Part shown: piece by piece, positions 1-64,000 of the stretch | Position numbering within the stretch: the first letter of the stretch is position 1 | Layout: every line of letters starts with the position of its first letter | Assembly (NCBI RefSeq): GCF_000422345.1 | Contig: NZ_AULP01000008.1 | Span: forward strand, 62,001 to 126,000 | Direction: 5' to 3' | Origin: Neomelitea salexigens DSM 19753 | GTDB lineage: Bacteria; Pseudomonadota; Gammaproteobacteria; Pseudomonadales; Spongiibacteraceae | DNA: 64,000 nucleotides | The notes under the pieces: model-generated | The model's input: only the letters and a program-made list of their open reading frames with translations | What the model was told of the DNA's origin: nothing | Database searches by the model: none | Position numbers and translations under genes: made by a program

Positions 1-286
1 GCGGCAATAACACGCGGCCATTACCATCGAGTTCAAGTGGCGTGGCATAACCAAGCAACAAGCGCTGCATGCGCCTAGCTTTGCGATGGATATTGGGTAA
101 GGCCTCAATCTTTGGCTGCAGATCCAACCATTGGGGCTCGGGATAGACCAGCAGACAGCGCTCTTCTGTATGAGCCGTGACAACCAAACGCCCTTCACAC
201 ACAGACGAAAGGGCATCGCGCACTTTGGCTGGAATCGCCATGCGCCCCTTTGCATCCATTGTGATTGCGTAGCTGCCGATAAACAC
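1..286 (-). CDS. mraZ: MraZ, transcriptional regulator of the dcw cluster (partial, C-terminus outside window)
   Basis: MraZ is a DNA-binding repressor of the AbrB/SpoVT fold that controls the division and cell-wall cluster it heads. About 95 of the usual ~150 residues are visible. They begin [20 protein letters not shown] and include the family signature GxYxxxxDxKGRxxIPAK. The second half-repeat starts at [12 protein letters not shown] just before the window edge. The start is a GTG at 286, chosen because AAGGTGG lies about 7 nt upstream and the N-terminus then matches the family. The rest of the dcw cluster should continue beyond position 1 on the minus strand. The upstream region carries a repeated operator, so autoregulation is likely. 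Confidence 0.95.
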
Positions 287-311
287 GCTAGCCCACCTTT
301 ATCCCTTCAAA

Positions 312-396
312 ATCCACTCACACACCACCTGAACCCACAAAATGCCACTTTTCACCACTACGCGACACTATATGAACTGCGCAGCATTTATGTCAA
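312..396 (-). promoter_or_regulatory. mraZ promoter with five-unit MraZ operator
   Basis: On the minus strand there is a -35 TTGACA (391-396), an 18-nt spacer and a -10 TATAGT (367-372). Directly downstream are TGGNN direct repeats at 353-357, 343-347, 333-337 and 323-327, in exact 10-bp phase, with a fifth at 312-316 one base out of phase. E. coli MraZ is known to bind TGGG-type repeats separated by 5 nt, which is this geometry. Lying between the probable transcription start (near 360) and the ribosome site, the repeats would suit repression by MraZ. Confidence 0.75.
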
Positions 397-515
397 GGAA
401 GACGCACTGTAAAACGCAGGGATTTTTCGCAAATATGTCGTGAAATGGCAGGCAAAATCGCGGAACTTGCACAAAACAAGAAAACTAAAGCATGAAAAAC
501 AAGCAGATAAATGCA

Positions 516-540
516 CTACTTAAAGTAAATCCTTAAGTAG
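516..540. other. AT-rich hairpin between rnpB and mraZ
   Basis: CTACTTAA (516-523) and TTAAGTAG (533-540) form a perfect 8-bp stem with a 9-nt loop, about 40 nt past the 3' end of rnpB. There is no good T-run behind it on either strand, so a role in ending rnpB transcription is only possible. Apart from this and the mraZ promoter I see no gene or other structure between 287 and 577. Confidence 0.3.
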
Positions 541-577
541 ATGATTCGCTATCGAAGGAATAATCAGAAGGGAAAAA

Positions 578-926
578 AATGAGTCGGCCTATAAGCCGGG
601 TTCTGTCGTGGACGACCATTCATCTGGGGCCTGCGTCACCGCAAACCTCAAGCAGCCTACCCGAATCCACTGCGGGTCGCAGCGTAGGATTCCTATTTGG
701 CCTTGCTCCAAGCGGGGTTTACCATGCCACGAACTGTTGCCAGTCGCGCGGTGCGCTCTTACCGCACCATTTCAACCTTACCGGCAGCCGAAGCTACGTA
801 GGCGGTATATTTTCTGCTGCACTTTCCGTAGGCTCTCGCCCCCCAGGCGTTACCTGGCGCTTTACCCTATGGAGCCCGGACTTTCCTCCCCGCGCTTGCG
901 CGCAGAGCGGCCGCCCAGCCGACTCA
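578..926 (-). ncRNA. rnpB: RNase P RNA, class A (M1 RNA)
   Basis: This is the catalytic RNA of ribonuclease P, which matures the 5' ends of tRNAs. Read on the minus strand it has the conserved core GAGGAAAGTCCGGGCTCC near the 5' end, then CGCCAGGTAACGCCTGG, GGTGCGGTAAGAGCGCACC, GAGCAAGGCCAAATAGG and, near the 3' end, ATGAATGGTCGTCCACGACA. The terminal helix P1 closes with GAGTCGGC (about 925-918) against GCCGACTC (about 588-581). A T7 stretch (573-579) follows the 3' end. Length is about 350 nt, normal for a proteobacterial RNA. It sits between rsmI and mraZ, as in Pseudomonas. Protein ORFs read across it are artefacts. Confidence 0.97.
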
Positions 927-932
927 ACTGTA

Positions 933-961
933 AGAATAACCAGTAGTTTAAAAAGACACAA
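933..961 (-). promoter_or_regulatory. rnpB promoter
   Basis: TTGTGT (956-961) and TATTCT (933-938) on the minus strand are separated by 17 nt. They put a start near 926, exactly where the P1 helix of RNase P RNA begins. Confidence 0.65.
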
Positions 962-971
962 GCCCGAGATG

Positions 972-1817
972 CTATTTTTTTAGGGGTTGCTCTAATCCAT
1001 ATTGATAAAGACGGTTTTTCTTAACGCCAGTAAGCTTCGCAGCCATTGAAGCTGCCTGCTTCATCGGCAGTTCGCTGCGAAGTATATCGAAACAGCGCAC
1101 TGCCTCCGGACTAAGGTCACCCTCCTTCGCCTGATACCCCGCCACTAACAACACACACTCACCCCGCTGCTGATTGCGATCGCCTGCCACCCAAGCCACT
1201 AGATCATCAGCCGGAAGCCTTGCCACCGTTTCATACAATTTAGTGAGCTCCCTCGCCAACACCACTACACGATCACCACCAAAGCATCGCGCTATATCCT
1301 GCACACAATCCAGCAACCGATGGGGGGCCTCATAAAAAATCATGGTGCGAGGTTCTGCCTTGAGGGCGTCCAGCTGCTTACGGCGTGCCTGCTCTTTGGC
1401 GGGCATAAACCCTTCAAATGTAAAACGGTCTGACGGCAAACCTGCGACCGACAAGGCGGCAATCAGAGCGCTTGGCCCCGGGATTGGCGATACCCGAAAC
1501 CCCTCTGCTAATACCGCATCAACAAGGCGATAACCGGGGTCTGATATCAGCGGCGTGCCAGCATCAGAAATGAGCGCGATACTACCGCCGTTGCGCAGCA
1601 TATCGAGCAAGCGCTCGGTATCCTTGCTACCACTGTGGTCATGGTAGGCGATCATAGGGGTAGTAATACCGAAATGCGCTAATAAAGGGGCGCTGCGGCG
1701 CGTATCCTCAGCCGCAATCCGATCTACCGATTGTAGGACTTCCAGCCCTCGGGGTACCATATCGGCGAGATTCCCGAGAGGTGTGGCAACGACATAAAGC
1801 GTGGGAGTCGACTCCAA
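972..1817 (-). CDS. rsmI: 16S rRNA (cytidine1402-2'-O)-methyltransferase RsmI
   Basis: RsmI transfers a methyl group from SAM to the 2'-OH of C1402 in the ribosomal P site. The 281 residues have the tetrapyrrole-methylase fold with VATPLGNL (10-17), EDTR (37-40), the SAM loop SDAGTPLISDPG (84-95) and PGPSA (113-117), followed by the usual C-terminal domain. The start is a TTG at 1817 with GAGGA 8 nt upstream; no closer ATG fits the family N-terminus. It is divergent from lpoA, with the two start regions only tens of bases apart, and is followed by rnpB. Confidence 0.96.
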   Translation of the reverse strand: MESTPTLYVVATPLGNLADMVPRGLEVLQSVDRIAAEDTRRSAPLLAHFGITTPMIAYHDHSGSKDTERLLDMLRNGGSIALISDAGTPLISDPGYRLVDAVLAEGFRVSPIPGPSALIAALSVAGLPSDRFTFEGFMPAKEQARRKQLDALKAEPRTMIFYEAPHRLLDCVQDIARCFGGDRVVVLARELTKLYETVARLPADDLVAWVAGDRNQQRGECVLLVAGYQAKEGDLSPEAVRCFDILRSELPMKQAASMAAKLTGVKKNRLYQYGLEQPLKK

Positions 1818-1865
1818 AAGGACTATCCTCTAATGAACCAGCTGGCGAAGACTAACAACGGCATA

Positions 1866-3770
1866 ATGATGAAGACAAGATTTTTCGCGCTCGCGATCAT
1901 TGGCGCAGCACTCGCTGCCTGCTCCAGCGCACCAAGTTCGCCAACCTCTACGCAACGGCAACCCCTGACAAGCTACGATGAAATTCGCCAGCGCCCCAGC
2001 ACCCCGATAAACCGGCAAGCACCAGAGTTTAACCCCGCCACAGCGAAATCCGAAGATGTTGAATTGTGGCTGCAACAGGCCATGAGCCTAGACCCAGAAG
2101 CCGCACAGGAGCTTCAACTGCGCGCGGCCGAAGTGCTTCTCAGAGACGGGGAAATGGGGCGCGCAGACGACACCGTACGAGATTTGGTCGCACCGGAATT
2201 AACGCCGAATCAAGCCCTTCGTCTGGCCCTTGTCAGGGCGCGGATTCACCGCGCGCACGCGGAGTTTAGCGAAGCGCTGATTCAACTGTCAGACCCATTA
2301 GTTGAGCAGGCGATGTTGGAAGCCCCCCTTCGGCGCCAACTACAATTCAGCCAACTTAGGGCGTCGCTGTTTGCCATTGAGGGGGACCACCTCGCCGCCG
2401 TCCGGGAATGGATATTTATCGATCCGCTGCTCACTCCCAGTCAGCAGGAGCAAAACCGCGACGCTATTTGGCAATCGCTGATGCAGATCCCAACGTCCGT
2501 ACTGCTCGACAAGCTCGACAGCGCCAGCAACCGCGACTATCTCGGCTGGCTCGAACTTGCCTCCGTCGCCAAAGACAATCAAGGCGATATTGAAGCGCAG
2601 ATTCGCCAGCGCGATACGTGGCTGGCACGCTGGCCCAACCACCCCGGTCGCGACCCACTGCCCGGTGGCCTGGATCAACTCGACAGCCTAATTGTCGACC
2701 AGCCGACGAAACTCGCGCTCATCCTGCCATTCACCGGACGCTTTGCCAGTTATGGCAAGGCCATACGCGATGGCTTTATCGCCGCCTACATGCAGGCGCA
2801 GGAAAACCAGGCCAGGACCCCGGAAATTATTCTCTACGATAGCGGTAGCGGCGACATCAACCGGCTGCTTGATCAAGCCATTAGCGACGGCTGCGAATTG
2901 GCTATTGGCCCGCTGCGCAAGGAAAAGCTCAATGAACTGATTAGTCAGCACCCCAAAATGATGCCGATCCCCACCCTGGCGCTCAATCGTATCGACGGGG
3001 ATCAATTCCCCAGCGGCCTCTATCAATTCGGCCTGAACCCGCAAGATGAAGCGCAGCAGATCGCTGATATTGCCCGCAATAAAGGCCTACAACGCGCCAT
3101 GATCATCACCCCGGAGGGCAACTGGGGCAGCAAGGTGGCACAGGCCTTCGCGCAGCGCTGGCAACAAGCCGGCGGATATATTAGCGACAGCACTAACTTC
3201 AATGCGAAATCAAACGACTATTCCAAGCGCATAAAACAACTACTTCATATCGACCAAAGTGAACAGCGTCGCCGTCGCCTGCAACAAATTATTGGCATGA
3301 CACCTTACTTCGAACCCTATCGCCGCAGCGATGCCGACATGATTTTCTTGGTCGCTCGCCCGAACGAAGGGCGCGCGGTGAAGCCACTCCTGGCTTATCA
3401 CTATGCGGGCGACCTGCCCGTCTACGCGACATCACACATCTACCGCGGCAACACTGACCGCTCCCGGGACCGGGACATCAACGGCATTCACTTTGTCGAT
3501 ATTCCCTGGGTGTTCAATAGTGACTCCGCCATACGCCAAGCCATCAATGCGCACTTTGCTCGCAGCGACGCCTTTCAGCGCATGTACGCCCTGGGCGTAG
3601 ACAGCTTCCGTTTGCATATGCGTATTAATCAATTACGCACAGGCAGCGGGCAGGTGTTCGGCGAAACCGGCACACTCACCCTGAATGCCCTGGGCCAAAT
3701 AGAGCGCGAACTCACTCTGGCCGAAATTCGCGGGGGTGTCGCGGTCATCGATGCATCCAACCAGGAATAA
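1866..3770 (+). CDS. lpoA: LpoA, outer-membrane lipoprotein activator of penicillin-binding protein 1A
   Basis: LpoA (YraM/LppC) spans the periplasm from the outer membrane and stimulates PBP1a. From the ATG at 1866 the protein has 634 residues with a lipoprotein signal peptide and lipobox LAAC, Cys19. An N-terminal helical TPR-like region (about 30-270) is followed by a periplasmic-binding-protein-like domain starting near LALILPFTGRFASYGKAI. An upstream in-frame ATG at 1833 has AAGGA 10 nt before it and would add 11 residues to the signal peptide; the inner start gives the better signal sequence but has a weaker ribosome site. It heads the lpoA-yraN-diaA-dolP operon seen in E. coli. Confidence 0.93.
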   Translation: MMKTRFFALAIIGAALAACSSAPSSPTSTQRQPLTSYDEIRQRPSTPINRQAPEFNPATAKSEDVELWLQQAMSLDPEAAQELQLRAAEVLLRDGEMGRADDTVRDLVAPELTPNQALRLALVRARIHRAHAEFSEALIQLSDPLVEQAMLEAPLRRQLQFSQLRASLFAIEGDHLAAVREWIFIDPLLTPSQQEQNRDAIWQSLMQIPTSVLLDKLDSASNRDYLGWLELASVAKDNQGDIEAQIRQRDTWLARWPNHPGRDPLPGGLDQLDSLIVDQPTKLALILPFTGRFASYGKAIRDGFIAAYMQAQENQARTPEIILYDSGSGDINRLLDQAISDGCELAIGPLRKEKLNELISQHPKMMPIPTLALNRIDGDQFPSGLYQFGLNPQDEAQQIADIARNKGLQRAMIITPEGNWGSKVAQAFAQRWQQAGGYISDSTNFNAKSNDYSKRIKQLLHIDQSEQRRRRLQQIIGMTPYFEPYRRSDADMIFLVARPNEGRAVKPLLAYHYAGDLPVYATSHIYRGNTDRSRDRDINGIHFVDIPWVFNSDSAIRQAINAHFARSDAFQRMYALGVDSFRLHMRINQLRTGSGQVFGETGTLTLNALGQIERELTLAEIRGGVAVIDASNQE

Positions 3771-3772
3771 AC

Positions 3773-4132
3773 TTGTTTAACCGCAAGCAAAAAGGCGATA
3801 ACGCCGAACGCTTAGCCTGCGACTTCCTGCGCAAACGAGGCCTTATCATCGTCCAGCAAAATTTTCGTAGCCGCTTTGGCGAGATCGACATTATCGCTAA
3901 AGACGGCGAGACACTGGTGTTTGTGGAGGTCCGCTTGCGCAATAACCGTCGCTTCGGCGGTGGTGCCGAATCTGTCGACCGACACAAGCAACAGCGCATC
4001 ATCCAAACGGCCTCACTCTACCTAGCAACCCACAGCCAGTGCGAACTTCCCTGCCGTTTCGATGTCATTGAAGCATCGGAGCAGCAAGGTAAATTCCAAC
4101 TACACTGGCTACCTAACGCCTTTCAGCTATAA
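3773..4132 (+). CDS. yraN: YraN, UPF0102 putative endonuclease-like protein
   Basis: A small 119-residue member of UPF0102, a PD-(D/E)XK-like fold of unsettled function. The diagnostic residues are present: E12 in the first helix, GEID at 36-39 and EVR at 52-54, the last with Arg where Lys is more usual. The start is a TTG at 3773, three bases after the lpoA stop, with AGGA about 6 nt upstream; this gives the standard length. It is certainly co-transcribed with lpoA and diaA. Confidence 0.93.
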   Translation: MFNRKQKGDNAERLACDFLRKRGLIIVQQNFRSRFGEIDIIAKDGETLVFVEVRLRNNRRFGGGAESVDRHKQQRIIQTASLYLATHSQCELPCRFDVIEASEQQGKFQLHWLPNAFQL

Positions 4133-4144
4133 GGATTCCGCACT

Positions 4145-4732
4145 GTGGATCAATCAGAACACGTGGTAGACCTGTTTCATCGCCACATAGAGAGCTGCAT
4201 GTACACCATGGAAGCACTTGGTGAGGGTATTGCGAAAGCCAGTGAAGGTATCGTCGAGTCCATGCTCAGCGAGAATAAAGTTATCTGTTGTGGCGAGGGC
4301 ACTCAGGGCTTAATCGCCCAACATCTTGTTACCAACTTGCTCAATCATTTTCAGCACGAACGTCCTGCGCTTCCAGCAATGGCGCTAACGACGGATTCAG
4401 CGACCGCCACGGCAATCGCATCCCAGTCAGGTTACAACGATATATTTGCCAATCAAATCCGAGCATTAGGCCATCGCGGTGACTGCCTTTTCATCTGCTA
4501 TCAGGGCGGCAGTGCGAATACGCTGCGCTGCATACAGGCTGCACACGAACGTGAAATGCGCGTAATCGGCCTCTCGGGGCCAGACGCCAGTGACGCTAGC
4601 GCACTGCTACAAGCTGACGATATTGAGCTGGTCTTCCCCGTCGACAATGCCGCCCGCTTAACAGAAATGCAGCTTGTCGCTGTTCACGCAATATGCGAAC
4701 TCATCGACAGCCAACTATTTGGAAGTTATTGA
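4145..4732 (+). CDS. diaA: DiaA/GmhA-family SIS domain protein
   Basis: DiaA is a tetrameric SIS-domain protein that binds DnaA and promotes replication initiation; its close relative GmhA isomerises sedoheptulose 7-phosphate. This 195-residue protein has the family scaffold: ERPALPAMALTTDS from about 72 and a C-terminal VHAICELID helix. The position between yraN and a BON lipoprotein is that of diaA. The sugar-phosphate loops differ from both relatives: positions 49-60 read CGEGTQGLIAQH instead of CGNGGSAADAQH, and 118-125 read CYQGGSAN instead of the Ser/Thr-rich loop. An isomerase role is therefore unlikely. Start is GTG 4145 with AAGGA upstream. Confidence 0.85.
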   Translation: MDQSEHVVDLFHRHIESCMYTMEALGEGIAKASEGIVESMLSENKVICCGEGTQGLIAQHLVTNLLNHFQHERPALPAMALTTDSATATAIASQSGYNDIFANQIRALGHRGDCLFICYQGGSANTLRCIQAAHEREMRVIGLSGPDASDASALLQADDIELVFPVDNAARLTEMQLVAVHAICELIDSQLFGSY

Positions 4733-4733
4733 T

Positions 4734-5306
4734 ATGAATACTTACCTACGCACCTTGCAGGCGCTCGCTTTGTCCCTGAGCCTGGCGTCCTGTACTCAGA
4801 TACTCACCGCCACTAACGATGCACCGATACAGGAAGATCCCGGTAGCCGGAGCCTTGGCAGTTATATTGACGACCAAATTATCGAAACCAAAGCCACTGT
4901 TAATATCCGCAAAACCCGCCCGGAGCTTGAAGATGCGCACATTAACGTCACGAGTCACAACGGCATTGTGTTGCTCACGGGGCAAGTGGCTAACGCCGAG
5001 CTAAAACAGCAAGCCGCCGCCGTTGCCGACAAGCTCAAAAAGGTACGAAAGGTGCACAACGAACTCAGCATTGGCGAAGCCAGCAGCATGCTCACACGCA
5101 GCAATGACAGCTGGCTGAGCACCAAAGTCAAAAGCCGCTTATCCCTCAACGAACAGCTGGACGCATCGCGCATCAAGGTCGTTACCGAAAAGGGCGTCGT
5201 ATATTTGATGGGCTTAGTATCAAAGAGTGAATCAGATATCGCGGCGCGCGTGACCAGCGAAACAAAAGGCGTGCAAAAAGTAGTAAGGGTATTTGAATAC
5301 TACTAG
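4734..5306 (+). CDS. dolP: DolP-like BON-domain lipoprotein
   Basis: DolP (YraP) is an outer-membrane lipoprotein with two BON domains that supports envelope integrity and the BAM complex. The 190 residues begin with a lipoprotein signal ending LASC (Cys near residue 20), then BON domain 1 (about 45-110, with NVTSHNGIVLLTGQV) and BON domain 2 (about 120-190, with VVTEKGVVYLMGLV). The ATG at 4734 lies just after the diaA stop codon, so the genes are coupled. The gene ends the operon, convergent with sspB. A short inverted repeat, AAGTAGC/GCTACTT (5311-5347), lies between them without a T-run. Confidence 0.9.
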   Translation: MNTYLRTLQALALSLSLASCTQILTATNDAPIQEDPGSRSLGSYIDDQIIETKATVNIRKTRPELEDAHINVTSHNGIVLLTGQVANAELKQQAAAVADKLKKVRKVHNELSIGEASSMLTRSNDSWLSTKVKSRLSLNEQLDASRIKVVTEKGVVYLMGLVSKSESDIAARVTSETKGVQKVVRVFEYY

Positions 5307-5341
5307 GTAGGTAAGTAGCCCGAGGACTCGAGCCACGACTG

Positions 5342-5749
5342 CTACTTGACCACTTTCAGGCTTGGCCGCCCCGGCTGAGGCTTACTGCCCGACGTCGCGT
5401 CGGAGCCCGCCCCATCCGGCGGTGTTGTCGGCGGCTCTTCGGCATCAAACAGCATGCCCTGGCCATTTTCCCTGGCGTAAATTCCGAGCACAGCCGCAAC
5501 GGGCACGCGGATATCTTGCGCAACACCGCCAAACCGCCCCCGGAAACCCAGCTCGTCGTTTCCAACATCAAGGCCAACAACAGCGGACGGAGAGATATTA
5601 AGAACGATCTGACCGTCTTGTACAAACTGTTGGGGCACCTCCACCCCCTCCATCATGGCATTTACCAGAATGTAGGGAGTGCAGTCATTATCGACAACCC
5701 ATTCATAGATCGCTCGGATCATATAAGGCCGGCTGGAGTTCATTGCCAT
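5342..5749 (-). CDS. sspB: SspB, ClpXP adaptor
   Basis: SspB binds ssrA-tagged polypeptides and N-RseA and delivers them to ClpXP. The 135-residue protein has the conserved start SSRPYMIRAIYEWVVDN, the DGQIVLNISPSAV substrate-groove strand and FRGRFGGVAQDI. A disordered Pro-rich linker leads to the ClpX-docking tail RPSLKVVK at the very end. It lies 5 nt downstream of sspA, the usual pairing. Confidence 0.96.
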   Translation of the reverse strand: MAMNSSRPYMIRAIYEWVVDNDCTPYILVNAMMEGVEVPQQFVQDGQIVLNISPSAVVGLDVGNDELGFRGRFGGVAQDIRVPVAAVLGIYARENGQGMLFDAEEPPTTPPDGAGSDATSGSKPQPGRPSLKVVK

Positions 5750-5754
5750 AGTGA

Positions 5755-6399
5755 TTAAGCCGCGCTGTTTTCGCCGCGCATTTCACGCTCTTTCTGGGTC
5801 AGGCTCTCCTGGAATGAGGGACGCTCAAAAAGGCGAACCATGTATTCCAACAATGGCTTGGACTGACGCGTCTGAGGAATTTCCACGCCCAGCACTTCTA
5901 ATCGCCACAGAATAGGGGCCAGGCAGCAGTCCACCAATGTGAACTCTTCGTTCATGAAAAACGGCTTTTCTGCAAAGATTGGCGCAATCGTCAGCAGGCT
6001 GTCGCGAAGCTCTTTGCGCGCTTTATCCTGCGCTTTTTGACTGCCGTTCTGAATTTCATCAACCAGGCGGCACCAGTCGCGCTCAATGCGGTAGATGTAC
6101 TGGCGACTTTCTCCACGGGCTACTGGGTATACCGGCAGCAAAGGGGGGTGAGGAAAACGCTCGTCGAGGTATTCCATCATCACTTTTGACTCATACAGTG
6201 CCAAATCGCGATCCACTAAAGTAGGCAAGCTACCATAGGGGTTGAGCTCTACGACTTCCTCTGGAAGGTTGCTTGGATCAACGTCAACAATATCGACGGT
6301 TACACCCTTTTCTGCCAATACGATCCGCACACGGTGGCTATAGTGGCTGGCTGCATCAGAAAAGAATGTCATTGTAGAACGCTTGGCAACAACGCCCAT
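5755..6399 (-). CDS. sspA: SspA, stringent starvation protein A
   Basis: SspA is a glutathione-transferase-fold protein that binds RNA polymerase and affects stationary-phase and virulence gene transcription. The 214 residues show the thioredoxin-like N-domain ([22 protein letters not shown]), the [20 protein letters not shown] segment and an all-helical C-domain. The ATG at 6399 is preferred because GAGG lies 8 nt before it; a GTG three codons upstream overlaps that ribosome site. It follows the bc1 genes after a terminator-like hairpin and precedes sspB. Confidence 0.95.
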
Positions 6400-6427
6400 T
6401 GAACTCACCTCAAACTATCAATCTATA

Positions 6428-6466
6428 TGACAAGAAACGGGCAGACCTCAATTTGAGGCCGCCCGT
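6428..6466 (-). terminator. Intrinsic terminator after the cytochrome b/c1 gene
   Basis: On the minus strand ACGGGC (6466-6461) pairs with GCCCGT (6442-6437), with an inner CCTCA/TGAGG stem, followed by TTTCTTGT. It would end or attenuate bc1 transcription ahead of sspA. Confidence 0.65.
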
Positions 6467-6496
6467 CCATAAAACCCAGCTATTAGCAGGTTTAAA

Positions 6497-8551
6497 TCAG
6501 TGCACGTCTTTCCAGTACTCGCGGTTAAGCAGGTAAGCAAAGACGAAGAACAGCGCAATAAACGCCAGCACATAAACGCCGATGCGCTTACGTTTCGCTT
6601 GTATAGGCTCTCCCATGTACTCAAGGAAGTTCACCAAGTCGTAGATAACGGCATCATACTCTTCCGGAGTCAAAGACCCTTCAGTAGCGTAGGTGAAACT
6701 GCCACATGGATTCAGTGCATTACCGTTCTCATCGAAAAGCACATCTTCACCGGTTAACGGGTCGCGCAGTATACCACCATTGGCCGCCTGCACCGGGCCC
6801 GGTGCGCACTCAGGCATACCCTGCAGCTCAGCGAGAACGTGAGGCATACCAACATCTTTAAACACGCGGTTATTTACGCCGTAAGGGCGTGAAGGGTCAG
6901 CGTGAAAAGTGCGCAGGTAGGTGTAAAGCCAGTCGGGGTTACGCGCACGCGCAACCAGCGTCAGATCCGGTGGCGCAGCGCCAAACCATTTCTTTGCTTC
7001 GGCCTCATCCATCGCATTGGTCATCAATGCACCGATTTTGGCCGACTGATCGAACTTAAGGTACTGCTCAAACAAGTCTTCGGGGATATTCAGGTCGTTG
7101 GCAGTACGCTGATAACGCCCGTACTGCAAAGAATGGCACCCCATACAATAGTTCATATAGGTCTGGGCGCCACGTTGCAGGGACGGCAAATTGGTAACGT
7201 CCGTCTGAATTTCATCGCAATCCATAGTGCCGCAGTTATGCGCCGACTCCGCACCGACCGCCTTCAGCGGAACGATGGTCAACAGCGCTACGACCAGCAG
7301 AACACCCATGCTCTTCCAGAAGCCCATGCCGCCATCGGTCACCCGGGTAGGCTCAGCTTTAGTCGCCTCCCACTTGGTCCAGAAAGGCATTAGCAGGAAG
7401 AAGGCAAAGTAAATCACTGAGCAAATTCGAGCCAACAAAGTACGGCCTTCGGTCGGCGCCTTAACACCCAGCACACCCAAAATCAGGAAGGCTGCCGCAA
7501 ACAGTACGATAGCAACCTTACTGATCCGCCCTTTATAGCGAATCGACTTCACTGGGCTGCGATCAAGCCAAGGCAACAGGAACAGAATCGCTACAGACGC
7601 GCCGAATGCAACGAAGCCCCACAGCTTATCCGGAACTGCACGCAGCACCGAGTAAAACGGTGTGAAGTACCAAACTGGAGCGATGTGCTCAGGCGTCTTC
7701 AAGCCATTGGCGATTTCAAAGTTCGCAAACTCGATGAAATAACCGCCCATTTCAGGCATGAAGAAGATGATGCTACAGAAGACAAACAAGAACACCGCTA
7801 CCGCCGTCAGATCGTGCACGGTGTAATAAGGGTGGAAGGCAACGCCGTCCAGAGGCACACCATTGGCATCCTTGTTCTTCTTGATATCAACACCGTCGGG
7901 GTTGTTTGACCCCACTTCATGAAGGGCGAGAATGTGCAGTACAACCAAGGCCAGCAGAATGATAGGCAGCGCAACAACGTGCAGAGCAAAGAAGCGGTTC
8001 AGGGTAATACCAGAAATCAGGTAGTCACCGCGGATCCACTGCACGATATCTTCACCGACAACCGGAATGGCACCGAACAGCGAGATAATTACCTGTGCAC
8101 CCCAGTATGACATTTGGCCCCATGGCAACACATAACCTACGAAGGCCTCTGCCATTAGCGCCAGGAAGATGAACATACCGAATACCCAAATCAGCTCACG
8201 GGGCTTCTTATACGAGCCGTAAAGCAGGGCACGGAACATGTGCAAGTAGACAACAACGAAAAACGCCGATGCCCCAGTGGAGTGCATGTAGCGTATAATC
8301 CAGCCGTACTCAACATCACGCATGATGTATTCAACGGAGCGGAACGCCTCCTCAGCACTCGGCGTGAAGCTCATTGTCAGCCATACACCGGTCAGCAGCT
8401 GGTTTACCAACACCAGCAAAGACAAAACACCGAAGAAATACCAGAAGTTAAAGTTCTTAGGCGCATAGTACTTACCCATATGGGTATCCCATGCACGCAT
8501 AATTGGTAGGCGGGCATCAACCCAGTCGCGCAGACCAATTAACATCTTCAT
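6497..8551 (-). CDS. petBC: Cytochrome b / cytochrome c1 fusion of the bc1 complex
   Basis: One 684-residue frame holds both redox subunits of ubiquinol-cytochrome c reductase. Residues 1-400 are cytochrome b: haem ligands H90/H104 and H191/H206, and the Qo motif PVWY at 292-295 (PEWY in mitochondria). A hydrophobic stretch at about 412-432 ending AVGA then acts as an internal signal sequence. Cytochrome c1 follows, with haem site CMGCH (469-473), likely axial Met in VGMPH (569) and a C-terminal membrane anchor (about 656-676). In Pseudomonas these are two genes; a fused precursor cut after translation is known as FbcH in Bradyrhizobium. Its ATG overlaps the petA stop (TAATG). M3 is an alternative start. 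Confidence 0.95.
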   Translation of the reverse strand: MKMLIGLRDWVDARLPIMRAWDTHMGKYYAPKNFNFWYFFGVLSLLVLVNQLLTGVWLTMSFTPSAEEAFRSVEYIMRDVEYGWIIRYMHSTGASAFFVVVYLHMFRALLYGSYKKPRELIWVFGMFIFLALMAEAFVGYVLPWGQMSYWGAQVIISLFGAIPVVGEDIVQWIRGDYLISGITLNRFFALHVVALPIILLALVVLHILALHEVGSNNPDGVDIKKNKDANGVPLDGVAFHPYYTVHDLTAVAVFLFVFCSIIFFMPEMGGYFIEFANFEIANGLKTPEHIAPVWYFTPFYSVLRAVPDKLWGFVAFGASVAILFLLPWLDRSPVKSIRYKGRISKVAIVLFAAAFLILGVLGVKAPTEGRTLLARICSVIYFAFFLLMPFWTKWEATKAEPTRVTDGGMGFWKSMGVLLVVALLTIVPLKAVGAESAHNCGTMDCDEIQTDVTNLPSLQRGAQTYMNYCMGCHSLQYGRYQRTANDLNIPEDLFEQYLKFDQSAKIGALMTNAMDEAEAKKWFGAAPPDLTLVARARNPDWLYTYLRTFHADPSRPYGVNNRVFKDVGMPHVLAELQGMPECAPGPVQAANGGILRDPLTGEDVLFDENGNALNPCGSFTYATEGSLTPEEYDAVIYDLVNFLEYMGEPIQAKRKRIGVYVLAFIALFFVFAYLLNREYWKDVH

Positions 8552-9147
8552 TACGCAGCCCCCTGATCGACACCGATGACGAGTACATTGTCACCTTCGT
8601 ATGAATATGGCGGAATATCCAAGTTACGCGACGCAGGTGAGCCCGCGTAAACGCGACCAGACAGATCGAAGCGTGAACCGTGGCAAGGACAGAAGAAGCC
8701 GCCTACCCAGGCATCGCCACCCAAGTCGGGAACACCCACTTCTGGACGGTGCTTAGGCGCACAACCCAAATGGGTGCACAATCCGATCAAAACGAGATAC
8801 TCAGACCGAATGGAGCGAGCAACACCTTCAATGTACTCAGGCTGCTGCGCGCCTTCAGATGCGGGGTCTTTCAAATGCGTTTCGATAGTAGAAAGCTCTT
8901 CGACCTGCTTTTCTGTGCGGCGCAGTACATACACTGGCTTACCACGCCACTCTACTACGACCATTTGGCCCGGTTCTAATTTACTGATATCAGCCTTTAC
9001 CGGTGCACCTGCCGCTTTAGCTTTGGCACTGGGATTCCAAGAGCCCACGAATGGCGTTGCCACCCCAACTACGCCTGCGGCACCGACCACCGAGGTAGCT
9101 GCGGTCAGAAAGCGCCGACGCCCCGTGTTTACGCCGTCATTACTCAT
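8551..9147 (-). CDS. petA: Rieske iron-sulfur subunit of the bc1 complex
   Basis: The Rieske protein passes electrons from ubiquinol to cytochrome c1. The 198 residues start with a Tat-type membrane signal (twin Arg at 10-12, RRRFLTAATS, then a hydrophobic helix). The 2Fe-2S site has C124-T-H126-LGC129 and C153-P-C155-H156-GS; C129 and C155 would form the disulfide. It is the first gene of the bc1 operon and is coupled to the cytochrome b/c1 gene by a one-base overlap. Confidence 0.97.
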   Translation of the reverse strand: MSNDGVNTGRRRFLTAATSVVGAAGVVGVATPFVGSWNPSAKAKAAGAPVKADISKLEPGQMVVVEWRGKPVYVLRRTEKQVEELSTIETHLKDPASEGAQQPEYIEGVARSIRSEYLVLIGLCTHLGCAPKHRPEVGVPDLGGDAWVGGFFCPCHGSRFDLSGRVYAGSPASRNLDIPPYSYEGDNVLVIGVDQGAA

Positions 9148-9297
9148 GACGTTTCCCCCATAACATACGAATAATCAGACTAAACCGCCCCAAAAAGGGA
9201 GCGACAGCTAATTTCAAGTGGGCCAAATACTAATGAACTTGGCCCGGACTGACAATCAATTCCCTGCTCGCCAGCATTATCCCGCCTCTCAAACGGG

Positions 9298-9333
9298 CAA
9301 AAAAAAACGCCCACAGTTTTTCTGTTGGGCGTT
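9298..9333 (-). terminator. Intrinsic terminator of rplM-rpsI
   Basis: On the minus strand AACGCCCA (9333-9326) pairs with TGGGCGTT (9313-9306), extended by CAG/CTG with one bulge, and is followed by a run of eight T. It separates the ribosomal operon from petA. Confidence 0.88.
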
Positions 9334-9378
9334 TTCCGATAGCCGCCAAAGCGCCTTCCGGCCATTCGGCCGCAGTGG

Positions 9379-9771
9379 TTAACGCTTGGAGAACTGTGGC
9401 TTTCTACGCGCTTTACGCAGACCAACCTTCTTACGCTCAACTTCGCGAGCATCACGAGTCACGTAGCCGGCTTTACGCAGGTCACCACGCAAGGCTTCGT
9501 CATACTGCATCAGCGCACGTGTAATACCGTGACGAATCGCACCGGCCTGACCAAAGCTGCCGCCACCGCTGACGTTTACTTTGATATCAAACTTCTCAAC
9601 CATATCGACCAGCTCCAGAGGCTGACGAACGATCATACGAGCAACTTCACGACCAAAGTATTGATCCAGCTCACGATCATTGACCGAAATTTTACCGCTT
9701 CCCGCCTTCAGAAAGACGCGAGCTGAAGAAGTTTTACGGCGACCAGTGCCGTAATATTGAGTGGCTGACAT
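9379..9771 (-). CDS. rpsI: 30S ribosomal protein S9
   Basis: S9 reaches into the decoding centre of the small subunit with its C-terminal tail. The 130 residues show [16 protein letters not shown] near the start, the [15 protein letters not shown] core and the basic tail ending QFSKR, whose last Arg contacts P-site tRNA. It is 12 nt downstream of rplM, in the usual L13-S9 operon. Confidence 0.98.
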
Positions 9772-9783
9772 AGTACGCTTCCG

Positions 9784-10212
9784 TTAAATATTCAGTTCGA
9801 TGGGCTGTTGGGCAGTGTGAGGATGCTCAGCGCCAGCATAAACTTTCAGTTTTTTGAACATAGCTCGACCCAGGGGGTTTTTAGGCAGCATGCCTTTAAC
9901 CGCACCCTGAATAACTCGCTCGGGGGCTTTATCGATCAGCTTTTCGAAGCTGATTGACTTCAAACCACCGGGGTAGCCAGTGTGATGATGGTAAATCTTG
10001 TCTGTCGTTTTCTTGCCAGTTACGCGAATTTTCTCCGCGTTGACAACAACAATGTAGTCGCCGGTATCGACATGAGGCGTGTACTCAGGCTTATGCTTAC
10101 CGCGCAAGCGATGCGCAATCTCACTGGCCAGACGACCCAATGTTTTGTCGGCGGCGTCAACCACGAACCAGTCGCGAGTGACATCGTTGGGTTTTGCACT
10201 AAAGGTTTTCAT
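9784..10212 (-). CDS. rplM: 50S ribosomal protein L13
   Basis: L13 is an early-assembling large-subunit protein and in E. coli represses its own operon. The 142 residues include [19 protein letters not shown], the [10 protein letters not shown] motif and [12 protein letters not shown] near the C-terminus, with standard length. It is the first gene of the operon, with a strong promoter just upstream. Confidence 0.98.
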
Positions 10213-10252
10213 GAATCTCGCCTATGGGGACCGTACCGAACAAAGAGCGCGA

Positions 10253-10281
10253 ATACTACATAAGCGCCAAATGATTTTCAA
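10253..10281 (-). promoter_or_regulatory. rplM promoter
   Basis: TTGAAA (10276-10281) and TAGTAT (10253-10258) on the minus strand lie 17 nt apart, about 40 nt ahead of the rplM start. Confidence 0.65.
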
Positions 10282-10321
10282 GCTAAAAACACAGCTTTCT
10301 TAAACAAAACCAAGAGAGTAA

Positions 10322-10339
10322 ACCGCCGCTATGGGCGGT
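10322..10339 (-). terminator. Possible terminator at the zapE stop codon
   Basis: ACCGCC (10339-10334) and GGCGGT (10327-10322) form a 6-bp stem whose loop holds the zapE stop codon. It is followed by TTTACTCTCTT. The stem is short and the T-run broken. Confidence 0.4.
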
Positions 10340-11435
10340 GCTCTCGCGCCAGATATTCCTTGGACTGCATTTCGAGCAAACGGCTCTGGGTACGCTCAAA
10401 TTCAAAATCTAATCGTCCGCCAGCATACAGTGACGCCAACGGTGCGGCTGCAGACAATACCAGTTTTACATTGCGGTCGTAAAACTCATCGACCAAATTT
10501 ATAAAACGTCGCGCCTGATCATCTCTTCCCGCGCCCAGTATTGGCACATTGCCAATCACCACTGCGTGGAAGATTCTCGCCAGTTCGATATAGTCGTACT
10601 GACTTCTGGGGCCATCACACAGCTCATCGAATTCAAACCACGCAACATCGTCAGCGACGTGTTTGGCTACAATATTTCGCCCCTCAATATCCAGCGCAAC
10701 ATTAGCCTCGGGCGCCTCCGGTGCCAAACTGGTGAAGCTGCGCTGCAAGCTGGCCTCCGCCTGGTCGTCCAGGGGGCTGTGGTACAACTCCGCCTGCTCG
10801 AGGGCCCGCAGACGGTAGTCCACCCCACCATCGACATTCACCACCTCAACATTCTCTTGAATCAAGGCGATAGCAGGCAAAAAGCGCGCCCGTTGCAAAC
10901 CATCTTTATACAATTGGTCGGGAACAATATTCGAGGTGGCAACCAACACCACGCCGCGCTCAAACAAGCGTTCGAACAAGCCTGCAAGAATCATGGCATC
11001 AGTGATATCGGAGACAAAAAACTCATCAAAGCAGATGACCCTCGCCTCATCCGCTATGCGATCTGCCACCATGACCAGGGGATTTTTCTCCCCGGCCAGA
11101 TCCTTTAGCTCGCGATGAACACGCTGCATAAATCGATGAAAGTGCGCGCGCAGCTTATCGTCAAACGGCAGAGTGTCGTAAAACGTATCCATTAAATACG
11201 TTTTGCCGCGCCCCACTCCACCCCAGAAATAGAGTCCCTTAATAGATGCGACCGGCGGCGCCTTACGAAACTTGGCAAAGACTCCCGCCAAACCGCGCCC
11301 CCGACTTCTCGGTGGTGCAGCAATCAGCTCCTCGTACAAACGCTGCAAACACGCAACAGCATGCGCTTGAGCCTGGTCATGGGAAAACCCGCCCGACTCA
11401 ATATCTCTCTGGTAGCGCTGTAGAGGTGAAGACAT
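10329..11435 (-). CDS. zapE: ZapE, AFG1-family cell-division ATPase
   Basis: ZapE is an ATPase that associates with FtsZ and affects Z-ring stability under stress. The 368 residues have Walker A GGVGRGKT (near 70), the HFHRFMQRVHREL segment, Walker B VICFDEFFV and sensor VATSN, all in family order. The ATG at 11435 is chosen because AGGGAGA lies just before it; a longer frame to 11492 adds residues without family likeness. It lies upstream of rplM-rpsI on the same strand and is divergent from zapG. Confidence 0.94.
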   Translation of the reverse strand: MSSPLQRYQRDIESGGFSHDQAQAHAVACLQRLYEELIAAPPRSRGRGLAGVFAKFRKAPPVASIKGLYFWGGVGRGKTYLMDTFYDTLPFDDKLRAHFHRFMQRVHRELKDLAGEKNPLVMVADRIADEARVICFDEFFVSDITDAMILAGLFERLFERGVVLVATSNIVPDQLYKDGLQRARFLPAIALIQENVEVVNVDGGVDYRLRALEQAELYHSPLDDQAEASLQRSFTSLAPEAPEANVALDIEGRNIVAKHVADDVAWFEFDELCDGPRSQYDYIELARIFHAVVIGNVPILGAGRDDQARRFINLVDEFYDRNVKLVLSAAAPLASLYAGGRLDFEFERTQSRLLEMQSKEYLAREHRP

Positions 11436-11581
11436 ACTGCTCTCCCTAGTTTTGACGGCGGCAACTTTACCCAGCGCAATGCCAATTGGCAATTTTTCCC
11501 CTCAGCTGGCTGCCCCAATCACCCGAGCCAGTTATACTGTCGCGAAACACGACAACATGTCGTGAGTAAGGAGGAAACACT

Positions 11582-12058
11582 GTGTACGAATTGAGCACCC
11601 TGATCGCCGTAGCCATTATCTGCCTGCTGATAGGCAGTGCCGCAGGCTACTTTATGCTCAGCCGCATCAGGCCAGAACAGCAGAGTCGCGCTGCCTTGGA
11701 AAAGCAGTTTAACGACATGCAAAAGCAGCAACAGGACTACCAGCAAGAAGTCAGCGGCCACTTCGACCGCACTGCAGAGCTACTCAACGACCTTGCAGAA
11801 AGCTACCGCAACGTTCACAACCACATCGCTAGTGGCGCACGCGACCTGCACAGCACAGGCATCAGTCCCCTGCAAACCCTTCCCGAGGGCCGCCCCGTCC
11901 TCGAGGGCAACCCCGCTGCCGGCAAACCTTCTCAGCAGCCACTGGACTATGCACCGCGACAACCGGGCAGCAAGGGCGCCCTCCACGAAGAGTTCGGCCT
12001 GGACAAGGAATCAGAACCCGAACAGGAGCCTAAACCGCCGGTAGCGCCCCACGCCTAA
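11582..12058 (+). CDS. zapG: ZapG (YhcB), DUF1043 inner-membrane division protein
   Basis: YhcB/ZapG is a single-pass inner-membrane protein with a cytoplasmic coiled coil that links division and envelope growth. The 158 residues have one membrane segment (about 6-27), then the RPEQQSRAALEKQFNDMQKQ coiled coil to about residue 75, then a disordered Pro/Glu-rich tail. The start is GTG 11582, with a near-perfect AAGGAGG 5-6 nt upstream. It lies near zapE and degS, its usual neighbourhood. Confidence 0.9.
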   Translation: MYELSTLIAVAIICLLIGSAAGYFMLSRIRPEQQSRAALEKQFNDMQKQQQDYQQEVSGHFDRTAELLNDLAESYRNVHNHIASGARDLHSTGISPLQTLPEGRPVLEGNPAAGKPSQQPLDYAPRQPGSKGALHEEFGLDKESEPEQEPKPPVAPHA

Positions 12059-12064
12059 CCCCGC

Positions 12065-12838
12065 TCACGCTGGGTTATCAACATCGATAAACTGATGCTC
12101 GATCCCCAGCGCCTCCGCTAGCGTGGCACCGAGCGCGCGCACGCCGTAGCGCTCGGTGGCATGGTGGCCCGCAGCAATGTAGTGCAGCCCCTGCTCCCTT
12201 GCGCTGTGAATGGTCGGCTCCGATACTTCGCCACTCAGGTAGGCATCTACCCCCAACTCGGCCGCACGATCAATATACGATTGCGCCGCTCCCGTACACC
12301 AAGCAATCCGGCAAATAGGGTGCTCCCCCACCGCCTCTAACAAAGGCTCTCTGCCGAGAACGCTGGCCACTTTGGCAGCAAAGGCGCGCGCTGCCATCGG
12401 CTCACTCAAACGCCCCACATTGCCGACCGGCCTAGCCGAGCCGTCCAACCCCGACTCCACCACAATACCCAGCTCTTTTGCCAACTGAGCGTTATTACCC
12501 AGCACCGGGTGGGCATCCAAAGGCAGATGGTAGGCAACAAGACTAACGCCACTTTCTAACAATCGCTGGAGGCGCCGGCGCTTCATGCCTTTTACGCATG
12601 GGTCCTCACCGCGCCAAAAAAAACCGTGGTGAACCAGCAGGACATCAGCGCCTGCGTCCACAGCAGCATCAATCATCGCCTGACTGGCCGTCACCCCGCT
12701 GACGATACGCCGCACCTCTGCCCGCCCTTCTACTTGCAGGCCGTTTGGGCAGTAATCCGTAAACGCCTCAGGCTCCATAATGGCGTTCGCTTCCGCCACC
12801 AACTCTTGCAAACTCGTCTCCTGCACACTCGTCGCCAC
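12065..12838 (-). CDS. Nif3-like dinuclear metal-centre protein (YbgI family)
   Basis: YbgI/NIF3 proteins form hexameric toroids with a two-metal site. A role as type 2 GTP cyclohydrolase I has been suggested but the physiological substrate is unclear. The 257 residues keep the metal ligands in VLLVHHGFFW (adjacent His), YHLPLDAH and the C-terminal YIAAGHHATERYG. CPNGLQVEG near the start is also typical. It is convergent with zapG (6 nt between stops) and divergent from degS. Confidence 0.9.
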   Translation of the reverse strand: MATSVQETSLQELVAEANAIMEPEAFTDYCPNGLQVEGRAEVRRIVSGVTASQAMIDAAVDAGADVLLVHHGFFWRGEDPCVKGMKRRRLQRLLESGVSLVAYHLPLDAHPVLGNNAQLAKELGIVVESGLDGSARPVGNVGRLSEPMAARAFAAKVASVLGREPLLEAVGEHPICRIAWCTGAAQSYIDRAAELGVDAYLSGEVSEPTIHSAREQGLHYIAAGHHATERYGVRALGATLAEALGIEHQFIDVDNPA

Positions 12839-12960
12839 ATTTCCCCCTTGTTAATTCGGAATCGTTCACATTCGTGATAGGCTATCACGCCCCGCCGGAC
12901 GCCAGAACCACAGCCCTGCTCCCGGCTAACGATTATGCTGGTGAAAATTGAGGCGCTGCG

Positions 12961-14016
12961 GTGAAACTGCACTTTCTGAAAACGCTTTTCTGGCCGAGTA
13001 TCTGCGGACTGTTGCTCGGGCTATTCATCCTTTCTTATCAGCCAGGTGGCGCAGCACCGGGCGATTATTCAGCAGCCGTGGAGAAGGCGGCACCCGCGGT
13101 CGTTAACATCTACACCACCAAAGTGGTACAGCAGCGCCACCCTCTCGCCAACGACCCCTTGTTCAAGCACTTCTTCAACCGCAGCGGCAGGGCACGGCAA
13201 CACTTGGAGCGCAGCCTTGGCTCGGCGGTTATCGTCGACAAGCGCGGCTATCTGCTTACTAACTTTCACGTTATTAAAGATGCCGACGAAATTTTGGTGA
13301 TGCTGCAAGACGGCCGCCAAGCGCTAGCCAGCGTGATCGGCAGTGATTCCGACACCGATTTGGCGGTGCTCAAGATCGACCTGGAAAACCTAACCGCCAT
13401 TCAAGCCGGGCAACCAGAGCAGGCGCGGGTTGGCAATATTGTGCTGGCCATTGGCAACCCCTACGGCTTTGGCCAAACCGTAACCCAGGGGATCATCAGC
13501 GCAACAGGGCGCTATGGACTGGGATTGAGCCAGCTCGAAAACTTTATTCAAACCGACGCCGCGATCAACCCCGGTAACTCCGGCGGTGCATTGATCGACC
13601 GCGACGGCAAGCTTCTGGGCATTAACACGGCTATCTATACCCAGAGTGGCGGCTCCACAGGTATTGGCCTTGCGATACCCACCGACCTTGCACTGCGCAC
13701 CATGAACGACCTCATCCGCTACGGACGGCCGGTAAGGGGCTGGCTGGGGATTGAAGTTCAGCCTCTGGGCACGGGCACCAATGGCGTGGTTATCACAGGC
13801 CTAGCCAGAAATGGCCCCGCGGCCACCGCGGGTCTTCAACTGGGTGATATTTTAACGGAGATCAACGGCGAGAAAGTTGGCGACGGCCACGCTGGGATGA
13901 GACTCATCACCGACACCCGCCCAGGCGAGACCGTTCGACTAGGCCTGCTGCGCAGCAACAAGCCATTCTCGGTAACCACCAAAGTTACAATGCGCCCTGA
14001 GCAACAGGGCGGCTAG
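12961..14016 (+). CDS. degS: DegS/AlgW-type periplasmic serine protease
   Basis: DegS (AlgW in Pseudomonas) senses misfolded outer-membrane proteins and makes the first cut in the anti-sigma factor RseA/MucA, releasing sigma-E. The 351 residues have one N-terminal membrane anchor (about 9-27), a trypsin-like domain with triad H103, D133 and S207 (in NPGNSGGAL), and a single PDZ domain (about 255-345). One PDZ domain and no cleavable signal favour DegS over DegP. The start is GTG 12961 with GAGG upstream. Its TAG shares the palindrome CTAG with the convergent hisC stop. Confidence 0.94.
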
Positions 14017-15074
14017 CGGGGAAAGCGAGCGTCGAAAGACGCCAACAACTGAGCGTGCTGCTCGGCAGTGCCCACGGTAATACGCAGATAATTATCGATA
14101 CGCGGCTGCTTGAAGTGCCGCACAATCACCCCATCCTCTCGCAGGGCCGCGGCAATATCCGCAGCTGCCAGCGTCCGGTGGCGCGTGAACAAAAAATTTG
14201 CCGCAGAGGGCAGCGACTCAAACCCCCGCTGACTGAGCTCAGCGCGCAAGCGCTCACGCTCGGCAATCACCGCATCGCAGCACTGAGTAAAGTACTCCCG
14301 ATCGTTAATCGCCGCTTCCGCCCCCGCTAATGCCAAGCGGTCCAATGGGTAGGAATTGAAGCTGTTTTTTACTCTATCCAAAGCGTCAATCAGCTCTGTT
14401 GAGCCAATCGCCAAACCCACTCGCAGGCCCGCCAAGGAACGCGACTTGGAGAAGGTTTGCGTTACCAGCAAATTGGGATACTCATTCACCAAACCAACTG
14501 CCGACTCGCCGCCAAAGTCGATATACGCCTCATCAACAACGACAACAGTTTCGTTATTCACCGCCAGCAAGCGACGAATCTCGTCCAAGGGGAGCAAGCG
14601 GCCAGTGGGGGCATTGGGGTTAGGGAAAATAATTCCGCCGTTGATGCCGGTATAGTCACTAACATCTATCGCAAAATCGTCCGTTAACGGGATGCGCTCA
14701 AAAGGAATGTTATACAGCTGGCAATACACGGGGTAAAAGCTATAGCTGATATCGGGAAAGAGCAGCGGGCGGCCGTGTTGGAAGAGACCATTAAAAATAT
14801 GAGCCAGCACCTCGTCGGAACCATTCCCCACGAACACCTGGCCGGCTTCAACGCCGTAATAACTGGCAATCGCTGCCCGCAAGCTGTCCGCATTTGGGTC
14901 TGGGTATAACCGCAAATCATCGCCCAGCGCCGCCTTCATTGCCTCAATAGCCTGAGGCGACGGCGGGAAAGGGTTCTCGTTGGTATTGAGCTTCGTCAAC
15001 TGGCTCAGCTTGGGCTGCTCGCCCGGCACGTATGGCTCAAGCTCCTTAACGCGGGGGCTCCAAAACCTACTCAT
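14013..15074 (-). CDS. hisC: Histidinol-phosphate aminotransferase
   Basis: HisC is the PLP enzyme that converts imidazole-acetol phosphate to histidinol phosphate. The 353 residues include [13 protein letters not shown], the [15 protein letters not shown] segment, the [11 protein letters not shown] motif and the PLP-Lys in [14 protein letters not shown]. The ATG at 15074 overlaps the end of hisD by 8 nt; upstream in-frame starts add residues lacking family likeness. It is the last gene of murA-hisG-hisD-hisC and convergent with degS. Confidence 0.95.
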
Positions 15075-16389
15075 CGCCACCCCCATCTCGGAGACGATAC
15101 TCGGCACTTCGAGCGTGTGCCGTCAGCGACTCACCACGCGCCAACACCGACGCGGTTTCAGCGAGCACAGCTGCGCCGGCAGGAGAACAGTTAATCACCG
15201 AGGAGCGTTTTTGGAAGTCATATACGCCAAGCGGGGATGAGAAACGCGCAGTGCCAGACGTCGGCAGCACGTGATTAGGCCCTGCGCAGTAATCCCCCAA
15301 GGCTTCCGGGGTGTGCCTACCCAGAAAGATCGCCCCCGCATGACGGATCTGCGGCAAATATTGCTCGGGCTCGTCAACGGACAACTCCAAGTGCTCCGGC
15401 GCAATACGATTTACCAGCTCGATAGCTTCCGACATATCGGCCACAGCGATCAGCGCGCCACGGTCACTCAGCGAACGCCGGATGATATCCTCGCGCTCCA
15501 TTGTCGGTAAAAGTCGGTCAATACTTGCCGCCACTTGATCAAGGTATTCCGCGCTGGGCGATATCAATAATGATTGCGCATCTTCGTCGTGTTCGGCCTG
15601 TGAGAACAAATCCATTGCGATCCAGTCGGGGTCGGTTTTGCCATCACAGACAACCAGTATCTCCGAGGGGCCAGCGATCATATCCAAACCCACGCTGCCG
15701 AACACTTGCCGCTTTGCCGTGGCGACATAGATATTGCCAGGCCCGACAATCTTATCCACCCTAGGAATGGTTTCGGTACCATAGGCAAGCGCCGCAATCG
15801 CCTGCGCACCACCTATCGCAAACAGTCGATCGACACCGGCAATCGCTGCAGCAGCCAAGACCATGTCGTTCGCTTGACCACCCGGCGTGGGTGACACTGC
15901 AACCAGCTCAGCCACCCCAGCCACTTTTGCTGGAATCGCATTCATTAACACTGACGACGGGTAGGTTGCCTTGCCACCGGGCACATACAACCCCACGCGA
16001 TCCATGGGACGCACTTGTTGACCAAGCACCGTTCCATCGGCCTCTTGATATTGCCACGACTCCTGGCGCTGGTGCTCATGGTACAACCGAATTCGCTCTG
16101 CCGCCCGCTCTAGAGCCTGCCGCTGCTTCGCGTCAATACGCTGCAATGCGGCGTGCAACTGCTGCTGGCTGAACTCCAGCTCGGCGACTGATTCCGCCTC
16201 TACGCTATCGAAACGACGCGTGTAGTCCAACAGCGCGGAATCGCCATGTTCTCGTATCTCGCCCAGCACACTGGCAACCGTACTCACGACACCCGCATCC
16301 GACACAGAATCCCAGGCGAGCAAAGCATCGAGCCGGGCATCAAAGTCCGGCGCGCTGCGGCTCATTCTGTTGATCACTGCCTTGCTCAT
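15067..16389 (-). CDS. hisD: Histidinol dehydrogenase
   Basis: HisD is the zinc- and NAD-dependent enzyme for the last two steps of histidine synthesis. The 440 residues include [33 protein letters not shown], the [11 protein letters not shown] strand and the catalytic/metal segment RIAPEHLEL followed by [16 protein letters not shown]. It starts 2 nt after hisG ends, and hisC starts inside its end. Confidence 0.97.
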
Positions 16390-16391
16390 TT

Positions 16392-17039
16392 TCAGGCCTC
16401 CGCGGCTCGTGCGCTAACTGCCTTTTCCAAGTCGTTGATAATGCCCTGAATGACCGCGTGCTTGCGCTTCATTGCCGCCCGGTTCACCACTAACCGCGAA
16501 CTTACTGGGGAGATCAGTTCCAAGGGCTCCATACCGTTCGCTCGCAAGGTATTACCGGTATCAACGATATCGACGATTAGATCGGCAAGATCCATCAGCG
16601 GCGCCAGCTCCATGGCACCGTAAAGCTTGATCAATTCCACTTGAATACCGCGCTCGGCAAAGTGGCGGCGAGCAACGTTTACAAACTTTGTCGCAACACG
16701 CACGCGCCCTTGAGGCAGAGGCTCACCCACCCGCCCAGCGGTCATTAGCTTGCACCGCGCGATGTTCAGGTCCAGAGGCTCGTACATGTCCTCAGCACCC
16801 AACTCCAGCAGCATATCTTTACCGGCGATGCCGATATCAGCCGATCCCAGCTTAACGTATGTCGGTACGTCCGTACCTCGAATCACGATCAATTGAATAT
16901 GGGGATGATTTGTCGCGAAGATCAACTTTCTGCTACTGGAAATATCCTCCAGCGGTTCAATACCCGCCTCCGCCAAAAGAGGCAGCGTCTCTTTGAGAAT
17001 ACGCCCCTTCGTTAGCGCTATGGTAATTGGCTGATCCAC
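16392..17039 (-). CDS. hisG: ATP phosphoribosyltransferase, short form
   Basis: HisG condenses ATP and PRPP in the committing step of histidine synthesis. At 215 residues this is the short form, which lacks the C-terminal regulatory domain and needs the HisRS-like partner HisZ. Visible motifs are [26 protein letters not shown] and the PRPP loop [15 protein letters not shown]. The GTG at 17039 is preferred, with GGGAG 9 nt upstream; a TTG at 17054 adds five residues. No hisZ is in the window. Confidence 0.95.
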
Positions 17040-17102
17040 GCTTACAACTCCCAAATTAGGCTATACCAGCAACACCTGCGGCAATGGCCAAACTAATATT
17101 TT

Positions 17103-18392
<1,290 letters not shown>

Positions 18393-18403
18393 CTATTTGC
18401 CCA

Positions 18404-18631
18404 TCAGGCTTCGGCAGGGGTCAGCGCCTTAATATTAATAGCGTGGAGAGAACCGTCTTTAATCCAGTCGTTTACGGCGGCATATACCAGCTGCTGGCGC
18501 TTCACCGGGCGAAGACCGGCAAAGGCATCGCTGATCACTTGCACATCGTAATGATTACCTTCCCCACTCACTTCAAAAACACCATCTGCGAAGTGTTCGC
18601 GGAGTCGCGCCAGGATCTGTTCTGCTTGCAT
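18404..18631 (-). CDS. ibaG: IbaG, BolA-family protein
   Basis: IbaG (YrbA) is a small BolA-fold protein that binds iron-sulfur clusters together with monothiol glutaredoxins. The 75 residues show the BolA pattern ending in VYAAVNDWIKDGSLHAINI, where the late His is a conserved ligand candidate, and NHYDVQVISDAFAGL in the middle. The ATG at 18631 gives normal length. It lies upstream of murA as in E. coli, but mlaB, which usually separates it from mlaC, is absent. Confidence 0.93.
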   Translation of the reverse strand: MQAEQILARLREHFADGVFEVSGEGNHYDVQVISDAFAGLRPVKRQQLVYAAVNDWIKDGSLHAINIKALTPAEA

Positions 18632-18716
18632 GCCTAAGGTATTCCGTAAATACAAAAATTAGGCGGCGAATTGTACGCAATTGCGGCGGTCTTGGCGAGA
18701 AGACCACCGCAGGTCT

Positions 18717-19391
18717 TCACTTGGCGGCTTGCTCCATCACCTCTCTCGGAGCAACCGTCCAATTGTCGATCACTTTATCAATAGCGCCATCATAGGTCGC
18801 CACCGCGGTAGTAAACTGATTTTGGTAGATCAGCCCCAAATTCAGCCCCTCTATGATCACGTTGCGTAGCTTCCAGTCGCCATCGCGCCCACGGCGCAGG
18901 GTGTAAACTACTTCATAGGGCTCAGCACGCTCACCGTAGATGTGCTGACGCACGCCGACGCTACCCGATAAATCCGCATCGGCTGGCAGCGGAAGCACTT
19001 CTATCTTGTTGCCATTGAAGCCAAGCAGGCCCTTTGCGTAGGTATTGATCAAGCCGTCTTTGAAGTTCTTGGTAAAGCGAATCACATTGTCACGAAACTG
19101 CTCCCGCTCCTCTTTGGTGCGCAAGCTCTGGTAATACGCACGACTACCGTACTTACCCATTACCCCGCGAGCAAAGCTCTGAAAATCCACAACCTCATCC
19201 ATAATTCGACGCACTTCGTCGTTAAAACGTTGCGGGTCTTCAGCAACGTACTCGCGCGCCTCTTCAATCACTTTCATCAATTCCTGCGTGGTACCCGCCA
19301 CCACCTCATGAGGCCCGCGCTGAGCGTCAGCCGCCGACACGGCGCCCGCAAACACCACCAAACCCAGCGCCAAAAGCATTTGTTTGAACAT
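18717..19391 (-). CDS. mlaC: MlaC, periplasmic phospholipid-binding protein (orphan)
   Basis: MlaC ferries phospholipids between the outer-membrane MlaA complex and the inner-membrane MlaFEDB transporter. The 224 residues have a Sec signal peptide ending VSAAD and the Tol-Tol/Ttg2D family core: FNDEVRRIMDEVVDFQSFAR, GKYGSRAYYQSLRTKEEREQF and DGDWKLRNVIIEGLNLGL. In most gammaproteobacteria mlaF, mlaE and mlaD precede mlaC and mlaB follows it. Here none of the four is present: upstream is a 201-bp gap to divergent kdsD, and downstream only 85 bp to ibaG. Confidence 0.93.
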   Translation of the reverse strand: MFKQMLLALGLVVFAGAVSAADAQRGPHEVVAGTTQELMKVIEEAREYVAEDPQRFNDEVRRIMDEVVDFQSFARGVMGKYGSRAYYQSLRTKEEREQFRDNVIRFTKNFKDGLINTYAKGLLGFNGNKIEVLPLPADADLSGSVGVRQHIYGERAEPYEVVYTLRRGRDGDWKLRNVIIEGLNLGLIYQNQFTTAVATYDGAIDKVIDNWTVAPREVMEQAAK

Positions 19392-19592
19392 TTTTTATCT
19401 CCGATAGTTAAGCCACGACCCGCATTACCGCGAATAGCCTGCCCTACACCCTTGCTAGGACAGCAGTTTACGGAATTGGCTCCCCGCACGACGACGAGGT
19501 AAACCTGTTAATTTTTCACATTGGAAATTATCATAGCGAAAATTAGCCGCCGCTTAACGGCATTATTGCAATAATGAGGTTTCCTCCCAACG

Positions 19593-20561
19593 ATGGCATC
19601 TTCCTATCTCGACACTGCTAAACGCGTTATTCGCATGGAAGCAGAGGCCGTCGACGCGCTCGGCGAGCGTATCGACGACAGCTTTAACCGCGCCTGCGAA
19701 CTTCTTCTTAACTGCAAAGGCAGGGTTGTTGTCACCGGTATGGGTAAATCGGGACACATCGGCAATAAGCTCGCGGCAACCCTTGCCAGTACCGGCACCC
19801 CAGCATTTTTCGTTCACCCCGGGGAAGCCAGCCACGGCGACATGGGGATGATTACCGCGGGTGACGTGGTTATCGCCCTGTCAAACTCGGGGTCAACTGC
19901 AGAACTGGTCACCCTGATCCCGCTGCTTAAGCTACTGGCCGTACCCGTGATCGCCATGACGGGGAAGCCCAACTCAGAGCTCGCCAGCAGTGCGGATGTC
20001 CACCTCGACGTCGGCGTAGAACAAGAGGCCTGCCCTCTGAACCTTGCCCCGACATCCAGCACTACCGTAACGCTTGTAATGGGCGATGCGCTCGCTATCG
20101 CGTTACTGGAGGCCCGCGGCTTCACCGCCGATGATTTTGCCTTCTCTCACCCCGGCGGCGCGCTGGGCCGACGCCTGCTGTTGAAGATCGACAATATTAT
20201 GCACACTGGGGACGCCATACCGCACATCAATGCCGGCGCCAAACTCAGCGATGCGCTGCTGGAAATGAGCAGCAAAGCGCTGGGCATGACCACCGTACTC
20301 AATGAAGACGGCAGCCTGGCGGGTATCTTCACTGATGGCGACTTGCGGCGCGCGATCGACCGCGGCGTCGACATTCATCAGGCGAAAATAGACGACGTAA
20401 TGACCACCAACTGCCGCAGCATCAAGCCCGGCATACTGGCCGCAGAAGCACTGCGCATTATGGAAGATAATAAAATCACCGTACTGGTCGCTCTAGACGA
20501 CCACGCAAAACCCGTAGGCGTGATCCACACCCACGACCTGCTTAAAGCCGGCGTCGCCTAA
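19593..20561 (+). CDS. kdsD: Arabinose-5-phosphate isomerase KdsD
   Basis: KdsD interconverts ribulose 5-phosphate and arabinose 5-phosphate for KDO synthesis. The 322 residues contain a SIS domain (about 30-190, with VVTGMGKSGHIGNKLAATL, HPGEASHGDMGM and ALSNSGSTAEL) and two CBS domains (about 205-320). It opens the LPS run kdsD-kdsC-lptC-lptA-lptB and is divergent from mlaC. Confidence 0.97.
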   Translation: MASSYLDTAKRVIRMEAEAVDALGERIDDSFNRACELLLNCKGRVVVTGMGKSGHIGNKLAATLASTGTPAFFVHPGEASHGDMGMITAGDVVIALSNSGSTAELVTLIPLLKLLAVPVIAMTGKPNSELASSADVHLDVGVEQEACPLNLAPTSSTTVTLVMGDALAIALLEARGFTADDFAFSHPGGALGRRLLLKIDNIMHTGDAIPHINAGAKLSDALLEMSSKALGMTTVLNEDGSLAGIFTDGDLRRAIDRGVDIHQAKIDDVMTTNCRSIKPGILAAEALRIMEDNKITVLVALDDHAKPVGVIHTHDLLKAGVA

Positions 20562-20574
20562 AACAGGGAACACC

Positions 20575-21096
20575 ATGCAAACCATTCTCGAAAAAGCAAA
20601 AACGGTCACCCTACTGGCAATGGACGTCGACGGCGTACTGACCGACGGCAGCTTATACTTTGGCAATAGCGGCGAGGAAATGAAAACGTTCAGCATCCTT
20701 GATGGACTGGGCATTAAACTGCTGCGCGACGTCGGTATCCGCCCCGCCATCATCACTGGCAGAACCTCTGAACTGCTGCTGCGACGAGCGCGAGAACTGA
20801 GCATCGACCTAATCTATCAAGGCAGGGAAGACAAAGGCACGGCACTTGAAGAACTGCGCCAAGACCTCAAGTTAAGCTACGATCAAATCGCCTACGTGGG
20901 TGACGATTTACCCGACTTAGCCGCGATTCGAGCAGCGGGCTTGGGCATTACCGTCGCCAATGGTCACCACTTCGTCGCCCGCCATGCCGACTGGCAAACG
21001 CGCGCTGCGGGGGGTAGTGGCGCCGTGAGAGAGATCGCCGAGCTTATATTGATGTCTCAAGGCAAGCTCAACGACGCACTCGAGCAGTTCCTGTAA
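20575..21096 (+). CDS. kdsC: KDO 8-phosphate phosphatase KdsC
   Basis: KdsC is a tetrameric type C0 HAD phosphatase that releases phosphate from KDO 8-phosphate. The 173 residues show motif I MDVDGVLTDG (nucleophile D17, acid D19), motif II IITGR, the late Lys and motif IV YVGDDLPDL. It lies 13 nt after kdsD; its TAA is directly followed by the lptC ATG. Confidence 0.97.
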   Translation: MQTILEKAKTVTLLAMDVDGVLTDGSLYFGNSGEEMKTFSILDGLGIKLLRDVGIRPAIITGRTSELLLRRARELSIDLIYQGREDKGTALEELRQDLKLSYDQIAYVGDDLPDLAAIRAAGLGITVANGHHFVARHADWQTRAAGGSGAVREIAELILMSQGKLNDALEQFL

Positions 21097-21669
21097 ATGG
21101 CTGCGCCGTCATTCAATATTAACGCCGCATCGGTCCTGTCGGTACTGGCCGCCATAGCGGGCACCGTTATCTACCTCACGCAATTCAGCGAGAGCGGCAA
21201 ATTGAGCCTGACTGACAGCTTTGAGGCCATCCCCGATGTTGACTCCCACCTTCAGGGCATCGAAGGCTTGAAATACCGCCAAGACGGCAATGTGGCATAT
21301 CGCTGGCGTGCAGACAGTGCCGAACGAATGATTTCCTCGGGTAGCATCCGCCTCAATCAGCCCTTCTACATCGGCAATATCGGCGAGCAGCGGCCGTGGA
21401 CGGCGCAAGCCATTACCGGCACACTGTCACAAAACGGCCAACAACTGCAGTTGCGTGGCAGTGTTGTTGTTGAAGACTTAATTCGCGAAGCGCAAATCCA
21501 CACAGAGCGACTCAGCATTGACCTGGAGCAAAGCCTGGTTGCGACGGATCAGCCACTGCGACTGCAACTACCCAATGGCGAAACCCAGTCGGAGGGCATG
21601 ACGGCCGACCTCGTCAACGAGAAAGTCGAGCTGCTCGCGAAGGTAAAAGGACACTATGAACCGCAATAA
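21097..21669 (+). CDS. lptC: LptC, inner-membrane LPS export protein
   Basis: LptC is the bitopic subunit that takes LPS from LptBFG and hands it to LptA. The 190 residues have one N-terminal membrane segment (about 12-28) and a periplasmic beta-jellyroll domain in which strands such as GNVAYRWRADSAERM and QLQLRGSVVVEDL can be seen. Sequence conservation in this family is low, and position supports the call: its start directly abuts kdsC and its end overlaps lptA. Confidence 0.93.
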   Translation: MAAPSFNINAASVLSVLAAIAGTVIYLTQFSESGKLSLTDSFEAIPDVDSHLQGIEGLKYRQDGNVAYRWRADSAERMISSGSIRLNQPFYIGNIGEQRPWTAQAITGTLSQNGQQLQLRGSVVVEDLIREAQIHTERLSIDLEQSLVATDQPLRLQLPNGETQSEGMTADLVNEKVELLAKVKGHYEPQ

Positions 21670-22213
21670 TCTACGCACCTTCGCTATTAGCGCCCTGCTC
21701 TGCCTCGCCGGCAACGTGCATGGTTTGCCCGATGACCGCCGCCAGGCCATCAATCTCAGCTCAGATAAAGCCACCTATGAAAACAATCGCGGCATCTACA
21801 CGGGCAACGTCAATATGTCGCAGGGCAGCCTGATTATTCGCGCAGACAAGCTGATTATTGTCGAGGCTGACAGAAAAGTAACCAAGGTCATTGCCCACGG
21901 CAGCCCCGCCCATTTTGAGCAACAACCCCGAGCCGGGGAAGGCGTCGTGGTCGCCAGCGCAAGGCTCATTGAATACAGCCTAAATGCGGAGGAAATCCTG
22001 CTACAGAAAGATGCCACCATCCGGCACCAGGGCTCCAAGATCAGTGGCGACCGCATTGTATACAGCGGGCGCAAGCAAATGGTCATTGCCGATGGCGGCA
22101 GCCACAAACTCGATGGCAGGGTACAAATGACCCTACAGCCTCAGCAGGGCGTGAGTGATACCGATAGCCCCGCGCCAAGCACCACCCCCGAAACCCCGGA
22201 GACTCCCCGCTAA
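21656..22213 (+). CDS. lptA: LptA, periplasmic LPS transport protein
   Basis: LptA oligomers bridge the inner and outer membrane for LPS transport. The 185 residues have a signal peptide ending near NVHGLP, then the OstA-like jellyroll ([20 protein letters not shown], then [19 protein letters not shown]) and a disordered Pro/Thr tail. The ATG lies 14 nt inside lptC, and the lptB start follows the stop codon immediately. Confidence 0.96.
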
Positions 22214-22214
22214 C

Positions 22215-22940
22215 ATGCCCGTATTGAAAGCCAGCAACCTCGCTAAAGCCTACAAGGGCAGAGAGGTAATCAAAGACGTCTCCCTGAGCATTAACAGCGG
22301 TGAAATAGTCGGCTTGTTGGGCCCCAACGGGGCGGGGAAAACGACCTGTTTTTACATGATCGTCGGCATTGTCAACGCCGACCGCGGCCGCATTCAGCTC
22401 GACGACAAAGACCTGACACCACTCTCCATCCAAGGTCGGGCCAAACATGGAGTGGGCTACCTCCCCCAGGAAGCATCCATATTCCGGAAGCTGAGCGTCG
22501 CGGATAACATCATGGCGATATTGGAGACCCGCAGCGACCTGAATCGTAAGCAACGCAAAGAAAAACTCGAGGCACTGCTACAAGAGTTTCACATTGCCCA
22601 TATTCGCCAATCGCCAGGTATGGCGCTCTCGGGCGGTGAACGACGCCGAGTAGAAATTGCGCGCGCACTGGCCACCGAGCCCAGCTTTATTCTGCTCGAC
22701 GAGCCCTTTGCAGGGGTAGACCCCATCTCGGTGAACGATATTCAGCAGATTATTCGCCACCTGCAGGCGCGCGGCATCGGCGTCCTAATTACCGATCACA
22801 ACGTGCGAGAAACCCTCGATATCTGCGAAAAAGCCTACATAGTTGGCGAAGGCCGCATCGTTGCTGAGGGCAATGCCGAGGCCGTACTCAACAACCAGAT
22901 CGTGCGAGACATCTACCTCGGCGACACATTTACCCTTTGA
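22215..22940 (+). CDS. lptB: LptB, ATPase of the LPS export transporter
   Basis: LptB is the cytoplasmic ABC ATPase driving LptFG. The 241 residues have Walker [10 protein letters not shown] (36-44), signature [15 protein letters not shown], Walker [14 protein letters not shown] and the switch His in [11 protein letters not shown]. The ATG at 22215 gives the family length; a longer frame runs into lptA. It ends 144 nt before rpoN. Confidence 0.97.
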
Positions 22941-23084
22941 TCAAAAAATCGGCACAGCAATTGCTTTAAACGCCTATTGCAGCGGTGCGGCTGCGGGACT
23001 ACACTGATCCTGAAGCATCGTCGTTACATGAATAAATAGCGGCATTTAATCCCTCAGGTATGGTTGTAGTAGAAGTCATTGCCT

Positions 23085-24578
23085 ATGAAACAATCGCTCC
23101 AGCTAAAAGTCGGTCAGCAGCTGACCATGACGCCCCAGCTGCAACAGGCGATTCGTTTATTACAGCTTTCCACCCTCGACCTCCAACAGGAAATTCAGTC
23201 GGCACTGGACTCCAACCCCTTGCTCGAAGTGGAGGAAGACAGCGACAGCCCGGAACCCCAGAGCAGCAACAGCCAGAGCGAGAGCAACGCCAATGAGGCT
23301 GAAGGAAAAACGACCTCTTCTGAGGAAGCGCCCAGCAACGACGCCGACAGTGAGTGGGCCGAGCGCAGCGACATCCCCGAAGATTTGCCGGTAGACAGCC
23401 AGTGGGAAGACGTCTATCAAAGCTCCGCGCCAAGCTCCTCCGCGGCCGGTAGCGCCGACGAGGACTACAACAACGACTATCGTCACGGCAGCTCAGAGTC
23501 ACTTCAGGACCACCTGCGCTGGCAACTCAATCTCAGCAGACTCTCAGACCTTGATCGCATCGTCGCGGATGCCATCATCGACGCGATCGATGATAAAGGG
23601 CGGCTCACCGTCAGCCCCGAAGAGCTGGTGGACGCCTTCGACGACGACAATATCGAAATAGAAGAAGTGAATGCTGTCCTTCACCTCATCCAGCAGTTTG
23701 ACCCCCCGGGTGTCGGCGGCCAAGACCTTCAAGAATGCTTGTTAATTCAACTTCGACAGCTCTCCCCAGACACCCCATACTTGGCTGAAGCACTGCAGAT
23801 TGTCGAGCAGCATATGTCCCAGCTCGGCAACCGTGATTACAACCAAATCATGCGTCGCTGCCGGCTGAAAGAAGACCAACTGCGCGATACCCTGGCACTC
23901 ATTCAAACGCTGAACCCCACTCCCGGCGACTGCGTGGGGAACGACGAAACGGAGTATGTGGTACCGGATGTATTCGTCAGCAAAAAAGAAGGCCGCTGGC
24001 TAGTTGAGTTAAACCCAGACATTGCCCCGAAAATCCAAATTAACAGCCACTACGCATCGCTCGCCAAAGACAGCGGCACCAGCAGCGACAAAGACTATAT
24101 TCGCGACAACCTCCAGGAAGCGCGCTGGTTCATTAAAAGCTTGCAGAGCCGCAACGAAACACTGATGAAAGTCGCCACCAAAATTGTGGAATATCAGCGC
24201 GGGTTCCTGGAGTACGGCGACGAGGCGATGAAACCGCTGGTGCTCCACGATATCGCCGATGCGGTGAGCATGCATGAATCGACGATCTCACGGGTTACCA
24301 CGCAAAAATACATGCATACCCCGAGGGGCATCTACGAACTCAAATATTTTTTCTCCAGCCACGTATCGACCGACACTGGAGGAGAGTGCTCCTCCACGGC
24401 AATTCGTGCACTGATCAAAAAATTAATTGCAGCAGAAAACCCCAAGAAACCGCTAAGCGACAGCAAAATCACCCAACTGTTGGCCGAGCAAGGCATCAAA
24501 GTCGCCCGGCGCACCATTGCAAAGTACAGGGAATCACTAGTCATTCCGCCCTCTAACGAACGGAAAAGACTAGTCTAA
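23085..24578 (+). CDS. rpoN: RNA polymerase sigma-54 factor RpoN
   Basis: RpoN directs RNA polymerase to -24/-12 promoters that need enhancer-binding ATPases. The 497 residues have the Gln/Leu-rich region I ([19 protein letters not shown]), a long acidic region II (about 45-130), the core-binding region, the helix-turn-helix ([18 protein letters not shown]) and the RpoN box [10 protein letters not shown] near the end. The ATG at 23085 matches family starts; a TTG two codons upstream is possible. It is followed by hpf-ptsN-rapZ-ptsO, the standard cluster. Confidence 0.98.
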
Positions 24579-24647
24579 TAAGGCCCGAACAGGCCCAAAC
24601 AACGCGCCGGGAGGCGCCGGATGTTCTCAGCGATGAAGGAGCAAGAT

Positions 24648-24935
24648 ATGCAAATAACCGTCAGTGGTCACCATGTTGAAGTCACCCCGGCACTTCGCGA
24701 TTACGTCAACAACAAACTCGCCAAGCTGCAACGGCACTTCGACAATATCACCAATACCGACGTTACCTTGTCAGTAGAAAAGCTGGTTCAAAAAGCTGAA
24801 GCCACCGTACATGTGGCCGGCGCCGATCTGTTCGCCACCTGTGAATCAGAGGATATGTACGCGGCCATCGACAGTCTCACCGACAAGCTCGATCGCCAGC
24901 TTATTAAACACAAGGAGAAAAACCTGGGCCGCTAA
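24648..24935 (+). CDS. hpf: Ribosome hibernation promoting factor, short form
   Basis: HPF binds the 30S decoding region in stationary phase and promotes ribosome dimerisation. At 95 residues it is the short form. The single S30AE domain has MQITVSGHHVEVTPALRDYV, the VTLSVEKLVQKAEATVHV strands and DMYAAIDSLTDKLDRQL. The ATG at 24648 has AAGGAG upstream; an ATG at 24621 would add nine unrelated residues. Confidence 0.96.
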   Translation: MQITVSGHHVEVTPALRDYVNNKLAKLQRHFDNITNTDVTLSVEKLVQKAEATVHVAGADLFATCESEDMYAAIDSLTDKLDRQLIKHKEKNLGR

Positions 24936-24964
24936 AGGCCCGGGAATGTTCCGGAAACGTAAAC

Positions 24965-25414
24965 ATGACCCTTGATTCAATACTCAGCCCCGGACGTACC
25001 CACTGCGGTACGTCTGTGGGCAGCAAGAAACGCCTACTGGAACAAATTTCTATTTTTGTCAGTGAGGATAATGCGCAATTCAACGCCGACGAACTGTTCA
25101 ACGAGCTGCTCGCTCGCGAGCGACTCGGAAGCACAGGTATCGGGCACGGGGTTGCAATTCCCCACTGTCGCAGCCAGCAGTGCACCGAAATTACCGGCCT
25201 GCTGCTTAAACTTGCCGAGCCTATCGACTTCGAAGCAATTGACGACCAACCCGTAGACTTAGTGTTTGCGTTGATCGTTCCTGCCGAAGCGCACGACGAA
25301 CACATTAAAGTGTTGGCGAGCTTGGCCAACGCCTTCAACGATGACGCTTTCCGCCAGCAGCTTCGCAGCGCAGACAGCGACAGCAACCTCTATGAACGTG
25401 CGGTAGCGAGCTAG
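24965..25414 (+). CDS. ptsN: PtsN, EIIA-Ntr of the nitrogen phosphotransferase system
   Basis: PtsN accepts phosphate from NPr and regulates potassium and nitrogen-related targets rather than importing sugar. The 149-residue EIIA domain has its phospho-His at 67 in GIGHGVAIPHCR, plus PVDLVFALIVPAEAHDEH. It is two bases upstream of rapZ. Confidence 0.96.
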   Translation: MTLDSILSPGRTHCGTSVGSKKRLLEQISIFVSEDNAQFNADELFNELLARERLGSTGIGHGVAIPHCRSQQCTEITGLLLKLAEPIDFEAIDDQPVDLVFALIVPAEAHDEHIKVLASLANAFNDDAFRQQLRSADSDSNLYERAVAS

Positions 25415-25416
25415 GC

Positions 25417-26274
25417 GTGAAGCTTATCATTCTCAGCGGCCGCTCAGGTTCGGGCAAAAGCACGGCGCTGCACCAGCTCGAAGACGAAGGCTTTTACGCC
25501 ATCGACAACCTGCCGGTGTCACTGCTGCCTGCACTCGTTACCGAACTCTCTCAAAGCACCCTGAAAGTCCATCAGCAGGTTGCTGTCTGTATCGATGCGA
25601 GAAACTCGCAGACGGAGCTCGCCCGCTTCCAAGAACTGTGCAAACAAGTTAGAAGCCTGGCCAGCTTGCGCATTCTTTTTTTAGATGCCAGCGACGACAA
25701 GCTCATTAAGCGTTTTAGCGAGACCCGCCGAAGACATCCGCTGAGCACCGACTCCCAGCCGCTTAGCGACGCCATAAAACAAGAGTCCGCTCTGTTGGAG
25801 CCCATTGTCGCCGAGGCATCGCTGACCATCGATAGCAGCGACATGACCGCGCATCAATTGCGCGCCACCATACGCGACCGCGTTCTCGGCGTCGACGCTA
25901 GCCGCATGGCATTACAGCTAAAGTCCTTCGGCTTTAAGCGCGGCCTACCCATTGATGCCGACCAAGTCTACGACTTGCGCATGCTCCCCAACCCTCACTG
26001 GGACGAGGCGCTGCGCAGCCTTAGCGGCCGCGACGACGCCGTTCAGCACTTCCTCGACGCCCAGCCTCAAGTCCAACAGATGTATAGCGACATACTCACT
26101 TATCTGCAGCGCTGGCTGCCTGAAATAGAATCTGCAGGTCGCAGCTACTTCACCATCGCGATCGGTTGCACGGGTGGACAACATCGCTCAGTATACATGG
26201 CCGAAAAGCTGGCTAAGGCGCTTCGCGACACCTGTCCTGGCCTGCAAGTTCGCCACCGCGAACTTCAGCACTAA
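25417..26274 (+). CDS. rapZ: RapZ, RNase adapter / P-loop nucleotide-binding protein
   Basis: In E. coli RapZ binds the sRNA GlmZ and recruits RNase E, coupling to glucosamine-6-phosphate supply; in relatives without GlmZ the role is less clear. The 285 residues have Walker A GRSGSGKS (8-15), FYAIDNLP, the D-rich Walker [10 protein letters not shown] and the C-terminal domain with [18 protein letters not shown]. Start is GTG 25417, two bases after the ptsN stop. Confidence 0.96.
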
Positions 26275-26292
26275 CCTGGGCTGGACAAGGCG

Positions 26293-26562
26293 ATGCAAGA
26301 AATCCAAATTCCCATCATTAATAAACTCGGCCTTCACGCCCGTGCTGCGTCCAAATTCGTGACCACCAGCACCGCCTTTGCCTCTCGCATTCAGGTATCG
26401 GCTGGGCAGCAATGGGTCGACGGGAAAAGCATCATGTCGGTGATGATGCTCGCGGCCAGCAAAGGCATGACTCTGCACATTCGCTGCGAAGGGGAAGATG
26501 AACAAGCAGCCCTCGACGCTCTCGTCGACTTGATCGAACGCCGCTTTGACGAAGGCGAATAA
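26293..26562 (+). CDS. ptsO: NPr, HPr-like phosphocarrier of the nitrogen PTS
   Basis: NPr relays phosphate from EI-Ntr (PtsP) to PtsN. The 89 residues contain the phosphorylation site LGLHARAASKF with H15 and the regulatory Ser region GKSIMSVMMLAAS with S46. It follows rapZ by 18 nt and closes the rpoN cluster. PtsP is not in the window. Confidence 0.96.
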   Translation: MQEIQIPIINKLGLHARAASKFVTTSTAFASRIQVSAGQQWVDGKSIMSVMMLAASKGMTLHIRCEGEDEQAALDALVDLIERRFDEGE

Positions 26563-26692
26563 ATCAAATACTGCGCATTTCAGCGTGATTTCGTCCGTCT
26601 GCAATTGTTGCCCAGCGAAGATTAAAGGATAATTCTCGCCACACTGTGTGACTGCTATCCAGCAGAAAGCCGAACGCAACGCAGAGAGCTAT

Positions 26693-28051
26693 ATGGCCCA
26701 AACCGCAGAAAAGCCCCAAGCTGAAAGCCGCCTAGAGCTACTGAATGAAGCTCTGGGCTCCGGCGCGTTTCTGCAAATTCGGCGTATGCTCAACGGCCTG
26801 CCCCCCGTCGATGCCGCCCACCTTATTGAGTCGACACCGCAAAAAGTGCGGGGCGTGCTGTGGCAACTTGTCGATACCGAAAATGAGGGTGACATCCTTC
26901 AGCATCTGAGCGACGAGGTGCAGAGTCAGTTCCTGCGGCACATGGATGCCGAGGAAGTCGCCGCGATCACCGAAGGCCTCGAAACCGACGATATCGCCGA
27001 CATACTCCAGCAACTTCCGGACCGCGTGATTCGCGAAGTGCTGGAGTCGATGGACCATCAAGACCGGGTGCGCGTTGAGCACATACTGTCCTACGACGAG
27101 GACAGTGCCGGTGGTCTGATGAACACCGACACCATCACTGTGCGACCTAACATCACCCTGGACGTCGCACTGCGTTACCTGCGGCGGCACGAAGAGCTAC
27201 CCGCAATGACCGATAGTCTGCTGGTGGTGAACCGCAATGACCAGTTCATTGGCTCACTGTCGCTGCGAAAGCTGCTGGTTTCCGACCCCAGCGTTACCGT
27301 TCGTGAAATCATGGACACCGAGGTTGAGCCCATTGTGGCCTCCATGCCCGCGCGCGATGTTGCCAACCTCTTCGAGCGGCGGGACTGGGTCAGCGCCCCC
27401 GTGGTCGACGACAATCAATTGCTACTTGGCCGAATTACCATCGATGACGTCGTCGATGTTATCCGTGAAGAGTCCGACCACTCACTGATGAGTATGGCCG
27501 GCCTCGATGAAGACGAAGACACCTTTGCATCGGTAATGACCACCGCGCCGCGGCGCGCCATTTGGCTCGGCATCAATTTATTGACGGCCTTTATTGCCTC
27601 CGGTGTTATTAATCTTTTCGAAGGCACCATTGAAAAGGTCGTCGCACTGGCCGTGCTCATGCCCATTGTCGCGAGCATGGGTGGTGTCGCCGGTACACAA
27701 ACATTAACCGTAGTGATTCGCGGTATGGCCCTTGGCCATATCAGCCGCAATAACAGTCGCTGGCTGATTAATCGTGAGGTTCTGGTTGGGCTCATGAACG
27801 GGCTGCTGTGGGCATTAATTGTCGCGCTGGCCGCCAGTTACTGGTTTAACGACCCCTTAATCGGCGCCATTATCGCAGCCGCCATGGTAATTAACCTGAT
27901 CACTGCCTCACTGGCCGGCGCTATTTTGCCGCTGGTAATGAAGGCGCTAAACATCGACCCCGCATTAGCCGGCGGCGTTGTGTTAACCACCGTTACCGAT
28001 GTTGTCGGCTTTATGTCCTTCCTCGGACTAGCCACGTATTTTTACGCTTGA
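26693..28051 (+). CDS. mgtE: MgtE-family magnesium transporter
   Basis: MgtE is a dimeric Mg2+ channel gated by cytoplasmic magnesium. The 452 residues show an N-terminal superhelical domain, two CBS domains (about 120-250), a connecting helix and five membrane segments carrying PIVASMGGVAGTQTL and NLITASLAGAILPL, with an acidic DVVGFMSFLGLAT segment near the end that includes the family's conserved pore Asp. The ATG at 26693 is chosen for family length; a GTG at 26648 adds 15 residues. It occupies a stretch that holds other genes in Pseudomonas. Confidence 0.93.
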   Translation: MAQTAEKPQAESRLELLNEALGSGAFLQIRRMLNGLPPVDAAHLIESTPQKVRGVLWQLVDTENEGDILQHLSDEVQSQFLRHMDAEEVAAITEGLETDDIADILQQLPDRVIREVLESMDHQDRVRVEHILSYDEDSAGGLMNTDTITVRPNITLDVALRYLRRHEELPAMTDSLLVVNRNDQFIGSLSLRKLLVSDPSVTVREIMDTEVEPIVASMPARDVANLFERRDWVSAPVVDDNQLLLGRITIDDVVDVIREESDHSLMSMAGLDEDEDTFASVMTTAPRRAIWLGINLLTAFIASGVINLFEGTIEKVVALAVLMPIVASMGGVAGTQTLTVVIRGMALGHISRNNSRWLINREVLVGLMNGLLWALIVALAASYWFNDPLIGAIIAAAMVINLITASLAGAILPLVMKALNIDPALAGGVVLTTVTDVVGFMSFLGLATYFYA

Positions 28052-28088
28052 GGCCCACTCAAGCCACGCCGATAGAGCAACCGTTATT

Positions 28089-28613
28089 GTGACCGATATA
28101 GACGATCAAGAACGCCCGAGTAAAACCGCGCTGAAGCGCGAAATGGAAGCCCTGCAAAAACTGGGCAGCCGCCTGGTGGGCTTAAGCAATGCCGATTTGG
28201 CCCGGGTTCCCATCAACGACCCCGACCTTGAGGAAGCCATTGCCACGGCGCGGCGAATTAAAAGCCGCGAAGGGCTTCGCCGGCAAATGCAGTACATCGG
28301 AAAATTGATGCGCCGCGTTGATGCCAGCGGCATTGAAGCTGCGCTGCTTGAACAGGAGCAAGGGCAAAAAGCATTGGCGCGACGCTTTCACGAGCTAGAG
28401 GGCTTGCGAGACGATATGCTGGCCGCCGGCGTGAAGGGCGTCGACGCGGCACTGCAACGTTTTCCCAATGCCGATCGACAGCGGCTTCGCCAATTACTCA
28501 TGCAAGCTGGCAAAGAAAAAGCGGCGAATAAGCCCCCCGCGGCAGCGCGCAAGCTCTTTCGCTACCTGCGCGAACTTCAGCAGATTGCCAACGAAGAAGA
28601 AGGCCAGGCGTAG
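28089..28613 (+). CDS. darP: DarP (YjgA), ribosome-associated protein
   Basis: DarP (DUF615) binds pre-50S particles and helps mature the peptidyl-transferase centre. The 174 residues are helical and match the family in PSKTALKREMEALQKLGSRL, ARRIKSREGLRRQMQYIGKL and the C-terminal ARKLFRYLRELQ. The start is GTG 28089. It stops two bases before the end of the convergent nitrilase gene, and its terminator lies inside that gene. Confidence 0.94.
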   Translation: MTDIDDQERPSKTALKREMEALQKLGSRLVGLSNADLARVPINDPDLEEAIATARRIKSREGLRRQMQYIGKLMRRVDASGIEAALLEQEQGQKALARRFHELEGLRDDMLAAGVKGVDAALQRFPNADRQRLRQLLMQAGKEKAANKPPAAARKLFRYLRELQQIANEEEGQA

Positions 28614-28615
28614 AA

Positions 28616-29425
28616 CTAGAATCGCCGGTGTTGTGACACCGGCATTTTTTGGCGCAGCGCTCGCTGCGCCGCCATGTCGATCTCAGCTGTCGCAATGCCA
28701 GCGCCAAACCCGAGTTCGGCGAGTACGCGCCCCCAGCTGTCAATCACGCAGGAACCTCCGGATGTCTCTCGGCGCGTGCTGTGAATACCGCCCTGATTTG
28801 CCGCAATGACCGCTACCTGATTTTCAATGGCACGCGCCCTCAGCAAGGGCAACCAATGCGCCAGCCCCGTGCGCCGTGTAAACGCCGCCGGCAACGCCAA
28901 CAGCTCCATCCCGTCATCGAGCATTAGACGAAACAACTCGGGAAAGCGCAGGTCGTAACAGACCGCTACGCCAAGCCGCCCCCAGGGGGTATCAATAACG
29001 CAGGGCCGCTCACCGGGAGCGTAGTGTTCCGACTCCCGGTAGCGTTGCTGTGCATCGCCAACATCGGCATCAAACAAATGTAACTTGCGATAATCGGCGA
29101 CACATTCACCGCTGTCATTGAAGACCAGCGAGCTGGCATAACAACGACCATCCGCTGCAGGCAATGGCAGCGTTCCCGCGACAACCCACATCCCCAAACG
29201 TTTAGCCTGCTCGGCCAGCCTTCCCCGTATCTCTGCGTGCTGCTGCTCTCGGCAAGCCACATCCTTCAGCGCTGAACCGCTATCAAAACAGGCAAAATTT
29301 TCTGGCAGCACCGCCAACTGCGCTCCCTGACAAGAGGCCTCTTCCAGCTTCTCTAACGCGTCATTCAGATTGACGCTCACCGCTGCGCCGGACACCATTT
29401 GCACCGCCGAGGTACGCAGTATCAT
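28616..29425 (-). CDS. Carbon-nitrogen hydrolase (nitrilase superfamily, Nit-like)
   Basis: This is a Nit-branch amidase; the best studied relatives hydrolyse deaminated glutathione. The 269 residues carry the Glu-Lys-Cys triad: E42 in VLPENF, K114 in YRKLHLFD and C156 in VAVCYDLRFPELFR. Its ATG overlaps the yhdP stop (ATGA), so it ends the mreBCD-maf-rng-yhdP operon as in Pseudomonas. There the next gene is tldD, which is not present here. The exact substrate cannot be read from sequence. Confidence 0.9.
   Translation of the reverse strand: MILRTSAVQMVSGAAVSVNLNDALEKLEEASCQGAQLAVLPENFACFDSGSALKDVACREQQHAEIRGRLAEQAKRLGMWVVAGTLPLPAADGRCYASSLVFNDSGECVADYRKLHLFDADVGDAQQRYRESEHYAPGERPCVIDTPWGRLGVAVCYDLRFPELFRLMLDDGMELLALPAAFTRRTGLAHWLPLLRARAIENQVAVIAANQGGIHSTRRETSGGSCVIDSWGRVLAELGFGAGIATAEIDMAAQRALRQKMPVSQHRRF
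28624..28650 (+). terminator. darP terminator embedded in the end of the nitrilase gene
   Basis: GCCGGTG (28624-28630), a 6-nt loop, CACCGGC (28637-28643), then A and six T (28645-28650). The same bases encode the last residues of the convergent nitrilase-family protein. Confidence 0.85.
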
Positions 29426-32400
29426 GGCGCAACCTGCGACGGCATCTCTTGCCCCTTTAACTCAGTGGGCGAGACGTCAAAAATCTTTTTGAAGGAGAGC
29501 TCAGGCTGTTGAACCGTGCCCCGAATGTCATACACCGCACTGGAGAAACTATCGACTTGCTCTTCGAACACCTTCGTTACCACATACGCTCCCGCAGCAG
29601 CCGGTAAGCCACCAACCAGCGCGGCGACCCAGGGCAGGTTACTGCCAACAGGCAGGGTGGCAACCAGCCGCATATCTAAGGCCTCCGACACGAGGTCGAT
29701 ATTACCGCTCATCTGAAACCGGCTCGACGGCCCACTGACTTCCAGCGGTTGAGTTAGCACCAGTTGCTGCTGGCCAAAACCCAGCTCACCGCGCATGTCG
29801 TCAAAATGTACGCCCTTGCGGAATACATCTCGAAAATCGAATTTCAAGCGGCGCACTATATTGGTCATATTAAAAATACCCAACACGCGCAATGCGCCAC
29901 TGGCCGCATCCGAGGTCTTTAAAAATCGACCATTCTTTAAGGCAAATTTCACCCTTCCCTGGCTCGCGCTCATCGCCCATTGGTCCGGTGAGCCTGGCCA
30001 ACTCACATTGACATCAAAGCCGCCGGAGCGCGTCTCTAGAGAGCGTTCATAGCCGAGCGAGCTGAGCACTTTCCCCATGTCGCGAACCGCAAATTTACCT
30101 TTGATCTGAGAACCTCGGCGGCCATTTTCCTGATACCACCAATGCAAGGCGTTTTGCCTGCTGGCGTCGCCCAAGTCGATTCCCAACACCTGCCCCCGAA
30201 GCGCTGAGAAATGCGCGCCAAACAGGTCTGTGCGAAGGTCAAAACCGACACGGCCATAGTTTTTACCGCCAATACTGAGTGATTCAATATCGACATCCAA
30301 GGCTGGGAACGACCTCGGATCAACATCGCCTAAATGCTCGGCAGCGGAACCACTGCTGCCAAGGCTTGGCAGCGCGAGACGCTCCAGCATCAACACGTAG
30401 GGGTCACCCAGCTGCGATGGCAGGGCAATATTCCCTGCAACCTCATCACTGTCGATACGCAGCGTCCAATCCCCCGCTTCAGACCGGGCACTGATATTTG
30501 CGGAGTGTAGTATTCGCCCGAGCACTTCCAGTTCATCGACCTGCAAGCGATCAACAAACACCGGGACTTCCCCTCCCGCCGTGGCAACGGGTTGCAGAGA
30601 CTGCCATTCTAAATAATTGTCGAGAGCCAACTGCCACTGATCCATGGCAGCAAACGCCAGCCCCCCACCAATACTCAACGCCCCCTCGCGCAAGGGCGCT
30701 CGGTTGCCATCGCCAAGTGTCACGGAAATCGCGCCATCACGCTGGCGGTATTGCAAACGAAACGACTCGGCAAGCTCGACGCTGAGCGGCGCCCCTGAAC
30801 CGGCAAAGGACTGATAAATTTTCAATGGCCGGGACTCATCGGCGCCCTTGTATAGCGGCTGTGGTAATCGCACTTCCACTCCGCGCATCGCCGACTCGAC
30901 TTCAATCCCAGGGCGTTTGCCGCCGGCTTGCACATGGACACTCACATCTGTGCGCCCCTGCAAAAACCCGAGCGCAGGCTGCTGTAGCCATGCGCGCACG
31001 GCGGCCATATCCATCTTCCCGGACGCCTTCACATGAACGACGTCACCGCGCTGCTCTATGCGTCCTTGAATAGACTCCCCCAACACCGACGCCCGCAAGC
31101 CGGAACTATTCAAACCGCTATCACTGCGATACTGCAGAGGGCCACGGACGTTATTCAAGGACAAATTAACATCCGGCAAGGTAAGCTCAGACAGTGCTAA
31201 ATCCGCTTGCACAGCCACCTCTGGCTGCGGCTCACCGACTAAGGGCATTGTCAGCGAGAAACTGCTGTCCACCACACCTTCCATGCGCCAGTCATCTAAT
31301 ACTCCCCCTGTCATTGCCCCGAGAGGACTGCGCTTAAACAGGTTCTGAACAGCCGTCGCTCGCACACTAGCCGCGGTATTCACCGTCAACACCGGGCCGC
31401 CATGATCATCTAGACGTACATCAACCCGCGGCAGCTGCATGCCCACGAAGTTTCCCGCATACGCCGTGGCCCACACCTGTCCGTCATCGAGGTACACCTG
31501 CGCCCGCTCGGCGGCAACCTCGGGCCACTCATCGTGAAAGGCCAACGCCAGCGCTCGCGTATCGAGCTTCAACTGCACCGTGCGCCCATCGTGGTCGCCA
31601 CTGCGTAGCGACCCCCGGTAAATAAATTCAGCCGTGGATGCCCGGCCCGCGCGAATACTTTGATCCAGCCAGCGCCGCAAACCGGCGTCCAGTACGTCGG
31701 GAACATAGGCCTTCGCCGACGCCAGCGGCAATCGCTGCGCCGCTATCGCCAAGGTCATTAGCGGTGGCTCTGAGGCCTCTTTTGACAGCGGCAGATCTAA
31801 CCGTAGCAGGGCTGTTAGCGGCGCGTCTGCGTCTCGCGCCTGCAGTGGCGAGCTTCGCAGTACCAGCCGGTCATTGTTCAGTTGCCAATGTACCTCACCC
31901 CTCATATTGTCGAGCGTGAAGGCTTGGGGATATAAATTGGGAAACGCCAGGCTAAGCGCGTCGGTATCGATCACCGCAGTTCCGGAATTTTCGTCGAGCT
32001 CCAGGTAGCCATTTACCCCCTCTGCACCCGGTGCCCCTTGCCAGGGCGCTAGCGCGACATTTGACAGCTCACTTCGCAGCGAGAAGCTGGATGTCTCACT
32101 GCGCTTAATATTCAAGTGAAGGTTTTTAAGCTGCCCCGATGGTTGCAAGGTATCGAGGGTGTCCTGTAGATCGCGCTTTAGCACACCGCTGTCGCTGAGC
32201 AGCGCCGTACTTGCAGCCAAATCCAGCGCGGGCAGAGAAAACGTCCACGATACGTCGCCCTGGTGGGTGAGCGATAGCCCCGCCAAATCCAACTGTTGGT
32301 CGCGCCACTTGGCCGAAAAATCGCTAAAGCCTATCTGCCAGAAATCACCGCGGTGATGGCCGACAAACTCCATTGAGACATCGTGAAATTGCTCGGTCGA

Positions 32401-33234
32401 TCCCCACAGGGCACCCGCCGCCAGGGTATCTGCCCGAATCACCCCCTTTGCCACCATTCGGCGCCCCGCTTGCCAAGCCAGCCAAAGGCGGCCGTCCACC
32501 GGGTTGTGAATAATCTGCTGATTGCGAAACAAAGGAGCGAGGGCTGAGAAGCGACTGTCATCAAGCGATACAAATGCCGATGCCCGGAAATCGCGATCGC
32601 GCGGATCACCATAGGCTTCGGCAATAAGGCGGATCTCGCCGGTTTGATCCGCGCTCAGGCTGGCATAGCTGCGCCGGAAATGCCCATCGCTTGACCAACT
32701 GAAGTCGCGACTGCGCACCGAGGTTTTGCTGCCATCAGCAAAGGTTAAGCTAACATCCAGGCTTTGCATGCTCGCCCGGCGCACCGCGAGTACAACATCG
32801 AGCAGGGTGTCTAGATTTGTCCCGCCACTGCCCCCGGACATACCGGGGATCGACCAGCGCCCAGCCTTATCTTGAAGTAAGTCGAGCTCAATGTGACCGA
32901 CACGCAGTTGCTTTAGGCGTGGACCAACACCGAGCAAACTGCCAATTGGGTCGAGCACCACTTTCGCTCGATCCAGCTTGATGGCACCGCCGCCAATATC
33001 CAGGCTTTCCAGCCTTAAGACCGGCGACAACCCCGACCAACTTCCCGTCAGCGCCTCCGCCTGAAGCTCAATACCAAGCGCCGCCTCAAGTTCATTAAAA
33101 ATTTCCGTTTGGTAGCGCGACACTAAGCCGATGTATTGACGCCCCAAACTGACGTAGAGCGCCAGCAACACGAGTAACAGTAGTGCTAAGCTCCAGACCA
33201 GGGCGTAGGCTCGCCGCAACAATCCCTGTAGCAT
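29422..33234 (-). CDS. yhdP: YhdP-family AsmA-like protein (phospholipid transport)
   Basis: YhdP is one of the large AsmA-like inner-membrane-anchored proteins believed to move phospholipids to the outer membrane through a beta-groove. The protein has about 1270 residues: one N-terminal membrane helix (about 8-30), a long DUF3971 beta-rich region and the AsmA-type C-terminal domain with FDFRDVFRKGVHFDDMRGEL and LPVGSNLPWVAALVGGLPAA. The ATG at 33234 or a TTG three codons earlier (33243) could start it. It lies between rng and the nitrilase gene. Confidence 0.92.
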   Translation of the reverse strand: MLQGLLRRAYALVWSLALLLLVLLALYVSLGRQYIGLVSRYQTEIFNELEAALGIELQAEALTGSWSGLSPVLRLESLDIGGGAIKLDRAKVVLDPIGSLLGVGPRLKQLRVGHIELDLLQDKAGRWSIPGMSGGSGGTNLDTLLDVVLAVRRASMQSLDVSLTFADGSKTSVRSRDFSWSSDGHFRRSYASLSADQTGEIRLIAEAYGDPRDRDFRASAFVSLDDSRFSALAPLFRNQQIIHNPVDGRLWLAWQAGRRMVAKGVIRADTLAAGALWGSTEQFHDVSMEFVGHHRGDFWQIGFSDFSAKWRDQQLDLAGLSLTHQGDVSWTFSLPALDLAASTALLSDSGVLKRDLQDTLDTLQPSGQLKNLHLNIKRSETSSFSLRSELSNVALAPWQGAPGAEGVNGYLELDENSGTAVIDTDALSLAFPNLYPQAFTLDNMRGEVHWQLNNDRLVLRSSPLQARDADAPLTALLRLDLPLSKEASEPPLMTLAIAAQRLPLASAKAYVPDVLDAGLRRWLDQSIRAGRASTAEFIYRGSLRSGDHDGRTVQLKLDTRALALAFHDEWPEVAAERAQVYLDDGQVWATAYAGNFVGMQLPRVDVRLDDHGGPVLTVNTAASVRATAVQNLFKRSPLGAMTGGVLDDWRMEGVVDSSFSLTMPLVGEPQPEVAVQADLALSELTLPDVNLSLNNVRGPLQYRSDSGLNSSGLRASVLGESIQGRIEQRGDVVHVKASGKMDMAAVRAWLQQPALGFLQGRTDVSVHVQAGGKRPGIEVESAMRGVEVRLPQPLYKGADESRPLKIYQSFAGSGAPLSVELAESFRLQYRQRDGAISVTLGDGNRAPLREGALSIGGGLAFAAMDQWQLALDNYLEWQSLQPVATAGGEVPVFVDRLQVDELEVLGRILHSANISARSEAGDWTLRIDSDEVAGNIALPSQLGDPYVLMLERLALPSLGSSGSAAEHLGDVDPRSFPALDVDIESLSIGGKNYGRVGFDLRTDLFGAHFSALRGQVLGIDLGDASRQNALHWWYQENGRRGSQIKGKFAVRDMGKVLSSLGYERSLETRSGGFDVNVSWPGSPDQWAMSASQGRVKFALKNGRFLKTSDAASGALRVLGIFNMTNIVRRLKFDFRDVFRKGVHFDDMRGELGFGQQQLVLTQPLEVSGPSSRFQMSGNIDLVSEALDMRLVATLPVGSNLPWVAALVGGLPAAAGAYVVTKVFEEQVDSFSSAVYDIRGTVQQPELSFKKIFDVSPTELKGQEMPSQVAP

Positions 33235-33267
33235 CGCGATCAAGCCACTCGCGCTAAAACAGCGGAT

Positions 33268-34743
33268 TTACAGCAGCACAACATCGAACTGTTCCTGGGT
33301 GTACATCGTCTCAACCTGAAAGCGAATACTAGCACCGATAAATTCTTCTAAATCGGCAACGCTGGCCGACTCCTCATCTAACAAGCGGTCGACCACCTCC
33401 TGCGAGGCCAGCACTAATAGGCTGTTGCTTTCATAGGCTCGGGCTTCGCGCAGTATTTCCCGAAACACCTCGTAGCAAACCGTCTCTGGCGACTTCAATG
33501 AACCGCGGCCGTGACAGTAATGGCAGGTTTCACACAGCACGTGCTCTAGGCTCTCGCGTGTGCGCTTGCGCGTCATCTCAACCAGGCCCAGCTCAGAAAC
33601 CCCGGTAATACTGGTCTTCGCGTAATCTTTCTCCATCGCGCGTTCTAGCGCTCGCAATACCTGCCGCCGGTGCTCGGCATCTTTCATATCGATAAAGTCG
33701 ATAATAATAATGCCGCCCAAATTGCGCAGGCGAAGCTGACGAGCCAAGGCTGCCGCCGCTTCAAGGTTCGTTTTAAATATGGTTTCTTCCAGATTGCGAT
33801 GACCGACAAATGCCCCGGTATTGATATCAATGGTGGTCATCGCTTCGGTCTGGTCGATAATCAGGTAGCCCCCTGATTTCAATTCAACCTTGCGGCCAAG
33901 GGCGCGCTGAATCTCGTCTTCAACGCTGTAAAGGTCGAAGATCGGCCGTTCACCTGGGTAGTACTCCAGCTTAGAGCGAATCTCCGGCAGATAGTCTTTG
34001 GCAAACTCATCGACACGCTGGAAACTCTCCCGGGAATCGATGCGGATTTTTTCCAAACCGGGATGCACCAAATCACGCATTGTCCGCATAAACAACGGCA
34101 GGTCTTCATATATTACTGAGGGTGCCGTATCACGCTTCATGCGACGCTCTACCGCCAACCATAGCCGACGCAAAAACGCGATATCTGCGCGCAGTTCATC
34201 CTCGCCCGCCCCCTCGGCAGCCGTGCGCAGAATGTAGCCATCCGTCAGTACTAGGGGTTCATTATCATCGCCGTCACGCAGGATTTTCTCCATCAAACCT
34301 CGCAGGCGCTGCCGCTCGTCTTCATCATCAATGCGATGAGACACACCGAGATGAGAGCCCCCTGGCATGTAGACCAAGTACCGCGACGACACCGACAAGC
34401 GGGTACTCAAACGCGCCCCTTTGGTCCCCATAGGGTCCTTGGTAACCTGAACCGTAAGCTGCTGACCCTCGCGGATTTTGCTGCGAATATCCGCGTGCTC
34501 ACCGCCCTCCTGCTCAAGGGCGACAATATCCGAAGCGTGAATAAAACTGGTTCGCTCCAAGCCAACTTCAACAAACGCTGCCTGCATGCCGGGCAGCACT
34601 CTCACGACCTTGCCTTGGTAGATGTTTCCAACAATGCCTTTAGAGCGGGTACGTTCGATATAGACTTCCTGCAATACCCCGTTTTCAACGACCGCAACCC
34701 GCGTCTCAACCGGCGTTACGTTAATCAGTATTTCTTCGCTCAT
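33268..34743 (-). CDS. rng: Ribonuclease G
   Basis: RNase G is the RNase E paralogue that matures the 16S rRNA 5' end and trims some mRNAs. The 491 residues contain an S1 domain (about 35-125), the DNase I-like catalytic segment with TIDINTGAFVGHRNLEET and GGIIIIDFIDMKDAEHRRQV, and the Zn-link CETCHYCHGRG. No C-terminal scaffold is present, which separates it from RNase E. It follows maf by 4 nt. Confidence 0.96.
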   Translation of the reverse strand: MSEEILINVTPVETRVAVVENGVLQEVYIERTRSKGIVGNIYQGKVVRVLPGMQAAFVEVGLERTSFIHASDIVALEQEGGEHADIRSKIREGQQLTVQVTKDPMGTKGARLSTRLSVSSRYLVYMPGGSHLGVSHRIDDEDERQRLRGLMEKILRDGDDNEPLVLTDGYILRTAAEGAGEDELRADIAFLRRLWLAVERRMKRDTAPSVIYEDLPLFMRTMRDLVHPGLEKIRIDSRESFQRVDEFAKDYLPEIRSKLEYYPGERPIFDLYSVEDEIQRALGRKVELKSGGYLIIDQTEAMTTIDINTGAFVGHRNLEETIFKTNLEAAAALARQLRLRNLGGIIIIDFIDMKDAEHRRQVLRALERAMEKDYAKTSITGVSELGLVEMTRKRTRESLEHVLCETCHYCHGRGSLKSPETVCYEVFREILREARAYESNSLLVLASQEVVDRLLDEESASVADLEEFIGASIRFQVETMYTQEQFDVVLL

Positions 34744-34747
34744 GCTT

Positions 34748-35329
34748 TCACTCTGCCAATGCTGTCGGGGGATTTATACCCACCTTGCGCAGCGCTTTAC
34801 GGGTTTCGTATAGCGGTAGCCCTACCACCCCACTGTAACTGCCATTGATACGCTGAACAAACTGTGCGGCGCGCCCCTGTATAGCATAGCTGCCCGCTTT
34901 GTCATCGGCCTCTCCGCTGGCGAGGTAATCATTGATATCGCTATCACTCAAAGGGCCGAAAGAAACCTCAGTAGCCACCAGCTCACTATATTGAACACCG
35001 CCTTGCGACACTGCTATTGCGCTGAGCACTCGGTGACTGCGATCACTTAAGGCGCGCAACATCTTCGCTGCGTCAGCGCGGTCACAGGGTTTACCGAGAA
35101 TGTGTCCGTCGAGGTCGATGGCGGTATCGGCAGCCAATACCACGGCAGAGGGGTATCGCTGCGCAATCACATTGGCTTTTTCTTGTGCCATTCGCAGCAC
35201 GTAGTCATCGGGGAGCTCACCAAGTCGAACACTCTCATCGATGTCGGCAGGGCAAATCTCTGCCGACAACTCCAACTGCCCCAGCAGATCAGCACGGCGC
35301 GGGGACGCAGAAGCAAGGATCAAGGTCAT
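34748..35329 (-). CDS. maf: Maf-family nucleoside triphosphate pyrophosphatase (YhdE type)
   Basis: Maf proteins hydrolyse non-canonical or excess nucleoside triphosphates; YhdE-type members prefer dTTP and UTP. The 193 residues show LASASPRRADLL, the VVLAADTAIDLDG motif with catalytic Asp, and GSYAIQGRAAQFVQRINGSY near the end. The ATG at 35329 follows the mreD stop by one base; a frame to 35344 would overlap mreD without adding homology. Confidence 0.94.
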   Translation of the reverse strand: MTLILASASPRRADLLGQLELSAEICPADIDESVRLGELPDDYVLRMAQEKANVIAQRYPSAVVLAADTAIDLDGHILGKPCDRADAAKMLRALSDRSHRVLSAIAVSQGGVQYSELVATEVSFGPLSDSDINDYLASGEADDKAGSYAIQGRAAQFVQRINGSYSGVVGLPLYETRKALRKVGINPPTALAE

Positions 35330-35330
35330 A

Positions 35331-35816
35331 TCAGTACGCCACAAATAAGCGCTGCAACCACGACATCATCGGACGCAGGAAAAACCAAAGTAAGGCGGTG
35401 GAAAATACCGGCAGAAAAACCAACCAATGCGTCTGAGAAACGCCGTTTAAATTTTGCGCCCACTGATCGACAAGAATGCGGAACAACTCCAGCAGGGCGA
35501 TCAGCGCCGCCTGCTTTCGCAAACTAAACATCCGCAGCTGTTGGTAGGATATTTGAATAATATAGGCGACGACGGCCAGCGAAAACGCATTCTGCCCCAA
35601 CACCGTTCCGAGCAAAATATCCTGGACTATGCCGCACATCCAGCACAGAGCGATGCCAACATTTTCGGGCATTGCGAGTAGCCAGTATATCAATACCAGC
35701 ATCAACCAATCCGGCCGCAGCCAGGCCAGGCCAGCGGAAAGCGGCGCTATGGTAAGCACCAGTGCCGCCAGCAAACTTACCGCGACAAAAATCAGCCCCT
35801 GAGCATGAGAGTCCAT
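35331..35816 (-). CDS. mreD: MreD, rod-shape membrane protein
   Basis: MreD is a polytopic inner-membrane part of the elongasome. The 161 residues hold five to six hydrophobic segments and the family features RPDWLMLVLIYWLLAMPE and GTVLGQNAFSLAVVAYII. It starts 3 nt after mreC and runs into maf, in the usual order. Confidence 0.94.
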   Translation of the reverse strand: MDSHAQGLIFVAVSLLAALVLTIAPLSAGLAWLRPDWLMLVLIYWLLAMPENVGIALCWMCGIVQDILLGTVLGQNAFSLAVVAYIIQISYQQLRMFSLRKQAALIALLELFRILVDQWAQNLNGVSQTHWLVFLPVFSTALLWFFLRPMMSWLQRLFVAY

Positions 35817-35819
35817 GAC

Positions 35820-36653
35820 TTACTCCACCGCAATTTTTTCGCTAAATACCAGCAACACATTGCGACTGCGGTCGAGTTCTGCCAAAGGGCGGGCGTTAAT
35901 TTCAGCAAAGGGTTTACCCGGGTCTATGGCAACTCGGGTGACTTCGCCCACAGGGTAGCCCGATGGGAAGCGATCGCCGAGGCCCGAACTCACCAGTAAG
36001 TCCCCCACTTGTATATCCGTTGTCGCGGCAACATGGGCAACACTGAGCTCGTCGATACGACCACTACCCTCAGCCACCGCGCGCAGACCATTGCGGCTAA
36101 TTCGCACGGGAATAGCATGGGCGCTATCGGTAATCAGCAACACCCGACTGTGGTAGACGCCCACGTCGACAATCTGCCCCAGCAGGCCCTTGGCGTCGAT
36201 CACTGGCTGACCAACAAAGGCATTGTCGCGACTGCCTTTATCCACCACTAGCATATGCCGATTGGGGTCGGAGGCCACACCGACAACTTCGGCAACGACC
36301 ACCGTGTCTTTGACACGCTCCGCCGAGTTCATCAGCTCGCGCAAGCGGACGTTCTCCGTACTGAGTTCAATATATTTCTGCAGCTTGGCGTTGAGGATCA
36401 GCGACTCGGCACGCAGGGCGCGATTTTCTTCAAGCAGTTCACTGCGGCTACTAAACACGCCGCTAAACTGAGCACTCAAGCGAGAAGGCACATCGGCCAG
36501 CCAGTAAAACGGCGCGGCAACAACAGAAAGCTGGGTGCGAAGGGGGGCCATAGACTCCAGGCGGGCACCCAGAAGGATCAGGGCAAGCGCGAGGCCGCCC
36601 AAAAAGACAAGTCGACCGCCCGATGAGGGCGGCTTGGAGAATACCGGTTTAAT
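35820..36653 (-). CDS. mreC: MreC, rod-shape-determining protein, apparent ATT start
   Basis: MreC is the bitopic periplasmic scaffold that activates PBP2-RodA. The sequence shows one membrane segment, a coiled coil (about 65-105) and the beta-domain with DKGSRDNAFVGQPVIDAKGL and the late GYPVGEV. The only ordinary start before the membrane segment is a TTG at 36602 with no ribosome site, and it would cut the membrane segment. The frame stays open upstream without ATG, GTG or TTG to a stop at 36684-36686. An ATT at 36653 preceded by GGAGG with 8 nt spacing gives MIKPVFSKPPSS, which matches known MreC N-termini, so it is taken as the start (277 residues). Confidence 0.93.
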   Translation of the reverse strand: MKPVFSKPPSSGGRLVFLGGLALALILLGARLESMAPLRTQLSVVAAPFYWLADVPSRLSAQFSGVFSSRSELLEENRALRAESLILNAKLQKYIELSTENVRLRELMNSAERVKDTVVVAEVVGVASDPNRHMLVVDKGSRDNAFVGQPVIDAKGLLGQIVDVGVYHSRVLLITDSAHAIPVRISRNGLRAVAEGSGRIDELSVAHVAATTDIQVGDLLVSSGLGDRFPSGYPVGEVTRVAIDPGKPFAEINARPLAELDRSRNVLLVFSEKIAVE

Positions 36654-36724
36654 TGCCGCGCCCTCCCTCTGCTGAACACACGGTTACACGAGCACGCCTG
36701 TGTCGCAACGCCACAAGAGCTTGC

Positions 36725-37768
<1,044 letters not shown>

Positions 37769-38011
37769 TTATCACCTTATACGATTCTGCGAAGACCGAG
37801 AATCGGGCTGGTAGGGCCGAAAACGCGGCGCAAAAGGCAGCACTGACCCCTAGATTAAAAACTTTGCCACTCTATCAACGCCGGGGATTCAGGGCAAGGC
37901 GCAAGTATGATAAGTTTACGGGCTTTTCCCAACCGCGCTCCGCATCCGCTCTCGGCTTGCGAAGCGCGCGTTATCAGCGCAACACGCGCCACGAAGCCAA
38001 CAGGGTGAACC

Positions 38012-38299
38012 ATGAGTTTAGAACAGGGCGATATCGCCAAACTGGCAAGGCTGGCTCGAATTCGCATTAGCGAAGAAAGCAGCGAAGAGCTGCGCCAGCG
38101 AATCAGCGACATTCTCGGCATGATCGACACCATGCAAGCCGTCAATACTGACGCCGTAGATCCGATGGCCAACCCCCACGATGCAACACAGCGCCTGCGC
38201 GCAGACGTGGTCAGCGAAGTTGACCAAAGAGATGATTTTCAGCGCATCGCTCCCGCCACCGAAGACGGCCTCTACCTTGTTCCCAAGGTTATTGACTAG
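38012..38299 (+). CDS. gatC: Asp/Glu-tRNA amidotransferase subunit C
   Basis: GatC is the small belt subunit that stabilises GatA in the enzyme converting Glu-tRNA(Gln) or Asp-tRNA(Asn) to the amide forms. The 95 residues include DIAKLARLARIRISEES, the MIDTMQAVNTDAVDPMAN segment and the C-terminal DGLYLVPKVID. First gene of gatCAB, divergent from mreB. Confidence 0.97.
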   Translation: MSLEQGDIAKLARLARIRISEESSEELRQRISDILGMIDTMQAVNTDAVDPMANPHDATQRLRADVVSEVDQRDDFQRIAPATEDGLYLVPKVID

Positions 38300-38338
38300 C
38301 CCCTAGCCGCAGCCCCTAATTTAAGAGTACTCGACACC

Positions 38339-39793
<1,455 letters not shown>

Positions 39794-39805
39794 GGAGAAG
39801 CCCAG

Positions 39806-41254
39806 ATGCAATGGGAAGTTGTTATCGGGCTGGAGGTTCACGTCCAGCTCACTACCAAATCAAAGATTTTTTCAGGTGCCAGCACTGCTTTCGGCGCGGC
39901 ACCCAACAGCCAAGCCTGCGCGGTCGATCTGGCCCTGCCCGGCACGCTGCCCGTTCTCAATGAACAGGCCGTTAACGACGCGATTTTGTTCGGCTTAGCC
40001 ATTGATGCCGATATTTGCCGCGACTCGGTGTTTGAGCGCAAAAACTACTTTTACCCCGACCTGCCCAAAGGCTATCAAACCAGCCAGATGGACAAGCCGA
40101 TTGTCGGCCACGGGGTGGTGGAAATTCGCCTAGAAGATGGCAGTACACGCAATATCCGTGTTCACCACGCCCACCTCGAAGAGGATGCAGGAAAATCTCT
40201 GCACGAAGACTTCCACGGCATGTCTGGCATCGACCTCAACCGCGCCGGCACACCGCTGATAGAAATCGTCTCCGAGCCCGACCTGCGCAGCGCCGAGGAA
40301 GCAGTTGCTTACTTGCGCAAGATTCACTCCATCGTTACCTACCTAGGCATCTCCGACGGTGACATGTCGCAGGGCTCAATGCGTTGCGACGCCAATGTTT
40401 CCGTGCGCCTAAAAGGCGAGGAAGAATATGGCACCCGCGCAGAGATCAAGAACATCAACTCCTTCCGCTTTGTCGAGCGCGCCATCAAAGTAGAAGCGCA
40501 GCGCCAAATCGACTTGATTGAGGACGGCGGCAAAGTCGTGCAGGAAACCCGCCTCTACGACAGCGACAAAAACGAAACACGCTCCATGCGCAGCAAGGAA
40601 GAAGCCAACGACTACCGCTACTTCCCCTGCCCCGACCTGCTACCGGTTCATATCGAGCAATCCTTGATCGACAGCCTGCAAAAACAAATGCCGGAGCTGC
40701 CAGACGCCAAACGCCAGCGTTTTGAAACTGAGTACGGTCTGTCGACCTACGACGCCAGCCTGTTAACCGCCGAGCGAAGTACTGCCGACTTCTTCGAAAC
40801 ATGCTGCAAAATCGCTGGCGACGCCAAACTCGCCGCCAACTGGGTCAACGGCGAACTGTCCGCCGCCCTGAATCGCGAAGGCAAGGCGTTAAAAGACAGC
40901 CCGCTCAGCGCAGAGCAACTCGGCGGTCTGATAGTGCGCATACGCGACAACAGCATCTCTGGCAAAATCGCCAAACAGGTGTTCGAAGCGCTGTGGAATG
41001 GCGAAGGCCAAAGTGCCGACGAGGTGATAGAAGCCAAGGGTTTGAAGCAGGTGTCTGATACCGGCGCAATAGAGGCGATGGTAGATGAGGTTATTGCCGC
41101 TAACCCCGCCCAAGTCGAGCAATACCGCGCCGCCGACGACGGCAAGCGCAAAAAGCTCATCGGCTTTTTTGTCGGGCAAATTATGAAGGCCTCTAAGGGG
41201 CAAGCGAACCCAGGAATGGTCAATCAACTTTTGAACAAAAAACTTAGCGATTAA
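39806..41254 (+). CDS. gatB: Asp/Glu-tRNA amidotransferase subunit B
   Basis: GatB is the kinase subunit that phosphorylates the mischarged aminoacyl-tRNA and binds it through its tail. The 482 residues show [20 protein letters not shown], the [11 protein letters not shown] motif, [12 protein letters not shown] and the C-terminal YqeY-like helical domain ending [12 protein letters not shown] tRNA-Gln gene is present at 53676, but whether the complex serves Gln or Asn cannot be told from this window. Confidence 0.98.
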
Positions 41255-41283
41255 CACCGCTGCAAGGCACAACGGGATAAACA

Positions 41284-41577
41284 ATGAAGAAAGACAAAGA
41301 AAAAGTATTGGATGAAGTGTGGACTGAGGACCGCGTGCGTGAGTTTCTCAACGTTGAAGCCAAAGCTGGCGTAGATGCAGACTTTCACCGCCTACTCAAA
41401 GCCTACCAGAGCATGCGCGCGGACGACTTTGAATTGTTCATCGGTATGTTTTTGGAAGCTGGCGGCAATATCAACGCCGTAGATAATTCGCAGCGCAGCG
41501 TACTGAGCTATGCCAAAGAACATCGCAACAGCGATGACTACATCGCGGCGCTGGAGAAGCACGGCGCCAGCCTGTAA
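41284..41577 (+). CDS. Conserved hypothetical, PA4642-like
   Basis: A 97-residue soluble protein downstream of gatB. From memory it resembles the Pseudomonas PA4642 family: a Lys-rich start, then EDRVREFLNVEAKAGVDADF, then LLKAYQSMRADDFELFIGMF and an ankyrin-like end (GGNINAVDNSQRSVLSYAKE). The last 35 residues fit half an ankyrin repeat. The gene is 29 nt after gatB and probably read with it. No function is known to me. Confidence 0.7.
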   Translation: MKKDKEKVLDEVWTEDRVREFLNVEAKAGVDADFHRLLKAYQSMRADDFELFIGMFLEAGGNINAVDNSQRSVLSYAKEHRNSDDYIAALEKHGASL

Positions 41578-41593
41578 CGGCCGCGCAGCGCCA

Positions 41594-42169
41594 TCAAACA
41601 CTGCGGCCGCGCGTAAGCCGGTCGCGGTTTTCCTGTTTTTTCCTCTCGCTTTTACGCAGCAACACATAAACCGCCCCTGCTCCGCCATGCTGAGGCTGTG
41701 CACTACAAAAAGCCTGTACATCTTCGATTTGCGGCAGCCAATGGGCGACGTGTGACTTCAACAGGGCGACACCACTGTGATTCCCCCGGCCATGCACGAT
41801 AATTAAACTGCGCAAGTCCATCGACATCGCTTCGCGAATGAACTCAAAGACCTGCTGGCGTGCACGCGCCACCGACATTTTATGTAGATCCAGGCGTGCT
41901 TCCGCCTCATAGCGAGCCTGCTTAAGCTTGCGATAGACACCGTGCTGCACACCCTCGCGCCGGAAATCCACCATATAATAGGGGTCTAGCAGCGGCACAT
42001 CGTTGTCTGCCAGAAAATTCTTCACGCCCGGCTTGGCTTGTGCCGCCTCGCGGCGGGCAGCAAACGACGGGGCATCGACGGCCGCTTTTTTGAGCGCCAC
42101 CCGCGCAGGCCTTTGCAAAGGTTTTACCCCCGCCATTTCTTCAGCAAATAGCTTGTCGTCGTCGCTCAT
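41594..42169 (-). CDS. Smr-domain protein (SmrA/YdaL type)
   Basis: Small MutS-related domain proteins are nucleases acting on DNA or on mRNA at stalled ribosomes. The 191 residues have a basic N-terminal extension (1-85) and a C-terminal Smr domain with LDLH (93-96), HGRG (126-129) and the late GGAGAVYVLLRK strand. LDLH and HGRG are the two catalytic signatures. It is convergent with the PA4642-like gene and divergent from the CWC gene. Confidence 0.88.
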   Translation of the reverse strand: MSDDDKLFAEEMAGVKPLQRPARVALKKAAVDAPSFAARREAAQAKPGVKNFLADNDVPLLDPYYMVDFRREGVQHGVYRKLKQARYEAEARLDLHKMSVARARQQVFEFIREAMSMDLRSLIIVHGRGNHSGVALLKSHVAHWLPQIEDVQAFCSAQPQHGGAGAVYVLLRKSERKKQENRDRLTRGRSV

Positions 42170-42222
42170 TATTCAACCTCAACCTCATGCCTCTTCGCGG
42201 CGAACTGAGGTATTATCCCGGG

Positions 42223-42426
42223 ATGACTACCGATACCGCAAACGCCGGGGCATGCCCTCTGTGCGAGGGAGAAAATCAATGCGCCATTGCAAAGGGCGAA
42301 GCGCCTCAGCAGTGCTGGTGCATGTCGACAACACTTGACCCAAGCGCCCTGGAACGCGCGGCAGCGCTACCCGGTGCGCGGCGCTGCATATGCGCCGACT
42401 GCGGGGCAATCAAAGACGCCGGCTAA
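42223..42426 (+). CDS. Cysteine-rich CWC-family protein
   Basis: A 67-residue protein with paired cysteines in the CWC pattern: CPLCEGENQCAIA, then QQCWC, then CICADCGA at the end. Seven Cys suggest a structural zinc site. The function is unknown. The ATG at 42223 is preferred over an in-frame start at 42187, because conservation begins just before the first Cys pair. Its TAA overlaps the TAG of the convergent gene on the minus strand by two bases. Confidence 0.7.
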   Translation: MTTDTANAGACPLCEGENQCAIAKGEAPQQCWCMSTTLDPSALERAAALPGARRCICADCGAIKDAG

Positions 42427-42779
42427 TAATCCGCTTGCAACGCCTCATAGCGTTTACATGCCGCCGTTTCTTCACCGCCATCTAAGGCCTCACAACTCAG
42501 CTTAGCCATCGAGCGCAAACAGGCGACAGCGGGGCCGTGCAAAGGGTGACTGCGGGCCGCCGCGTCAGTAAATGGCTCTTTCATGCTGTCGCACATCTGC
42601 ATCAACTGCTGATCGACCAACGCGCGCATATCTGCACTGAGCTTCACACCGGCCATGCTCTGGCGCGCGCACTGGCGAGCTTTTTCACACATTGCCATGG
42701 CCGCATCACTGAGCTCATCGGCGTGGACATTTGCACCGCAAGCAACCGCCAAGGCCAGGATTGCTAATGTTTTACGCAT
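42423..42779 (-). CDS. Small secreted protein of unknown function
   Basis: A 118-residue protein with a clear Sec signal peptide (cleavage near VHA|DE at about 20) and a helical mature part rich in Met and Cys (CEKARQCARQS, MQMCDSMKE, VACLRSMAKLSCE). Spaced Cys suggest disulfides in the periplasm. I do not recognise a family. Its ATG overlaps the stop of the upstream gene (TAATG), so the two are translated together. Confidence 0.65.
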   Translation of the reverse strand: MRKTLAILALAVACGANVHADELSDAAMAMCEKARQCARQSMAGVKLSADMRALVDQQLMQMCDSMKEPFTDAAARSHPLHGPAVACLRSMAKLSCEALDGGEETAACKRYEALQADY

Positions 42780-43036
42780 TAGCTTTCCTCCGCCACAACT
42801 CGAACTTTGAGCTTAGTCGTTCCGATACGCTCAACAACGCGCGCGTGGACCACCTCCGGCCCGGGAATCACATCGATCAAACTCAGCGCATCACCTTTTC
42901 GGTAGGTATTCGCGGTACTACTCACCACAATTTCATCGCCCGGCGACAAACTGGCCAGCATTTTTACCTTGATCGGCTGCGCCGCGTGCGCCGCCCCAAC
43001 CAGTGAAATCAGCAGCACCATTATCCAAATCTTCAT
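42779..43036 (-). CDS. Small secreted beta-rich protein of unknown function
   Basis: An 85-residue protein with a signal peptide (MKIWIMVLLISLVGAAHA, cleavage before AQP) and a short mature beta-rich domain (SLSPGDEIVVSSTANTYRKG, VVHARVVERIGTTKLKVRVV). The ATG at 43036 has a strong GGAGG just before it; the longer frame to 43129 is not needed. It forms a two-gene unit with the 118-residue secreted protein and is divergent from cysZ. No function can be assigned. Confidence 0.65.
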   Translation of the reverse strand: MKIWIMVLLISLVGAAHAAQPIKVKMLASLSPGDEIVVSSTANTYRKGDALSLIDVIPGPEVVHARVVERIGTTKLKVRVVAEES

Positions 43037-43189
43037 AATTTCCTCCTGACAGCCTTTGTTTATTCTTCCCTGCCATTTAACGGGGACTCTGCGCCCAGCG
43101 CAATAAGCAACTGTGCCGACTCCGCGCAATGCTTTGCAAGCTCGGATATCAGGCTTACCATAGCCTTTTTTATTGCAAGGATTTGCACT

Positions 43190-43933
43190 ATGCCCCCTGC
43201 ATTACTCAGTGGCCCACAGTATCTCCATCGCGGTTTTCAGCTGTTGCGCCTGCCCGGCATTCGCCTGTTCGTGTTACTGCCGCTGTTCATTAACGTCGCT
43301 ATTTTCGCTGCACTTAGCTATTTAACCATGTCCCGCTTCTCTCAGTGGATCGGCCAATTAATTGGCTGGCTTCCCGACTGGCTGGGCTTTTTGGAGTGGT
43401 TGCTGTGGCCCCTCGCCGTGATTCTTCTGCTGGCCATTGTGATGTATTTTTTCAGCACCATCGCCAATCTTATTGCCGCCCCTTTTAACGGGCTATTGGC
43501 TGAAAAACTCGAAGAACACCTCTGCGGTGAAGAGGTGGCAGGCCGCGAAACCATTGCCCAAGCGCTGGCCAGCTTTCCCCGCAGTATCGGTCGTGAATGT
43601 CGCAAGCTTCTTTACTATGCGGGCTTTGCCATCCTTACTTTGATAGCCAGTTTCATTATTTCACCCCTGGCCCCCCTGCTTTGGTTCGCAATGAATGCCT
43701 GGATGATGGCCATTGAATATTGCGACTACCCAATGGACAACCACCGGCTCAGTTTTTCTGAAGCACGTCGTCGGGTAGCCAGCCAACGCGGCACCAGTTT
43801 TAGCTTCGGCGCGTTGGTTATGCTGGGAACAATGATCCCCATCGTAAACTTGATCATCATGCCCGCCGCGGTATGCGGGGGCACGCTGATGTGGGTGGAA
43901 AGGCTAAAGGAGGAGGGAAATAAGCGCGCCTAG
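43190..43933 (+). CDS. cysZ: CysZ-family sulfate permease
   Basis: CysZ is an inner-membrane sulfate channel feeding cysteine synthesis. The 247 residues have the family profile: GPQYLHRGFQLLRLPGIRLF at the start, hydrophobic helices near 25-50 and 65-95, the IANLIAAPFNGLLAEKLEE motif, then paired helices and a conserved PMDNHRLSFSEARRRV segment. The stop codon lies in a palindromic terminator shared with rhlB. Confidence 0.92.
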   Translation: MPPALLSGPQYLHRGFQLLRLPGIRLFVLLPLFINVAIFAALSYLTMSRFSQWIGQLIGWLPDWLGFLEWLLWPLAVILLLAIVMYFFSTIANLIAAPFNGLLAEKLEEHLCGEEVAGRETIAQALASFPRSIGRECRKLLYYAGFAILTLIASFIISPLAPLLWFAMNAWMMAIEYCDYPMDNHRLSFSEARRRVASQRGTSFSFGALVMLGTMIPIVNLIIMPAAVCGGTLMWVERLKEEGNKRA

Positions 43934-43943
43934 CGCGCTTATT
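43919..43943. terminator. Bidirectional hairpin shared by cysZ and rhlB
   Basis: AATAAGCGCGC (43919-43929), loop CTA, GCGCGCTTATT (43933-43943): an 11-bp perfect stem. It contains the end and stop codon of cysZ on the plus strand and the stop codon of rhlB on the minus strand. T-runs on either side are short (TTATTT). Confidence 0.75.
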
Positions 43944-45288
43944 TCAGCAGCTCTGCTGGCGGCTGCTCACAGGGCAGTTTCATGGCAAGCTCTGCTTCGA
44001 TATCAGGCAACAGAAAGGCGTCGTCTTCACAGGCAAAGCTGATCGACGTCCCCGTCGCCCCTGCGCGACCAGTACGACCGATGCGATGCACATAATCGTC
44101 GGGCTCTTCAGGCAGCGTGTAATTCACCACGTGGCTAATACCCTTCACGTGGATGCCCCGCCCGGCAACATCGGTGGCCACCAGGCAGTTAATCTCACCG
44201 TCTTTGAATTGTTGCAGCGTTCTGGAGCGCTTGTTCTGAGGAATTTCACCGGAAAGAATGCCGCAGCGAACCCCCGCTTTGCGCAGTCGCTCATGTAAGC
44301 GACGTGTTTCATCACGCCTATTGGCAAAGATAATGACGCTGTTCACGTCATCTTGCCTGACAATGTTCAGCAGCAACTTAAACTTGTCGTGGGACTCAAC
44401 AAGATACACTTTCTGGTCGACGCTATCCGTCGCCACCGACTCCGGCTCTATCTCAATTTTTACCGGGTCGCTCGTCCACTGTTCAGTAAGGCGAATAATA
44501 TCGTCAGTAAATGTGGCGCTGAAGAGCAGGGTTTGTCGGTGGGTCTTTTTCGGGGTCAGACGCACAATGCGCTTCACTTGGGGGATAAAACCCATGTCCA
44601 GCATGCGGTCGGCTTCGTCAATAACCAGCACCTCGACCTGATCCAGGTATAAGTCGCGACGACCCGAGAAATCTAACAGCCGGCCCGGTGTTGCCACCAC
44701 AATATCAACCAAGTCATTATTGAGCCGCTCTAACTGTTTTTGGTAGTCCATGCCGCCGATCAAGGTCACCACATTCAAACCGCAATGGGCGCCCAGCTGG
44801 CGAGCATCTTCGCCAATTTGCACAACCAATTCACGAGTCGGCGCAATCACTAATGCCCGCGGCTCTCCGGCAAAACGCTCGTCTTCCACGGGGTTGTTGA
44901 GCAGGTCGTTAAAAATAGTGATCAGAAACGCCGCGGTTTTACCGGTTCCGGTTTGCGCCTTACCGATAACGTCGTTGCCGCGCAAAGTGTGTGGCAGCGA
45001 AGCGGCCTGGATCGGGGAGCAGTACTGAAATCCGGCATCGGCAATACCGTGCATGAGGCGAACATCCAGCCCCAGGTCATGAAAACGCGTTTTACCCTCA
45101 ACTTCAGGGACGTCAAACTGCTCAATACGCCATTCTGGCTGGGGCTTTTTAGGGCGTTTTTGCCGTGGTTTATGCTGTGAGCGCCCGGCCGCCTTATTAC
45201 CGACTTGGCTTTCTGAACCCGCATTATCTTGCTTATCGGCTTCTGCAGTTTGGGGTGCGGGCGAGGATGAAAATAACTTTCTTAACAA
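43939..45288 (-). CDS. rhlB: RhlB-type DEAD-box RNA helicase
   Basis: RhlB is the helicase of the RNA degradosome. The 449 residues show a Lys/Arg-rich N-terminal extension ([11 protein letters not shown]), the Q motif ([11 protein letters not shown]), motif [15 protein letters not shown] box [16 protein letters not shown] in LLFSATF and motif [18 protein letters not shown] at 45288 gives MLRKLFSSS, matching RhlB starts; a TTG at 45321 would add 11 residues. It converges with cysZ. The upstream gene on the same strand encodes a DoxX protein. Confidence 0.92.
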
Positions 45289-45372
45289 AATGATCTCTTC
45301 TTTTACTGTGATTCTGTGCAATATTCGACCATTCTAGCACCAAACACCCGCACTAAGGTTAATAAAGTCAGC

Positions 45373-46212
45373 TTAGCGCGAGGGCGTTGGGTCGTCTGGG
45401 CTGGCGTCCTGAACCGCTTGGTCGCCCACATCAGCATCGGGGGCCTGGGGCTTCGGGTCGGGCATTGAGCCCTCGACGACCGGCGATGGATTTGATGGAT
45501 TTTTTGTCGAGACGCTCGGTTCTGGTTGCAAATTTTGTGACGCTCGTTGCAGGTGATAGCGAGCAATCGCCGCCCGACACTGCCGGTCGAGATAAAAGTC
45601 CAGACTCAACCAGCGCCCAGCGCCACTAAACAATAGCGCCAGCAGCATAATGAAGTAGGTCGCGGCAAATTCGATACCGTTGTTAAGGACAACAAAATTT
45701 CCCTTCGCAGTAAGCCAGGGGTAGTTACCATGCTCTTGGAGAATGGCTCTTGCCCGCTCGAGTCGGCGCCCCACCTCAACACTGTTTTCCAAACTCTCCC
45801 GCGCGGCTGGCAGCCCAATATCGGCTAGCGGCTTGGCGGCGCTATTCAAAGGGTCACTGGGCGCGATCGCAAACCAGCCATTTGGCCAATGCACCGTGAC
45901 CGCAGCCACGGCCATGGTAATTAACAGCGGAATACACGCCCAGCGCAAAGCAAAACCAAAAAGCAGGCAGAAGCCGCCAATCAGCTCGGTATATGCCGCC
46001 AGTTGCGCCATCAGCATTGGCTCAGGAAACCCCAGGCTGTGCTCAAACCACTGCGCCGTTGCATCCAAATGATAGGCCTTGTTGAGCCCAGCAGCGATCA
46101 TCACCGGCGACAGATACAAGCGCATCATCAGCGGTGAGATAAACGCCAAGCGCTTGAGCAGAGCAACCACGCCGTCGTGAAAAAAATAATAGGCTCGCAA
46201 TACGTGCACCAT
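45373..46212 (-). CDS. DoxX-family membrane protein with disordered tail
   Basis: DoxX-type proteins are four-helix membrane proteins of uncertain role, some linked to quinone or thiosulfate oxidation. The 279 residues show membrane segments near 20-45, 65-90, 95-112 and 180-205 and the family pattern LSPVMIAAGLNKAYH and AAYTELIGGFCLLFGFALRW. A periplasmic loop (about 115-175) is longer than usual and a 45-residue Pro/Ser/Asp tail follows. The ATG at 46212 has GAGGG 7 nt upstream. It stands where murI follows moeB in Pseudomonas. Confidence 0.8.
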   Translation of the reverse strand: MVHVLRAYYFFHDGVVALLKRLAFISPLMMRLYLSPVMIAAGLNKAYHLDATAQWFEHSLGFPEPMLMAQLAAYTELIGGFCLLFGFALRWACIPLLITMAVAAVTVHWPNGWFAIAPSDPLNSAAKPLADIGLPAARESLENSVEVGRRLERARAILQEHGNYPWLTAKGNFVVLNNGIEFAATYFIMLLALLFSGAGRWLSLDFYLDRQCRAAIARYHLQRASQNLQPEPSVSTKNPSNPSPVVEGSMPDPKPQAPDADVGDQAVQDASPDDPTPSR

Positions 46213-46269
46213 CGGCAATCCCTCTTTGTTATTAATGTTGTCGTGCCGGTTTATGGACGCACTATGCCA

Positions 46270-47025
46270 TTATCGACCCGCACTGCAAACTGGGCAGCCG
46301 GGGTCACGTCCCAGCCGCAACTGGCGAATATCCATGGTAAGCGCGTCGATAATCATCAAGCGGCCGCAAAGTGTGCCGGGCAAGGCAAGCAGGCACTTAA
46401 TTGTTTCAATCGCCTGCATGCTGCCCACCATACCGACCAGAGGAGACAACACGCCACTGTCGGCGCAGCGCAAATCATCCCCGCCTTCGTGATACAGGCA
46501 GCGATAGCAGGGGCTATCTGCCTGACGAAAATCATAAACGCTAAGCTGCCCTTCAGCGCGAATGGCCGCGCCGGAAACAAGCGGTACACCTGCGCGATAG
46601 CAGGCCTGGTTCACCGCAAACCGTGTCGCCAAATTGTCGCAGGCATCCACAACAATATCGACAGAACTCACCGCCACGTCGAGCACCTCACCCTCGAGCA
46701 CCTGGGCATATTCGTGCACCGAGACATCCGGGTTCAGCTCGGCAACGCGCTGCGCCGCCGAGGCCACTTTGTGACGACCGATATCAGCGGTGGTATGCGC
46801 AATCTGACGCTGCAAATTACTGAGCTCAACGGTATCGCCGTCGGCAAGGTGCAGCTCGCCCACACCTGCAGCGGCCAAGTACATCGCCACGGGGGAGCCC
46901 AGGCCACCCACGCCGACAACCAGTACGCGGCTGGAGAGCAGTTTTTGCTGCCCCGCCACATCGATTTCTGGCAATAAGATATGCCGGCTATAGCGCAATA
47001 ATTGCTGATCGCTTAACTCTTTCAT
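46270..47025 (-). CDS. moeB: MoeB/ThiF-family sulfur-carrier adenylyltransferase
   Basis: MoeB activates the C-terminal glycine of the molybdopterin sulfur carrier MoaD; ThiF does so for ThiS. The 251 residues have the nucleotide loop VVGVGGLGSPVA (36-47), LSNLQRQIAH with its Arg, VVDACDNLATRF and two zinc pairs, PCYRC and GCPVC. It overlaps the end of prmC by 4 nt, in the order hemA-prfA-prmC-moeB. Confidence 0.9.
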   Translation of the reverse strand: MKELSDQQLLRYSRHILLPEIDVAGQQKLLSSRVLVVGVGGLGSPVAMYLAAAGVGELHLADGDTVELSNLQRQIAHTTADIGRHKVASAAQRVAELNPDVSVHEYAQVLEGEVLDVAVSSVDIVVDACDNLATRFAVNQACYRAGVPLVSGAAIRAEGQLSVYDFRQADSPCYRCLYHEGGDDLRCADSGVLSPLVGMVGSMQAIETIKCLLALPGTLCGRLMIIDALTMDIRQLRLGRDPGCPVCSAGR

Positions 47026-47873
47026 AACTTGGCCTGCGCCACCTTCTGCCCCACAGTCATACGCTCGTTGCCGCCGTAATCGCGGTGCGTTTCCACACCG
47101 ACAAAGCCCGCCGAAGCAAACAATGCCCGCACCGCTGATGCTTGCTGATAACCGTGCTCCACCAGCAAATAACCGTTGTCAGCCAGATAGGGCATCGACG
47201 AGCCAACAATGTGTCGCAGATCAGCCAAGCCACTTTCGGGCGACACCAGCGCGGAGGCAGGCTCAAATCGCACATCGCCCTGGCCCAGATGAGGGTCTTG
47301 AGCATCGATATACGGGGGGTTACTAATAATCAGATGGAACGGCTGGCTCGTGTCCAATGCTGTAAACCAATCCGACACCGCGACACGAACATTCTCCAAC
47401 CCCAGTGCATGGCGGTTTTGTTCAGCGAGCGCCGCCGCCTCGGGAGAGCGATCCAGCGCCCAACAATGCCAGCGCGGCCACTCACTGGCCAGCGCCAAGG
47501 CCAATGCTCCCGTACCGGTTCCAAGGTCGAGCAGGCGACCCGCCTTATTATCCTGACAAAGACTCAGCGCCAGCTCTACCAAACACTCCGTATCCGGGCG
47601 CGGAATCAATGTATGCGCATTGACCTGCAAAGGCAGAGACCAAAATTCCCGATACCCCAGGATATGCGCTACCGGCTCCCCCGTGCGGCGGCGGTCAACA
47701 AGCGCGCAAAACTGCGCCTGCTGTGCTGGCTCTAATCGCCGCTCGGGCCAGGTGTAGAGGTAACTGCGAGGCCGGTCGAGCACATGGCAAAGGAGCAGCG
47801 AGACATCAAGCCCCGCCGTATCACTCACTGACTCAAGCTGGTGCTGGCACGCCAACGCATCGGCAATTGTCAT
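47022..47873 (-). CDS. prmC: PrmC, release factor glutamine methyltransferase
   Basis: PrmC (HemK) methylates the Gln of the GGQ motif in RF1 and RF2. The 283 residues have an N-terminal helical domain, the SAM motif LLDLGTGTGALALALA and the catalytic LIISNPPYI, then the SALVSPESGLADL segment. The ATG at 47873 gives the normal length; GTG codons six to seven residues upstream, with AAGGCGG before them, are an alternative. It follows its own substrate gene prfA. Confidence 0.95.
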   Translation of the reverse strand: MTIADALACQHQLESVSDTAGLDVSLLLCHVLDRPRSYLYTWPERRLEPAQQAQFCALVDRRRTGEPVAHILGYREFWSLPLQVNAHTLIPRPDTECLVELALSLCQDNKAGRLLDLGTGTGALALALASEWPRWHCWALDRSPEAAALAEQNRHALGLENVRVAVSDWFTALDTSQPFHLIISNPPYIDAQDPHLGQGDVRFEPASALVSPESGLADLRHIVGSSMPYLADNGYLLVEHGYQQASAVRALFASAGFVGVETHRDYGGNERMTVGQKVAQAKL

Positions 47874-47895
47874 TGCACCCGGCGCCACCACCGCC

Positions 47896-48978
47896 TTACT
47901 CAGCCATTGCAGCGAGCAGGTCTGCTTGATGCTCTTGGCGCAGAGGGCCGACGATTTGATCGACATCGCCCTGCATAAATTCATCAAGCTTATAAAGCGT
48001 CAGATTAATACGGTGGTCGGTCACCCTTCCCTGAGGGAAGTTGTAAGTGCGGATACGCTCCGAACGATCACCGCTGCCGACGAGGTTACGCCGCTGATCC
48101 GCCTGTGCCTGTTGGTGCTCACTGTTGCGCACATCGTTGATACGGGCCGCCAACAGCGACATCGCCCGCGCCCGGTTTTTATGCTGGGAGCGCTCATCCT
48201 GACACTCAACCACAATGCCACTGGGGATATGAGTAATACGCACGGCAGAATCCGTCTTATTGACGTGCTGACCACCCGCACCACTCGCGCGGAAGGTGTC
48301 GATGCGTAAATCGCCTTTATTGATTTCTACTTCTTCGGCCGCTTCCGGCTCGGGCATCACGGCCACCGTACAGGCCGAGGTATGAATACGGCCCTGTGAC
48401 TCAGTTTCTGGCACGCGCTGAACCCGGTGGGCCCCGGACTCAAACTTTAAGTGGCCATAGACATCCTGCCCCGCAACACGGCTAATAATCTCCTTATAGC
48501 CACCATGCTCGCCGGGACGCTCATTGAGCACCTCAATCTTCCAGCCCTTGGACTCGGCGAATCGCGAATACATTCGGAACAAATCGCCGGCAAAAATCGC
48601 CGCCTCGTCACCGCCGGTACCGGCACGGATCTCTAAAAATACGTTGTGGGAGTCATTGGGGTCGCGCGGCAGCAGCAGGGTCTGCAATTCCGTTTCGAGC
48701 GTTTCAAGCTGCTGCTCGCCGTCGGCAATCTCTTCCTCGGCCATCGCCCGCATGTCGGCATCGTCTTCATCCAGCATCAATCGCGCTTCGTCCAAGTCAT
48801 CACACACTTGGCGATACCGCGCATAGCTGGCCACTACCGGCTCAATTTCCGCATATTCCTGCGAGAGGCCACGAAACCGGTTTTGGTCGGCGATAATATC
48901 GGCATCGCTAAGCAGCGCGCCGATCTCCTCGTACCGATCAAGCAGGTTTTCCAGTTTGCTGCGAATAGACGCCTTCAT
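47896..48978 (-). CDS. prfA: Peptide chain release factor 1
   Basis: RF1 ends translation at UAA and UAG. The 360 residues include the stop-codon recognition region [19 protein letters not shown], where the tripeptide is PET rather than the PAT of E. coli, and the catalytic [17 protein letters not shown]. The ATG at 48978 gives the family length. It sits between hemA (64 nt upstream) and prmC. Confidence 0.97.
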
Positions 48979-49042
48979 AAAATCTCGCTTGGCTATATAG
49001 AAAAGTAAACGTGGTGGTGCAAAAGTCGCGGACGGTGCCGCG

Positions 49043-50320
49043 CTAGTTTTCACGGTCCTGGTCGCGCAGCTGGAGCAGCTCGCGAGCCCAGTCGACCAGG
49101 TCGTTACGCCCCTTGGCGCCGGCTTCTTTTATCTGCGTGGTGGGGCTGTGAATCAGTTTATTAGTCAGCCCCCGCGCCAGTTGTTCAAGCACCACGCCGG
49201 CATCCTCACCCTTGGCCAACTGGCGACGCGCACGCTCCAGCTCGGCATCGCGCAGACCCTCGGCCTTGGCGCGGAAGTCCTTGACGGTAGCAACGGCACC
49301 GCGCGATCGCAGACGTGCCTGCCACTCTTCAATTGCCGCAACAATTAACTGGTCCGCCTTGCGCGCCTCAGATTCTCGCGCACGCTTATTTTCGTCAACG
49401 ATTTCACGAAGGTCGTCGACGGTATACAAATACACATCATCGAGCTCGGCAACCTGGGGCTCAATATCCCGGGGAACCGCTATATCCACCATCACCATTG
49501 GCCGGTGTTTGCGCTTTTTCAAGGCCACCTCAACGGCGCCTTTACCAAGAATCGGCAATTGGCTGGCAGTGGATGCCACGAGGATATCGGCATCGCGCAA
49601 ATACGCCGGAATGTCAGACAGCATCACCGCCTCCGCCTGAAACTCCTCGCCCAGCTGTCGCGCGCGCTCGAGGGTGCGATTGGCAATAATGATGCGCTCC
49701 ACCCCCTTCTCCCGCAGGTGACGGGCCACCAGCTCAATTGTCTCGCCTGCGCCAATCAGCAAAGCCGTACACTTGGATAATTTACTGAAAACATGCTGAG
49801 TGAGTGACACCGCTGCGTAGGCTACCGACACCGGGTTCTCGCCAATGGCGGTGTCGGTGCGCACTTGCTTGGCAACACTAAACACCTGTGAAAATAGCTG
49901 GTGCATGCCCGAGGCTGCCGTACCGGCCTCTGCTGCCAGCGCATACGCTGACTTCATCTGACCCAGAATTTGCGGCTCACCCAGGACCATAGAGTCCAGG
50001 CCGGCGGCGACTTCCATCATGTGTTGAAGCGCCTGGCTATCGCGACTGATATAGCAGCAGTCATCCAAATGGCTGCGCTCGACATGGTGAAAATGCGACA
50101 GCCAGTCGAGCATCTTTGCGTCGTCGACCGCATCGCCTTCACCGCCCAACGCGTATATTTCAGTGCGGTTGCAGGTAGACAGGATGGCAAGCTCCTCACC
50201 CAGACCACAGGCCAGGGCGTCCTGCAGTGCCAAGTGAATTTGCTCGGGCACGAACGCCACCCGCTCTCTTACCGAGAGCGGGGCGGAATTATGATTGATG
50301 CCAACAAGGAGCAATTTCAT
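49043..50320 (-). CDS. hemA: Glutamyl-tRNA reductase
   Basis: HemA reduces Glu-tRNA(Glu) to glutamate-1-semialdehyde, the first step of C5 haem synthesis. The 425 residues have the catalytic Cys50 in [25 protein letters not shown], the NADPH motif [16 protein letters not shown] and [12 protein letters not shown]. It is the first gene of hemA-prfA-prmC-moeB and is divergent from the TPR lipoprotein gene over 233 bp, in which I see no clear regulatory site. Confidence 0.97.
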
Positions 50321-50553
50321 TCAGTTGGGAAGCCGAGTCAGGAGCGCAAAACTGACGCGGATTCTATCAAGTTGGCGTTCAAATGTGGATTTTATTACCA
50401 AAACAAGCGGGGTTTTCTCGGCCAGCCGGTGATCATTCCCGCTCGCAGCGGTCATAGATGGCACGCGTCGCCCCACTGGCGATAGAAATAAGGTAGGATT
50501 ATTCCAGCCATTACACCGCGACGACAACGCGGCGCCATCGCAACAGGACAACA

Positions 50554-52266
50554 ATGTCACAACGCTTACACTATACCCTCATTGGCCTATTTTTCTTGGC
50601 CTCCGGCTGCGCCTTGACACCGGCAGAACACCAGCCGGAGAAAGCCGTCGCCGCCGAAGACAAGAGCGTGCCCCTCAGAGCACTGCCGGAAGACAGCGTT
50701 TACGACCTGCTGCTCGCCGAATTGTCGCTGCGCAACCACGACCTCAGCACCGCCCTAAGCAACTATCGCCGGCAGGCTGACCGCACCGGCGACCTTGAGC
50801 TGACTGCCAGCACGGCACGGCTTGCCGACTATATGGAGCAGCACAACGTCGCCGCGGTTTACGCGCAGCGCTGGCTAAAACGCGACGCCGACGCCAGCGA
50901 GGCCCATTATATACTGGCCGGCGCGCTGTCCCGCCTGGGCGACCCGCTCAGCGGCCTCCCTCATATGACCCGCGTGCTCGAACTCGGCGATGAAACCAAT
51001 TTCGCGGCAATGGCAGCCACGGCACTTGGCCGGCCCGATGCTGAAAAAAATGCCTTTTTCCAGGCCCTGCAAACCGTTCAGGGCCAACACCCCAACGATA
51101 ACAGCCTGCGTATTGCCCTGGCGCTTATGCTGCAATACCGCCAGCGCGAGGAAGACGCCTTAAACCTTGTGCGCCTAGCATTGGATGAAGAGCCAACCAA
51201 CCCCCACGCCCTACTCATAGAAACACGCACCTTGAGCCAGCTCGGGCGCGACGACGAAGCGATAGAACGACTCAAATACGCCGTAGACCAAAATCCGAGA
51301 CACAAGCGCCTGCGCCATGACCTGTGCCGCAAGCTGGTTAAAGTCGATGTCTATCAAGCCAAGGCGCACTATGAAGTATTGGCCCGGCAATACCCTCAGG
51401 ATCACGATATCTTGCTGGAGCTGATGCTGATAAACCGCGAACTCAGCAATACTGAGGAAGCCGAGCAACAACTGGAAAGCCTGAGCGCCAATCCGCAGCA
51501 ACGCAGTCGGGCGCACTATGTACTTGGCCGCCTCGCCGAAGAAGAGCGCGACTGGAACGACGCCCTGCAGCACTACCAGCAGGCGACCCGCCTACCCGAA
51601 TTCAATGAGGCCAGCCGACGGGTAGCCAGTATCAGCCTATCGACAGAAGGCCGCGAGCAGGCCCTGTCGCGCCTGGCTGACTGGCGCGAATCACTACCGG
51701 AACACGCTGAATTCATTTATTTGCTGGAAGCCGAAATTCTGCGCAAGGCCGATTTAGACGAGCGTGGCTTTTCACTTCTGACTCAGGGCTTACAAACACT
51801 GCCGGACAGCACCGAATTGCGCTATGCGCGATCACTATTCTCCGAACGCTTGGGCAACCTGCCCGCCGTGGAAAAGGACCTGCGCTACATTATCGACCGC
51901 GACCCAAACAACAGTGCGGCTCTCAATGCGCTGGGCTACACGCTGGCCAACCGCAGTGCACGACTGGATGAGGCCCAGCGCTTAATCGAACGCGCGCTAA
52001 AGCTATCCCCCGATGACCCCGCCATATTAGATAGCTACGGCTGGGTGTTGCTCCTCAAGGGTAAGACCGAGGCTGCACTCAGCTACCTTGAGCGCGCCTT
52101 TGCCCAAAGCCAGGATCACGAAATTGCCGCCCACCTCGGCGAGGCCTACTGGTTACTGGGCAGAGAGGATGCCGCCCGCGCGGCTTGGCAGAAAGGTCTG
52201 CAAGACACACCGAATAGCCCCATTATCTATGACACTTTACAGCGACTGAAACTCCTCGATGAATAA
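50554..52266 (+). CDS. TPR-repeat lipoprotein (PA4667-like)
   Basis: A 570-residue lipoprotein next to lolB. The signal peptide ends in ASGC with lipidated Cys19. The rest is a tetratricopeptide array, clearest at the C-terminus (NSAALNALGYTLANRSARLD, DPAILDSYGWVLLLKGKTEA, HEIAAHLGEAYWLLGREDAA). In Pseudomonas the matching gene (PA4667) is also between hemA and lolB. A role in outer-membrane biogenesis is plausible from the repeats and context but not shown. Its end overlaps lolB by 8 nt. Confidence 0.88.
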   Translation: MSQRLHYTLIGLFFLASGCALTPAEHQPEKAVAAEDKSVPLRALPEDSVYDLLLAELSLRNHDLSTALSNYRRQADRTGDLELTASTARLADYMEQHNVAAVYAQRWLKRDADASEAHYILAGALSRLGDPLSGLPHMTRVLELGDETNFAAMAATALGRPDAEKNAFFQALQTVQGQHPNDNSLRIALALMLQYRQREEDALNLVRLALDEEPTNPHALLIETRTLSQLGRDDEAIERLKYAVDQNPRHKRLRHDLCRKLVKVDVYQAKAHYEVLARQYPQDHDILLELMLINRELSNTEEAEQQLESLSANPQQRSRAHYVLGRLAEEERDWNDALQHYQQATRLPEFNEASRRVASISLSTEGREQALSRLADWRESLPEHAEFIYLLEAEILRKADLDERGFSLLTQGLQTLPDSTELRYARSLFSERLGNLPAVEKDLRYIIDRDPNNSAALNALGYTLANRSARLDEAQRLIERALKLSPDDPAILDSYGWVLLLKGKTEAALSYLERAFAQSQDHEIAAHLGEAYWLLGREDAARAAWQKGLQDTPNSPIIYDTLQRLKLLDE

Positions 52267-52828
52267 ACACATTCGCCTGATCAGCATTGTCGCTGCGGCG
52301 ATGCTCACAGCCTGTAGCAACCTGCCCCCCGCCACCCCTGGAGAGCAGCACTGGCATATGCAGGGCCGAATCGGTCTATGGCAAGGCAGCCAGCAAGAGA
52401 GCAGCCAAATTACCTGGCTACAATGCGGCGACAATTACGCCGAAATACGCCTGACTGGCCCAGTAGGTATCGGCGGCGCCGAAATCATCAGCGAACCCTC
52501 GGGCGCCCGGCTAACCTACAAAGGCGATGTTCGCCGAGCCGCCAGCGCCGAAGCGCTGGCCGCCGATATCGGCTGGCCCGTTCCCGTTTCTGCTTTGCGC
52601 CACTGGCTGCGTGGCCGCGCCGCGCCCAACGCACCACTGGCGGCGCAACTTTCAGCAACCGGGCAACTCAGCTCGCTGGAACAATTTGACTGGCAGATTC
52701 AATTTGCCCGCTACCAGCACGACAGCACCGACGCCCTGCCACAATTGATTGAAGCGAAACGCGGCGATACCCGGCTAAAGCTGATCGTTAAATCATGGCG
52801 CAATGGCAAACAGGAATGCGCACAATGA
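52259..52828 (+). CDS. lolB: LolB, outer-membrane lipoprotein receptor
   Basis: LolB accepts lipoproteins from LolA and inserts them into the outer membrane. The 189 residues have a lipobox LTAC (Cys19), then the half-barrel: [20 protein letters not shown], the [18 protein letters not shown] strands and [14 protein letters not shown]. It overlaps the TPR gene upstream and its stop overlaps the ispE start (ATGA). Confidence 0.95.
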
Positions 52829-53667
52829 ACACTCTCAGCCTGCCTTGCCCGGCCAAAATCAACCTATTCCTGCACATTACCGGCCAGCGCGACGACGGCT
52901 ATCACGAATTACAAACGCTATTCCAACTTCTGGACTACGGCGACACCCTTCACCTGCAGGGGCGCACCGATGACGAACTGCGCTTCCTTACTCCGCTGGC
53001 CGGCGTAAGTGACGACAACAACCTGATCCTCCGCGCAGCGCGCCTGTTGCGAGAGCATGTGCAGCGCCCACTTGGCGCCAATATCGGACTAGACAAGCGC
53101 CTCCCGATGGGTGGAGGCATTGGCGGCGGCAGCTCTGATGCCGCATCAACCCTGCTGGGGCTCAATCACATCTGGCAGTTGGACCTCGGCCTCGACGAGC
53201 TTGCTGAACTAGGCCTGAGCCTCGGCGCCGATGTTCCGGTATTCATCCACGGGCACACCGCCTGGGCCGAAGGCATCGGTGAAAAATTACGCCCGCTGGA
53301 CACCCCCGAATACTGGTATTTAGTGCTGCGACCTGACTGCGAAGTGAGCACTGCAGAAATTTTTTGCCACGAACAATTGACACGCAATGCCTCTCCCATC
53401 AAAATAGCGGCCTTTCTTGAGGGGGCCACCGGAAACAGCTGCCAAAACTTGGTGCGAAAACTGTATCCGGATGTTGATAAAGCCTTGAATTGGCTAGATC
53501 AATTTGCTCCAGCGAAGTTAACCGGCACCGGTTCCTGTGTGTTCGCTAGCTTCGACAGCAAGAGCACTGCGGAAGCAGTTTTGGCACAAAAGCCTGCATC
53601 GACATCGGGCTTTGTTGCGAAGGGTGTTAACCTTTCGCCACTGCACAAAACGCTGTCCACGGTGTAA
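52825..53667 (+). CDS. ispE: 4-diphosphocytidyl-2-C-methyl-D-erythritol kinase IspE
   Basis: IspE is the GHMP kinase of the MEP isoprenoid pathway. The 280 residues show [20 protein letters not shown], the ATP loop [15 protein letters not shown] and [11 protein letters not shown]. The ATG at 52825 overlaps the lolB stop and matches family starts; a longer frame would begin inside lolB. tRNA-Gln begins 8 nt after its stop, so the tRNA is probably processed from the same transcript. Confidence 0.97.
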
Positions 53668-53675
53668 CGATTTAC

Positions 53676-53750
53676 TGGGGTGTCGCCAAGCGGCAAGGCA
53701 CTGGGTTTTGATCTCAGCATTCGTAGGTTCGAATCCTACCACCCCAGCCA
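53676..53750 (+). tRNA. tRNA-Gln (anticodon TTG)
   Basis: 75 nt with encoded CCA. Acceptor TGGGGTG/CACCCCA, anticodon TTG in GGTTTTGATCTC, T-arm GTAGG-TTCGAAT-CCTAC. The unpaired-type U1-A72 end is typical of bacterial tRNA-Gln. Located between ispE and prs as in Pseudomonas. Confidence 0.97.
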
Positions 53751-53922
53751 TATTACTAGAGCGCCGAAAGTAGTCGGCCCTCTGAAGGGGAACAGGCCGC
53801 ACATCGCCTGATCCGGTAGGTTCGAACCAAGGTTCGATAAGTGCTTGCACTTAGGCATCGCGACGCGATGGCTGAAAGCCTAAGGCCGATAAAGGCCGCA
53901 GCCAATCCTACCACCCCGGCCA
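53732..53922 (+). repeat. tRNA-Gln tail repeat with hairpin spacer (rtT-like), 172-bp period
   Basis: The last 19 nt of tRNA-Gln (AATCCTACCACCCCAGCCA, 53732-53750) recur at 53904-53922 with one change. The 5' half of the T-arm, GTAGGTTCGAA, recurs at 53816-53826. Between them lies an insert of small hairpins: AAGTG/CACTT (53839-53852), CATCGC/GCGATG (53856-53870), GGCT/AGCC (53870-53880) and GGCC/GGCC (53884-53896). The module GAAGGGG, AACAGGCC, GCCTGATCC (53784-53814) precedes the T-arm half and recurs at the tRNA-Met locus. This accounts for most of the 321 bp between the tRNA and prs. No ORF is convincing. Confidence 0.85.
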
Positions 53923-53930
53923 TTTTATAG

Positions 53931-53957
53931 ATTCCCGCCTAAATGGCGGGAATCTTG
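53931..53957 (+). terminator. Intrinsic terminator after the tRNA-Gln repeat
   Basis: ATTCCCGCC (53931-53939), loop TAAAT, GGCGGGAAT (53944-53952), then CTTGTTT. It ends the ispE/tRNA-Gln transcript after the repeated tail. Confidence 0.8.
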
Positions 53958-54071
53958 TTTATGGTTTACGGTTTCGGCGCAAAGCTTCAGTTGTGAGCAA
54001 CACGAAGCTTTGCACTTTTAGTCCGAACCGTCACACCGCGAATCAACCTTCAGCCTCACAGGACATTGACC

Positions 54072-55016
54072 GTGCACAACATGATGGTCTTCACTGGCAA
54101 CGCCAACCCAGACTTGGCCCGCAAAGTTGCCGAACACCTCCGACTGCCCCTAGGCGATGCGACGGTAAGCAAATTCAGCGACGGCGAAGTCTTTGTCGAA
54201 GTTAATGAAAATGTTCGCGGTGCAGATGTATTCCTCCTGCAGCCGACTTGTGCGCCGACCAACGACAACCTAATGGAGTTGGTTGTGATGGCAGATGCCA
54301 TGCGTCGCGCCTCAGCCGGACGCATCACGGCGGTAGTGCCCTATTTCGGTTATGCCCGCCAGGATCGCCGCGTGCGCTCGCAGCGCGTACCCATTTCAGC
54401 GAAAGTCGTTGCAGACATCCTCAGTGGCGTCGGCATTAATCGTGTACTGACCGTCGACCTTCACGCCGAGCAGATTCAGGGCTTCTTCGACGTTCCCGTC
54501 GACAATGTCTATGGCTCGCCGATCCTGCTTGACGATATCAATCGCCAAAACTACCCCGATCAAATTGTCGTGTCCCCGGACATCGGCGGTGTCGTGCGCG
54601 CACGCGCGGTTGCCAAGCAACTGAACGACGCTGACCTGGCCATTATTGATAAGCGCCGTCCTAAAGCGGGTGTCGCCCAGGTGATGCACCTGATCGGCGA
54701 AGTGGAAGGCAAAACCTGCCTGCTGGTCGACGACATGGTCGATACCGCAGGCACACTGTGCAAAGCAGCGGCCGCTCTGAAGGCTCAAGGCGCAGCAAAA
54801 GTTGTCGCATACTGCACACATCCTGTATTATCCGGGCCCGCTGTTGATAACATCAGCGGCTCTGAGCTAGATGAGCTCGTGGTTACTGACACAATTCCAT
54901 TGTCAGACGCCGCCGCCAACTGCCCAAAAATTCGCCAGCTAACCCTGGCAAACCTACTGGCCGAGTCAATCCGACGGGTCAGCAACGAAGAGTCAATCAG
55001 CGCCCTGTTCCGCTAA
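54072..55016 (+). CDS. prs: Ribose-phosphate pyrophosphokinase
   Basis: Prs makes PRPP from ribose 5-phosphate and ATP for nucleotide, histidine and tryptophan synthesis. The 314 residues include [33 protein letters not shown], the [13 protein letters not shown] site and the PRPP loop [13 protein letters not shown]. The GTG at 54072 with AGGAC upstream gives the family start; an ATG at 54081 and a TTG at 54066 are alternatives. A strong terminator follows. Confidence 0.97.
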
Positions 55017-55045
55017 ACCGCGCAACATAACGCTTTCTGACTTTC

Positions 55046-55085
55046 ACCGCCGAACTGGTCGCAAGTTCGGCGGTTTTCGCTTTTT
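55046..55085 (+). terminator. Strong terminator/attenuator between prs and rplY
   Basis: ACCGCCGAACT (55046-55056), 7-nt loop, AGTTCGGCGGT (55064-55074), then TTTTCGCTTTTT. The rplY ribosome site (GAGGAG) lies only a few bases downstream. Confidence 0.85.
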
Positions 55086-55099
55086 ATGAGGAGACATTT

Positions 55100-55747
55100 A
55101 TGTCCAGCGAATTTATTGTAAACGCCAAGGCGCGTACTGATGTAGGGAAAGGTGCGAGCCGCCGCCTACGTCGTTTGGCCGCCGAAGTTCCCGCGATCAT
55201 CTACGGTGGTGACAAAGCCCCGCAAATGATCAGCATCGCCCACAAAGACCTGCTCTGGTTCCTGGAAGACGAGGCATTTTTCAGCTCGGTTCTGACCATG
55301 GACATCGACGGCAGCAAAGAGTCTGTGGTTATTAAAGACCTGCACCGCCACCCAGCCAAACCACAAATCTTGCACGCTGATTTTCTGCGCGTAAGCGCCG
55401 ACACCAAAATCACGCTGCAAGTACCACTGCACTTCATCAACGAAGAAGCCTGCCACGGCGTGAAAATGCAGGGCGGCTCGATCACTCATGCAATGACTGA
55501 AATTGAAGTTCAGTGTCTGCCAAAAGACCTGCCTGAGTTCATCGAAGTCGACATGAAAGACAAAGAAGTCGGCGACATCGTTCACCTTTCCGACCTGGCC
55601 CTTCCCGCAGGTGTTGAAAGCATCGCTCTGGCACTGGGCGAAGATCACGACTCAGCTGTTGCCGTTGTGCAGGCTCCTCGCGGAGGCGCTTCTGACGATG
55701 AAGACGCTGCAGAAGGCGCTGAAGACGAAAGCAGCGAAGAGTCTTAA
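55100..55747 (+). CDS. rplY: 50S ribosomal protein L25/Ctc
   Basis: L25 binds 5S rRNA. This is the long Ctc-type form of 215 residues: an N-terminal L25 domain (FIVNAKARTDVGKGASRRLR, VPAIIYGGDKAPQMISI) and a C-terminal TL5-type beta domain (LQVPLHFINEEACHGVKMQG), ending in an acidic Asp/Glu/Ser tail. It starts directly after a strong terminator, so its expression depends on read-through or on a promoter overlapping that hairpin. Confidence 0.96.
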   Translation: MSSEFIVNAKARTDVGKGASRRLRRLAAEVPAIIYGGDKAPQMISIAHKDLLWFLEDEAFFSSVLTMDIDGSKESVVIKDLHRHPAKPQILHADFLRVSADTKITLQVPLHFINEEACHGVKMQGGSITHAMTEIEVQCLPKDLPEFIEVDMKDKEVGDIVHLSDLALPAGVESIALALGEDHDSAVAVVQAPRGGASDDEDAAEGAEDESSEES

Positions 55748-55770
55748 TCTCGCTCTGAGCAGGCGCCCAC

Positions 55771-56358
55771 GTGACCCGGATCAAACTGATTGTTGGGCTG
55801 GCCAACCCCGGCCAGCAATATCAGCCAACTCGTCACAACGCGGGCGCCTGGTTCGTTACTGAGCTAGCTCGACAACAGGGCTGCTCACTCACGGCCGAAG
55901 CTCGCTTTTTCGGCGACACCGGCCGCTGCTTTATCGATGGACAGGACATTCGCCTGCTCATACCCAGCACCTTTATGAACCGCAGCGGTCAGGCTATCGC
56001 CACCATGGCCGGGTTCTTCAAAATCACCCCCGAAGAAATCCTCATCGCTCACGATGAACTCGATCTGCCTCCTGGCAGCGCGCGCTTTAAATCGGGCGGC
56101 GGTCACGGCGGCCACAACGGCCTACGCGACACTATTAGCAAACTCGGCAACAACAAGAATTTCCATCGCCTGCGTATCGGCATTGGCCACCCCGGCAGCG
56201 CCGACAAAGTGACCGGTTACGTGCTGGGCAAACCCTCATCCGATGAGCGAATCGCCATCGATCACTGCATAGATGAGGCATTACGCAGTTTAGCCCCCGC
56301 CATTCAAGGTGACTGGGCAAAAGCGATGAATCAACTCCACAGCTACAAACAGGGATAA
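55771..56358 (+). CDS. pth: Peptidyl-tRNA hydrolase
   Basis: Pth cleaves peptidyl-tRNA released from stalled ribosomes. The 195 residues have [23 protein letters not shown] trimmed by signature as GLANPG and TRHNAG with catalytic H22, the FMNRSG motif and HDELDLPPG, then [11 protein letters not shown]. The start is GTG 55771, 23 nt after rplY. Confidence 0.97.
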
Positions 56359-56362
56359 CATC

Positions 56363-57454
56363 ATGGGTTTCAATTGCGGTATCGTCGGCTTGCCTAATGT
56401 GGGCAAATCAACACTGTTCAACGCCCTGACCAAAGCTGGCATCGACGCAGAGAACTTTCCGTTCTGCACCATTGAGCCCAATTCCGGCATCGTCGGCGTT
56501 CCCGACCCACGCCTAAACGTTCTGGCAGAGATTGTCTCGCCAGAGCGCGTGCTTCCCGCAACGATGGAATTTGTCGATATCGCCGGGCTGGTTGCCGGCG
56601 CCTCAAAGGGTGAGGGCCTCGGCAATAAATTCCTCGCCAATATCCGCGAGACCGATGCCATTGCCCACGTGGTTCGCTGCTTCGACAACGACAATGTTAT
56701 CCACGTGGCAAACAAGGTCGACCCCGCCGCAGATATCGACGTGATTAACACCGAGCTCGCCTTGGCCGACCTCGACGCCGTTGAGAAGCAACTACAGAAA
56801 GTCGTTCGCCCTGCCAAAAGCGGCGATAAAGACGCCATTGCCGCCAAGAACCTGCTGGAAAAACTTCAGAGCCACCTGGATGAGGGCAAACCGCTTCGCT
56901 CACTCGAGCTGGACGATGCCGAACGCGCTCGCATGAGCAGCCTCCACCTTCTCACCACCAAGCCGACGATGTATATCGCCAACGTCAACGAGGACGGCTT
57001 TGAAAACAACCCCCACCTCGACACCGTGCGGCGCATTGCTGAAGAAGAAGGCGCTATCGTTGTCCCCATCTGCAATAAACTGGAATCAGAAATTGCCGAG
57101 CTGGACGACGATGAAAAAGGCGAATTCCTCGAAGAGCTCGGCATGGACGAAGCCGGCCTCGACCGTGTCATCCGCGCTGGCTATGAGCTGCTAGGCCTGC
57201 AAACCTACTTTACCGCTGGCGTAAAAGAAGTCCGCGCCTGGACCATCCCGGTAGGCGCCACCGCCCCACAGGCAGCCGGAAAGATCCACACCGATTTCGA
57301 AAAAGGTTTTATCCGCGCCGAAGTCATCGCCTACGATGATTACACCAACTACAAGGGCGAACAGGGCAGCAAAGACGCTGGTAAGTGGCGCCTGGAAGGC
57401 AAAGACTACATCGTCAAGGACGGCGACGTCGTGCATTTCCGGTTTAACGTCTAA
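56363..57454 (+). CDS. ychF: YchF/OLA1-type ATPase
   Basis: YchF is an OBG-family P-loop protein that prefers ATP, binds ribosomes and affects stress resistance. The 363 residues have the G1 loop GLPNVGKST (9-17), G3 [23 protein letters not shown] near 215 where the GTP-specific NKxD would be, and a C-terminal TGS domain. It follows pth by 4 nt and precedes tRNA-Met. Confidence 0.97.
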
Positions 57455-57470
57455 GCCCTCTCACTCACGC

Positions 57471-57499
57471 TTGACAAGGCCCGCATAAGTCAGGAAAAT
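57471..57499 (+). promoter_or_regulatory. tRNA-Met promoter with GC-rich discriminator
   Basis: TTGACA (57471-57476), 17-nt spacer, GAAAAT (57494-57499), directly followed by GCGCGCC. A GC-rich discriminator of this kind is characteristic of stringently controlled stable-RNA promoters. Confidence 0.7.
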
Positions 57500-57524
57500 G
57501 CGCGCCTTCTCGACAGAGAACAGT

Positions 57525-57601
57525 GGCAAGGTAGCTCAGTTGGTTAGAGCACAACACTCATAATGTTGGGGTCGGCGGTTCGAATCCGCCCCTTGCTACC
57601 A
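57525..57601 (+). tRNA. tRNA-Met, elongator (anticodon CAT)
   Basis: 77 nt with encoded CCA. Acceptor GGCAAGG/CCTTGCT, D-arm GCTCAGTTGGTTAGAGC, anticodon CAT in ACTCATAAT, variable loop and T-arm GGCGG-TTCGAAT-CCGCC. The anticodon stem and D-arm resemble elongator tRNA-Met rather than the initiator or tRNA-Ile2. Confidence 0.95.
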
Positions 57602-57608
57602 TTATTCT

Positions 57609-57638
57609 AAAAAAACCACCTAAGCGGTGGTTTTTTTT
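57609..57638 (+). terminator. Terminator in tRNA-Met repeat unit 1
   Basis: AAACCACC (57613-57620), 5-nt loop, GGTGGTTT (57626-57633) and five further T. Confidence 0.85.
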
Positions 57639-57791
57639 CGCCTTCAATAAATGTGCCCAAGCTGCCGGGCGGGTGAGAAACGCCGCCGCGGTTCGATGAA
57701 ATGCGCTGCATTTCAGACGGCAACGCCGCCCGAAGGGGCAAAACAGGCCTTAGCCTGTTTTGATCCATCCGCCCCTTGCTACCATTATTCT

Positions 57792-57819
57792 AAAAAACCA
57801 CCCAAGCGGTGGTTTTTTT
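57792..57819 (+). terminator. Terminator in tRNA-Met repeat unit 2
   Basis: AAACCACC (57795-57802), loop CAAGC, GGTGGTTT (57808-57815) and four further T. It is a copy of the terminator in unit 1, with one loop change. Confidence 0.8.
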
Positions 57820-57905
57820 CGCCTTCAATAAATGCGCTCAAGCTGTCAAGCGGGTGAGAAACGCTGCCCAAAGGGACAAACAGCCCGCAGTCTGTTTCCG
57901 TATAT

Positions 57906-58190
57906 CCAGCTTTTCACCTCATTTATAACCGAGCCACCAACTTCAGTTGCTAGTCGCCCCTCTATTTCCCGGTCACCATTGATACCGTATAAGCCCATAT
58001 AGGGTCGGAGAGGCAAAAACTCTATGCTGTTCACAACTTTCCCATACGCGCTAGCAAATAAGCTAATATGCTTTTATTGTTGTGGGCTTACTGAGATAAG
58101 CTAATCAACGACATACGGTTACCCAAGCAGTGCAGCAGTGATACTTCACCAATAAACAGCACTCGATAATAAAGAACAGAGGAAGAGGTT
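57906..58190. other. Gene-free stretch before the Ig-like lipoprotein
   Basis: No convincing ORF, RNA or repeat was seen. The stretch is more AT-rich than its surroundings and has two copies of ATAAGCTAAT (58056-58065 and 58097-58106). GAGGAAGAGG just before 58191 is the ribosome site of the lipoprotein gene. Confidence 0.5.
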
Positions 58191-59927
58191 ATGAAGTTCT
58201 TGTTCCGCGCCAGCCTGCTGGCATGCACCGTAACACTATTTGCAGGTTGCGGAGGTGGAAGTGACGGCGGCCCCAGCCTTGCCCCAGGAGAAAACAACAA
58301 TGCAGGCGGCGGGGGCAGTACCGGAGGTGGCGGAACAGGCACTACTGCAGATCAAATTGTCCGTTTTGGCTCTATATCGAACGGCAACTTTAGCGCAGGC
58401 GTTATCGCCTCAAATAAATCTTCAGTTGAGGCCGGAACCAGCGCAAGCCTATCGGTAACACTGATAGACCAAAATGACAGCCTAGTGACGGATGCCACAG
58501 ACATTCTGTTTTCATCGGCTTGCGCCGGGTCTGGCCTTGCAGAATTCCAGCCGGCTATTGCCTCTAACAACAGCGGCACCGTTACAACAACCTACACCGC
58601 CAGAGGCTGCAGTGGTGACGACAAAATCACCGCCCAAACAAGTATTGATGGGACGAGTTATAGCGCTACCGTCACCATACAAACCATTCCGGCACCTCTG
58701 GGCTCAATTAGTTTTGTATCAGCAAACCCTCAAACCATTGGCATAAAAGGCTCCGGGGCAATTGCTGAGCAGTCAGTTGTCACATTCAAGGTAACGAACA
58801 CAGCTGGCGGGCCAGTTGCAAACCAAGATGTTAGCTTTGAACTCAACAATACAACTGGCGGCATCACGTTAAACGACGGGCAAAATACCACAGCACAAGC
58901 AACCACCGATGCCAACGGTGAGACCTCCGTTACCGTAGCTTCGGGCAGCGTTTCCACCTCAGTCCGCATTACCGCGACAGCGGTTCAGGGCACCAAGACA
59001 TCCAGCTCGCAATCAAGCGCACTAGTAATCACCACCGGCCTACCGGACCAAGATAGCTTTTCACTGGCAGCAACCGTACTCAATATCGAAGGTTGGAATT
59101 ACGACGGCGAGACTACAGAACTGACCATCCGAGCTGCCGACCGCTATAACAACCCCGCGCCAGACAACACGGCTATTGCGTTCCAGGCGGAAGGCGCAGC
59201 AATAGAGGGCAGCTGCGTACTACAAAATGGTGCATGCTCGGTAACACTTACCTCGCAGAACCCGCGCAGCAACCTTAGTGATGGACGCGTGACCGTATTG
59301 GCGACAGCAATAGGCGAGGAATCTTTCAACGATACAACACCCTCCAACGGCCAATTCGATGATGCAGAAACCTTTGCGGATCTAGGAGAAGCCTTCCGCG
59401 ACGATGACGAAGACAATACTTACGATCAAAATACTGAACCCTTCGTTGATTTCAACAACAATGGAAGCCGAGATGGTCCCAGCGGCAAATTCGAGGGGCT
59501 TCTTTGTAATGGCCCCAACAAATGCAACGCAACTCAGACCACAACCACCATTAGAGAAGACTTGGTGATTATACTGTCGGGGTCTAGCTTCAATATAGAC
59601 GGCCCCAGCAGCATCAGCCTCGGAGATGCAACCACAGCGGCCAGCGCCAGCTTCTCGTTTGAGATTTACGACGTCAATGGCCAGGTACCTCCCGCTGGAA
59701 CTACTATCAAAGCGTCAACCGACCAAGGTGAATTGTCTGGAGTAACCTCATATGATGTCCCCTCGACAAACTATAACCAGTTGACCGGTGGAAACTTGCA
59801 ATACGGCTTCACCATTAAACCCGGATCAAAGGCTGGCTCAGGCACATTTACCCTGACTATCGAAACTCCGAAAGGGATCATAAGTCGAGAAGTTGTACCG
59901 GTCACCCAACTTGTCGATAAGCCATAG
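58191..59927 (+). CDS. Ig-like (Big_1-type) lipoprotein with calcium-binding-like segment
   Basis: A 578-residue secreted lipoprotein: signal peptide with lipobox FAGC (Cys20), a Gly-rich flexible linker to about 50, then bacterial Ig-like repeats. Typical invasin/Big_1 strands are visible (SSVEAGTSASLSVTLIDQND, VTFKVTNTAGGPVANQDVSF, ELTIRAADRYNNPAPDNTAI). Between about 395 and 435 is an acidic Asp/Asn stretch (DDDEDNTYDQ, DFNNNGSRDG) resembling EF-hand/dockerin calcium loops. Such proteins sit on the cell surface, and an adhesive or protective role is possible. It is not part of the conserved cluster around it. Confidence 0.8.
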   Translation: MKFLFRASLLACTVTLFAGCGGGSDGGPSLAPGENNNAGGGGSTGGGGTGTTADQIVRFGSISNGNFSAGVIASNKSSVEAGTSASLSVTLIDQNDSLVTDATDILFSSACAGSGLAEFQPAIASNNSGTVTTTYTARGCSGDDKITAQTSIDGTSYSATVTIQTIPAPLGSISFVSANPQTIGIKGSGAIAEQSVVTFKVTNTAGGPVANQDVSFELNNTTGGITLNDGQNTTAQATTDANGETSVTVASGSVSTSVRITATAVQGTKTSSSQSSALVITTGLPDQDSFSLAATVLNIEGWNYDGETTELTIRAADRYNNPAPDNTAIAFQAEGAAIEGSCVLQNGACSVTLTSQNPRSNLSDGRVTVLATAIGEESFNDTTPSNGQFDDAETFADLGEAFRDDDEDNTYDQNTEPFVDFNNNGSRDGPSGKFEGLLCNGPNKCNATQTTTTIREDLVIILSGSSFNIDGPSSISLGDATTAASASFSFEIYDVNGQVPPAGTTIKASTDQGELSGVTSYDVPSTNYNQLTGGNLQYGFTIKPGSKAGSGTFTLTIETPKGIISREVVPVTQLVDKP

Positions 59928-59936
59928 AAATATCAG

Positions 59937-59965
59937 CGGCAGCCTCTGAATTAACGGGGCTGCCG
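59937..59965 (+). terminator. Weak hairpin after the lipoprotein gene
   Basis: CGGCAGCC (59937-59944) and GGCTGCCG (59958-59965) form an 8-bp stem with a 13-nt loop. No T-run follows. Confidence 0.35.
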
Positions 59966-60059
59966 ACTTAACACGGCCGCATCCTGCGGCGCAACACCAT
60001 TCATCTCCCGCCACTCTGCTGTTAATATCACTGCGCCTTAATCATTTACAGAGACCAAC

Positions 60060-60644
60060 ATGCGCCATTCGAATACCAAGCCCGTAATCTTGGCAATACT
60101 ACTTTTTTACCCGCTCTTTTCTTATGCCGACAATCCCCGCCATTACTCGTACCTAGAAGTGGCATTCGCGCATCAAAGTACTGACTGGGGGCCTTACGAA
60201 GAAGAGGAGAACTTCACCTTCCTCGCCAGCGCCGAGGCGTTTGACTATTTCCACGTACACGCCCGCTACAACGATGGTGATACCTATATGCCGCGAGGCG
60301 TTATTCAAGATGGCTGGTGGACCTATGGCATTGGCGCTCACTACTATCTCAATAACAGCACCTCTGTGCTGATCGGTGCTGACCGCCACGAGATGGACTC
60401 CCAGAGCCGCCGACCCAATCAACGCGGCTGGGAATATAAAGTGGGTGTACGCCACGATATCAATGAACGCTGGCGCCTCACCCTGGAAGGCGGCGACCAC
60501 AATATTGTGGTCGATGACGACACCACATTCATTTTTGAAACGCTGTACCACCCTCGCCCGGATGTCGGCTTCTCCTTTCGCGTAAGAGATTACGACAAGC
60601 TCGATCTTAGCTCCTACGAATTTGGCGCTCGCTGGAGCTACTAA
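60060..60644 (+). CDS. Putative outer-membrane beta-barrel protein
   Basis: A 194-residue protein with a signal peptide (cleavage near SYA|DN at about 23). The mature part consists of alternating strands rich in Tyr, Trp and His (HYSYLEVAFAHQSTDWG, WTYGIGAHYYLNNSTSVLIG, WEYKVGVRHDINERWRLTLE), ending in the aromatic residue Tyr (ARWSY), as expected of an outer-membrane barrel. I do not recognise a named family. It follows the Ig-like lipoprotein on the same strand and precedes cmoA. Confidence 0.7.
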   Translation: MRHSNTKPVILAILLFYPLFSYADNPRHYSYLEVAFAHQSTDWGPYEEEENFTFLASAEAFDYFHVHARYNDGDTYMPRGVIQDGWWTYGIGAHYYLNNSTSVLIGADRHEMDSQSRRPNQRGWEYKVGVRHDINERWRLTLEGGDHNIVVDDDTTFIFETLYHPRPDVGFSFRVRDYDKLDLSSYEFGARWSY

Positions 60645-60713
60645 CAGCTATAACAGCGCTGAGCATTTGCTGGGCGCTGTGCTAAAATCGCCATCTTTAT
60701 TCAGCGCCCTCCC

Positions 60714-61436
60714 ATGAGCAAATCAGACAACATCTACGCAAAGCCTCAAAAGGCCTTGCAGCGCTTCGCCTTCGACGAGCAAGTTGTCGAGGTCTTCCCG
60801 GATATGATTCAACGATCGGTCCCGGGCTACGCGACGATAATTGCCATGACCGGCGTAATGGCCGGTCGCTATGCTCAACCAGGGAGTCACTGCTACGACC
60901 TCGGCTGCTCACTCGGCGCCAGCTCACTTGCCATGGCGCGGGAAACCCAGGGGCGCAATATCCAGCTCATTGGTGTGGATAATTCTTCCGCAATGATCGA
61001 GCGCTGCCGCGACTACTGCCAGCAGTCCGACACCGACATCACATTGCGCTGTGAATCCATTCAAGAAACAGAGATACGAAATGCCTCGGTTGTCGTGCTC
61101 AATTTTACGCTGCAGTTTGTCCCCGAGGCTGAACGCAATGCCCTGTGTCAGCGCATCAGCGACGCCATGCGCCCCGGTGGCGTATTGATCCTGTCGGAAA
61201 AAATCCGTTTTGCCGACCCCCACCTTCAGGAGTTAAATACAGAGCTTCACCACGCCTTCAAGCGCGCAAATGGCTACAGCGAAATGGAAGTCGCACAAAA
61301 GCGCAGCGCACTGGAAAACGTTCTTATCCCAGAAACCTTGAGCCAGCACCAAAGCCGCCTAAAAAACTGCGGCTTCACCAGTGTTGACGTCTGGTTCCAG
61401 TGTTTTAATTTCGCCTCGATGGTCGCCGTAAAATGA
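60714..61436 (+). CDS. cmoA: Carboxy-SAM synthase CmoA
   Basis: CmoA converts SAM and prephenate to carboxy-SAM, used for the cmo5U34 wobble modification. The 240 residues show FDEQVVEVFPDMIQRSVPGY, the SAM loop CYDLGCSLGASSLAMA, GVDNSSAMIERCR and the late HHAFKRANGYSEMEV motif. Its stop overlaps the cmoB start by 4 nt. Confidence 0.97.
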   Translation: MSKSDNIYAKPQKALQRFAFDEQVVEVFPDMIQRSVPGYATIIAMTGVMAGRYAQPGSHCYDLGCSLGASSLAMARETQGRNIQLIGVDNSSAMIERCRDYCQQSDTDITLRCESIQETEIRNASVVVLNFTLQFVPEAERNALCQRISDAMRPGGVLILSEKIRFADPHLQELNTELHHAFKRANGYSEMEVAQKRSALENVLIPETLSQHQSRLKNCGFTSVDVWFQCFNFASMVAVK

Positions 61437-62416
61437 ACCACCCGCGGATGAACTACCAGGCCTTCCTGGGCAAGCTTGCAAGCAACGAGAACCTCGCCGA
61501 CTGGGCGAACCAACTGCCCGACCAGATTAACGCGGGCCTCAGCCCCAAACGCTACGGCGACCTACCCCGCTGGCAGCAAGCGCTGAGCGCACTCCCCGAT
61601 CTCATACCGCGCACCACCGATATGAACACCTCACGAGTGGGCGCAATTGGCGACATCACTCCGCAACAAAGCGAGCAATTGCGCGAGGCCCTGATGGGCT
61701 TGCACCCCTGGCGAAAAGGGCCCTTTGAGCTTTTTGGCGTGCATATCGATACAGAGTGGCGCAGCGACTGGAAGTGGGAGCGCCTCAAAGACCATATTGC
61801 CCCACTCGCCGGACGAGCCGTTTTAGACGTGGGCTGCGGCAGCGGCTACCACTGCTGGCGAATGCGCGGCGCCGGTGCGGAGCTGGTCGTCGGCATCGAC
61901 CCCACGCCCCTGTTTGTCGTGCAATACTTTGCCCTGCAACACTATTTGCAAGACCCATCAGTCGCGGTGCTGCCGATGGGCATTGAGGCCCTGCCGGAAA
62001 AACTGGCGGCCTTCGACACCGTATTCTCAATGGGGATTTTGTATCATCGTCGCTCCCCCTTCGACCACCTAATACAATTGCGAGAAGCACTGGTCAGCGG
62101 TGGAGAGCTCGTGCTGGAAACCCTAATCATCGACGGCCAACTCGGCGAATGCCTGGTTCCCGAGGGCCGCTACAGCAAGATGGGCAATGTCTGGTTCCTG
62201 CCCAGCACGGCCACGCTAGAAAGCTGGCTCAGTAAAGCCGGATTCAAAAATATCCGGGTAGTCGATGTTGCGCAGACCACCACGGACGAGCAGCGACGCA
62301 CAGAGTGGATGCGCTTCCACTCCCTGGCGGAATTCCTGGACCCCGACAACCCTCAACTCACCGCCGAGGGCCACCCTGCGCCCAAGCGGGCCGTCCTTCT
62401 TGCTGAAAAGCCGTAA
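61433..62416 (+). CDS. cmoB: tRNA U34 carboxymethyltransferase CmoB
   Basis: CmoB uses carboxy-SAM to convert 5-hydroxyuridine 34 to cmo5U in tRNAs reading four-codon boxes. The 327 residues have the family N-terminal domain, LHPWRKGPFELFGVHIDTEW, the SAM site VLDVGCGSGYHCWRM and SMGILYHRRSPFDHL. The ATG at 61433 overlaps the cmoA stop; a second ATG five codons in is possible. Confidence 0.97.
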   Translation: MNHPRMNYQAFLGKLASNENLADWANQLPDQINAGLSPKRYGDLPRWQQALSALPDLIPRTTDMNTSRVGAIGDITPQQSEQLREALMGLHPWRKGPFELFGVHIDTEWRSDWKWERLKDHIAPLAGRAVLDVGCGSGYHCWRMRGAGAELVVGIDPTPLFVVQYFALQHYLQDPSVAVLPMGIEALPEKLAAFDTVFSMGILYHRRSPFDHLIQLREALVSGGELVLETLIIDGQLGECLVPEGRYSKMGNVWFLPSTATLESWLSKAGFKNIRVVDVAQTTTDEQRRTEWMRFHSLAEFLDPDNPQLTAEGHPAPKRAVLLAEKP

Positions 62417-62607
62417 AAAGACGCAGCCAGCGGCAGTCCTACACGAAAACCCCTCACTGCGACACAGCGTTATTAGACATTGTTCATGCTTTGAGAAAAA
62501 ATAGCCGTGGTGACAAGTGGCCATTTTTCAATCTATGGTACATTGCAGTAATGTGAAAGCCGCACTCATACCGGTGCTCGCTGACAATAAAGGACGCGCC
62601 CCATCCC

Positions 62608-64000
62608 ATGGACGCAAAACAAGCGGATACAGTGATAGCGACAATGAGCTCGCTGACCAGCCGGTGGTTTGACGACCATCTGTACCGCTATTTGGAGCGC
62701 CTCCAAGACAATTTTCACCGCCGCGCATTAACTAGCAAGCACCCAGACGAACAACAGACTCTACTGACGCAGCAACAGCATATCCGCAGTGGTCAAGACG
62801 AAGCCTATCGACTGTTCTCGCGACACCTGCAGCACAATATTCGTGCCGCCCGCCCCTACAGCATGGGCGGGCATAGCAAACTGGACCAACTGCTCGCCCG
62901 CAGTCAACAGCTGGGTAACGATGAGCTGGAGAACGCCTGCGCAAGGCTGTGCCGCGCCATCTCCCCCATGGCATTGCTGGCCGCCTTCCAACACCTGGCC
63001 AAGCCACTGCGGATCGATCCCGCCCACCTCAGCCAATGCCTGTCGCTGTTTAATGTGCTGATATTGCGAGAAGTCCCCTTGCTCTACCAGCAACTGCTGG
63101 CAGAACTAAATGGCGGCAATATAGAAACAAGTAAGGGCCTGGAAGGCTGGATCGCCCATATTGAGCAGCAGCTAAAACAGCAAAATCTTAGCGCCCAACA
63201 ACGCGCGCTCAACGAGCTGCGTTTACAGCGCCTCCGGGGCCGCAGCCGCCCACAGGGCGACAGCAGCACTCTCAGTGACCAGCAGCTTATTCGCGAAGCC
63301 GCCGCCATATTCGGGCGCAGCCATGTGAATCGTCGGCAGCTGTCCGCGAGTATCCTGGCCTCGCTGAACACCCTACAGACCATTGTCAGTAGCGTTGCAC
63401 TGCGCGACCGCCAGTTATTTCTCAACCCGCTTCACCCAGCGCGCCAAATCAGTCATCAACTGGTCGCAAGCAGCGAACGCTGGCAGCACGCTGACCCAAG
63501 TTTGCAACAGGATTTTGAGCGCGCCACCCGCGATATCGTCAAACAACTCAGCGGGCAAACGCCGTCTAGCGCAGACTTCAATGCACTGCAGGAATCGGTG
63601 GATCAATGCTGTCAGCAATTGGTGCAAAGCGCGAAACTCAACGACCGACGAAAGCTGCACGCCGAAGCGGGTAAACGCAGAATTACTCGACTGCGCCGCA
63701 AGGTGCACGCCCTTATTGACCAGAAAACCCACGGCACCACACTCCCGGCCAGTGTCGACAATTTGTTGTACGGCCCAATGACCAGTATTTTGCTTTACCA
63801 CTGGCTGCGCCACGGCAGTAACAGTGACGCCCTGCGCCGCAACCTCGGTCTGGTCGAAGACATCTTGTGGTATATCAAACCCCACCGCGACTGGGCCTTG
63901 CTGCGCAAGGCCAAAGACATGGGTGGCGACATTGAGCAGCGCCTACTCGACGGGCTCAAACGCATCAATCTCGACGACGACAGCGCCCGCTCCCTGGTAG
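62608..64000 (+). CDS. DUF1631 protein (partial, continues beyond window)
   Basis: An open frame from ATG 62608 runs without a stop for 464 codons to the window edge. Translation gives a largely helical protein with LFLNPLHPARQISHQLVASS and a later LLYGPMTSILLYHWLRHGSN followed by LGLVEDILWYIKPH. These match, from memory, the hallmarks of DUF1631, a large gammaproteobacterial family of unknown role. AAAGGA lies upstream but at a long spacing. The gene follows cmoB after 191 bp. Confidence 0.75.
   Translation, partial: MDAKQADTVIATMSSLTSRWFDDHLYRYLERLQDNFHRRALTSKHPDEQQTLLTQQQHIRSGQDEAYRLFSRHLQHNIRAARPYSMGGHSKLDQLLARSQQLGNDELENACARLCRAISPMALLAAFQHLAKPLRIDPAHLSQCLSLFNVLILREVPLLYQQLLAELNGGNIETSKGLEGWIAHIEQQLKQQNLSAQQRALNELRLQRLRGRSRPQGDSSTLSDQQLIREAAAIFGRSHVNRRQLSASILASLNTLQTIVSSVALRDRQLFLNPLHPARQISHQLVASSERWQHADPSLQQDFERATRDIVKQLSGQTPSSADFNALQESVDQCCQQLVQSAKLNDRRKLHAEAGKRRITRLRRKVHALIDQKTHGTTLPASVDNLLYGPMTSILLYHWLRHGSNSDALRRNLGLVEDILWYIKPHRDWALLRKAKDMGGDIEQRLLDGLKRINLDDDSARSLV

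Follow-up and report, generated by a model that had tools for sequence, protein, structure and literature searches.

Behind the tRNA-Met gene of Neomelitea salexigens DSM 19753, the 3′ end of the tRNA is repeated a short distance downstream, and the question is what this repeated tail represents: a local accident, the trace of an inserted element, or a structured element akin to the 178-bp repeat of the E. coli tyrT operon, which has been an oddity since the late 1970s. The window, that is, the whole 64,000-nt stretch of DNA that was analyzed, was compared with related genomes. We find that the tail is probably a distant relative of RtT and one of many folded elements that lie behind tRNA genes of this order.

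The tRNA-Met locus and the fold of its tail

The last 18 nt of tRNA-Met, ATCCGCCCCTTGCTACCA, occupy positions 57584–57601 and recur at 57767–57784, a spacing of exactly 183 bp, as the original prediction had claimed. The same register runs on past the terminator into the conserved tail in both units, so each copy does have the terminator and conserved tail of its own that had been described (terminators at 57609–57637 and 57792–57819). At up to two mismatches, the last 17 nt of the tRNA are found in the window at just these two sites (chance mean 0.02). The two units are identical at 120/133 aligned bases, and the loss in unit 2, originally put at about 40 bp between short direct repeats, amounts to 43 bp; the two copies of a 9-bp direct repeat, AACGCCGCC, at 57679 and 57722, lie this same distance apart. 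This tandem two-unit arrangement exists at one place only in its own genome. An ordinary class A RNase P RNA (334.1 bits) lies elsewhere in the window, at 576–926.

A pattern search yielded 21 elements, of which 19 were aligned (A1) for a covariance model, R1, after two near-identical copies from genome G009 had been dropped. The features of the locus, all on the + strand, are as follows:

57471–57499, +, sigma-70-like promoter (TTGACA-17-GAAAAT) 5′ of tRNA-Met, a candidate by consensus only (10/12; the scan gave 2 sites in 761 bases versus 0.8 expected by chance)
57525–57601, +, tRNA-Met(CAT) (ARAGORN; Rfam tRNA 72.5 bits)
57609–57637, +, intrinsic terminator of unit 1 (12-bp stem, 12/12 complementary, with a T-run)
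57667–57684, +, 5′ edge, antisense copy of the tRNA T-arm/acceptor 3′ end (14/18 match)
57667–57675 with 57766–57774, +, closing helix P0, reaching into the copied tRNA tail (minimum-energy fold; run of 9 pairs)
57675–57770, +, RtT-like structured element, H1 followed by H2–H4 (model positions 1–108; R1 94.0 bits, E 4.7e-21, for a copy that was itself in the R1 training set)
57697–57715, +, hairpin H2, TGAAATGC-GCT-GCATTTCA (fold; helix 2 paired in 96.7% of cells, 92 distinct rows)
57718–57738, +, hairpins H3 (differs between copies; absent from the covariance model) and H3b, CCC-GAAG-GGG (fold; helix 3, which is H3b, paired in 85.9%)
57739–57762, +, hairpin H4, CAAAACAGGC-CTTA-GCCTGTTTTG (fold; helix 4 paired in 96.0%)
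57767–57784, +, exact second copy of the last 18 nt of tRNA-Met (sense tail)
57785–57905, +, decayed second unit, with 43 bp lost between the AACGCCGCC repeats (R1 20.3 bits, E 0.117)
57792–57819, +, intrinsic terminator of unit 2

The conserved tail is ~96 nt long and contains several hairpins. Within a unit, the sense 3′ end of the tRNA is followed by the trailer with its terminator, the antisense T-arm/acceptor, a GGTTCGA half T-arm, the hairpins, and once more the sense 3′ end of the tRNA. The window unit is predicted to fold into a multibranch loop whose closing helix reaches the copied tRNA tail, a fold also predicted for the rttR unit of E. coli; across the order, the mean run of P0 pairs was 5.01 versus 4.43 in shuffled sequences, a modest difference.

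In alignment A2, 92.8% of cells were paired and 22/23 pairs were changed on both sides. Cells changed on both sides numbered 242, compared to 77.8 after shuffling and no more than 34 in slid controls. Fitting A2 to the R1 structure favors pairing, and its related sequences are not independent. A third alignment, A3, comprising 14 tRNA-Met loci in 23 rows (22 distinct, a few of them from more distal parts of these loci; the G003 locus, L122, was excluded), contained 13 cells changed on both sides versus 1.9 in shuffled alignments. Template switching can also keep hairpins perfect at the DNA level. The number of G-U cells was 64 and that of A-C cells 34 (120.1 and 91.2 when shuffled), which may lean, weakly, to the sense strand functioning as RNA.

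Occurrence behind tRNA genes and relation to E. coli rtT

When searched with R1, 32/57 genomes, own genome included, gave 105 matches (E ≤ 0.001); in the own genome a single match passed, and the next best scored 23.1 bits and below. A second model, R2, was made from 93 matches from 71 sources, all of this order, with the weaker-hit loci L134, L177, L207, L213–L216, and L218 left out. It had matches in 91/293 genomes and 40/117 genera of the order (E ≤ 1e-5; E-values of home-made models are rough), and since searches spanning more than 40 genomes ran stricter filters, weak copies may be missed. A DNA search also returned similar elements behind tRNA-Ser, tRNA-Pro, and tRNA-Arg. The original prediction had looked to copies in related genomes and behind other tRNAs, and these counts (32/57 genomes; 91/293 of the order) supply them. 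The best match among 56 other genomes comes from G013, where a single unit and a single tRNA tail occupy this place; in relatives that retain the element behind the same tRNA-Met, the number of units ranges from one to five.

The position relative to tRNA genes was checked for 106 hits, namely the 105 R1 matches and one sub-threshold hit in the own genome. Ninety of the 106 follow a tRNA or a tRNA 3′ end. A same-strand tRNA lies within 110 nt upstream of 57 hits, and another 24 are additional copies or modules that follow such a tRNA; nine come after a tRNA 3′ fragment (one of them beside masked sequence in G019:C41 and one after a first-unit tail in G004), three are located at contig ends, and for 13 none was found. 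Several of these 13 are later array copies or lie 1.6–2.6 kb behind tRNA-Met (G019:C41, G011, G017, G016:C18), one has a tail with two mismatches (G004), and one is the sub-threshold hit. At 40 places across the order, taken from the best-scoring among the matches listed, 35 had a tRNA within 110 nt, one a fragment, one a contig end, and three none of these. First copies, 92 in 53 genomes, stand behind 18 tRNA kinds (Met, Arg, Ser, Val, Phe, Lys, Pro, Gln, Leu, and Asp). With 90/106 hits following a tRNA or tRNA 3′ end, the elements are not palindromes dispersed between unrelated genes as REP/BIME are. Readings as integron attC sites or as IS200/605 or TnpB guide RNAs, considered from the sequence, were dropped because the hits lie behind tRNAs.

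A terminator-like hairpin is present between tRNA and element at 80/92 sites versus 6/19 RtT sites of other orders. The element would therefore be made here only by read-through, and its transcript may be rare.

The resemblance to E. coli was assessed by applying R2 without filters to the tyrT locus of strain K-12 (L221). The four rtT units were the top four of 15 hits, with 21.3, 20.6, 20.3, and 15.6 bits, the next hit having 5.9; all four were full length and on the tRNA strand, with rough E-values of 5.9e-5 to 1.7e-3 for 3 kb. In 20 loci of other orders found with Rfam RtT (18 over the cut-off, L280 and L281 just under), R2 placed its best hit inside the RtT match at 19, with E < 0.01 at 16 of these and E 0.12 at the weakest; at L272 the best hit was displaced by about 80 nt and the second-best (E 0.26) lay inside. 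A tRNA (Tyr, Gln, or Ser) stands beside the 5′ end of the element in 19/20 of these loci. Because R2 ranks the E. coli units first and hits RtT in 19/20 loci, the likeness to E. coli rtT is probably homology.

The Rfam RtT model (RF00391) aligned over its full length (1–130) to 57652–57784 of the window, with 22.2 bits and E 0.026, short of the gathering cut-off of 45. It was found at cut-off in 0/40 loci of this order, and across the class it matched 60/276 genomes at E ≤ 0.01, 18 of them over the cut-off and none being the own genome; among 14 control genomes, E. coli was detected. Both in the window and in the family, the element lies behind a tRNA and ends in a copy of its 3′ end, and it shares motif order and helices with rtT under a model not trained on rtT. 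Features in common with RtT, tyrT, and RttR are the copy of the tRNA 3′ end at the unit end, tandem units of ~180 bp, an antisense 5′ edge, a closing helix, and the motif order GGATGAGAA..GGTTCGA..CCCGAAGGG..AATCC. The element differs from RtT of other orders in being usually preceded by a terminator and in standing behind tRNA-Met and many others, whereas the 19 other-order loci have Tyr, Gln, or Ser. We therefore assign it to RtT as a relative outside Rfam's present boundary and as a new, terminator-preceded variant. The original parallel with the E. coli tyrT/rtT units, including the duplicated CCA-bearing tail, is upheld, whereas the accompanying statement that the sequence is unrelated to rtT is not supported, given the ranking of the E. 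coli units and the full-length, sub-cut-off Rfam alignment. The RNA that had been expected to start at or near the CCA-bearing tail would, by E. coli precedent, end there: the 3′ end annotated for RttR coincides exactly with the copied CCA.

The E. coli tyrT repeat now becomes one branch of a large structured family that tends to copy its own tRNA in both senses, and its function becomes testable across many tRNAs and species rather than at a single locus. The members tested in this order escape Rfam's RtT model. Our literature search, which covered few subscription journals, returned no paper recognizable as a description of RtT-like elements in Pseudomonadales or of the antisense strand. A passage of one report mentions a tandem GA motif for RtT (PMC7657543).

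Another Rfam family, the Aggregatibacter sRNA AaHKsRNA22 (RF02902), aligned to 57686–57768, i.e., H2–H4, with 28.5 bits and E 9.4e-4, the window falling short of its gathering score of 39.8; across the class, 9/140 genomes matched at E ≤ 0.01 and none over the cut-off. AaHKsRNA22 may be the form that this element takes in the Pasteurellaceae. An RNA made from the element would resemble those from tRNA 3′ external transcribed spacers (sponges of the 3′ETS-leuZ type) in being left over from tRNA maturation.

Sense and antisense copies of the adjacent tRNA

Taken together, the elements match the tRNA that they follow, carrying its 3′ end in the tail and its antisense at the 5′ edge. The tail matched the own T-stem and acceptor at 10/12 positions or more in 39/92 sites compared to 0.4%, and the 3′ strand of the own T-stem was found in the 5′ arm at 38/92 sites compared to 1.3% for other T-stems. 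The T-loop letter of the element, readable at 82/92 sites, tracks the tRNA, being A in 4/4 readable TTCA tRNAs and G in 76/78 readable TTCG tRNAs. The whole 5-nt 5′ strand of the T-stem occurred in the first 30 nt of 1/57 elements, no more often than for foreign tRNAs, and the right arm scored 3.07 versus 2.41 of 5 against the own T-stem (54/57 sites). Apart from the T-loop letter, then, the sense T-half hardly goes beyond the general GGTTCGA. The tail was also considered as a strictly kept guide and rejected as such, being decayed (local score below 9) at 41/92 sites.

The antisense 5′ edge was compared with the 3′ end of the own tRNA at all 92 sites. The mean local score was 9.15 versus 6.54 for shuffled pairings (maximum of 500: 7.00), and the same edge compared to the sense strand of the tRNA gave 6.24. 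At 19 RtT sites of other orders, the antisense edge scored 12.74 versus 9.89 (maximum 11.00). The signal was stronger in the T5 part of the edge (6.28 versus 4.74 shuffled) than in the acceptor part (5.05 versus 4.00), was weak for Arg(ccg), Pro(ggg), and Leu(taa), and reached 19/22 positions in the best case (tRNA-Met of G011). In the window, the match at 57667–57684 is not unique when taken alone: with the tRNA itself excepted, a stretch near 2226 scores 12 versus 10.

The antisense strand was further compared with its two potential partners. At the 82/92 sites where this was done for the T5 part, the strand paired better with the tRNA in 68 and better with its own sense partner in 5. For the acceptor part, at the 41 sites with a decayed tail, it paired better with the tRNA in 25 and with its own sense copy in 6, while 10 were equal. 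Pure palindrome repair would not produce an antisense arm that is closer to the tRNA than to its own partner.

Readings of the element

We propose, with moderate confidence, that the locus is a tandem pair of RtT-like elements on tRNA-Met that gives a trailer RNA with a tRNA-like end, in which the sense and antisense copies close the structure. The anatomy, the covarying helices, the place behind tRNAs, the match to the own tRNA, the relation to E. coli rtT, and the mainly per-locus inheritance described below were shown computationally; that the element is a tRNA-trailer RNA is likely. RNA polymerase reading past the terminator would make the trailer RNA, the antisense strand of which would pair with the downstream sense copy in P0 and H1. 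The product would be compact, with a CCA end like that of a tRNA, and the enzymes that mature tRNAs would trim it, as suggested by where E. coli RttR is annotated to end. Alternatively, the antisense strand may pair with the T-arm of the newly made tRNA. Second units would most likely have arisen by tandem duplication across the short AATCC-T-stem homology of tRNA and element.

The main rival to the trailer-RNA reading, which we regard as a tentative possibility, is a DNA-level relic devoid of RNA function, in which hairpins are kept by template switching, likeness to the tRNA is kept by conversion with the neighboring gene, and tandem copies come from slippage. A terminator stands in front of 80/92 sites, and unit 2 has suffered its 43-bp deletion between direct repeats, both of which a relic would readily accommodate. 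So would the repetition of modules in some genomes: the H2–H4 part alone stands in tandem at spacings of 70–103 bp in G002, G006, G014, and G015, in some cases with modules ending in GATCA. Sites have also been lost in several species, G001 having no R1 match at all and G007, G008, and G016 keeping no more than remnants at the tRNA-Met site; the element is therefore dispensable. A 175-bp rtT VNTR is listed for Salmonella in one passage of a further report (PMC2658671). However, expression of RtT RNAs has been reported from other genera: a section of PMC4986893 describes them on northern blots in Actinobacillus pleuropneumoniae, giving their position as upstream of tRNA genes for Asn and Lys, and a section of PMC8092127 counts RtT among RNAs upregulated at low temperature in Thioalkalivibrio. 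The preference of the antisense arm for the tRNA over its own sense partner (68 versus 5 of 82 for T5, 25 versus 6 of 41 for the acceptor) also speaks against a relic, as does, weakly, the excess of G-U over A-C.

A bolder extension of the trailer-RNA reading, which we consider unlikely, is that RtT-like elements are class-wide self-targeting antisense switches directed against the T-arm/acceptor of their own tRNA, the order studied here being an unrecognized, terminator-gated branch. The copied sense strand would hold the antisense strand off; when the sense copy is occupied or missing, the antisense strand would invade the nascent tRNA and block its folding or 3′ maturation. If true, this would amount to tRNA-specific feedback on read-through transcripts.

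We judge it improbable that the element is mobile or integrative, with tRNA T-arms as its target and the duplicated tRNA ends as its attachment sites. The direct copy of a tRNA 3′ end, the presence of elements behind 18 tRNA kinds, the 9/106 hits preceded by a tRNA 3′ fragment (in most cases resembling the far end of an island), and gene-bearing stretches between tail copies in G010 and G017 are what such an element would produce. Unlike attachment-site duplications, the units described here have a conserved hairpin domain, an antisense copy, no genes, and per-locus inheritance; instead of a recombinase with cargo, the window has 165 bp between the two tRNA-tail copies, with no ORF of at least 80 aa. 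Inheritance was followed in 45 first copies from the genus and its sister genus, among which we saw no spread of copies within genomes. The nearest neighbor was of the same isotype in 33/45 versus 7.8 with labels shuffled, and mean identity was 0.633 when copies behind the same tRNA were compared across genomes, 0.553 for copies behind different tRNAs within one genome, and 0.540 for different tRNAs between genomes. The copies are therefore mainly inherited in place, which disfavors mobility as the main mode within the genus, and we infer that islands inserted beside elements already in place.

Highly improbable is a back-up terminator or read-through trap, whose hairpins would stop or degrade read-through transcripts. 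The hairpin array does come directly after a terminator, and a passage of PMC2965389 links rtT-like elements to BIME attenuators in Enterobacteria. Inside the element there is one weak terminator-like site (57735–57751; chance mean 0.7 per region), but its sole T-run is the TTTT of H4's own arm, and a trap would leave the tails and antisense edges that follow their own tRNA unexplained. A chance local duplication, in keeping with the two units at one place only in the own genome, has negligible probability and is refuted by the order-wide family.

Several insertions were noted beside the elements. Hits with a tRNA 3′ fragment and without a whole tRNA upstream (L166, L173, L195, L200, and others, up to 9/106) fit, as expected, an island inserted into the tRNA with the element pushed away. 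At L125 (G010), ~1.73 kb separates the second and third tRNA tails and contains two ORFs (149 and 139 aa), for which Pfam and PADLOC gave nothing at E ≤ 0.001. A serine resolvase fragment (PF00239) lies beside a distant element copy at L115:7431–7775 (G017), and resolvase-like remnants were seen by eye near copies in G010 and G016. An ISL3-family transposase (PF01610, 4.9e-58) is located inside an element array, between two copies, at L119:1083–2270 (G011), and similar end sequences interrupt or border copies in G003, G008, G012, G016, and G020; the elements may be a favored ISL3 target.
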